IMG/VR virus record: IMGVR_UViG_3300027233_000019
Span: 1-25,639 of that record
Origin: a virus
Strand: one strand, 5' to 3'
DNA length: 25,639 bases
The translations under genes and the position numbers were made by a program. The notes beneath the pieces are model-generated. The model was not told the DNA's origin. It ran no database searches and saw only the letters and a program-made list of their open reading frames with translations. Shown one piece after another: positions 1-25,639 of the stretch; within the stretch, counting starts at the first letter, position 1, and the number at the start of each line of letters is the position of its first letter.

Positions 1-2
1 GT

Positions 3-599
3 TCCGACGCAATTAAAACTGACGACGCTGATGAGTTTGACGACTTTGTTATGGGTTTAAAGATGGGCTCATATAAGAAGACTAACGAACAGCAGTCAAT
101 GGACACTCTACTTGACATGTTAGAAGAAACTAACCTTGACGAAGCTCTATCTCCTAAAGAAAAAGAAAAACGTTTACAGATGATTAAGAAAGCTGTTGAA
201 AAACTTAACAAAGCAAATATCGAAAGAGTTAAGAAAATGGCTATGAGAGATATGAAAGCTGCTGGTATGTTTGACGACGCTATAGAAGAAGCTGCTAATA
301 TCGGCGGTTATAGAGATAACTCTAGGGATGGCCAACAAGGTCCTGAAGATCAAAAAAAACAACGTGAGCGTGAAGCAGCCAGAGCTAAAAGAGATTCAAC
401 TGAAGGTCAAATCGAAATGTACAAAAAGCGTATAGATGATCTTGAAAAGTCTCAACGCGAAATTGAAAGTAAAGCTGCTGAAGCACGTGATAAAGATGAT
501 GACGATAGAGCAGAAAGGTTAGAAGATCAGTCTGATAGAATACAAAATAAAATCAACGGTTTTAGAGATGAGCTAGCTGACCTTAGAAAAGGTAAGTAA
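3..599 (+). CDS. Acidic coiled-coil protein, 5' truncated by window edge
   Basis: The reading frame is open from the first bases of the window, and the codons before the first ATG (position 51) encode an acidic run like the rest of the protein, so the gene begins upstream; 198 codons are visible. The product is highly charged. Residues from about 110 to the end form a long heptad-like region rich in Glu, Arg, Lys and Asp (coiled coil), preceded by a Gly/Gln/Asp linker. No enzyme motif is seen. It is followed after 4 nt by a late-type small gene, so a structural or scaffold-related role in the T4-like head region is plausible, but this is inference from position and composition only. A possible prohead-protease motif (L-D-E before A) occurs in the visible N-terminal half. 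Confidence 0.75.
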   Translation, partial: SDAIKTDDADEFDDFVMGLKMGSYKKTNEQQSMDTLLDMLEETNLDEALSPKEKEKRLQMIKKAVEKLNKANIERVKKMAMRDMKAAGMFDDAIEEAANIGGYRDNSRDGQQGPEDQKKQREREAARAKRDSTEGQIEMYKKRIDDLEKSQREIESKAAEARDKDDDDRAERLEDQSDRIQNKINGFRDELADLRKGK

Positions 600-603
600 A
601 ACA

Positions 604-981
604 ATGAAGAGTTTCTCAGAATATAACGAAGAAGTATTTGGATTGTTTGAAGGTACTATAGTACCATTAGAGCAACCTATGCTTGAGTTTGACGAAGAAG
701 CAGAACCAGAGTTAAATTCACCTAAGCGATCAGGCGGACCTACTAAATATGTAGTATATGTTCGTAATCCTAAAACAGGTAATATCTCAAAGATTAATTT
801 TGGCGATAAAAAGGGTGGGCTTTCCTCTAAGATTAATGATAGAGGTGCTGCAAAATCTTTTGCTGCTCGTCATAACTGTGATACTAAAACAGATAAGATG
901 AGTGCTGGATATTGGGCATGTCGTTTACCTAAATATGCTAAGAGTTTAGGTTTAAAAGGTGGAGGATCCTACTTTTGGTAA
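604..981 (+). CDS. Putative head-targeted small protein with T4 internal-protein-like N-terminus
   Basis: 125 aa. The first residues, MKSFSEYNEE, resemble the capsid-targeting start of T4 internal proteins (MKTYQEFIAE type). They are followed by L14-F15-E16 before G17, which fits the T4 gp21 protease rule (L/I-x-E, cut before A/G/S). The middle is acidic. The C-terminal 80 residues form a basic Gly/Lys-rich block (VVYVRNPKTGNISKINFG ... AAKSFAARHNC ... GYWACRLPKYAK) that I recall from other marine T4-like phages without an assigned function. It starts 4 nt after the previous stop, and its 3' end overlaps the next gene's TTG start. Function is unproven; packaging in the prohead is inference. 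Confidence 0.75.
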   Translation: MKSFSEYNEEVFGLFEGTIVPLEQPMLEFDEEAEPELNSPKRSGGPTKYVVYVRNPKTGNISKINFGDKKGGLSSKINDRGAAKSFAARHNCDTKTDKMSAGYWACRLPKYAKSLGLKGGGSYFW

Positions 982-1355
982 AGAATATATTAGTATTAGC
1001 ATCTGTACTTATACTAGGTGCATGCTCAACCATTGGTAAATACTTACCAAGTGATTTTGATAACGTTGAATATGGTAAACTCGTAGAGCTTAATGTAGTA
1101 TCTGCAATGGGTGAAGACGGACTATGGTGTATGAAACCAGTCCTAAGCCAAATGAACTACAGATCTTTCTATTTGCACACTTATAGTAAAAACAGATTAA
1201 ACGAAAATATCACAGAGATATATAAAGGGTTGCATGGATTAACTACTGAATTAGTAGAACGCGAAAATCCAAGCGATGCATATTGTAGAATTAAAAGAAC
1301 AAACATACATAATATAACAAGCTCCGCGCTTGAAGTATTTGGAGATAGAAAATGA
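975..1355 (+). CDS. Small phage lipoprotein
   Basis: 126 aa. The N-terminus is Lys followed by a hydrophobic stretch ending in LILGAC, a good lipobox with Cys16 as the predicted lipidated residue, so the product should be exported and anchored in a membrane. The rest is soluble, with three more cysteines and no recognisable domain. The start is TTG at 975, overlapping the previous gene's stop; GGAGG at 961-965 gives a 9-nt spacing, which supports this unusual start. The stop overlaps the next ATG (ATGA). Possible roles are superinfection exclusion or envelope modification during lysis. The lysozyme and spanin-like genes are several kb away, so neither role is supported beyond localisation. 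Confidence 0.7.
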   Translation: MVKNILVLASVLILGACSTIGKYLPSDFDNVEYGKLVELNVVSAMGEDGLWCMKPVLSQMNYRSFYLHTYSKNRLNENITEIYKGLHGLTTELVERENPSDAYCRIKRTNIHNITSSALEVFGDRK

Positions 1356-1561
1356 GTAGTATTGACGATATAGAAGTAAGAGCTCAAGAGTATAAGAGCC
1401 TTTTAGATGATGGTGATTTAACGCAATCAGAATTTGATGAGTTAATTGAAGATCTTCTCGATGAGACTTTAATCGAAGACGACATCAATTTTGAAAACAA
1501 TAAAATACGATTAGAAAAAGCAATTGACGCAGTGAAAATTATTGCTGGTCTAATCAGTTAG
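1352..1561 (+). CDS. Small acidic helical protein
   Basis: 69 aa, strongly acidic and predicted almost entirely helical. A repeated Leu/Ile pattern (KSLLDDGDLTQSEFDELIED) resembles a helical hairpin with a short-C-terminal-domain-like turn. The ATG overlaps the preceding TGA (ATGA), and the stop lies 8 nt before the next ATG with AGGAG between them, so the genes are translationally coupled. Similar short acidic proteins occur in T4-like marine phages, but I cannot assign a function. Confidence 0.65.
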   Translation: MSSIDDIEVRAQEYKSLLDDGDLTQSEFDELIEDLLDETLIEDDINFENNKIRLEKAIDAVKIIAGLIS

Positions 1562-1569
1562 GAGAACTT

Positions 1570-1770
1570 ATGGCAACCGAAGCAGAATGGGTAGCTAATG
1601 TAGGCAACACATTGCCTGGACTTAAAGCAGATTTTTTTGATGGTACTAAAACCAAAGAACAATACGATGCGGATTTAGCCGTTTTAATTGCTGCAGGAAA
1701 TGATGTGCCCGATAGCCCTTTAAAGATGAAAACTGCTGCAGATTTGCAGGTCGCTAAACACTTAGTATAA
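1570..1770 (+). CDS. Small protein of unknown function
   Basis: 66 aa with a clear Shine-Dalgarno (AGGAG ending 5 nt before ATG). It is mildly acidic and Ala/Leu-rich, with no transmembrane segment or motif. It sits inside a tightly coupled run of small genes: its TAA is directly followed by the next ATG. I do not recognise it. Codon use matches its neighbours and its frame is maintained between two coupled genes, which supports it being real. Confidence 0.6.
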   Translation: MATEAEWVANVGNTLPGLKADFFDGTKTKEQYDADLAVLIAAGNDVPDSPLKMKTAADLQVAKHLV

Positions 1771-2028
1771 ATGAATCCTTATATTGATGATGGCAATATT
1801 CGTTGTTTTAATGTAGCAAAAGATTCAAAAGAATTTGTTTGGCACAGAGATAAAGAAGACCGCGAAGTAGAAATACTCGAGGGAGATGGTTGGCAGTTCC
1901 AACCAGATAATGCTTTACCATTTTTAATGAAGCCTGGATTAAAGTTTGAAATTAAGGCTGGAGAATATCATAGGATCATTAAAGGTATTAATGATTTAAA
2001 AATTAGGATTTATAGGAAAATAGGATAA
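1771..2028 (+). CDS. Small cupin-like protein
   Basis: 85 aa. The pattern VWHRDKEDREVEILEGDGW ... GEYHRIIKG resembles a short single-domain cupin: an H-x-D-x-x-x-R motif, a strand with a Gly turn, then an E-Y-H-R-I-I-K-G closing motif. The His residues could be metal ligands, but the full cupin motif 1 is not complete. Similar tiny proteins are common in T4-like marine phages (from memory), with unknown role. It begins directly after the preceding stop with only a weak ribosome-binding site (coupling likely), and its TAA overlaps the next ATG (TAATG). Confidence 0.65.
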   Translation: MNPYIDDGNIRCFNVAKDSKEFVWHRDKEDREVEILEGDGWQFQPDNALPFLMKPGLKFEIKAGEYHRIIKGINDLKIRIYRKIG

Positions 2029-2801
2029 TGTTTAAGGATAAAATCAACGAAGGAATAGAGCATCATATTAGAGCTGCCTTAAAAGAAGGCAATTCTACTA
2101 TTGAAGTTAACTATAACGCCGATAATAATAAAGTTGACTCACTTGAAAAGAAATATAGTGTTACTGTAAGTAAAAGTGGCCGCGATAAAATAAGAGTTAC
2201 TGGCGATAGTGCAAAAGTATGGAATTTAGCTAAAGACTTTCATAAAGGTTCAAAGCCTGCAGCAGAAGCACATCCTAATCTAGCAAAGAAATTATACGGA
2301 ACAGATAATCCTGATTACACTAAAGGCAGAGATGACCAAGCTGTCGCTAAGAAAAAAGTATCTGATATGCAAAAAACAGGTAAAGATAAGTTTAAAGGGC
2401 CTGACGGCAAAGAATATAAAGTTACAAATCTTCAAGTAAGATCTACATCAGCAGTAAAGGATTATTATAAAGGCAACAAAGAGTGGTCAGATATTGTTGA
2501 CAAATATAAAGATGAGATTAAAGCCTACGACGCAACCGATGGTAGCTACGCAATATCTCCTGAAGCTGAAGAAGATATCTGGGATTGGATAGAAGATAAT
2601 GGAAATTTAATTGACGGCGAGTATCCAAGCGGTGAGATGGACCAAGATGGATTTGATGCCTTTTATGACGCACACTTTGGTTCTAGCGACCCAACTGCGC
2701 AAGCATCTGATAAGCTTGATGGCAAAGATAAAGATGACGATAAAAAAGACAAAGACGGTGGCTTCGATTATGATGAGTATCGTCGAACTAGGCGAAGATA
2801 A
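2028..2801 (+). CDS. Acidic/basic head-associated candidate with FKDKI N-terminus
   Basis: 257 aa. The N-terminal amphipathic helix (FKDKINEGIEHHIRAALKEG) resembles the start of the protein at 2857 (FKDKIDN...VRSALEEA). Both carry I/L-x-E sites before G or A, matching the T4 gp21 protease rule: here I6-N7-E8/G9 and L18-K19-E20/G21. The middle is Lys-rich, then comes an acidic domain around residues 150-220, and the tail is a low-complexity Asp/Lys run ending in RRTRRR. No enzyme motif is seen. It overlaps the previous gene (TAATG). A role as an internal head or scaffold-associated protein is inferred from the N-terminal motif and position. Confidence 0.65.
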   Translation: MFKDKINEGIEHHIRAALKEGNSTIEVNYNADNNKVDSLEKKYSVTVSKSGRDKIRVTGDSAKVWNLAKDFHKGSKPAAEAHPNLAKKLYGTDNPDYTKGRDDQAVAKKKVSDMQKTGKDKFKGPDGKEYKVTNLQVRSTSAVKDYYKGNKEWSDIVDKYKDEIKAYDATDGSYAISPEAEEDIWDWIEDNGNLIDGEYPSGEMDQDGFDAFYDAHFGSSDPTAQASDKLDGKDKDDDKKDKDGGFDYDEYRRTRRR

Positions 2802-2815
2802 CAACTTCAATTATT

Positions 2816-2823
2816 AATAAATA
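2816..2823 (+). promoter_or_regulatory. Possible T4-type late promoter (AATAAATA)
   Basis: One mismatch from the T4 late -10 element TATAAATA, in the 55-nt gap before the gene at 2857, which has a strong AAAGGAG ribosome-binding site. Late promoters in T4-like phages need no -35. The exact-consensus sites at 5587, 16422 and 21308 show this genome uses the motif; this copy is weaker. Confidence 0.4.
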
Positions 2824-2856
2824 GAATATAACAACAAATTAAAGGAGACAATTTCA

Positions 2857-3462
2857 ATGTCATTCAAGGATAAAATCGATAATATAATGGAGACGGCTGT
2901 CCGAAGTGCATTGGAAGAAGCTACTCTTAAAATATCACATTTCACTGGTAAAATCGCCGATAAAAAGGGATTTACTATGACTAAAGTTGGAGATAGTAAT
3001 CCAGGTGCAGTAGTAGTATTAAAGGGCGACGAAAAAGCCATTATTGGATATGCTAGAAAATACTTAGGCGCTGAAGAAGGCGAGTCACTTTCTCAAATCC
3101 AGAGCGATCAAAGCGGCGGTAATGATGTAAAAGAAGATACTGCTGATAGCGACGCTGAAGTAGATTCTGATATTCAAGGTAAAATTTGCCAATGCTGTGA
3201 TAATAAAATTGGAGAAGACGGTTGTGGTTGTAACGAAGATTGCAAACACTGTGGTGGAATGGGTAAGCCAATTGAAGACGAATCCGAACATCAAACTGAA
3301 GCTAAAAAATTAGACCCAGTTGGTAAAGCAGATGCTGATATCGATAATGACGGTGACGTTGACTCTTCAGATGAGTATTTAAAGAATCGCCGCAAGAAGA
3401 TCGGTTCAAAGATCGACGCAACTAAATTAAAAGAAATGGCAAAAGCCGCAGCTGCTAAGTAA
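2857..3462 (+). CDS. Putative internal head protein with Cys cluster and EF-hand-like loop
   Basis: 201 aa. Three parts are visible. (1) An N-terminal helix, FKDKIDNIMETAVRSALEEA, carries a possible gp21-type cut site (L19-E20-E21 before A22) and parallels the protein at 2028. (2) Residues about 109-130 form a dense cysteine cluster (CQCC, CGC, CKHC, eight Cys in about 25 residues) that could bind zinc. (3) Near residues 155-170, DIDNDGDVDSSD matches a dockerin/EF-hand Ca2+ loop, with Asp at positions 1, 3, 5, 9 and 12. The C-terminus is Lys/Ala-rich. EF-hand-bearing small proteins recur in T4-like marine phages (from memory). Function is unknown; packaging in the head is inference. Confidence 0.7.
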   Translation: MSFKDKIDNIMETAVRSALEEATLKISHFTGKIADKKGFTMTKVGDSNPGAVVVLKGDEKAIIGYARKYLGAEEGESLSQIQSDQSGGNDVKEDTADSDAEVDSDIQGKICQCCDNKIGEDGCGCNEDCKHCGGMGKPIEDESEHQTEAKKLDPVGKADADIDNDGDVDSSDEYLKNRRKKIGSKIDATKLKEMAKAAAAK

Positions 3463-3525
3463 TTGTACTAGCAGTCATAAAGATTTAATATATAATTTAA
3501 TGATGACTAAAATATGGAGGATATC

Positions 3526-3813
3526 ATGAGAAAATTAATTGAATGGTTAAAGGGGTTGTTTGGAATAACCAAAGAATTGACACCTGTTAACCCAGTAACT
3601 GAACCTAAAAAGGCAGCAGTTCAAAAAGGACCTGCAGTAAAGTATAAAAAAGATGCTCAATGGACTTCTTTTACTAAGGCTCAACTTAATAAGTTAACCA
3701 AAGCTAAAATCGAAGAAGTAGGTCGTAGACTTGGAGTTGAAGTTGATATGAGAAAAAGAAAGGCTGATTTGGTCGATCAAGTATTTAAAGCTTCAAAAGA
3801 AGCATTGAAATAA
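3526..3813 (+). CDS. Small basic protein with HeH/SAP-like C-terminal helix pair
   Basis: 95 aa from ATG 3526. An upstream in-frame ATG at 3514 is part of the GGAGG ribosome-binding site, which correctly spaces ATG 3526. The N-terminal 15 residues are hydrophobic/amphipathic (LIEWLKGLFG), followed by a Pro/Lys linker. The last 45 residues (LTKAKIEEVGRRLGV ... KRKADLVDQV) fit the helix-extension-helix pattern of SAP/HeH/Rho-N-like nucleic-acid-binding motifs, where a hydrophobic residue and DLV anchor the second helix. This suggests nucleic-acid binding near a membrane or particle surface, as inference. Its 3' end contains a GCTTC/GAAGC hairpin (AAAA loop). Confidence 0.65.
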   Translation: MRKLIEWLKGLFGITKELTPVNPVTEPKKAAVQKGPAVKYKKDAQWTSFTKAQLNKLTKAKIEEVGRRLGVEVDMRKRKADLVDQVFKASKEALK

Positions 3814-3825
3814 TTTTTGTTATAA

Positions 3826-3837
3826 CTTAACGTTAAG
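3826..3837. repeat. 12-bp perfect palindrome CTTAACGTTAAG
   Basis: Perfect dyad in the 50-nt gap between the genes at 3526 and 3864, next to an AT-rich stretch. It could be an operator-like protein site. No function is shown; a chance palindrome in AT-rich DNA remains possible. Confidence 0.3.
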
Positions 3838-3863
3838 AAACAAATTAAACAAGGAGAATAACA

Positions 3864-4181
3864 ATGGCACAATGGGGAAAAACAGATACCGCTGCTGACG
3901 CACCTGCGTATCTAGAAACTGACGCCAATAACACAAACAAATCGCATGATAAAGATAATGCAGTATTTGTTGATTTAACAGAAGCAGGTGTTGCTGCTAA
4001 CAGAGCTAAGGGTCTAAAGACTCCAGGCTGGAATTTGTATAACACTTATACTACTGCCGATGGCCGTACTAGAAATATTGTTGAACCATTAGTAACTATG
4101 AAAGTTACAGCAGTTGCTGCTGGTGACTTGGGTGTTACTGGTGATACCGCTGTTGAAGATGCTATCGTAGCTGACGCTTAA
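3864..4181 (+). CDS. Probable virion structural protein
   Basis: 105 aa with a strong AAGGAG ribosome-binding site. It begins MAQWGKTD and contains GWNLYNTYTTADGRTRN followed by LVTMKVTA. This architecture matches, from memory, a family of about 100-residue virion structural proteins of T4-like cyanophages that start MA-W-G and carry a G-W-x-L ... T ... GR-x-x-E-x-LV-x-M pattern. Ala/Thr/Asp-rich, with no enzyme motif or transmembrane segment, consistent with a decoration or tail-associated protein. The placement in the late region fits. The exact place in the virion is unknown. Confidence 0.65.
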   Translation: MAQWGKTDTAADAPAYLETDANNTNKSHDKDNAVFVDLTEAGVAANRAKGLKTPGWNLYNTYTTADGRTRNIVEPLVTMKVTAVAAGDLGVTGDTAVEDAIVADA

Positions 4182-4205
4182 GACAATTAGGCAAGTTTTT
4201 ACATT

Positions 4206-4586
4206 ATGGTTATGAAGTTAACAGAATCAACCTTTCTGCTCTATGCGATGAAACACTATGACAATCCGCAATGTACGGAGATGTCAGAGTTTGAAGAGGA
4301 TATGAAGAGATTCCAATATCTCAGAAAACTCTTCTCGCGCTATAGGCAAGATAATGACTTAAAGGAAAGGTTGATTTTGAATCATTTAATTGTGATATTT
4401 AATGTGTTTGGAGTAGACGCAACTAACATGTTGTTTTTTAAACTGCATGAGTTTCATAGCTATCTCAAACCGTTTGTGCTATATTTAAACTATATGCCAC
4501 AAGTATTACAGTACGATGAGTTAATAATTAACTCAGAAAGTATCACTAGTGATATTTTTATTGAAAACAAACTCAGGGAAATATAA
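4206..4586 (+). CDS. Conserved T4-like phage protein, unknown function
   Basis: 126 aa, helical and rich in aromatic and charged residues (MKHYDNPQC, FQYLRKLFSRY, LKERLILNHLIVIFNVFG, MLFFKLHEF). I recognise the overall pattern from marine T4-like myoviruses, where it lies beside the gene that also follows here (4590), but I know no assigned role. Two in-frame ATGs (4206 and 4212) are possible; neither has a strong Shine-Dalgarno. The next gene starts 3 nt after the stop, indicating co-translation. Confidence 0.7.
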   Translation: MVMKLTESTFLLYAMKHYDNPQCTEMSEFEEDMKRFQYLRKLFSRYRQDNDLKERLILNHLIVIFNVFGVDATNMLFFKLHEFHSYLKPFVLYLNYMPQVLQYDELIINSESITSDIFIENKLREI

Positions 4587-4589
4587 GAG

Positions 4590-5129
4590 ATGGTAGTCGA
4601 TTTATTTTTAGTTTTTAACTTCATTAAGAGGCTTGTTACGCCGTTTAATAAGTGGGAAGCATATAAAGAAGGTGTTATCGATATTAAAGGTAATATACTT
4701 CTCCGCCGTAAAGATTTTACTACGAAAGCTCAAAGTAATTCTTTCGGTGTGTTCGATCAACTTATTTTAAATCTTAAGAAGCTTTTAGCAAAACTACCTG
4801 GTGGTCAAACTAAACTTGCATCTTATGCAGCTGCTCTTTGGTTAATTAAAGAACAAAAGTCAGTTGAAGAAAATCAGATGCTTTCAGAAGGTAATGATGA
4901 GTATTTAGCAGAACAATTTTTAGAATCAGCTGAAGCACGTTTTATGCTTGAATACGCTGATATAGAAGAAGCTGCTAAGAAAGAAGAAGAAAATACTGTA
5001 GGTGGTGGAGCGATCGCTGGTTTAGGTGTTGGTGCGCAAGGAGAACCTGGTGTATCTAAAAAGGCACAGCAGAAACATAAAACCCGAGTCGTTAAAAGAA
5101 AGAAACTTGCAGATTTTGCAAAGGAATAA
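4590..5129 (+). CDS. Conserved T4-like structural-region protein
   Basis: 179 aa. The N-terminal and central region (FNKWEAYKEGVIDIKGN, LRRKDFTTKAQ, LLAKLPGGQTKLASYAAAL) is a pattern I recall from a conserved protein of marine T4-like phages with unknown function. Residues about 95-135 are acidic and Ala/Glu-rich, then a Gly-rich flexible segment (GGGAIAGLGVG) leads to a very basic tail (HKTRVVKRKK). There is no transmembrane segment. It is coupled to the preceding gene (3-nt gap) and ends 1 nt before the lysozyme ATG. A HIP1 octamer (GCGATCGC) lies in its Gly-rich segment at 5010-5017. Confidence 0.7.
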   Translation: MVVDLFLVFNFIKRLVTPFNKWEAYKEGVIDIKGNILLRRKDFTTKAQSNSFGVFDQLILNLKKLLAKLPGGQTKLASYAAALWLIKEQKSVEENQMLSEGNDEYLAEQFLESAEARFMLEYADIEEAAKKEEENTVGGGAIAGLGVGAQGEPGVSKKAQQKHKTRVVKRKKLADFAKE

Positions 5130-5130
5130 C

Positions 5131-5586
5131 ATGAAACAAGAAAACAAAGAAAACGTATTTGAACAGTTAAAAATTGACGAAGGAGTCGTGTATGCTATAT
5201 ACAAAGACCACCTCGGCTATCCCACCTTTGGAGTCGGTCATCTTGTCCTCGACAGTGACCCGGAATTCGGAGAACCAGTTGATACAGAGGTTAGTGAAGA
5301 AAGAGTTAGGGAATGTTTCGATAGAGATCTTGGCGTTGCCATATCAGAGTGTCACGCTTTATACGGAGAAGGGGCATTCGGAGACTTTCCAGGGGAAGTC
5401 CAGGAAATCTTGGTTAATATGATGTTCAATATGGGTCGTACAAGACTAAGTAAATTTAAAAACTTTACTGCTGCTTTAGAAGACCATGATTGGAAAAGAG
5501 CTGCTGTTGAAGGCCGTGATTCAAGGTGGCACAAACAAGTAACCAATAGGGCAGAGCGTCTTATGGTTAAGATGGAATCAGTTTAA
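5131..5586 (+). CDS. e: T4-type lysozyme (endolysin, GH24)
   Basis: 151 aa; hydrolyses the beta-1,4 bond between MurNAc and GlcNAc in host peptidoglycan at lysis. The catalytic triad is present with exactly the T4 spacing: E17 (KIDEGVVYAIYKD), D26 (YKDHLGY) and T32 (PTFGVGH), equivalent to T4 E11, D20 and T26. Downstream conserved blocks include LVNMMFNMGRTRLSKFKNF and SRWHKQVTNRAERL. Length is close to T4 gpe (164 aa). No signal peptide is seen, so a holin is needed for release; no certain holin is visible here. ATG 5131 has AAGGA upstream and lies 1 nt past the previous stop. Spanin-like genes follow at 6191 and 6525. Confidence 0.95.
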   Translation: MKQENKENVFEQLKIDEGVVYAIYKDHLGYPTFGVGHLVLDSDPEFGEPVDTEVSEERVRECFDRDLGVAISECHALYGEGAFGDFPGEVQEILVNMMFNMGRTRLSKFKNFTAALEDHDWKRAAVEGRDSRWHKQVTNRAERLMVKMESV

Positions 5587-5594
5587 TATAAATA
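5587..5594 (+). promoter_or_regulatory. T4-type late promoter TATAAATA
   Basis: Exact match to the T4 late -10 element, directly after the lysozyme stop and 38 nt before the ATG of the acidic protein at 5633 (AAAGGAG ribosome-binding site). No hairpin hides that site, unlike the late promoters at 16422 and 21308, fitting its place in a region with no early promoter upstream. Confidence 0.75.
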
Positions 5595-5632
5595 AGTTAA
5601 AGATTTACTTTTAAATAAAGGAGAATAGAATA

Positions 5633-5962
5633 ATGTCTATTGAGAAAATTATTGCAGAGGCTATTGAAAACAACCCTCTCAAACTAAAAGAAGCGTTTGA
5701 AGAAGAAATGAATGCTAGAGTTCGTGCTGCTCTTGAAGAGAAGTACAAAGAAATGACAACAGTTTCAGAAGAAGCTGAAGCAATTGTTGAAGGCGAAGAG
5801 TCTGATGAAGACGAAGGCGACGACGAAGAAGTTGCTAAAGAAATGAAAAAAATGCACAAAGACGGCGCTGAAAAAGCCGACGTTTTAAAGGCAGTTAAAG
5901 AAAAATATGGTTGTTCAGGCGATAAAGCAGAAGGTCTATACGCTTCAAACTGCACTGGTTAA
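5633..5962 (+). CDS. Highly acidic prohead-core-like small protein
   Basis: 109 aa driven by an exact late promoter. The N-terminal half is an amphipathic Glu/Lys helix with gp21-type motifs (I7-A8-E9 before A10; L18-K19-E20 before A21). The middle is an Asp/Glu run (EGEESDEDEGDDEE). The C-terminus is a small Lys-rich helical domain with two Cys (KYGCSG, ASNC). Composition and length recall T4 prohead core components (gp67/gp68-like: small, acidic, cleaved by gp21), but there is no diagnostic motif, so this is a hypothesis. The next gene overlaps its 3' end by 56 nt. Confidence 0.65.
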   Translation: MSIEKIIAEAIENNPLKLKEAFEEEMNARVRAALEEKYKEMTTVSEEAEAIVEGEESDEDEGDDEEVAKEMKKMHKDGAEKADVLKAVKEKYGCSGDKAEGLYASNCTG

Positions 5963-6191
5963 GACACTCTTAACTGTGTGGGAATGGATCAAATCTTGGT
6001 TCATAGGAAAACGGTATACAATTATCGTTTCCTATGATTCCAAATTTGGCAATTTAGACGATAAAACTTTTACAGGTGTTCGTAAGATTAAAAAGAGCAA
6101 CTGGAAAGAATTGAGCTTTATTACTTCAGCAGATAAGCTAGTTACTGTTCGTTCAGTTAGTGGTTTATTGTATCGTATTGAGGAAGAGTAA
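5907..6191 (+). CDS. Conserved small T4-like phage protein
   Basis: 94 aa if started at ATG 5907, inside the preceding gene; GTG at 5976 would give a 71-aa product beginning MWEWIKSWF. The conserved-looking part is WEWIKSWFIGKRYTIIVSYD ... DDKTFTGVRKI ... NWKELSF ... GLLYRIEE, a beta-rich small domain I recall from marine T4-like phages without known function. Because the first 23 residues are encoded in the overlap and look unlike the rest, the GTG start may be the true one. It overlaps the next gene by one base (TAATG). Confidence 0.65.
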   Translation: MVVQAIKQKVYTLQTALVKTLLTVWEWIKSWFIGKRYTIIVSYDSKFGNLDDKTFTGVRKIKKSNWKELSFITSADKLVTVRSVSGLLYRIEEE

Positions 6192-6574
6192 TGACACAAG
6201 TATGGTTAACATTAATATTGGTTCTTGGCGGAGGTTGTTACTACCTATTCGATCAGAATCAAACTTTAATAGGTAACAATGTCAAACTCGAATTTGCTAT
6301 TGAAGAACAAAAAGCTGCGATCGTAGCTATTCAAGAGTCCTATGAAAAACAAGGTAAAGCCCTTGGTAATATGGCTCGAGCAAACCAAGCAATCGAAGCA
6401 GAAAAAGATTCATATCTTGAAATCTTTAAAAAGCACAATCTCGACTTACTAGCTATTAAAAAACCTGGTTTGATTGAGCTTCGTATTAACAATGGTACGA
6501 AGAAAGTATTTGAGGAGATAGAGAATGATAGCAAGAACATTAGTGTCACTGCTACTGCTAACGACGATAGTTAG
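6191..6574 (+). CDS. Putative i-spanin-like membrane protein
   Basis: 127 aa. One N-terminal hydrophobic segment (residues about 4-21, VWLTLILVLGGGCYYLF) is followed by a long coiled-coil ectodomain (residues 25-90, Glu/Ala/Gln-rich heptads). This is the Rz/i-spanin layout: inner-membrane anchor with a periplasmic coiled coil. The next gene, a lipoprotein, starts inside this one in another frame (50-nt overlap), as spanin subunits often do, and a T4-type lysozyme lies 600 nt upstream. Spanins fuse inner and outer membranes in the last step of Gram-negative lysis. There is no sequence-level match to Rz that I can prove. Confidence 0.6.
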   Translation: MTQVWLTLILVLGGGCYYLFDQNQTLIGNNVKLEFAIEEQKAAIVAIQESYEKQGKALGNMARANQAIEAEKDSYLEIFKKHNLDLLAIKKPGLIELRINNGTKKVFEEIENDSKNISVTATANDDS

Positions 6575-7058
6575 TGGATGTAGTTTATTACCTCAACGAC
6601 CAATAGAGATTGTTAGTAAACCTGTACCTCTGAACATTATACAACCTGAATTACCGCGGCCGATTAATTTGACCGAGATTCAGATGAGTGTTGTATCAGA
6701 AGCTGTTATAACTAATCCTTGTAAAAAATCAATATCATTTGAACCGCAAAAGTTTGATGATAAAGGTATAGAACAGTTAAAAAGACCTAAAGCATGTGAC
6801 TTATCTGAAAGAGATAATCCGTCATGGCCAGTAGGTTATACATATCTTGATAGATTTCTTGATGAAAACAAAATCGCAGGCGGAGGTTCTATAGTATTTG
6901 TAGCAACCACTGTAAAGAATTACGAAGTTCAAGCTGCAAATTTCCAAGAGCTGCGTAGATACATCAGAGAATTAGGTGAGGTTATCGTTTACTACAAAGA
7001 GGTAACCACTAATACTAAAAAAGATAATTCAACAGGCGGACAACCAGATAACAACTAG
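6525..7058 (+). CDS. Putative o-spanin-like lipoprotein
   Basis: 177 aa. A signal sequence (MIARTLVSLLLLTTIVSGC) ends in a lipobox with Cys19 as the lipidated residue. A Pro-rich stretch (LPQRPIEIVSKPVPLN ... PELPRP) follows, as in o-spanins (Rz1), then a domain ending NFQELRRYIRELGEVIVYY. The terminal block resembles the coiled segment of T4-like cyanophage spanin-type lipoproteins (from memory). It is longer than classical Rz1. The start has GAGGAG at 6512-6517 (7-nt spacing) and sits within the preceding membrane-anchored coiled-coil gene. Paired function in outer-membrane disruption is inferred from order and topology. Confidence 0.6.
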   Translation: MIARTLVSLLLLTTIVSGCSLLPQRPIEIVSKPVPLNIIQPELPRPINLTEIQMSVVSEAVITNPCKKSISFEPQKFDDKGIEQLKRPKACDLSERDNPSWPVGYTYLDRFLDENKIAGGGSIVFVATTVKNYEVQAANFQELRRYIRELGEVIVYYKEVTTNTKKDNSTGGQPDNN

Positions 7059-7121
7059 CCCATCTTGGTCCGCTCTCAGTCAAAAACAATCAATATAATA
7101 TCTAAACTTAATACATTTAAG

Positions 7122-7129
7122 AATAAATA
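7122..7129 (+). promoter_or_regulatory. Weak late-promoter-like AATAAATA
   Basis: One mismatch from TATAAATA, just before the -35 of the early promoter at 7133. If used, the gene at 7185 would be expressed both early and late. The rest of the gap 7059-7132 shows no gene and no clear terminator. Confidence 0.25.
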
Positions 7130-7132
7130 CTA

Positions 7133-7161
7133 TTGACAAATCATGGTTAATGTGATATAAT
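7133..7161 (+). promoter_or_regulatory. Early sigma70 promoter (TTGACA-17-TATAAT)
   Basis: Perfect -35 TTGACA (7133-7138), 17-nt spacer and perfect -10 TATAAT (7156-7161), with the TGTGA extension before the -10 found at most early promoters here. It is the first early promoter after the late region and marks the late/early boundary. Predicted +1 is near 7167, giving a short leader to the gene at 7185. Confidence 0.9.
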
Positions 7162-7184
7162 AAACAATCAATTTGGAGATGTCT

Positions 7185-7712
7185 GTGTCAGACGAGTTAA
7201 ATCCATTAAAGACCGATATTGCTTTAATCAAAAACGATTTAAAAAATATTGAACGTTTCTTCGATAAAGTTGACGAAGCCATGGATCAAATGGTTTCAAT
7301 CAGTCAAGATATCGCAGTACAGCAAAACGTGCTAGAGTCATTTGAGCGTAAGCTTGACAGCGTTGAAAGCAAATTAGATACTCAAAGCAGAGTAGCTATA
7401 GAATCAAGATTTGCCTTTAAAGAAGAGCTTGACGATCACAAGTACAGATTCAAACAAGCTATGAATGAAGGGATGGGTGATGCACAAACTGCTCACCAAG
7501 AACATAATGAAAAGCTTAGAGAATGGATGGAAGGCAGCCGCGAGCGTACTTTAGTAGCAATTACAACTCTAACTAAAGAGTTTGACATGAAGATTGAAGA
7601 ACAAGAGAAGCGTCTTCGTGGTTTAGAGAATCTCAAGTATTATATGCTTGGAGCAGTCGCTATCGCTACTGCCGCTGGTAACTATGTTATTGATATGATG
7701 ACCGGAAAATAA
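7185..7712 (+). CDS. Coiled-coil protein with C-terminal membrane anchor (XhlA-like)
   Basis: 175 aa from GTG 7185, chosen because TTGGAG at 7173-7178 lies 6 nt upstream; in-frame TTG 7173 and ATG 7179 are inside or touching that ribosome-binding site. Nearly the whole protein is coiled coil (residues 5-145). A single C-terminal hydrophobic segment (YYMLGAVAIATAAGNYVI) precedes a short tail. This tail-anchored layout resembles XhlA/hemolysin-type phage membrane proteins sometimes linked to lysis. However, a perfect early promoter drives it, so an early function such as membrane docking or superinfection exclusion fits at least as well. Function is not established. Confidence 0.7.
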   Translation: MSDELNPLKTDIALIKNDLKNIERFFDKVDEAMDQMVSISQDIAVQQNVLESFERKLDSVESKLDTQSRVAIESRFAFKEELDDHKYRFKQAMNEGMGDAQTAHQEHNEKLREWMEGSRERTLVAITTLTKEFDMKIEEQEKRLRGLENLKYYMLGAVAIATAAGNYVIDMMTGK

Positions 7713-7725
7713 AATTATTTAAAGG

Positions 7726-7754
7726 TTGACAAATGAGCCAAAATATGATATAAT
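7726..7754 (+). promoter_or_regulatory. Early sigma70 promoter upstream of primase
   Basis: TTGACA (7726-7731), 17-nt spacer, TATAAT (7749-7754). Predicted +1 near 7761. The leader begins CTCATAAATTGAATTGAG, almost the same as the leader of the ligase promoter (CTCATAAATTAAATAATGG), so these early mRNAs share a 5' end. Confidence 0.9.
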
Positions 7755-7785
7755 GGTCTCATAAATTGAATTGAGTAAAACTTAT

Positions 7786-8802
7786 ATGATTGATTACGTT
7801 GATATACAGTATGCACAGTCTCTCGCCGGTCGTATGGAGAGATTTAAAGTCACGCGAACCAACCCCTACAGAATAAACTTCCGTTGCCCATTATGTGGTG
7901 ACAGCCAAAAGTCTCGCTCTAAAGCTAGAGGCTGGCTCCTTGAGAAAGATAATAGCTTTGTTTATTATTGTCACAACTGTAATGCTAGTCAATCTTTCTC
8001 ATACTTTCTTAAACAAGTCGACCCAATGGCCTTTAAAGACTATGTGTCTGAGAAGTTTATGAGCAAACATAAGAAGCCAGAAGAAAAATCAATACTTGAA
8101 CGTACTAAATTTGAAGCACCCAAGTTCGACAGTAAATCAGCAATAAAAAGTATAAAAAAAGTTAGCCAATTGGTCCATAACCATTATGCGAAAATATATA
8201 TATTAGAGAGGCAAATACCTTCGGCGCAACACTATCGCATGTACTACACTCCAAAGTTTAAGACTTGGGTAAATAGTATAATACCAGATAAATTCGAAAG
8301 CGTCGAGCATGACGAGCCTCGTTTAGTAATTCCGTTCTTCGATAAAGATAAGAAGATGTTTGGTGTTTCAGCAAGAAGTTTTAAACCAGACTCAAAGCTG
8401 CGATACATTACTATCATGTTTGAGGATAAACCAAAAATATTTGGCCTCGATACAGTCAACTTCGCTAACCAGTATTATGTGGTTGAAGGTGCATTTGATA
8501 GTATGTTTTTAAAGAATGCGGTTGCAATGGCAGGTGCTGACGGAAATACTAATGCTCTTAATAATACAGAAAATGCTGTATTTGTATTCGATTCTGAACC
8601 TCGCAATAAAGAGATTCACAAACGAATGGAGAAAATAATAGATGCAGGTTATAAAATTGTGATATGGCCAGCAGATGTTCCAGGTAAAGATATAAATGAG
8701 ATGGTACTCAACGGCTATAAAGATATAGAAGGTACCTTAAGAAATAATGTGTATAAGGGATTGGAAGCAAAAATGAAGTTAAACTACTGGAAAAAATCGT
8801 AA
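7786..8802 (+). CDS. 61: DNA primase, T4 gp61-like
   Basis: 338 aa; synthesises RNA primers for lagging-strand replication with the phage replicative helicase (not in this window). N-terminal zinc ribbon: C34PLC37GDS and C62HNC65. The fold continues with a DEPRLVIPFFD strand and a Toprim-type catalytic core: E234 in VEGAFDS and D269 in FVFDSEPRN. The order and wording closely follow T4 gp61 (RFRCPVCGDS, EPRLVIPI, VLEGPIDS, VLDNEPR). Length matches T4 gp61 (342 aa). ATG 7786 is preferred over TTG 7771 because it lies 25 nt from the predicted +1, exactly as in the ligase and RNase H genes, with a GAG-type ribosome-binding site. The stop overlaps a micro-ORF start (TAATG). Confidence 0.92.
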   Translation: MIDYVDIQYAQSLAGRMERFKVTRTNPYRINFRCPLCGDSQKSRSKARGWLLEKDNSFVYYCHNCNASQSFSYFLKQVDPMAFKDYVSEKFMSKHKKPEEKSILERTKFEAPKFDSKSAIKSIKKVSQLVHNHYAKIYILERQIPSAQHYRMYYTPKFKTWVNSIIPDKFESVEHDEPRLVIPFFDKDKKMFGVSARSFKPDSKLRYITIMFEDKPKIFGLDTVNFANQYYVVEGAFDSMFLKNAVAMAGADGNTNALNNTENAVFVFDSEPRNKEIHKRMEKIIDAGYKIVIWPADVPGKDINEMVLNGYKDIEGTLRNNVYKGLEAKMKLNYWKKS

Positions 8803-8858
8803 TGACTCTTCGCAACATCACCCTCAATAATTCACTACAAAAAAAATTAAATAATTAG
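8802..8858 (+). CDS. Possible 18-residue micro-ORF between primase and nrdA
   Basis: MTLRNITLNNSLQKKLNN, starting at an ATG that overlaps the primase stop (TAATG) with GGAAAAA upstream, and ending at a TAG that touches the nrdA ribosome-binding site (GGAGAG). It may serve to pass ribosomes from primase to nrdA rather than make a functional peptide. Chance is possible at this length. Two similar linker micro-ORFs occur at 14811 and 20509. Confidence 0.3.
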   Translation: MTLRNITLNNSLQKKLNN

Positions 8859-8867
8859 GAGAGTAGT

Positions 8868-10661
8868 ATGCAATACTGCGGAATAGAAGTCGACAACAAA
8901 AGAAATAAAATATTATCAGAACAATCATTGAAGTTATTGCAAGACTACTATTGTAGAGAAGATGAAAAATCCCCGCAGCAAGCATTCGCCAGAGCTTCAG
9001 TAGCTTTTAGTAATGGTAATATGAAATTAGCACAAAGGATATACGATTATGTATCTCAAGGCTATTTTATGTTCTCATCTCCTGTTCTATCAAACGCAAT
9101 ATTAAAAGGTGAAGATGTTAAATCATTACCTATCTCATGCTTTCTAACATATGTTCCCGACACATTAGAAGGGTTGATCGATCATTCTGCAGAACTACGT
9201 TGGCTGTCAGTTAAAGGTGGTGGAGTTGGTGGTCATTGGTCAGACATCAGAGCTGTATCTAATAAGGCACCAGGGCCCATGCCATTTCTACATACAGTTG
9301 ATGCTGATATGGTAGCTTATAGGCAAGGACGAACACGTAAAGGTTCTTATGCTGCTTATATGGATTGTGACCATCCTGATATTGTAGAGTTCGTTAATAT
9401 GAGAATACCGACAGGTGACGTGAACAGAAAGAATCTGAATCTTCATCACGCTGTCAATATAACTGATAAATTTATGGAAGCAGTTAAAGCTGGTGACTCG
9501 TGGGATCTTCTAGATCCTAATAATAAAGTAGTTAGAGAAACAGTATCTGCACGTAAAATATGGGAACTAATACTCGAAACAAGATATCGTACTGGTGAGC
9601 CATACATGAACTTTATCGACACAGCTAATGCTGCTCTACCACAATCTCAAAAGGATTTAGGTTTAAGTATTAGAGGTTCAAATTTATGTAACGAAATACA
9701 TTTAGTAACAAACGAAGAGCGAACAGCAGTCTGTTGTTTATCTTCAGTCAATGTAGAAAAGTATGACGAATGGAAAAATACTAATATGGTAAAAGACCTT
9801 ATTGTATTCTTAGACAACGTCTTGCAATTCTTTATTGATAACGCAGGTGATGAGATCTCAAAAGCTCGTTACTCTGCACAACAAGAGAGATCATTAGGTC
9901 TCGGAGCTATGGGCTTCCACTCTTACCTACAAAAACATATGGTTGCATTTGATAGCCAAGAGGCTGCTGATTTAAATGAAGAAATCTTTTCTGAAATGAA
10001 AATCAAGTCAATAGAAGCATCTGAAAAAATGGGTAAACAAAGAGGTGAAGCACCTGATATGAAAGGTACTGGTAGGCGAAACGCGCATATGTTAGCGATC
10101 GCTCCAAACGCAAATAGTTCAATGATCGTAAATACATCTCCAAGTATTGAACCTTGGAAAGCAAATGCATTTACTTCTAGGACTAGGGTCGGAAGTCACC
10201 TAAATAAGAATCCATACCTCGAAAGAGAATTGGATAAAATTGGAAAGAATACAGACGATGTATGGTCAATGATTATTACTAATGGTGGCAGTGTTCAGCA
10301 CCTTGAGTTTTTAGATGATCACACAAAAGAAGTATTTAAGACAGCTATTGAATTGGATCAACTGTCACTTATCAGATTAGCAGGACAAAGACAGAGACAT
10401 CTATGTCAAGGTCAGTCTTTAAACATATTTTTCCCTGCGAACGCTAATAAACAAACATTGCACAAAGTACATTATGAAGCCTGGAAACAAGGAACGAAGG
10501 GTTTATATTATTTAAGAACAGAAACATCTAACAAAGCAGAAAACGTAACTACTAAAGTGGCAAAAGAAATGTTAGATGATATTATTAACCCCCAAACAGT
10601 ACAATTTAGCTCGCCGAACCAAGAGGATCAACAAGATGATTGTCCAAGTTGCCAAGGATAA
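8868..10661 (+). CDS. nrdA: Ribonucleotide reductase class Ia, large (alpha) subunit
   Basis: 597 aa; reduces ribonucleoside diphosphates to deoxy forms for phage DNA synthesis. Catalytic parts visible: C91 (PISCFL) and C289/C290 (AVCCLSS) as the redox pair region, N272-C274-E276 in SNLCNE (thiyl radical site), the radical-transfer tyrosines in KGLYYLRT, and a C-terminal CPSC tail that re-reduces the active site. It is shorter than E. coli NrdA (761 aa) because the N-terminal ATP-cone allosteric domain is absent, so overall activity should not be shut off by dATP. The ribosome-binding site GGAGAG is clear. It is followed by a glutaredoxin-NrdB fusion. A HIP1 octamer lies at 10095. Confidence 0.96.
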   Translation: MQYCGIEVDNKRNKILSEQSLKLLQDYYCREDEKSPQQAFARASVAFSNGNMKLAQRIYDYVSQGYFMFSSPVLSNAILKGEDVKSLPISCFLTYVPDTLEGLIDHSAELRWLSVKGGGVGGHWSDIRAVSNKAPGPMPFLHTVDADMVAYRQGRTRKGSYAAYMDCDHPDIVEFVNMRIPTGDVNRKNLNLHHAVNITDKFMEAVKAGDSWDLLDPNNKVVRETVSARKIWELILETRYRTGEPYMNFIDTANAALPQSQKDLGLSIRGSNLCNEIHLVTNEERTAVCCLSSVNVEKYDEWKNTNMVKDLIVFLDNVLQFFIDNAGDEISKARYSAQQERSLGLGAMGFHSYLQKHMVAFDSQEAADLNEEIFSEMKIKSIEASEKMGKQRGEAPDMKGTGRRNAHMLAIAPNANSSMIVNTSPSIEPWKANAFTSRTRVGSHLNKNPYLERELDKIGKNTDDVWSMIITNGGSVQHLEFLDDHTKEVFKTAIELDQLSLIRLAGQRQRHLCQGQSLNIFFPANANKQTLHKVHYEAWKQGTKGLYYLRTETSNKAENVTTKVAKEMLDDIINPQTVQFSSPNQEDQQDDCPSCQG

Positions 10662-10665
10662 GAAA

Positions 10666-11874
10666 ATGGATGTAACAATATACACAAAAACTAACTGTCC
10701 TTTTTGCGAAAAAGCCAAAGCCTGGTTTAAGCAAAGAGGAATACAATATACAAAAATCGTACTAGACGATGAAGAACAACGACTTTCGTTTTATCAAAAG
10801 ATATCTAATGGCAAAGAAGTACGATCAGTACCACAAATTTTTATTGATGATAAGCACATTGGTACTTACAACGATTTAATGGCGATCGCTGATACACTTG
10901 TTAAGAAGCAAGGTGGTCTAATGGAATTCAGTGAGACATATAAGCCGTTTCATTATCCATGGGCTGTTGATATTACAACAAGACATGAAAAGATGCATTG
11001 GATCGAAGATGAGCTAGACTTATCAGAAGATGTGGCCGATTGGAAAATGGGTAAGATGACTCCCATAGAAAAAGAATATGTTACTAATATTCTTCGTTTG
11101 TTTACTCAATCAGATGTTGCTGTTGGTCAGAACTATTTTGATCAGTTTATTCCTAAGTTTAAGAATAATGAAATCAGAAATATGCTAGGGTCATTTGCGG
11201 CTCGTGAGGGTATCCATCAGAGAGCTTATGCTTTACTGAATGAAACCCTTGGACTACCTGATAGTGAGTACCACGCGTTTCTAGAGTATTCAGAAATGGC
11301 CGATAAGATTGACTACATGAGAAAAGCTGATACCAATACTTTACGAGGTCTTGGTTTATCATTAGCTAAATCAGTATTCAATGAAGGTGTTGCTTTATTT
11401 GCTTCTTTCGTTATGTTACTTAACTTTCAACGCTACGGTAAAATGAAAGGTATGGGTAAGGTAGTAGAGTGGTCTATTCGTGACGAGTCAATTCACGTTG
11501 AAGGTAACTCAAAACTATTTAAAGCATTTATTAAAGAGCACAGTCGTGTTGTTGATGATGGCTTCAAAAAAGAAATCTACGAAATGTCAAAGGATATTGT
11601 AGATCTCGAAGATAAGTTTATTGAGCTTGCTTACGCAATGGGTGCTATCGAAGGCCTAGCTAAAGAAGAAGTCAAACAATATATTCGTTATATTACAGAC
11701 AGACGCTTACTACAGCTTGGTATGAAGCCAAACTTTAAAGTAAAAGAGAATCCACTTCCTTGGTTGGAATGGGTATTAAATGGTGCAGATCACACAAACT
11801 TCTTTGAAAATCGTGTAACCGAATATGAGGTTGCTGGTTTACAAGGAGATTGGGATAACGCCTACGCAAGTTAA
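10666..11874 (+). CDS. nrdB: Glutaredoxin-NrdB fusion (RNR small subunit with built-in reductant)
   Basis: 402 aa. Residues 1-80 are a complete glutaredoxin: active site C11-P-F-C14, cis-Pro loop SVPQIF (54-59) and the GTYND glutathione-binding end. Residues 85-402 are the class I RNR beta subunit, which houses the diiron-tyrosyl radical cofactor. Iron ligands D150, E181, H184, E240, E274 and H277 are present, as is the radical tyrosine Y188 (EGIHQRAY, matching E. coli E115-Y122 spacing). ATG 10666 has AAGGA 7 nt upstream and starts the glutaredoxin fold exactly. An upstream in-frame extension overlaps nrdA's CPSC codons and is rejected. The fusion ties NrdA re-reduction to its partner subunit. 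A HIP1 octamer lies at 10882. Confidence 0.95.
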   Translation: MDVTIYTKTNCPFCEKAKAWFKQRGIQYTKIVLDDEEQRLSFYQKISNGKEVRSVPQIFIDDKHIGTYNDLMAIADTLVKKQGGLMEFSETYKPFHYPWAVDITTRHEKMHWIEDELDLSEDVADWKMGKMTPIEKEYVTNILRLFTQSDVAVGQNYFDQFIPKFKNNEIRNMLGSFAAREGIHQRAYALLNETLGLPDSEYHAFLEYSEMADKIDYMRKADTNTLRGLGLSLAKSVFNEGVALFASFVMLLNFQRYGKMKGMGKVVEWSIRDESIHVEGNSKLFKAFIKEHSRVVDDGFKKEIYEMSKDIVDLEDKFIELAYAMGAIEGLAKEEVKQYIRYITDRRLLQLGMKPNFKVKENPLPWLEWVLNGADHTNFFENRVTEYEVAGLQGDWDNAYAS

Positions 11875-11888
11875 TTGAGTAACAAATA

Positions 11889-13088
11889 ATGATTGATATA
11901 GTACCATTTCAAAATGTTTTAGATCAACTTAAGGACGATGGAAACTATCGTGTCTTTAACGATATAGTTAGAGAGCGCGGTAAGTTTCCTCGTGCTACAT
12001 GGTATTCTAAATATAGTCCAAAAACAATAATTAGTTGGTGCTCCAACGATTATCTAGGTATGGGTCAAAATCAATATGTGATTGATGCGATGTCTACTGC
12101 TTTAGAAAAGACAGGAAGTGGTAGTGGAGGAACACGTAATATTGGTGGCACCTCTCACTATCATGTTACGTTAGAAAAAGTATTAGCTGATTTGCATTCT
12201 AAACCAGCTGGTCTTTTGTTTACTTCAGCTTATGTTGCAAACGAATGGAGCATGATCGCTCTATCACGTATTATTCCAAAAATATGTTTTGTTTCTGATA
12301 ATAAGAATCACGCTTCATTGATTGTTGGGATAAACCACTCTCGCGCTCATAAACATATATTTGAACATAACAATATGGAATCGCTAGAAGAGTGTTTACA
12401 AGTTACTGTTGAAGCTGGTTATGTACCATGTATTGTATTTGAATCAGTATATAGTATGGATGGAGATGTCGCTCCTATTGAAGAGATTTGCGATTTAGCA
12501 GATCAGTATGGTGCAATCACATATATCGACGAAGTACATGCCGTAGGTTTATACGGAGACACAGGTGCAGGATACTGCGAAAAATTAGGATTACAAGAGA
12601 GGGTAGATATAATTAATGGAACTTTGGGAAAAGCGTTTGGTGGCCACGGAGGTTATATTGTTGGTGATAATGTTGTGCTTGATGCTATCAGAAGTGTAGC
12701 AAGTGGATTTATATTCACAACTTCTTTATCTCCTGTAATGTGTGCAGGCTCTATTGCCTCAATACGATACTTGCAAGACCATAATGAGATTAGAGAGAAA
12801 CACCAACGTAACAGTTTAATTGTAAAAGAAATGATTATAGAAGCTGGACTCGAAGTACACGAAGAAGCTTGTACTCATATTATTCCAGTTATGGTTGGAG
12901 ATTCTAAACGTTGTAAAGCAATGTCAGATTATCTCTTAAACACTCATGGAATCTATATACAACCAATTAACTATCCAACTGTTGATAGAGGAACAGAACG
13001 ATTAAGAATTACGCCCACCCCCATACATACAACCACAATGATGTATGAGTTAGTTGAGGCACTCGTAGACACGTTTGAAAATATTTAA
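11889..13088 (+). CDS. hemA: 5-aminolevulinate synthase (ALAS), phage auxiliary metabolic gene
   Basis: 399 aa, full family length; PLP enzyme condensing glycine and succinyl-CoA to 5-aminolevulinate, the first step of the Shemin route to heme and other tetrapyrroles in Alphaproteobacteria. Visible motifs: [17 protein letters not shown] (76-92, the ALAS form of the substrate loop), SDNKNHAS (H141 stacking on PLP), [12 protein letters not shown] (D214, H217) and [12 protein letters not shown] with Schiff-base K248. The TRNI-GGT loop argues for ALAS over the related AONS, KBL and SPT. It begins 14 nt after nrdB with only a weak ribosome-binding site, so coupling to nrdB is likely. No other heme gene is in the window. 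Confidence 0.92.
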
Positions 13089-13107
13089 ATTTGCCTAAAT
13101 AATTATT

Positions 13108-13944
13108 ATGAAATGGTTAACTTTATTCACATCACTTACACTGGCAACAACAGCTGCCTACTTTAGTATTGTCGGTTTAATGACAATCTTTAGTGGTGCT
13201 GCTTTGAGTATCGCCTTTATGGCAAGTGTACTTGAATTTGGTAAAATTGTTTCTGCTGCGTGGTTACACTACGAATGGGAACGTATTAATAATTTAGTAC
13301 GTGCTTATTTTACTGGTGCAGTTATTGTTCTCATGCTTATAACAAGTATGGGTATTTTTGGATATCTTTCCAAAGCACATATTGATGCTGCAATAACCGG
13401 TGATAGTTTTAGCCTTGAAGCAAGTATTTTAGATAAGAGATTAGATGGTAAGCAATTACAACTAGATAATCTTACAGGACGATTAGAGAGTTTAGATTAT
13501 GTCTTACAGACAAGTCAACCGAAAGATCGTAACTATGTTAATAAAGTACAGACAACAGAACGCAACGAAATTAATGCTAGTATTGATTTATTAGTAGACG
13601 ATATCGTAGAATTGAACGAAAAGAAGATGCCAATATTAAGACAGCAATTAGACCAAGAAGCAGAACTTGGGCCTGTCAAATATATAGCGGACATGATATA
13701 TGGTGACGATGCAGAATCTTATTATGATAATGCAGTTCGTTGGATTATATTAACAATCATATTCGTATTTGATCCTCTTGCTATTATGCTCTTAATTGTG
13801 AGTACAGCAGCATTTAAACGTGAACGAGAGAAACCCGCTAAACCTCTTATTGATGAGAATCAAGTAATGAATATGGAAATTGAAGAACAACGTAGTGATG
13901 GGACAGGCGGACTATTCTCTGCGGTAACGAGACGAAAAATATGA
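13108..13944 (+). CDS. Membrane protein with four TM segments and a coiled-coil loop
   Basis: 278 aa. Hydrophobic segments at about residues 4-28, 32-52 and 68-88, and a C-terminal one at 209-235 (WIILTIIFVFDPLAIMLLIV). Between them lies a large helical, coiled-coil-forming domain (residues 100-200: LDKRLDGKQLQLDNLTGRLE, then Glu/Leu-rich repeats). The overall plan resembles a membrane protein common in marine T4-like phages (from memory), of unknown function. The upstream gap (13089-13107) holds only AT-rich sequence with a CCTAAATA element, two mismatches from a late promoter. Its TGA overlaps the GroES-like gene (ATGA). Confidence 0.75.
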   Translation: MKWLTLFTSLTLATTAAYFSIVGLMTIFSGAALSIAFMASVLEFGKIVSAAWLHYEWERINNLVRAYFTGAVIVLMLITSMGIFGYLSKAHIDAAITGDSFSLEASILDKRLDGKQLQLDNLTGRLESLDYVLQTSQPKDRNYVNKVQTTERNEINASIDLLVDDIVELNEKKMPILRQQLDQEAELGPVKYIADMIYGDDAESYYDNAVRWIILTIIFVFDPLAIMLLIVSTAAFKREREKPAKPLIDENQVMNMEIEEQRSDGTGGLFSAVTRRKI

Positions 13945-14204
13945 GTATCAAAATGATAGGTGACAATGTGTTAGTAGCAGCGGCGCCAAAAGAAACAGAG
14001 ACAGCGGGTGGTATTATATTATCATCTGAAGTTAAAGCAACAGCATCAGAACCTGGTGTAGTAATTGCTAAAGGGCCAGAAGTAACTTGGCTCGAACAAG
14101 GCGATACGGTATATCTCCAATGGGATAAATCAATGCCAGTCAGAATTAAAGGACAAGACGCTGTCATAGTCCATTCCGATTATATCAGGGCAGTAATATC
14201 ATGA
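13941..14204 (+). CDS. GroES-like co-chaperonin (T4 gp31 analogue)
   Basis: 87 aa. The GroES beta-barrel pattern is visible: IKMIGDNVLVAAAPKE (first strands), a mobile loop TETAGGIILSSE (about 19-30) that would dock on host GroEL, GVVIAKGPE, an acidic turn EQGDTVYLQW and a final strand VIVHSDYIRAVIS. T4 gp31 replaces GroES so that GroEL can fold the large major capsid protein; this gene probably does the same. It is shorter than E. coli GroES (97 aa) and has lost part of the roof loop. It is ATGA-coupled on both sides, to the membrane protein before it and the DUF454 gene after it. Confidence 0.88.
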   Translation: MSIKMIGDNVLVAAAPKETETAGGIILSSEVKATASEPGVVIAKGPEVTWLEQGDTVYLQWDKSMPVRIKGQDAVIVHSDYIRAVIS

Positions 14205-14617
14205 ACATGAAAAAATTAATGTGGGGTGGTTTAGGATTCCTTTCATTAGGTGTTGCATATGTAGGAGTTATCCTACCAGGTATTCCTTTTAGTATTCCTG
14301 CTGTATTCGCAGCTTATTGTTTTGCTAAAAGTTCAGATAAAATGCATGCATGGTTATATGGACATAAATTGTTTGGACCGTTTTTAACTAACTGGGAAAC
14401 AAAGAAAGTATTTCCACAAAAGGCAAAGTACATGATGTTAGGCATGATGGCTTTCGCTTTATTGTGTATGATAGTATTTACAGGGAACTGGAAAGCAGTA
14501 GCTTATTCAGGTACATTTATGACCCTTGGTGCGCTATGGGGGTGGAGATATCCTTCTACACCAGAAGAATATGATCGCCGTAAAGCAGCTGGGGAAAAAA
14601 TAGGATTGTTTAAGTAA
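14201..14617 (+). CDS. DUF454 (YbaN-family) inner-membrane protein
   Basis: 138 aa. The YbaN/DUF454 signature is clear: GFLSLGVAYVGVILPGIPFS, AAYCFAKSSDKMHAWLYGHK, LFGPFLTNWE. There are two N-terminal membrane segments, then a loop with charged residues, then one or two more near residues 80-115 (MMLGMMAFALLCMIVF, YSGTFMTLGALWGW). The family's function is unknown in bacteria. It is ATGA-coupled to the co-chaperonin gene. A second ATG (14207) could be the start. A possible link to membrane or iron/heme processes is speculative and rests only on the ALAS gene 1.1 kb upstream. Confidence 0.85.
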   Translation: MNMKKLMWGGLGFLSLGVAYVGVILPGIPFSIPAVFAAYCFAKSSDKMHAWLYGHKLFGPFLTNWETKKVFPQKAKYMMLGMMAFALLCMIVFTGNWKAVAYSGTFMTLGALWGWRYPSTPEEYDRRKAAGEKIGLFK

Positions 14618-14814
14618 TGGACGAAGATTTTCCGACACACAACGATTATGATAATTGGCTCAAAATGAACGCGTTTATGGAACACATGCGTGCGGCTCAT
14701 TGGGCTCATATAATGGAACTTGAGCTTGATCGCTTAGATGAAATAGATATGATAGTTGATTGTATGGAGGAGTTTCCGGAAGTAGAAGAATTATTAAAGG
14801 AGATTATCACATGA
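14617..14814 (+). CDS. Small acidic His/Met-rich protein
   Basis: 65 aa, acidic, with an unusual density of His, Met and Trp in the middle (MNAFMEHMRAAHWAHIMEL) followed by Asp/Glu-Leu helices. This composition could suit metal binding, but no motif is diagnostic. It is coupled to the preceding gene by TAATG and to the following micro-ORF by ATGA. I do not recognise it. Confidence 0.6.
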   Translation: MDEDFPTHNDYDNWLKMNAFMEHMRAAHWAHIMELELDRLDEIDMIVDCMEEFPEVEELLKEIIT

Positions 14815-14888
14815 GTCTTAAAGTGAAGTTAAGAAAGTATCTATCCCCAGAGTCACACAAAGGTACTATAGTAAATTTATATGTCTAA
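14811..14888 (+). CDS. Possible 25-residue basic micro-ORF
   Basis: MSLKVKLRKYLSPESHKGTI plus NLYV-type end. Supported by a strong AAAGGAG ribosome-binding site about 9 nt upstream, by ATGA overlap with the previous gene, and by its stop lying inside the next gene (start 14881), which has no Shine-Dalgarno of its own and may need coupling. A basic N-terminal helix is plausible. Confidence 0.45.
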   Translation: MSLKVKLRKYLSPESHKGTIVNLYV

Positions 14889-15078
14889 GAAAACAACTGA
14901 AGAAAAGATTTTGCAGGTAGTTAACCTGTCACCCGATGAGTCATTCATCGAAAAACTAACAGATATACATCCAATGACCCAAATAGCATACGCAAGTGTG
15001 TTACAGGTTGTTGTGTTTGGATTAATGTTATTATCGTTTGCATCTATTAATTATGTAATAACAAATATTATAGGTTGA
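14881..15078 (+). CDS. Small single-span membrane protein
   Basis: 65 aa. A polar N-terminal half (KKTTEEKILQVVNLSPDESF) is followed by one long hydrophobic segment (residues 37-62, IAYASVLQVVVFGLMLLSFA...). There is no ribosome-binding site, so translation probably depends on the overlapping micro-ORF at 14811. Its TGA stop lies inside the -35 element of the next early promoter (TTGACA, 15075-15080), so transcription of the following unit starts right at this gene's end. Function unknown. Confidence 0.6.
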   Translation: MSKKTTEEKILQVVNLSPDESFIEKLTDIHPMTQIAYASVLQVVVFGLMLLSFASINYVITNIIG

Positions 15079-15103
15079 CAAACGGTTAAAAGTGTGATAT
15101 AAT
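15075..15103 (+). promoter_or_regulatory. Early sigma70 promoter
   Basis: TTGACA (15075-15080), 17-nt spacer ending GTGTGA, TATAAT (15098-15103). Drives the run of small genes from 15133. The -35 contains the stop codon of the preceding gene. The leader has AAATTAAATTA as at other early promoters, then AGGAGA before ATG 15133. Confidence 0.9.
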
Positions 15104-15132
15104 ATAAATTAAATTATGTTCAGGAGAATATT

Positions 15133-15372
15133 ATGAGTGATTTTGAAATTTCAAACAGAGGTACAACCGAAGAAATTAGATTATCCAGACAACTCGCAAA
15201 TGAGGTGGATTGGGTAATTCAATCAGGTGGAGTACTTGCTGTCCAGATAGAAAACGCGTATAAGCCATTAAAAGCTTTTTACGAAAGACAACTTGCAAAT
15301 GAAGGTTATGAGGAAAGTACTTTCCCTAAGCCTTTGCAGAACGATTTATTCAATAAGGAGATTTGGGAATAA
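15133..15372 (+). CDS. Small early protein, unknown function
   Basis: 79 aa, first gene after an early promoter with a good AGGAGA ribosome-binding site. Mixed charge, predicted helical, with a central hydrophobic stretch (VDWVIQSGGVLAVQIENAY) too short for a certain membrane span. No motif recognised. Its TAA overlaps the next ATG (TAATG). As the first product of an early unit it may be a host-takeover factor; that is inference from position only. Confidence 0.65.
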   Translation: MSDFEISNRGTTEEIRLSRQLANEVDWVIQSGGVLAVQIENAYKPLKAFYERQLANEGYEESTFPKPLQNDLFNKEIWE

Positions 15373-15563
15373 TGCCAAAAATCTATGAGAGTCCCGATAA
15401 AGGGAAAACGGTCTATGCAAGAGAAATGGGCTCACCTGTGAGTAGCCGGACTCTTGTAGAAGAATTAAAGAAACCTTATACTAATGGAGTTGTAGGAATG
15501 GACAATTCAGAAATAGAATTAGCTCGAAAAGTTTCTAAGACTTGGAGCATGGAGCAAGATTAA
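15372..15563 (+). CDS. Small early protein, conserved-looking
   Basis: 63 aa from ATG 15372 (TAATG overlap, AAGGAG about 10 nt upstream); a longer in-frame TTG start at 15363 lies within the previous gene and is less likely. Sequence features: KIYESPDKGKTVYAREMG and a C-terminal helix ending MDNSEIELARKVSKTWSMEQ. No known domain. It is coupled to the next gene by another TAATG. Confidence 0.65.
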   Translation: MPKIYESPDKGKTVYAREMGSPVSSRTLVEELKKPYTNGVVGMDNSEIELARKVSKTWSMEQD

Positions 15564-15901
15564 TGACTGAATATGTTAAAGTGAGTTGTGTGTCTATGTT
15601 TAGACAAACCTATATGATTCCTGTTGATGAATTGCAGCAAGAGAATACTGAAATTGATATTCTTCAAGATCCAGCTAAACAAATAGAATGGGCTGAAGAT
15701 AGTGTATCATCAGAATCAGTAGATGAGTTCTCTCAGAAGTGGTTGGGTGAAACTATTACAGAATCTTCTATATTAACAACAGATCAAGTATTAGATTTAT
15801 TTGATAAAGATAATCCTAATCTTGTTAAAGAATGGGATAGAGAACGTAAGTTAAAATTCGTTCGTAATTGGAAGGTACCAGCTCATCCTACTGCAAAGTG
15901 A
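15563..15901 (+). CDS. Small acidic phage protein, unknown function
   Basis: 112 aa from ATG 15563, with GGAG 8 nt upstream. The N-terminal part (VKVSCVSMFRQTYMIPVDEL) reads like beta strands and recalls a conserved protein of T4-like marine phages that begins similarly and later has an EEFSQKYIGET-type motif, here DEFSQKWLGET. The rest is acidic and helical. Function unknown. Its TGA overlaps the GTG start of the glutaredoxin gene (GTGA). Confidence 0.65.
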   Translation: MTEYVKVSCVSMFRQTYMIPVDELQQENTEIDILQDPAKQIEWAEDSVSSESVDEFSQKWLGETITESSILTTDQVLDLFDKDNPNLVKEWDRERKLKFVRNWKVPAHPTAK

Positions 15902-16143
15902 TTAAAATTTATGGTGTTGCCTCTTGCGGTACTTGTGAAACTGCTAAGAAAAAATGTCAAGAGTTTGGTGTCGAATACGAATACTACGATATAGTATACC
16001 GACGATATTATTTAGAAGCTGTTGAAGCCAATGCTGATATGACTAAAATTCCACATATCATTGTAGATGGTGAATACATAGGTGATTATAAAAACCTATT
16101 AAGCTTTCTCAGAGGTGTAAGATATGGAATTAAAGGAATATAA
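15898..16143 (+). CDS. grx: Glutaredoxin
   Basis: 81 aa from GTG 15898. The thioredoxin-fold pattern is compact and complete: KIYGVASCGTC (active site CGTC), a following helix ETAKKKCQEFG, YEYYDIV strand, cis-Pro KIPHIIVDG and GDYKNL for glutathione binding. It reduces disulfides with glutathione; the likely client is phage ribonucleotide reductase, although NrdB here already has a fused glutaredoxin with a CPFC site, so the two may serve different partners. The 4-nt overlap GTGA with the previous gene fixes the start; an upstream in-frame ATG would add an unrelated tail. Confidence 0.88.
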   Translation: MIKIYGVASCGTCETAKKKCQEFGVEYEYYDIVYRRYYLEAVEANADMTKIPHIIVDGEYIGDYKNLLSFLRGVRYGIKGI

Positions 16144-16302
16144 GTGTTAGATAAATTCAATCACTGGAAAGATGTATGCAAGGTACATTGGAAAGAAATT
16201 GTTACACTATCGGTAGCATTACATTGGATAGTTGACTTGTTTATTTTAGGACCTATTGTATTCTTTTTAGGTGTCATGTTTGGTTTACATTTGGAGCATT
16301 AA
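16144..16302 (+). CDS. 52-residue single-span membrane protein
   Basis: GTG start directly after the glutaredoxin stop, with AAGGA 7 nt upstream. Reads LDKFNHWKDVCKVHWKEIV then a hydrophobic span (VDLFILGPIVFFLGVMFGL). The first line (WKDVCKVHWKEI) resembles a small membrane protein of marine T4-like phages (from memory). The next small gene begins with almost the same residues (MLDKF), suggesting a duplicated or co-evolved pair. Confidence 0.6.
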   Translation: MLDKFNHWKDVCKVHWKEIVTLSVALHWIVDLFILGPIVFFLGVMFGLHLEH

Positions 16303-16307
16303 TATTA

Positions 16308-16421
16308 ATGTTAGATAAATTTTTAGATAACTTACAAGCGTGGAGTATTACCGCTTTAGTATATGTTGGTATGGCTTTATGGTGCTTAATATTTCTTATT
16401 ATAGGTTTTAGTTATTTGTAG
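16308..16421 (+). CDS. 37-residue single-span membrane peptide
   Basis: MLDKFLDNLQAWSITALVYV and a hydrophobic end (MALWCLIFLIIGFSYL), with one transmembrane segment. It starts 5 nt after the previous gene; GGAG lies 12 nt upstream, so initiation may rely on coupling. Its stop codon abuts the late promoter at 16422. The shared LDKF start with the preceding peptide hints at related membrane peptides. Function unknown. Confidence 0.5.
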   Translation: MLDKFLDNLQAWSITALVYVGMALWCLIFLIIGFSYL

Positions 16422-16429
16422 TATAAATA
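16422..16429 (+). promoter_or_regulatory. T4-type late promoter TATAAATA with RBS-hiding hairpin
   Basis: Exact late -10. A 7-bp inverted repeat AATAACC (16426-16432) / GGTTATT (16450-16456) covers the AGGG ribosome-binding site of the thermonuclease gene. With T4 spacing the late start is near 16435, just past the 5' arm, so late mRNA lacks the hairpin while read-through early mRNA carries it. Confidence 0.75.
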
Positions 16430-16459
16430 ACCGTTATAAACAATAATAGGGTTATTAAC

Positions 16460-16942
16460 ATGTATGAATATAGAACAAAATTAATTAAAGTCGTTGATGG
16501 TGATACAGTAGACGTAGATATCGATCTCGGCTTTGGAATCTGGTTAAGAGATGAACGAGTCCGTATTATGGGGATTGATACTCCAGAATCTAGAACTCGA
16601 AATAAGGTTGAAAAACTTTTTGGAAAGGCAGCTAGTAAAAGATTAAAAGAATTACTAGGACCAAAACCAGTATTGAGAACTCAGGTTGCTCGTGATGGTG
16701 AAGATATGAAAGGCAAGTTCGGTCGTATCCTTGGAGACTTTGATGTCTACTGTTCAACAACAGACTCATGGCGTCCAGTGACAGTTGTGTTGTCTGCGGA
16801 AGGTCATTGTGTACCTTACACAGGTGGATCTAAAGAAGATACTCTTGCTGCTCATTTAGTTAACAGAGAAAAGTTATTAGAGTCAGGTTATGTTGATAAG
16901 AAACAATATGATAAGCTAATGGCTACAGGTAAATATATTTAA
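16460..16942 (+). CDS. Thermonuclease (SNase family)
   Basis: 160 aa; Ca2+-dependent phosphodiesterase fold that cleaves DNA or RNA. Key motifs: VVDGDTVDVDID (strand with metal-binding Asp), RVRIMGIDTPE with R35, D40, T41 and E43 (the same numbers as S. aureus nuclease), and KGKFGRILG with the second catalytic Arg (R89). No signal peptide is seen, so it likely acts inside the cell, for example on host DNA for nucleotide salvage or in late DNA processing. The late promoter and hairpin just upstream suggest translation only late in infection. It is followed 16 nt later by a small basic gene. Confidence 0.9.
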   Translation: MYEYRTKLIKVVDGDTVDVDIDLGFGIWLRDERVRIMGIDTPESRTRNKVEKLFGKAASKRLKELLGPKPVLRTQVARDGEDMKGKFGRILGDFDVYCSTTDSWRPVTVVLSAEGHCVPYTGGSKEDTLAAHLVNREKLLESGYVDKKQYDKLMATGKYI

Positions 16943-16958
16943 ATAATGGAGAATTGTT

Positions 16959-17162
16959 ATGCCAATCAAATTCAAAGAAAATCAAGTAGTTAGAGATAAG
17001 GCTACAGGAAAGAAAACCACTCATAGATTTCATATGAACGCAACTGCGTTAAAGGAATTACTTGAAACATTTTCAAGACGTGGTACTTCTCCAAAACTTA
17101 GGCAAAAGATACGCAACGAATTGATTCGAAGAAACGTTGAAATTCCTGCGATCGCTGATTGA
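16959..17162 (+). CDS. Small basic helical protein
   Basis: 67 aa, basic, with GGAG 8 nt before ATG. Begins PIKFKENQVVRDKATGKKTT, then two helices (ALKELLETFSRRG, KLRQKIRNELIRR). Likely nucleic-acid or protein binding, but no family is recognised with certainty; similar short proteins occur in T4-like marine phages. A HIP1 octamer lies at 17148, near its stop. The early promoter of the first structured RNA starts 29 nt after the stop. Confidence 0.65.
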   Translation: MPIKFKENQVVRDKATGKKTTHRFHMNATALKELLETFSRRGTSPKLRQKIRNELIRRNVEIPAIAD

Positions 17163-17191
17163 AAATAAGTCAATTATTTTTCATCTAGGGG

Positions 17192-17220
17192 TTGACAAGG
17201 GCCCCAAACTGTGATATAAT
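17192..17220 (+). promoter_or_regulatory. Early sigma70 promoter for the long structured RNA
   Basis: TTGACA (17192-17197), 17-nt spacer ending TGTGA, TATAAT (17215-17220). The -35 sits in the loop of a GGGG (17188-17191) / CCCC (17202-17205) inverted repeat. Predicted +1 near 17227. No credible protein-coding frame follows for more than 350 nt. Confidence 0.92.
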
Positions 17221-17226
17221 ATACTT

Positions 17227-17650
17227 ATATTGAGGGAAACACCCCCGTCGGTAAGAGAAAGTAGAACTCGCGGTTCTACACACCGAGGAGATAGTTTGCA
17301 CGAGATGACGACATTATCGATCGTTCAGAGGCAAGATTAAAGGTGGACAAACCCGTACGGTAGCTTAAGGAAGACCGATCTAGGAATAGATGTAATCACA
17401 CGGGTACAGAACGAATCAATATAGACTGAGGCGAGCTCGGGTATGAAGAAACGCTTGATACCATAGTGGGAGAGAAACCCCGCAGTCGGAAAGGGATAGG
17501 CTATTAGGTTTGCGCCTTATAGCGACACAAGAACTTAGCGGTTCAGGATCTTTTATCTTTAGGAAATTCAGGAGGCTTAATTGCTACCCCTGCTTGGAAT
17601 ACTGATATTAACGAGTACGATGTAAGTCCGAGGCCAGCCAGTCGCTCTAT
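17227..17650 (+). ncRNA. Long structured non-coding RNA (about 420 nt), family not recognised
   Basis: A stretch with no long open frame, higher G+C than its surroundings, and a perfect early promoter at its start. Several strong helices are readable: GTAGAAC/GTTCTAC (17261/17273, 7 bp) inside TCGGT/ACCGA (17248/17282); ACCCGT/ACGGGT (17351/17400) enclosing CGGT/ACCG and AUCUA-GGAA-UAGAU, a GNRA-capped hairpin (17378-17391); GACUG/CAGUC (17424/17483) enclosing GGTAT/ATACC (17440/17458) and GTGGG/CCCGC (17466/17479); GCTAT/AUAGC plus AGG/CCU (17500-17523); GAAC/GTTC (17531/17541). There are no tRNA, tmRNA, RNase P or 6S hallmarks. An SD-preceded 14-codon frame lies at 17581. The 3' end is uncertain: no clear terminator, and a T-rich stretch near 17650. 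Ends are approximate. Confidence 0.8.
17581..17625 (+). CDS. Possible 14-residue hydrophobic peptide inside the long RNA
   Basis: A perfect AGGAGG (17570-17575) lies 5 nt before TTG 17581, which opens a frame reading (M)LPLLGILILTSTM and stopping at 17625. The ideal ribosome-binding site inside an otherwise non-coding RNA makes either a hydrophobic peptide or a non-translational ribosome-binding role possible. TTG start and short length keep confidence low. Confidence 0.3.
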   Translation: MLPLLGILILTSTM

Positions 17651-17658
17651 TTTATATT

Positions 17659-17820
17659 ATGAATAAACCCAATAAAAACTTTCTAATTAACTTTAGTCCA
17701 CTATTGATAGTGGCTGTTGTTATGCTAACTATAATCATCTGCTCTTACTTAAATGATAGAGAAGAAGTAGTTGGATACACAGACCACGGAATTCCTATTA
17801 AAAAGAAAGAAATAAAATGA
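17659..17820 (+). CDS. 53-residue single-span membrane protein
   Basis: ATG 17659 follows the long RNA directly. Reads [14 protein letters not shown], then a hydrophobic span ([17 protein letters not shown]), then a charged tail ([19 protein letters not shown]). No good ribosome-binding site, so expression would come from read-through of the 17192 promoter. Its TGA overlaps an in-frame ATG at 17817 of the longer version of the bS21 frame (ATGA), which could make a second bS21 isoform. Function unknown. Confidence 0.5.
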
Positions 17821-17829
17821 AAAAAACAG

Positions 17830-17857
17830 TTGACAAATACACTTTGTGTGTTATAAT
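17830..17857 (+). promoter_or_regulatory. Early sigma70 promoter for bS21 (predicted leaderless)
   Basis: TTGACA (17830-17835), 16-nt spacer with ACAC/GTGT and ACAAA/TTTGT dyads, TATAAT (17852-17857). Seven to eight nt downstream lies ATG 17865, so the predicted +1 is at or next to the A of the start codon. Confidence 0.85.
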
Positions 17858-17864
17858 AATACCT

Positions 17865-18164
17865 ATGATATACAATAATAAAAACAAACTGATTAATGGT
17901 AGAACCGTTGATCTTAAGCCAGGGCCTAGACACCCTAAAGATAAAAGACCGCAAAGGGACATGCCTTTTGATATAGCACTTAGAAAATTTAGAAAACAGA
18001 TTGAAAAAGCTGGGATCGTAAAAGAACTAAGAGCTAGAGAATTTTATGAAAAGCCAACTGCAAAAAGAAAGCGCAAGAAGGCAGAAGCATGTAAGAGAGA
18101 AATGAAGAGAGTATCTTCAGAGTTCAGCCCTTATAATGCAAAAGGACAAAGACATTACAAATAA
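17865..18164 (+). CDS. rpsU: Ribosomal protein bS21, phage-encoded
   Basis: 99 aa from ATG 17865. The bS21 core is unmistakable: [38 protein letters not shown], then [10 protein letters not shown], matching E. coli bS21 from its PFDVALRRF to its C-terminal basic helix. About 30 extra residues precede the core. bS21 sits by the 3' end of 16S rRNA near the anti-Shine-Dalgarno and is exchangeable, so a phage copy can be swapped into host ribosomes. A longer frame from ATG 17817 is open, but those codons are the promoter itself, so 17865 is preferred; it has no ribosome-binding site. Internal ATG 17961 starts exactly at the core. Phage bS21 is known from pelagiphage HTVC008M (from memory). Confidence 0.93.
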
Positions 18165-18172
18165 ATGTTAAA

Positions 18173-18192
18173 AAAGGGTTGACAAACCCTTT
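18173..18192 (+). terminator. 8-bp hairpin after bS21 that contains the next -35
   Basis: AAAGGGTT (18173-18180), loop GACA, AACCCTTT (18185-18192), perfect, 9 nt after the bS21 stop. It may end bS21 transcription, although no U-run follows beyond the stem. The TTGACA of the next promoter spans stem and loop, so one element may serve both ends. Confidence 0.4.
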
Positions 18193-18207
18193 CTAATGTG
18201 ATATAAT
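18179..18207 (+). promoter_or_regulatory. Early sigma70 promoter for the short structured RNA
   Basis: TTGACA (18179-18184), 17-nt spacer ending TGTGA, TATAAT (18202-18207). Predicted +1 near 18214, three nt before the 5' arm of the RNA's closing helix. Confidence 0.92.
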
Positions 18208-18213
18208 AGTTTT

Positions 18214-18398
18214 ATAGGTTGGTGGGTAAAACCATGACGGCGAGATGGAATCACGGAGTTAATAGCTCTACCATTTAAGACCCACGACGGATATACTGCC
18301 TTCGGGAGCAACACCCTTACTACCGATACGTCTCCACGGAGAGTACCATACTGAGTAGGAACGGAACGCCAAAGAAGCGACCACCAACCACCTTTTTT
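18214..18398 (+). ncRNA. Short structured non-coding RNA (about 185 nt) closed by 9-bp end helix
   Basis: No coding frame. The ends pair: GGTTGGTGG (18217-18225) with CCACCAACC (18381-18389), followed after ACC by six T (18393-18398). Inside are GTGGGT/ACCCAC (18222/18280), which competes with part of the closing helix, enclosing ATGG/CCAT (18245/18271) and GAGTT/AGCTC (18256/18264); a CC-UUCG-GG tetraloop (18299-18306); CTTACT/AGTAGG (18316/18354) enclosing TCTC-CACG-GAGA (18331-18342). The shared bases suggest two alternative folds. Its perfect early promoter implies strong, immediate expression. I do not recognise the family; marine-metagenome RNA classes such as IMES are candidates to test. 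The U-run may end transcription or leak into the gene at 18413. Confidence 0.82.
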
Positions 18399-18412
18399 AT
18401 TATGGAGTTTTT

Positions 18413-18817
18413 ATGGCGTTAGCACGAGGATTATCTACAATCCAAAGCAAACGATACGTATCTAAAATCAACAAAGCTCGTCTAAAAGAGCTTGAATTAG
18501 AGTGGCGTAAACACAACAAATTTATGAAGCAGAAAGGTATGCACGATCTGAGATACGATAATTTCTCAGACTACCTTGACTACTGCTTTGGTAAAATCAA
18601 ACTTAAAACTACTTTCCAACCTTACGAGGCTAAAGAGACTTATCGTCGACAAGATAATAGCGATAAATATCCATCAGCTGCAATGACAAAACCAACTAAA
18701 GCTATTGATAATAGTTGGAAGGCAGAAGAAAGTAAAAACTTTACAGTAGCACCTGCATATAACAAAGGTGCTTATCAAGTAATTCCACGTACAGATGTAC
18801 AGCATATAGGTAAATAA
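18413..18817 (+). CDS. Conserved T4-like marine phage protein
   Basis: 134 aa, basic. Starts MALARGLSTIQSKRYVSK, then a Lys/Glu-rich helix (LKELELEWRKHNKFMKQ), YLDYCFGKIKLKTTFQPYE and a Pro/Ser/Thr-rich tail ending AYQVIPRTDVQHIGK. This combination (ALxRGLSTI, LExEWRxHNKxMK, FxPYE) recalls a widespread small protein of T4-like cyanophages with unknown function. GGAG lies 5 nt upstream of ATG. The gene follows the short structured RNA's U-run by 14 nt, so its expression may depend on read-through. Confidence 0.72.
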   Translation: MALARGLSTIQSKRYVSKINKARLKELELEWRKHNKFMKQKGMHDLRYDNFSDYLDYCFGKIKLKTTFQPYEAKETYRRQDNSDKYPSAAMTKPTKAIDNSWKAEESKNFTVAPAYNKGAYQVIPRTDVQHIGK

Positions 18818-18820
18818 TAA

Positions 18821-19102
18821 ATGAAATGGCCAGAGAGACAACCGTGGCATGACGGTTTTAGAATGCAATTTGATTATGATGATTATATCATGTCAGTTGT
18901 ACAATTTACAGGTTCGTATGGACATAGAGCAGGTTTATGGGAAGTAGCTTTTATGGATAGAGCAACTCAGGACTTTGTAGAACCACCACTTGACTTTATG
19001 AGTGAATATTCGTGGTCAGGCGACGTTGGTATCTATGGGCATCTCACTGATCCAGACGTTGATAGAATCCATGTTGCAATGAGTCAGTTGGGAACACTAT
19101 GA
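18821..19102 (+). CDS. Small acidic protein, unknown function
   Basis: 93 aa, acidic, rich in aromatic residues and Gly, with likely beta strands (FRMQFDYDDYIMSVVQF, GLWEVAFMD) and a segment GHLTDPDVDRIHVAMSQL. No known domain. It starts 3 nt after the previous stop without its own strong ribosome-binding site and overlaps the next gene by four bases (ATGA), so it belongs to the same translation unit. Confidence 0.65.
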   Translation: MKWPERQPWHDGFRMQFDYDDYIMSVVQFTGSYGHRAGLWEVAFMDRATQDFVEPPLDFMSEYSWSGDVGIYGHLTDPDVDRIHVAMSQLGTL

Positions 19103-19305
19103 GTAAGTGGCACGGTGGTAAAGGCTCAGGCCGTAGAACAAATCGAGATGATAAAGCATACTCAGATAATTGGGATAAGATCTTTGGTAAAAAAGACGAT
19201 AAAGATCTAGGGCTTGAAGGTGACACACGCGATCCTATAGAGAAATACTCACACCCAGTTTACACAAGATATCCACATTTAAAAGATGAGAAAGATGAAG
19301 GTTGA
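19099..19305 (+). CDS. Small hydrophilic conserved phage protein
   Basis: 68 aa beginning MSKWHGGKGSGRRTNRDDKA and containing NWDKIFGKK, then an acidic/basic tail. The MSKWHGGKGS-x-RR ... YxxNWxxIFGKK pattern recurs in T4-like and other phages (from memory), function unknown. ATGA overlap with the preceding gene. The next early promoter lies 20 nt after its stop. Confidence 0.7.
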   Translation: MSKWHGGKGSGRRTNRDDKAYSDNWDKIFGKKDDKDLGLEGDTRDPIEKYSHPVYTRYPHLKDEKDEG

Positions 19306-19325
19306 GTACTTAATGAAAATATATG

Positions 19326-19354
19326 TTGACAAATCAATTTAGATGTGTTATAAT
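19326..19354 (+). promoter_or_regulatory. Early sigma70 promoter upstream of DNA ligase
   Basis: TTGACA (19326-19331), 17-nt spacer with an imperfect ACAAATC/GATGTGT dyad, TATAAT (19349-19354). The leader CTCATAAATTAAATAATGG nearly repeats the primase leader. Predicted +1 near 19361 puts ATG 19385 24 nt downstream. Confidence 0.9.
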
Positions 19355-19384
19355 ATACTCATAAATTAAATAATGGAAACGCTT

Positions 19385-20509
19385 ATGGAAAATATAACAT
19401 CGCTACCCACTCTTTATAAAAGAGATACAAAAGGTAAAATCAGACAACTAACTATCCAATATGGATGGGACTCTGATGATGTTGCAGCTGTTAGAAGTAT
19501 TGCAGGGTTACAAGACGGAAAGAAAGTCACATCAGGCTGGAACGAAAGTAAAGCAAAAAATGTTGGACGTTCTAATGCAACTACTGCACAAACACAAGCA
19601 ATATCTGAAGCAATGAGTCTCTTTGATCGTAGAATCGAAAAAGAATATTTTAAAGATATCAAAGACATTGATTCTTATACTGCATTTAAACCAATGTTAG
19701 CTGGTGGTTATAAGCAAGACGATGATATGTTTCCAGTAATTGCTCAACCAAAGCTTGATGGTATTCGTTGTATTGCGAACAAAAGCGGACTTTGGACAAG
19801 AGCAAATAAGCCAATCACGAGTTGCCCTCATATATGGGAAGAGATTAAACCACTCTTTGATAAGAATCCAGAGTACATATTTGATGGTGAGCTATACAAC
19901 CATGCTCTTAAAGATGATTTCAATAAAATTACATCTCTTGTTCGTAAACAAAAAACTACAGAGGCTGATACTTTAGAGGCTGCAAAATTAGTAGAGTACC
20001 ATGTTTATGATATGTACGACTCTTCTAATGGAGATTTAATATTCTCAGAAAGATTCTTTAAGCTATGCGGAAAACTTTCTAAAATGACAACAATCAAAAC
20101 AGTCGATACAGTGTTAACACATACACAAGATTCTCTTGATGAACTATATTCAAAATGGACTGAAGACGGCTACGAAGGCCAAATGGTACGACATGATAAA
20201 TCATACGAAAACAAAAGAAGTAAATATCTTTTAAAGCGTAAGGAATTTCTTACCGATGAATTTGATGTCGTGTCAATGTTAGAAGGTAAAGGTAATTGGT
20301 CGGGACACGTAAAACATTTTGTATTACGTAAACCTGATGGAACAAACTTTGGAGCAGGAGTAAGAGGTAAACAAGAAGTACTAAGTAAATTATGGGCTGA
20401 TGGCAATATGCCAAATTGGGCTACACTCAGATACTTTAATGAGACACCTGATGGAATACCAAGATTCCCAGTTGTTATTGATTATGGATTTGGCAAGAGA
20501 GAAGACTAA
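19385..20509 (+). CDS. ATP-dependent DNA ligase
   Basis: 374 aa from ATG 19385 (TGGAAA as ribosome-binding site, and the same distance to +1 as primase and RNase H); ATG 19373 would add four residues. Seals nicks between Okazaki fragments. Nucleotidyltransferase motifs: AQPKLDGIR with the adenylated Lys (K123), FDGELY (motif III), GYEGQMVR (motif IV) and KYLLKRKE (motif V), followed by an OB-fold domain. The first 100 residues (LYKRDTKGKIRQLTIQYG ... KNVGRSNATTAQTQA) form an extra N-terminal domain seen in some large-phage ligases and unlike T4 gp30. The stop overlaps a micro-ORF (TAATG). Confidence 0.93.
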   Translation: MENITSLPTLYKRDTKGKIRQLTIQYGWDSDDVAAVRSIAGLQDGKKVTSGWNESKAKNVGRSNATTAQTQAISEAMSLFDRRIEKEYFKDIKDIDSYTAFKPMLAGGYKQDDDMFPVIAQPKLDGIRCIANKSGLWTRANKPITSCPHIWEEIKPLFDKNPEYIFDGELYNHALKDDFNKITSLVRKQKTTEADTLEAAKLVEYHVYDMYDSSNGDLIFSERFFKLCGKLSKMTTIKTVDTVLTHTQDSLDELYSKWTEDGYEGQMVRHDKSYENKRSKYLLKRKEFLTDEFDVVSMLEGKGNWSGHVKHFVLRKPDGTNFGAGVRGKQEVLSKLWADGNMPNWATLRYFNETPDGIPRFPVVIDYGFGKRED

Positions 20510-20562
20510 TGAATTGGAAATGTAAACAAATTAAGCAATTAGATGCTGGAGAAAAACTATGA
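20509..20562 (+). CDS. Possible 17-residue linker micro-ORF
   Basis: MNWKCKQIKQLDAGEKL, starting on the ligase stop (TAATG) and ending on the next gene's ATG (ATGA). The double overlap gives an unbroken ribosome path from ligase to the gene at 20559. The sequence is basic and helical. It could be only a coupling device; the next gene also has GGAG of its own. Confidence 0.35.
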   Translation: MNWKCKQIKQLDAGEKL

Positions 20563-20777
20563 TGGAAATATTAGAAAACTTAGTTGGAATCATTTTTGTA
20601 TCTGTATTTTTTATATTCAGTTATATAGGAATACATATGTCGTTTGAGAAAGATGCAAAGAAAAGTATTCCTTTAATTTGGGAGAAAGGTGGAATCCTCC
20701 ACAAGTTTCTAAAACCCGAAGAATACAAAGTCTTTGATAAGTCTAAGATGAAATACAAAGACGGAGATAATACTTGA
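20559..20777 (+). CDS. Small single-span membrane protein
   Basis: 72 aa. Residues 8-27 are hydrophobic (VGIIFVSVFFIFSYIGIHM), followed by a Lys-rich soluble tail (EKDAKKSIPLIWEKGG ... FLKPEEYKVFDK). Tandem ATG ATG start with GGAG upstream. It overlaps the SleB-type hydrolase start by TTGA. Being just ahead of a cell-wall hydrolase, a membrane role in lysis or envelope change is possible but unsupported by motif. Confidence 0.65.
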   Translation: MMEILENLVGIIFVSVFFIFSYIGIHMSFEKDAKKSIPLIWEKGGILHKFLKPEEYKVFDKSKMKYKDGDNT

Positions 20778-21307
20778 AGAAATTCACCAACGTATTATTT
20801 CTTACACTTCTTACTTCTGATGTCAATGCAAGTGCAATTGATTGGGACGTAGTTGGTAAAGGCGATCAGTGGTTAATTGATGAAAATACTTATTGCATGG
20901 CACTCAATATTTACCACGAAAGTAGATCTGAAAATCTTGCTGGTAAGTTTGCAGTCGCTGATGTTGTTATGAATCGTGTATATGATCGTCGTTACCCAGA
21001 ATCAATCTGCGGTGTAATCTACCAAGCAGAAATGAAGCCGTCGTGGAAAGATCCTTTAAATATGATACCCGTAAGGAATCGTTGTCAGTTCAGTTGGTTC
21101 TGTGATGGAAAGTCAGATGAACCCAATGAAGAAGATGCATGGAACGAATCGCTTTTAGTTGCACATCAATCTATTAACGAAGGCCGTATGGCTGGTATTA
21201 CAGAAGGTGCAACTCATTACCATACAACTTGGGTTGAGCCATACTGGGCAAGTTCACTTAATCAAATAGGAACAATAGGATCTCACATATTTTATCGTGC
21301 TGATTGA
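20774..21307 (+). CDS. Exported SleB-type cell-wall hydrolase
   Basis: 177 aa. TTG start at 20774 with GGAG 7 nt upstream gives a normal signal peptide (KKFTNVLFLTLLTSDVNASA). The Hydrolase_2/SleB pattern follows: MALNIYHESRSENLAGK with the catalytic Glu, VADVVMNRV, YPESICGVIYQ, CQFSWFCDG, GATHYHTTWVEPYWASS and IGSHIFYRAD. The family cleaves peptidoglycan glycan strands (lytic transglycosylase-like). With a signal peptide it can reach the periplasm without a holin, so it may complement the T4-type lysozyme at lysis or work earlier. It sits in an early-promoter unit, far from the lysis genes, which is unusual. Confidence 0.88.
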   Translation: MKKFTNVLFLTLLTSDVNASAIDWDVVGKGDQWLIDENTYCMALNIYHESRSENLAGKFAVADVVMNRVYDRRYPESICGVIYQAEMKPSWKDPLNMIPVRNRCQFSWFCDGKSDEPNEEDAWNESLLVAHQSINEGRMAGITEGATHYHTTWVEPYWASSLNQIGTIGSHIFYRAD

Positions 21308-21315
21308 TATAAATA
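21308..21315 (+). promoter_or_regulatory. T4-type late promoter TATAAATA with RBS-hiding hairpin
   Basis: Exact late -10. Directly downstream, ACCTCT (21315-21320), loop TTTATG, AGAGGT (21327-21332) forms a perfect hairpin holding the resolvase ribosome-binding site GAGG. The T4 late start, six nt after the element, is 21321: precisely after the 5' arm, so late mRNA frees the site. Confidence 0.82.
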
Positions 21316-21336
21316 CCTCTTTTATGAGAGGTTATT

Positions 21337-21906
21337 ATGAAATATGCAGGTGTTGACTACAGTTTAAGTAGTCCAGCTATATGTGTACATGAAGGTGAAG
21401 AATGGAATTATGATAATTGCACCTTTTACTATTACGTTAAACGCGATAAATTGCTACAGGGTGACAAAGGTAGATACCGAGCATCGATGTATCCCGACAA
21501 CTGGACAACAGACCAAGAGAGATATAATCTCATTGGTTCTTGGTCACAAGAGAAATGTTTTGAATGTGACTTTGTTGGTATTGAAGGATATGCTTTTGGT
21601 GCAGTCGGTAGAGTATTTCAGATTGCTGAAAACTGTGGTTTGTTTAAACACAAACTATATGAGAAAGAAATTCCATTTGACGTATATCCACCCACTATGA
21701 TTAAAAAGTTTGGTAGTGGAAAAGGAAACGCAAATAAGTATTTAATGATTGAAGCCTTTGAAGAAGAAACAGGGGTTGACATTCGTGCAGAATGTGGTAT
21801 AATAAACAATTCAATGAATCCAATAACAGATATTGTAGACGCATATTATATTTGTAAATTGGGATTCTATAAACAAACGGAACAATTAAATGATAGTAAT
21901 ATTTAA
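21337..21906 (+). CDS. RuvC-like Holliday-junction resolvase
   Basis: 189 aa, RNase H fold. Acidic metal ligands are in the RuvC order: D7 in YAGVDYSLSSPA, E83 in VGIEGYAFG, and D165/D168 in NPITDIVDAYYI (the RuvC DxxDA-type end). A Lys-rich segment between (KKFGSGKGNANK) would contact DNA. It likely resolves branched replicating DNA before packaging, the job of endonuclease VII (gp49) in T4, which this window does not show. Regulation by a late promoter plus hairpin mirrors T4 gene 49. An early promoter for the next gene lies inside its 3' end. Confidence 0.85.
   Translation: MKYAGVDYSLSSPAICVHEGEEWNYDNCTFYYYVKRDKLLQGDKGRYRASMYPDNWTTDQERYNLIGSWSQEKCFECDFVGIEGYAFGAVGRVFQIAENCGLFKHKLYEKEIPFDVYPPTMIKKFGSGKGNANKYLMIEAFEEETGVDIRAECGIINNSMNPITDIVDAYYICKLGFYKQTEQLNDSNI
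21776..21803 (+). promoter_or_regulatory. Intragenic early sigma70 promoter for the kinase gene
   Basis: TTGACA (21776-21781), 16-nt spacer, TATAAT (21798-21803), inside the resolvase coding sequence. A perfect ACATTC/GAATGT inverted repeat (loop GTGCA) spans the -35 end and spacer. Predicted +1 near 21810, 80 nt before ATG 21890. Confidence 0.8.
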
Positions 21907-22546
21907 CGGGCCACCAGCATGTGGTAAAGATGAAGCAGCTTCTTTGTATAAAGAGAAGTTTGGCTTTGGTAATTTATCATTTAAGTACCAGTTATTTAAA
22001 GAAACTATTAATCATTTTCAATGTGATGAACGATGGTTTATGGAAGGTTATAATAACAGAGACTTAAAAGAGCGTCAAGAACTTGCGCTAAACTGTATGT
22101 CTCGTAGAGAAGCTATGATCCACGTATCAGAAGATATTATGAAACCCAAAGAAGGTTTAGATTACTTCGGTAAAATGGTTGCAGAAGAGATCATCAATGG
22201 TCACAACTATGCGATCGCCGATGGCGGGTTTGTAGAAGAACTTGAGCCACTTATTGAAAGAGTCGGTGCAGAAAATATTATCATTGTTCAGTTAACTCGT
22301 GAAGGATGTGATTATTCTACAGACTCTAGAAAATATTTCAATGGCAATTTAATTAAAGAAGTTACTATTAATCACCCAACAGCAATTGATACTGCTTATG
22401 TCTTAAAAGAAGAAACTAATGTTAAGACATATCGAATACACAATAATGGCTCAGTTAGAAACTTCCATAGTGCACTGACTGATATTTACAATGAATTGAA
22501 AGAAGATTATAACATTGAACAAATTACAGCAGATACCAAAGCCTAA
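21890..22546 (+). CDS. P-loop nucleotide kinase (putative dNMP kinase)
   Basis: 218 aa. N-terminal Walker A (IFNGPPACGKDEAA, GxxxxGKD) followed by helical lid segments (LALNCMSRREAMIHVSED) and DxG (IADGGFVEEL). Deoxynucleoside monophosphate kinases of T4 (gp1) share the GKD Walker variant and size, so supplying dNTPs beside ribonucleotide reductase is a reasonable role, but substrate residues cannot be read. It overlaps the resolvase by 17 nt and the following glycosyltransferase by 32 nt. An intragenic early promoter drives it apart from the late-controlled resolvase. A HIP1 octamer is at 22211. Confidence 0.75.
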   Translation: MIVIFNGPPACGKDEAASLYKEKFGFGNLSFKYQLFKETINHFQCDERWFMEGYNNRDLKERQELALNCMSRREAMIHVSEDIMKPKEGLDYFGKMVAEEIINGHNYAIADGGFVEELEPLIERVGAENIIIVQLTREGCDYSTDSRKYFNGNLIKEVTINHPTAIDTAYVLKEETNVKTYRIHNNGSVRNFHSALTDIYNELKEDYNIEQITADTKA

Positions 22547-23288
22547 CGTAATCAATCTAGCTGATTGTCCAGATCGTAAAGCATATACAGAGTCTGAGTT
22601 TTCAAAGCTTGGAGTCAACGATGTTAACATGCATGTCTACCAGCGATACAATAAAGATTCTATAGAATTTGTTGGAGACCCAGATCTATTAAAACAAATG
22701 ACGCCAGGCGTTACCTCATCTCACCTACTTACCATTAAATGGTGGTACGAAAACACTGATGAAGAATATGGATTATTCTTTGAAGACGATGTAGATTTTT
22801 CTGCTGTAGAGCATTGGAACTTTACTCTAACTGAGTTTATTGATAGTGTTAAAGATGACTGGGGTGCATTACATCTTTGTAACGTTTTTGAATATCCATA
22901 CGAATACGGTATTGAATATCCACCAATGGTTATTCGTCGTCGTAAGCTATGGGACCATGGATTACAAGCTTATGCTCTTACAAGAGAATATGCTTTAAAG
23001 ATTATTGAATACTATTTTGATGGTGCAAAGGAAGGTGCTATTCATTATAAGATGCCATTAGGTGCACCACCTTCATTTGAAAATAATGTACTTCATGGTT
23101 TCGGCAAAGTTTATACCTTCCCGTTATTTAATCAGAACGTTACAGACTTTCGTTCAAAGAATATATATTATTATAACCAACAAGCACAATCTGCAATTTA
23201 CTCATACGAGTTTTTAAAGGATTGGTGGGACAAAAAGGGCGCAAACAAAACGCTCGAAATGATTTTAGGAGAAGCAAATTATGAATGA
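22515..23288 (+). CDS. Glycosyltransferase family 25-like protein
   Basis: 257 aa. GT25-type features: VINLADCPDRKAYTESEF (typical first strand and helix with dR), GVTSSHLLTIKWWY, then the acidic metal-binding motif FFEDDVDFS and WGALHLCN. Such enzymes transfer sugars to lipopolysaccharide or protein; in phages they may modify the virion, host surface or DNA bases. TTG start 22515 inside the kinase gene keeps the GT25 start intact and no better start exists. It is followed by a second glycosyltransferase, so the two likely act in one pathway. Confidence 0.78.
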   Translation: MNKLQQIPKPNVINLADCPDRKAYTESEFSKLGVNDVNMHVYQRYNKDSIEFVGDPDLLKQMTPGVTSSHLLTIKWWYENTDEEYGLFFEDDVDFSAVEHWNFTLTEFIDSVKDDWGALHLCNVFEYPYEYGIEYPPMVIRRRKLWDHGLQAYALTREYALKIIEYYFDGAKEGAIHYKMPLGAPPSFENNVLHGFGKVYTFPLFNQNVTDFRSKNIYYYNQQAQSAIYSYEFLKDWWDKKGANKTLEMILGEANYE

Positions 23289-23297
23289 GGAATTAAA

Positions 23298-24266
23298 ATG
23301 AGTGTAGTATATAAAGGTGAGATCGTAGAATCAGAACTGTCCGCCAATTCAAAAGGTGGAACTGAAATGATGAGACAGCGTCTTGTTGATTCAGTTGACA
23401 AAGAGCTTTTAGAAAAAGCAGCTGTACATCTATCTCGACCAAGAGAATTGTATGAAGATGTACCAAACATCTTATGGTGCCACGATTTGGCAGAAGATCC
23501 AGAGAATAAGATTCTTAGAGATGGTGGTTGGAGTTTGTTTGATTGGTTTGTATTTGTATCTGCATGGCAAAGAGATCAGTATATTGTAAGATATGGCATT
23601 CCATACTCAAGATGTAGTGTGATTCATAACGCAGTAGAAACAGAATATAAGCCGAAAGAAAAAGATATGGAAACAGTACGTTTCATTTATCATACTACTC
23701 CCCACCGTGGATTAGAACTTTTAGTACCAATCTTTGATGCTCTAGCAAAACAATTTGATAATATTCATTTAGATGTCTATTCAAGTTTTGACATTTATGG
23801 TTGGCCTCAACGTGACGAAGCTTACTCAGGATTATTTAAGACTATTGAAGCTCATCCGAATATGACCTATCACGGTGCTAAGAGTAACGAAGAAGTTTTA
23901 GAAGCTTTAGACAAGTCTCATATATTCCTATATCCAAACATTTGGAAAGAGACATCATGTATTGCTTTGATTGAAGCTATTAAGAGTCAGGTTATTTGTA
24001 TCCATCCAAACTATGGTGCACTTCCTGAAACCGCACAGAATGCTACGATCATGTATGATTGGACAGAAAATACTCAAGACCATGCCAATTACGCTTTTTC
24101 AGTAGCACGTTCATTGTTGCAGCAAATACAACAAAATCCTGCATACTTCAATGGGTTTACTTATAGCGATCGCTTTAACTTAGCAAGAAACAACATACAA
24201 TCGTTCCAAGTTATGTGGAACACACTTTTAAGGAATATTACTAGTGGACAAAGAGAAACCAAGTAA
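23298..24266 (+). CDS. Glycosyltransferase family 4-like (GT-B) protein
   Basis: 322 aa. GT-B pattern: N-terminal half with ANSKGGTEMMRQRLV and FVFVSAWQRDQYI ... SVIHNAVE, C-terminal half with FIYHTTPHRGLELLV (start of the donor domain), SHIFLYPNIWKETSCIALIEA (the E-x7-E type donor site of GT4) and GALPET. It transfers an NDP-sugar; the acceptor is unknown. GAGGAA lies 6 nt before ATG. Together with the GT25-like gene it could decorate capsid, lipopolysaccharide or hydroxymethylated bases, but no base-modification gene is visible. A HIP1 octamer is at 24166. It overlaps the next gene by 23 nt. Confidence 0.82.
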   Translation: MSVVYKGEIVESELSANSKGGTEMMRQRLVDSVDKELLEKAAVHLSRPRELYEDVPNILWCHDLAEDPENKILRDGGWSLFDWFVFVSAWQRDQYIVRYGIPYSRCSVIHNAVETEYKPKEKDMETVRFIYHTTPHRGLELLVPIFDALAKQFDNIHLDVYSSFDIYGWPQRDEAYSGLFKTIEAHPNMTYHGAKSNEEVLEALDKSHIFLYPNIWKETSCIALIEAIKSQVICIHPNYGALPETAQNATIMYDWTENTQDHANYAFSVARSLLQQIQQNPAYFNGFTYSDRFNLARNNIQSFQVMWNTLLRNITSGQRETK

Positions 24267-24639
24267 CGTAATTAATTTCCCAAGATTTATTTCAGATGCG
24301 CCAAGGACGGCTGAAGAAGTAAAAGAGAATCTTCAAATGTATAAGGAATCTTATGCTAATGACTTAGCTGAGATCATATGGGAAAACGTCCTATCAGAAA
24401 TGGCTAGAGCAAACTGTGATTTTGACGAAGACATCAATAAGTATTTTCCAAATATGATATTGATCTTTGAAGCGATCAAAGCTTTACACCTACAAACTCT
24501 AGGCGCACCTCATCCTTTACAAGAATTTGCACTAAAAAATGTGGCTATACTTGAGACAGATGAAGATGGAACAACGACTGGTGGGCTTAAAAGTACATTA
24601 TTAGATGAATTAGGGGTTGACAAAGACGAAGATTTGTGA
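24244..24639 (+). CDS. Conserved T4-like phage protein, unknown function
   Basis: 131 aa from GTG 24244 with AAGGA 9 nt upstream. Reads NVINFPRFISDAPRTAEEV, a helical middle (ENLQMYKESYANDLAEIIWE) and a long helix ending LHLQTLGAPHPLQEFA, then an acidic tail. The pattern (starting NVINFP, ending with a LHLQTLG helix and Pro-rich turn) is familiar from marine T4-like phages but unassigned. Its last codons are at the same time the -35 and spacer of the RNase H promoter, an economical overlap that constrains both sequences. Confidence 0.72.
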   Translation: MDKEKPSNVINFPRFISDAPRTAEEVKENLQMYKESYANDLAEIIWENVLSEMARANCDFDEDINKYFPNMILIFEAIKALHLQTLGAPHPLQEFALKNVAILETDEDGTTTGGLKSTLLDELGVDKDEDL

Positions 24640-24645
24640 TATAAT
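24617..24645 (+). promoter_or_regulatory. Early sigma70 promoter upstream of RNase H
   Basis: TTGACA (24617-24622), 17-nt spacer with ACAAA/TTTGT dyad, TATAAT (24640-24645), embedded in the end of the previous gene. Leader CTCTACAAATTAAATTAATGG; predicted +1 near 24652, 25 nt before ATG 24677. Confidence 0.9.
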
Positions 24646-24676
24646 ATACTCTACAAATTAAATTAATGGATAAATT

Positions 24677-25534
24677 ATGATATTACTAGACTACAATCAA
24701 GTAATGATGGCATCTCTCTTCGCGAGTATTGGCAATCATCACAACGTTGAACCCGACGAAAACCTACTTCGTCATATGTTCTTAAACTCAGTTCGTTTCA
24801 ATCGTAAAAAGTTTCACAAAGAATACGGCGAGATCGTACTCTGCTGTGATAACCCAAACGTTTGGAGACGAGACTACTTCCCCTACTACAAAGCTAATCG
24901 TAAAAAAGGTCGTGATGCTTCTGATATGGATTGGAATAAACTCTTTGAGTGCATTCACCGTATTAGAGCAGAGATCGAAGAATTCTTTCCTTACAAAGTT
25001 ATTAGTATAGAGCGATGTGAGGCAGACGATATTATCGCTACTCTTGTACATGAACATGGCACTATTATGAACACAGGTGCTGAAAAGATATTAATACTAT
25101 CTGGTGACAAAGACTTCATTCAATTACAAACTTATGGTAACGTGGACCAATATAATCCCGTTATGAAGAAGTGGGTAAGACATGACAACCCAGATAAATA
25201 CCTTGAGGAACATGTGTTAAGAGGCGATGTCGGTGACGGTATTCCAAACGTACTTAGTCCTGATAACTGCCTAGCTGTTGGTACAAGACAAAAGCCAATG
25301 ACTAAGAAAAGAATTACACAGTTTCTTTCTGAGCCCGATACAATGGACGAAGAAACAAAACTTAGATTTAATCGAAATAAACAGATGATTGACTTGAGTC
25401 AAATACCATCTGAGTATGGAGATCAAATCTTAGAACAATATAACAATGCAAAAGAAGTTGGTCGACAGCATCTCTTTAACTTCTTTGTAAAGAAAAAGTT
25501 GAAAAACTTGATCACTGATATACAGGACTTTTAA
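24677..25534 (+). CDS. rnh: T4-type RNase H (5'-3' flap/exonuclease, FEN-1 family)
   Basis: 285 aa; removes RNA primers and some adjoining DNA from Okazaki fragments so ligase can seal them. Metal-binding acidic residues lie in the T4 order: ILLDYNQV, CCDNPNVWRRDYFPYYK, CEADDIIATLV, LILSGDKDFIQLQTY and VLRGDVGDGIPNV, followed by the C-terminal end NFFVKKKLKNLI. Similarity to T4 RNase H runs along the whole length (T4: 305 aa). The start follows an out-of-frame ATGGATAAATT, which acts as leader. With primase and ligase in this window, each behind the same type of promoter and leader, it completes lagging-strand synthesis. Confidence 0.94.
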   Translation: MILLDYNQVMMASLFASIGNHHNVEPDENLLRHMFLNSVRFNRKKFHKEYGEIVLCCDNPNVWRRDYFPYYKANRKKGRDASDMDWNKLFECIHRIRAEIEEFFPYKVISIERCEADDIIATLVHEHGTIMNTGAEKILILSGDKDFIQLQTYGNVDQYNPVMKKWVRHDNPDKYLEEHVLRGDVGDGIPNVLSPDNCLAVGTRQKPMTKKRITQFLSEPDTMDEETKLRFNRNKQMIDLSQIPSEYGDQILEQYNNAKEVGRQHLFNFFVKKKLKNLITDIQDF

Positions 25535-25535
25535 A

Positions 25536-25639
25536 ATGATTAGATATTCAATGTCTGAGATTCTCTCAGAACTCCCCTCAATGAAAAAGAAAGCAGATAA
25601 AGTAGCGTACCTTCAAAAGAACGATACCATTCCTTTTCG
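25536..25639 (+). CDS. Start of a conserved phage gene, truncated by window end
   Basis: 34 codons visible from ATG 25536, 1 nt after the RNase H stop region. Reads MIRYSMSEILSELPSMKKKA then KVAYLQKNDTIPF. The LxELxSMKxKxxKxAYLxKNDxP pattern recalls a conserved small protein of T4-like marine phages of unknown function. The frame is open to the window edge. Confidence 0.65.
   Translation, partial: MIRYSMSEILSELPSMKKKADKVAYLQKNDTIPF

Follow-up and report, generated by a model that had tools for sequence, protein, structure and literature searches.

The window, by which we mean the whole stretch of DNA analysed (25,639 nt; 25.6 kb), comprises a whole IMG/VR record (IMGVR_UViG_3300027233_000019) and is a fragment of a T4-like marine phage. 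It encodes a primase, a class I ribonucleotide reductase, a DNA ligase, a RuvC-like resolvase, an exonuclease and the ribosomal protein bS21, and judged by the ribonucleotide reductase the nearest isolate is the Methylophilales phage Melnitz (Kyanoviridae; 69.7% identity). "Marine" is inferred from the relatives of the window phage and not from habitat data, which are lacking for the contigs, as are host data; the contigs are of unknown completeness.

A 67-aa ORF that ends at 17162 and a 53-aa ORF that starts at 17659 flank a gap without long ORFs. Specifically, no ORF of at least 60 aa is present on either strand of 17163-17744; within 17227-17648 all six frames contain stops, and open stretches reach at most 59 codons. 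The GC content of 17227-17648 is 47% vs. 36% for the window, and no tRNA gene is present in the window. The features of this region are:

17192-17220, + strand: sigma70-type promoter, TTGACA-N17-TATAAT, 12 of 12 consensus positions
17227-17648, + strand: structured non-coding RNA, core domains 1-3 (homologues on about 57 contigs; covariation)
17659-17820, + strand: small ORF of 53 aa, directly 3' of the RNA, with a membrane segment predicted by eye
17830-17857, + strand: bS21's own perfect promoter (consensus match)
17865-18164, + strand: neighbouring gene for phage-encoded ribosomal protein bS21 (Pfam Ribosomal_S21, E = 2.7e-17)

The 53-aa ORF, for which there was no Pfam match, is probably a neighbour and not part of the RNA. 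In the homologues displayed, the -35 and -10 elements and the downstream sequence ATATTGAGGG are kept while the spacer and the flanks vary, and ATATTGAGGG begins 6 nt after TATAAT. Because its distance from TTGACA...TATAAT is constant we place the 5' end of the RNA at approximately 17227, i.e., the start given in the initial annotation, which had also noted the consensus promoter in front of it; both agree with our data. The last conserved base is at approximately 17645-17648. No convincing terminator was recognised for the window copy, and read-through into the 53-aa ORF could occur (no transcript data are available).

Perfect TTGACA/TATAAT promoters occur nine times in the window (at 7133, 7726, 15075, 17192, 17830, 18179, 19326, 21776 and 24617), always on the + strand, vs. 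0.11 expected, and TGTG precedes the -10 element in most of them. The promoter at 18179-18207 belongs to a second ncRNA candidate (18207-18402), situated between bS21 and an ORF at 18413, the ends of which pair (GGUUGGUGG/CCACCAACC) and are followed by a T run. It has no Rfam match and is 72-89% identical in L034, L018, L019, L021, L025 and L014 (relatives are given by L numbers); the first RNA was not found in three of these (L018, L019 and L021). Moreover, tetrapyrrole enzymes occur in this phage group. The window lineage likely has a 5-aminolevulinate synthase (ALAS), which is what we take the 399-aa aminotransferase-fold protein at 11889-13088 (Pfam Aminotran_1_2) to be; other lineages encode porphobilinogen deaminase (hemC), which adjoins the RNA in L133 (2206-3033), L092, L096, L101, L132, L135 and L137 and is also found in L314.

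Comparative support for the fold

The helices, 16 short ones in all, were named from the window sequence and then tested in three ways. All are on the + strand:

17227-17340, + strand: domain 1, with P0, P1, P1a, P2 and P2a
17234-6/17242-4, + strand: P0, GGG/CCC; never varies, unproven
17245-52/17282-88, + strand: P1, with G17247 bulged
17261-67/17273-79, + strand: P1a, in domain 1
17268-17272, + strand: P1a loop UCGCG, candidate symmetric kissing loop (palindrome switching)
17295-99/17331-35, + strand: P2, in domain 1
17308-11/17321-24, + strand: P2a, in domain 1
17341-17404, + strand: domain 2a, with P3, P3a and P3b; double changes in 11 of 12 counted pairs
17352-56/17400-04, + strand: P3, 95% paired
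17358-61/17374-77, + strand: P3a, 98% paired
17378-82/17387-91, + strand: P3b, GGAA loop, 100% paired
17405-17423, + strand: conserved single-stranded segment with the AAUCAAUA motif, near-invariant in all groups
17424-17487, + strand: domain 2b, where P4 (GACUG/CAGUC) encloses P4a and P4b
17424-17428/17483-17487, + strand: P4, closing helix, conserved, with imperfect pairing overall
17440-44/17458-62, + strand: P4a, 96.5% paired, four double-changed pairs
17468-70/17478-80, + strand: P4b, 87% paired, two double-changed pairs
17488-17631, + strand: domain 3, with P5, P6, P7, P7a and P7b
17500-08/17515-23, + strand: P5, in domain 3
17531-34/17541-44, + strand: P6, in domain 3
17548-50/17619-21, + strand: P7, in domain 3
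17554-57/17604-07, + strand: P7a, in domain 3
17569-72/17589-92, + strand: P7b, in domain 3

The folding energy of the 17227-17648 RNA does not stand out from that of shuffled sequences (z = -0.64; 22 of 100 shuffles fold as well). Minimum free energy is therefore uninformative and helices read by eye are not evidence in themselves; the evidence is supplied by the comparative data. A first RNAalifold consensus on the raw alignment was poor because of indels, and helix-by-helix tests were used instead.

An R-scape-like test (own script; G-test with APC) was run on a sequence-only MAFFT alignment of 33 distinct copies, with nulls generated by redistributing Fitch substitutions on the FastTree tree. 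Under this phylogenetic null, five of 83,436 column pairs reached E ≤ 0.05, and all five are 100% complementary and belong to proposed helices (P1, P3b and P5). When the 77 proposed pairs were considered alone, 14 were significant; the outermost P2 pair is among them but, being only 55% complementary, cannot be counted as support. Misaligned hairpins lower the number of significant proposed pairs elsewhere.

Sequence-only alignments of 16 copies had 85%, 93% and 91% of the cells paired and 15, 9 and 11 pairs changed on both sides, with covariation scores about twice those of shuffled controls or more and well above those of slid controls. For domain 1 the score was 0.456 vs. 0.190 shuffled. 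Domain 3, with 91% of its cells paired and double changes in 11 of 24 pairs, scored 0.265, against 0.134 when shuffled and no more than 0.074 when slid. Part of the structure had been read from the same 16 copies, which biases the comparison in its favour over the slid versions. In fitted alignments, changes on both sides were seen in 19 of 26 pairs of domain 1 (85% of cells paired; covariation score 0.432, against 0.159 for the shuffled and no more than 0.063 for the slid controls) and in 19 of 25 pairs of domain 2. Since fitted alignments lean towards the model, our argument rests on the R-scape-like test and the sequence-only counts.

The weakest helices, apart from P0 and P4, are P2a and P7. 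For P4 only 82% of the cells of the inner four pairs, and only 56% of those of the outermost pair, are standard pairs; two of its five pairs show compensatory changes (G-C/C-G and G-C/A-U) in diverged copies. Pseudoknot pairing of the P4a loop with the preceding strand looked good by eye in some groups and not in others, and is not claimed.

The initial annotation had read at least eight helices, among them a GNRA-capped hairpin (17378-17391) and a domain closed by GACUG/CAGUC (17424-17487), and held that an absence of covarying pairs in homologues would refute the structure. Such pairs are present, and the 16 helices named here outnumber the eight that it had claimed as a minimum; P0 among them is invariant and hence without a covariation test. 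The hairpin has a GGAA loop and covaries at every tested pair, and the closed domain is likewise upheld, with P4 kept in spite of its imperfect pairing. That the helices arose by chance in an unannotated coding or junk stretch, for which the unremarkable folding energy is the one supporting point, is refuted by the covariation. It is also at odds with the conservation from promoter to RNA, the independent recovery of copies by covariance models and the stops in all frames, and we consider that it can practically be discarded. On comparative sequence grounds we are close to certain that this is a real covarying RNA family.

Homologues, modules and gene contexts

Relatives were fetched via the neighbouring gene and the synthase and compared using blastn and a profile HMM; the copies retrieved range from 99% similarity down to partial similarity. 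The family was extended by searching the viral collection with two conserved motifs, with gapped motifs and with a neighbouring protein. Homologues are present on about 57 other IMG/VR contigs, a count of contigs from the motif and neighbour-protein searches that were kept only if they had a profile match. The main set comprises 64 loci, a figure that counts overlapping loci of a single contig, with 27 representatives at 97% identity. Diverged copies outside the seed are recovered by covariance models that were built for domains 1 and 2 from 16 sequences. These models match the L317 group (E about 1e-10 and 1e-16), whose loci were fetched only through the neighbouring protein gene and were missed by every earlier RNA motif search. 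A weak match in L056 sits in apparently coding sequence.

The RNA was found in no isolate phage by blastn: when 50,697 phage records were searched with the RNA and diverged copies, all that matched were promoter-like pieces, pieces of tRNA-Glu and short stretches that are unrelated. Related isolates scanned in full with the covariance models (Melnitz, HTVC008M, Mosig, C48C1 and others) yielded weak matches only, the best of which, in Melnitz, lies within coding sequence. In 84,980 genomes of bacteria and archaea, searched with one motif only, there were 100 matches, none of which was supported by the profile HMM.

The RNA is modular. In the window copy the core is approximately 420 nt, while relatives with extra 3' modules reach roughly 600-700 nt; the intermediate length ascribed to the RNA in the initial annotation thus holds for the window copy but not for these relatives. 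The 3' module, present in many relatives, is a stem enclosing a hairpin with the conserved loop ACACUAUUUAAC, and the stem differs between groups yet still pairs (read by eye); some relatives have a further module ending in a strong terminator. Compared with its 92% relative L012/L108 the window copy has lost the 3' module, which is why it ends near 17648, and it has no recognisable terminator. One subtype (L090, L128 and L126) is without P1a and has an additional branch in P3. Moreover, the central domains are missing in L137, and in L331-L333 a small ORF takes the place of the core while the 3' modules are kept; given these large deletions no single domain is indispensable. The 3' module also occurs alone upstream of tRNA-Glu in L331-L333 (L331:1817-1990; L332:3172-3345), and L326 (23-213) begins in it. 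It may constitute a separate RNA family, later joined to the core.

The gene contexts differ among lineages. The RNA precedes bS21 in the window, L108, L105, L097 and L126; hemC in L092, L096, L101, L132, L133, L135, L137, L145 and L146; and tRNA-Glu in L090, L103, L118, L128 and L140, where tRNA-Glu adjoins the RNA as it also does in L101 and L142. In L141, L160 and L166 it lies between a 443-aa large tail gene, presumably the tail sheath, and a tail-tube-like gene, and in L106 and L162 it follows a 454-aa gene. Intrinsic terminators are found close behind the RNA in L025, L096, L100, L101, L106, L135, L140, L141, L146, L160 and others. In L294 and L314 the preceding ORF runs directly to hemC and the RNA is cleanly absent. 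The larger contexts look common to related phages rather than random.

Two side observations concern these contexts. In L325 the tRNA-Glu remains and the promoter-RNA-terminator unit is absent. Further, a small predicted membrane protein with a weak DUF7220 match lies near the RNA in three contexts (L133:3030-3248, L160:4271-4504 and L096:2059-2280); as a partner of the RNA it was dropped, being present also where the RNA is absent.

Could the RNA be a cis-acting leader, i.e., a very large riboswitch or attenuator of the next gene (hemC, tRNA-Glu or bS21)? In many copies hemC is directly downstream, ALAS and hemC are both tetrapyrrole enzymes, and in the window copy no terminator intervenes ahead of the next ORF. 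We nevertheless find this improbable, because the downstream gene varies by lineage over at least four contexts (bS21, hemC, tRNA-Glu, tail tube and others), intrinsic terminators separate the RNA from the next gene in many lineages, L294 and L314 have hemC but not the RNA, and bS21 is served by a promoter of its own. The cassette-like presence and absence between intact genes, in several contexts, might instead suggest a catalytic or mobile RNA, intron-like or self-cleaving, that inserts between genes. Here, no Rfam intron or ribozyme family matched at permissive thresholds, an intergenic unit with its own promoter and terminator has nothing that must be spliced, and the contexts shared by related phages do not have the appearance of random insertion, which together make it a very improbable reading. 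The varied contexts, the terminators and the clean absences point to an accessory cassette with a trans-acting product, not a riboswitch, and in the absence of expression data we regard such a standalone unit as very probable.

Possible mode of action

Every correctly read copy has a palindrome (CGCG, UGCA or ACGU) in the P1a loop or in the loop plus its closing pair (L161 and L172, misread by the script, are left out of the tally), and these three states occur in changing P1a stems. Shuffled P1a loops hold a 4-nt palindrome in 16-36% of cases each, and three independent states would be expected by chance at approximately 0.01; this figure is our own product of the shuffle rates and is suggestive, not proof. 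The loop of the window copy has only five bases, and since one subtype is without P1a a contact mediated by it cannot be universal. Palindrome switching has served to support symmetric intermolecular kissing loops in OLE (L9.3) and GOLLD (L21a) (PMC12286853).

We propose that the RNA would be transcribed by the host RNA polymerase early in infection, an inference made without transcript data, and that it would act in trans as a folded RNA, which is likewise an inference. It might then self-associate, by way of tertiary contacts and the P1a loop, to form a homo-oligomeric scaffold similar to GOLLD, ROOL or OLE, and such a scaffold could retain or sequester some as yet unidentified macromolecule of host or phage during takeover. 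This self-associating structural RNA is in our judgement the most likely mechanism, but it is weakly supported, its function is untested and we offer it tentatively. A homo-oligomer by analogy with GOLLD and ROOL is hinted at only indirectly, by the palindromic loops, and has not been shown.

The RNA could also act as a monomer, as a trans-acting decoy or scaffold that titrates a host protein or small RNA through conserved single-stranded motifs; candidate targets are an RNase, a ribosomal protein, RNA polymerase, a defence nuclease or a host small RNA. Between variable helices there are indeed long unpaired stretches that do not vary (AAGAGAAA, AGGUGGAC, AAUCAAUA and GAAGAAAC), the promoter is of an early type, the presence or absence of the RNA is accessory and bS21 adjoins it in the window lineage; OLE has been hypothesised to sequester RpsU (PMC12286853), which we count in favour of a monomeric decoy. 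No partner has been identified, bS21 does not adjoin the RNA in the other contexts listed, and the invariant motifs would suit tertiary contacts equally well, so that we see this as possible though somewhat doubtful.

What can be read from the sequences is a predicted sigma70-type promoter, a covarying multi-domain fold, putative terminators in many relatives and a discrete cassette. Taken together, the best explanation is a new, large, modular and standalone structured RNA family of T4-like marine phages with self-association. We hold this composite to be moderately probable, a judgement that blends near certainty about the family, high confidence in the trans-acting standalone unit and a much lower expectation of an oligomer. 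That it represents a further natural self-assembling RNA class, with exchangeable modules and carried as an accessory cassette of T4-like marine phages, is at present a speculative possibility. The known RNAs that equal GOLLD, ROOL and OLE in size and intricacy are few, what they do is poorly understood and it is open how common self-assembly is among them (PMC12286853). The compact core of approximately 420 nt, the natural deletions of whole domains and the palindromic loop variants provide ready-made constructs for studying domain roles. Moreover, annotation centred on genes overlooks large RNAs, apparently acting in trans, that are carried by T4-like marine phages.

Relation to known large RNAs

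The window RNA has no match in Rfam 15 at the gathering thresholds and only noise at E ≤ 10. The Rfam covariance models for GOLLD, ROOL and OLE gave no match, at gathering thresholds or at E ≤ 10, to the window or to three diverged copies, and neither ARAGORN nor Rfam identified a tRNA, tmRNA, RNase P RNA or other Rfam family. The initial description of a long ornate RNA of unknown family, with no GOLLD or ROOL signature and not recognisable as a known small RNA, is accordingly supported by the Rfam comparison it had called for and, with respect to its being a structured RNA, by the covariation in homologues. We found no prior description in the openly licensed literature; description elsewhere is not excluded.

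The stable RNAs C and D of T4 are non-coding RNAs of T4-like phages that lie near tRNA genes and whose function is unclear; they are far smaller than the present RNA. OLE shares with it the switching from palindrome to palindrome in one hairpin loop; for P1a, only a candidate kissing loop, the switching involves three states only (CGCG/UGCA/ACGU) and the hairpin is missing in one subtype. In the window lineage alone there are also genes for bS21/RpsU and a small membrane protein nearby, as for OLE, a likeness that may be coincidence, the neighbours of the present RNA not being constant across lineages. Unlike the present RNA, OLE is a cellular RNA of extremophilic bacteria.

ROOL forms an octameric RNA cage and is, like the present RNA, large and phage-borne with many helices and no known protein partner. 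It is often near tRNA islands (PMC12286853), and the present family likewise is phage-carried and often near tRNA genes, with tRNA-Glu adjoining the RNA in seven relatives. It differs from ROOL in its shorter core and in that we found it only in marine T4-like-type contigs.

GOLLD is an RNA-only homo-oligomer that assembles into a 14-mer cage. The two have in common that they are large ornate phage RNAs first seen in environmental sequence, with one conserved and one variable part, a candidate self-pairing loop and a location near tRNA genes (here tRNA-Glu in several relatives). Many GOLLD members exceed 800 nt and have a universally conserved 3' region (PMC12286853), whereas the present core is approximately 420 nt, or up to roughly 700 nt with modules, and here it is the 5' core that is widely shared while the 3' module is exchangeable or dispensable. 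We rate the RNA as a new family, one that belongs to the already known kind of large ornate phage RNAs.
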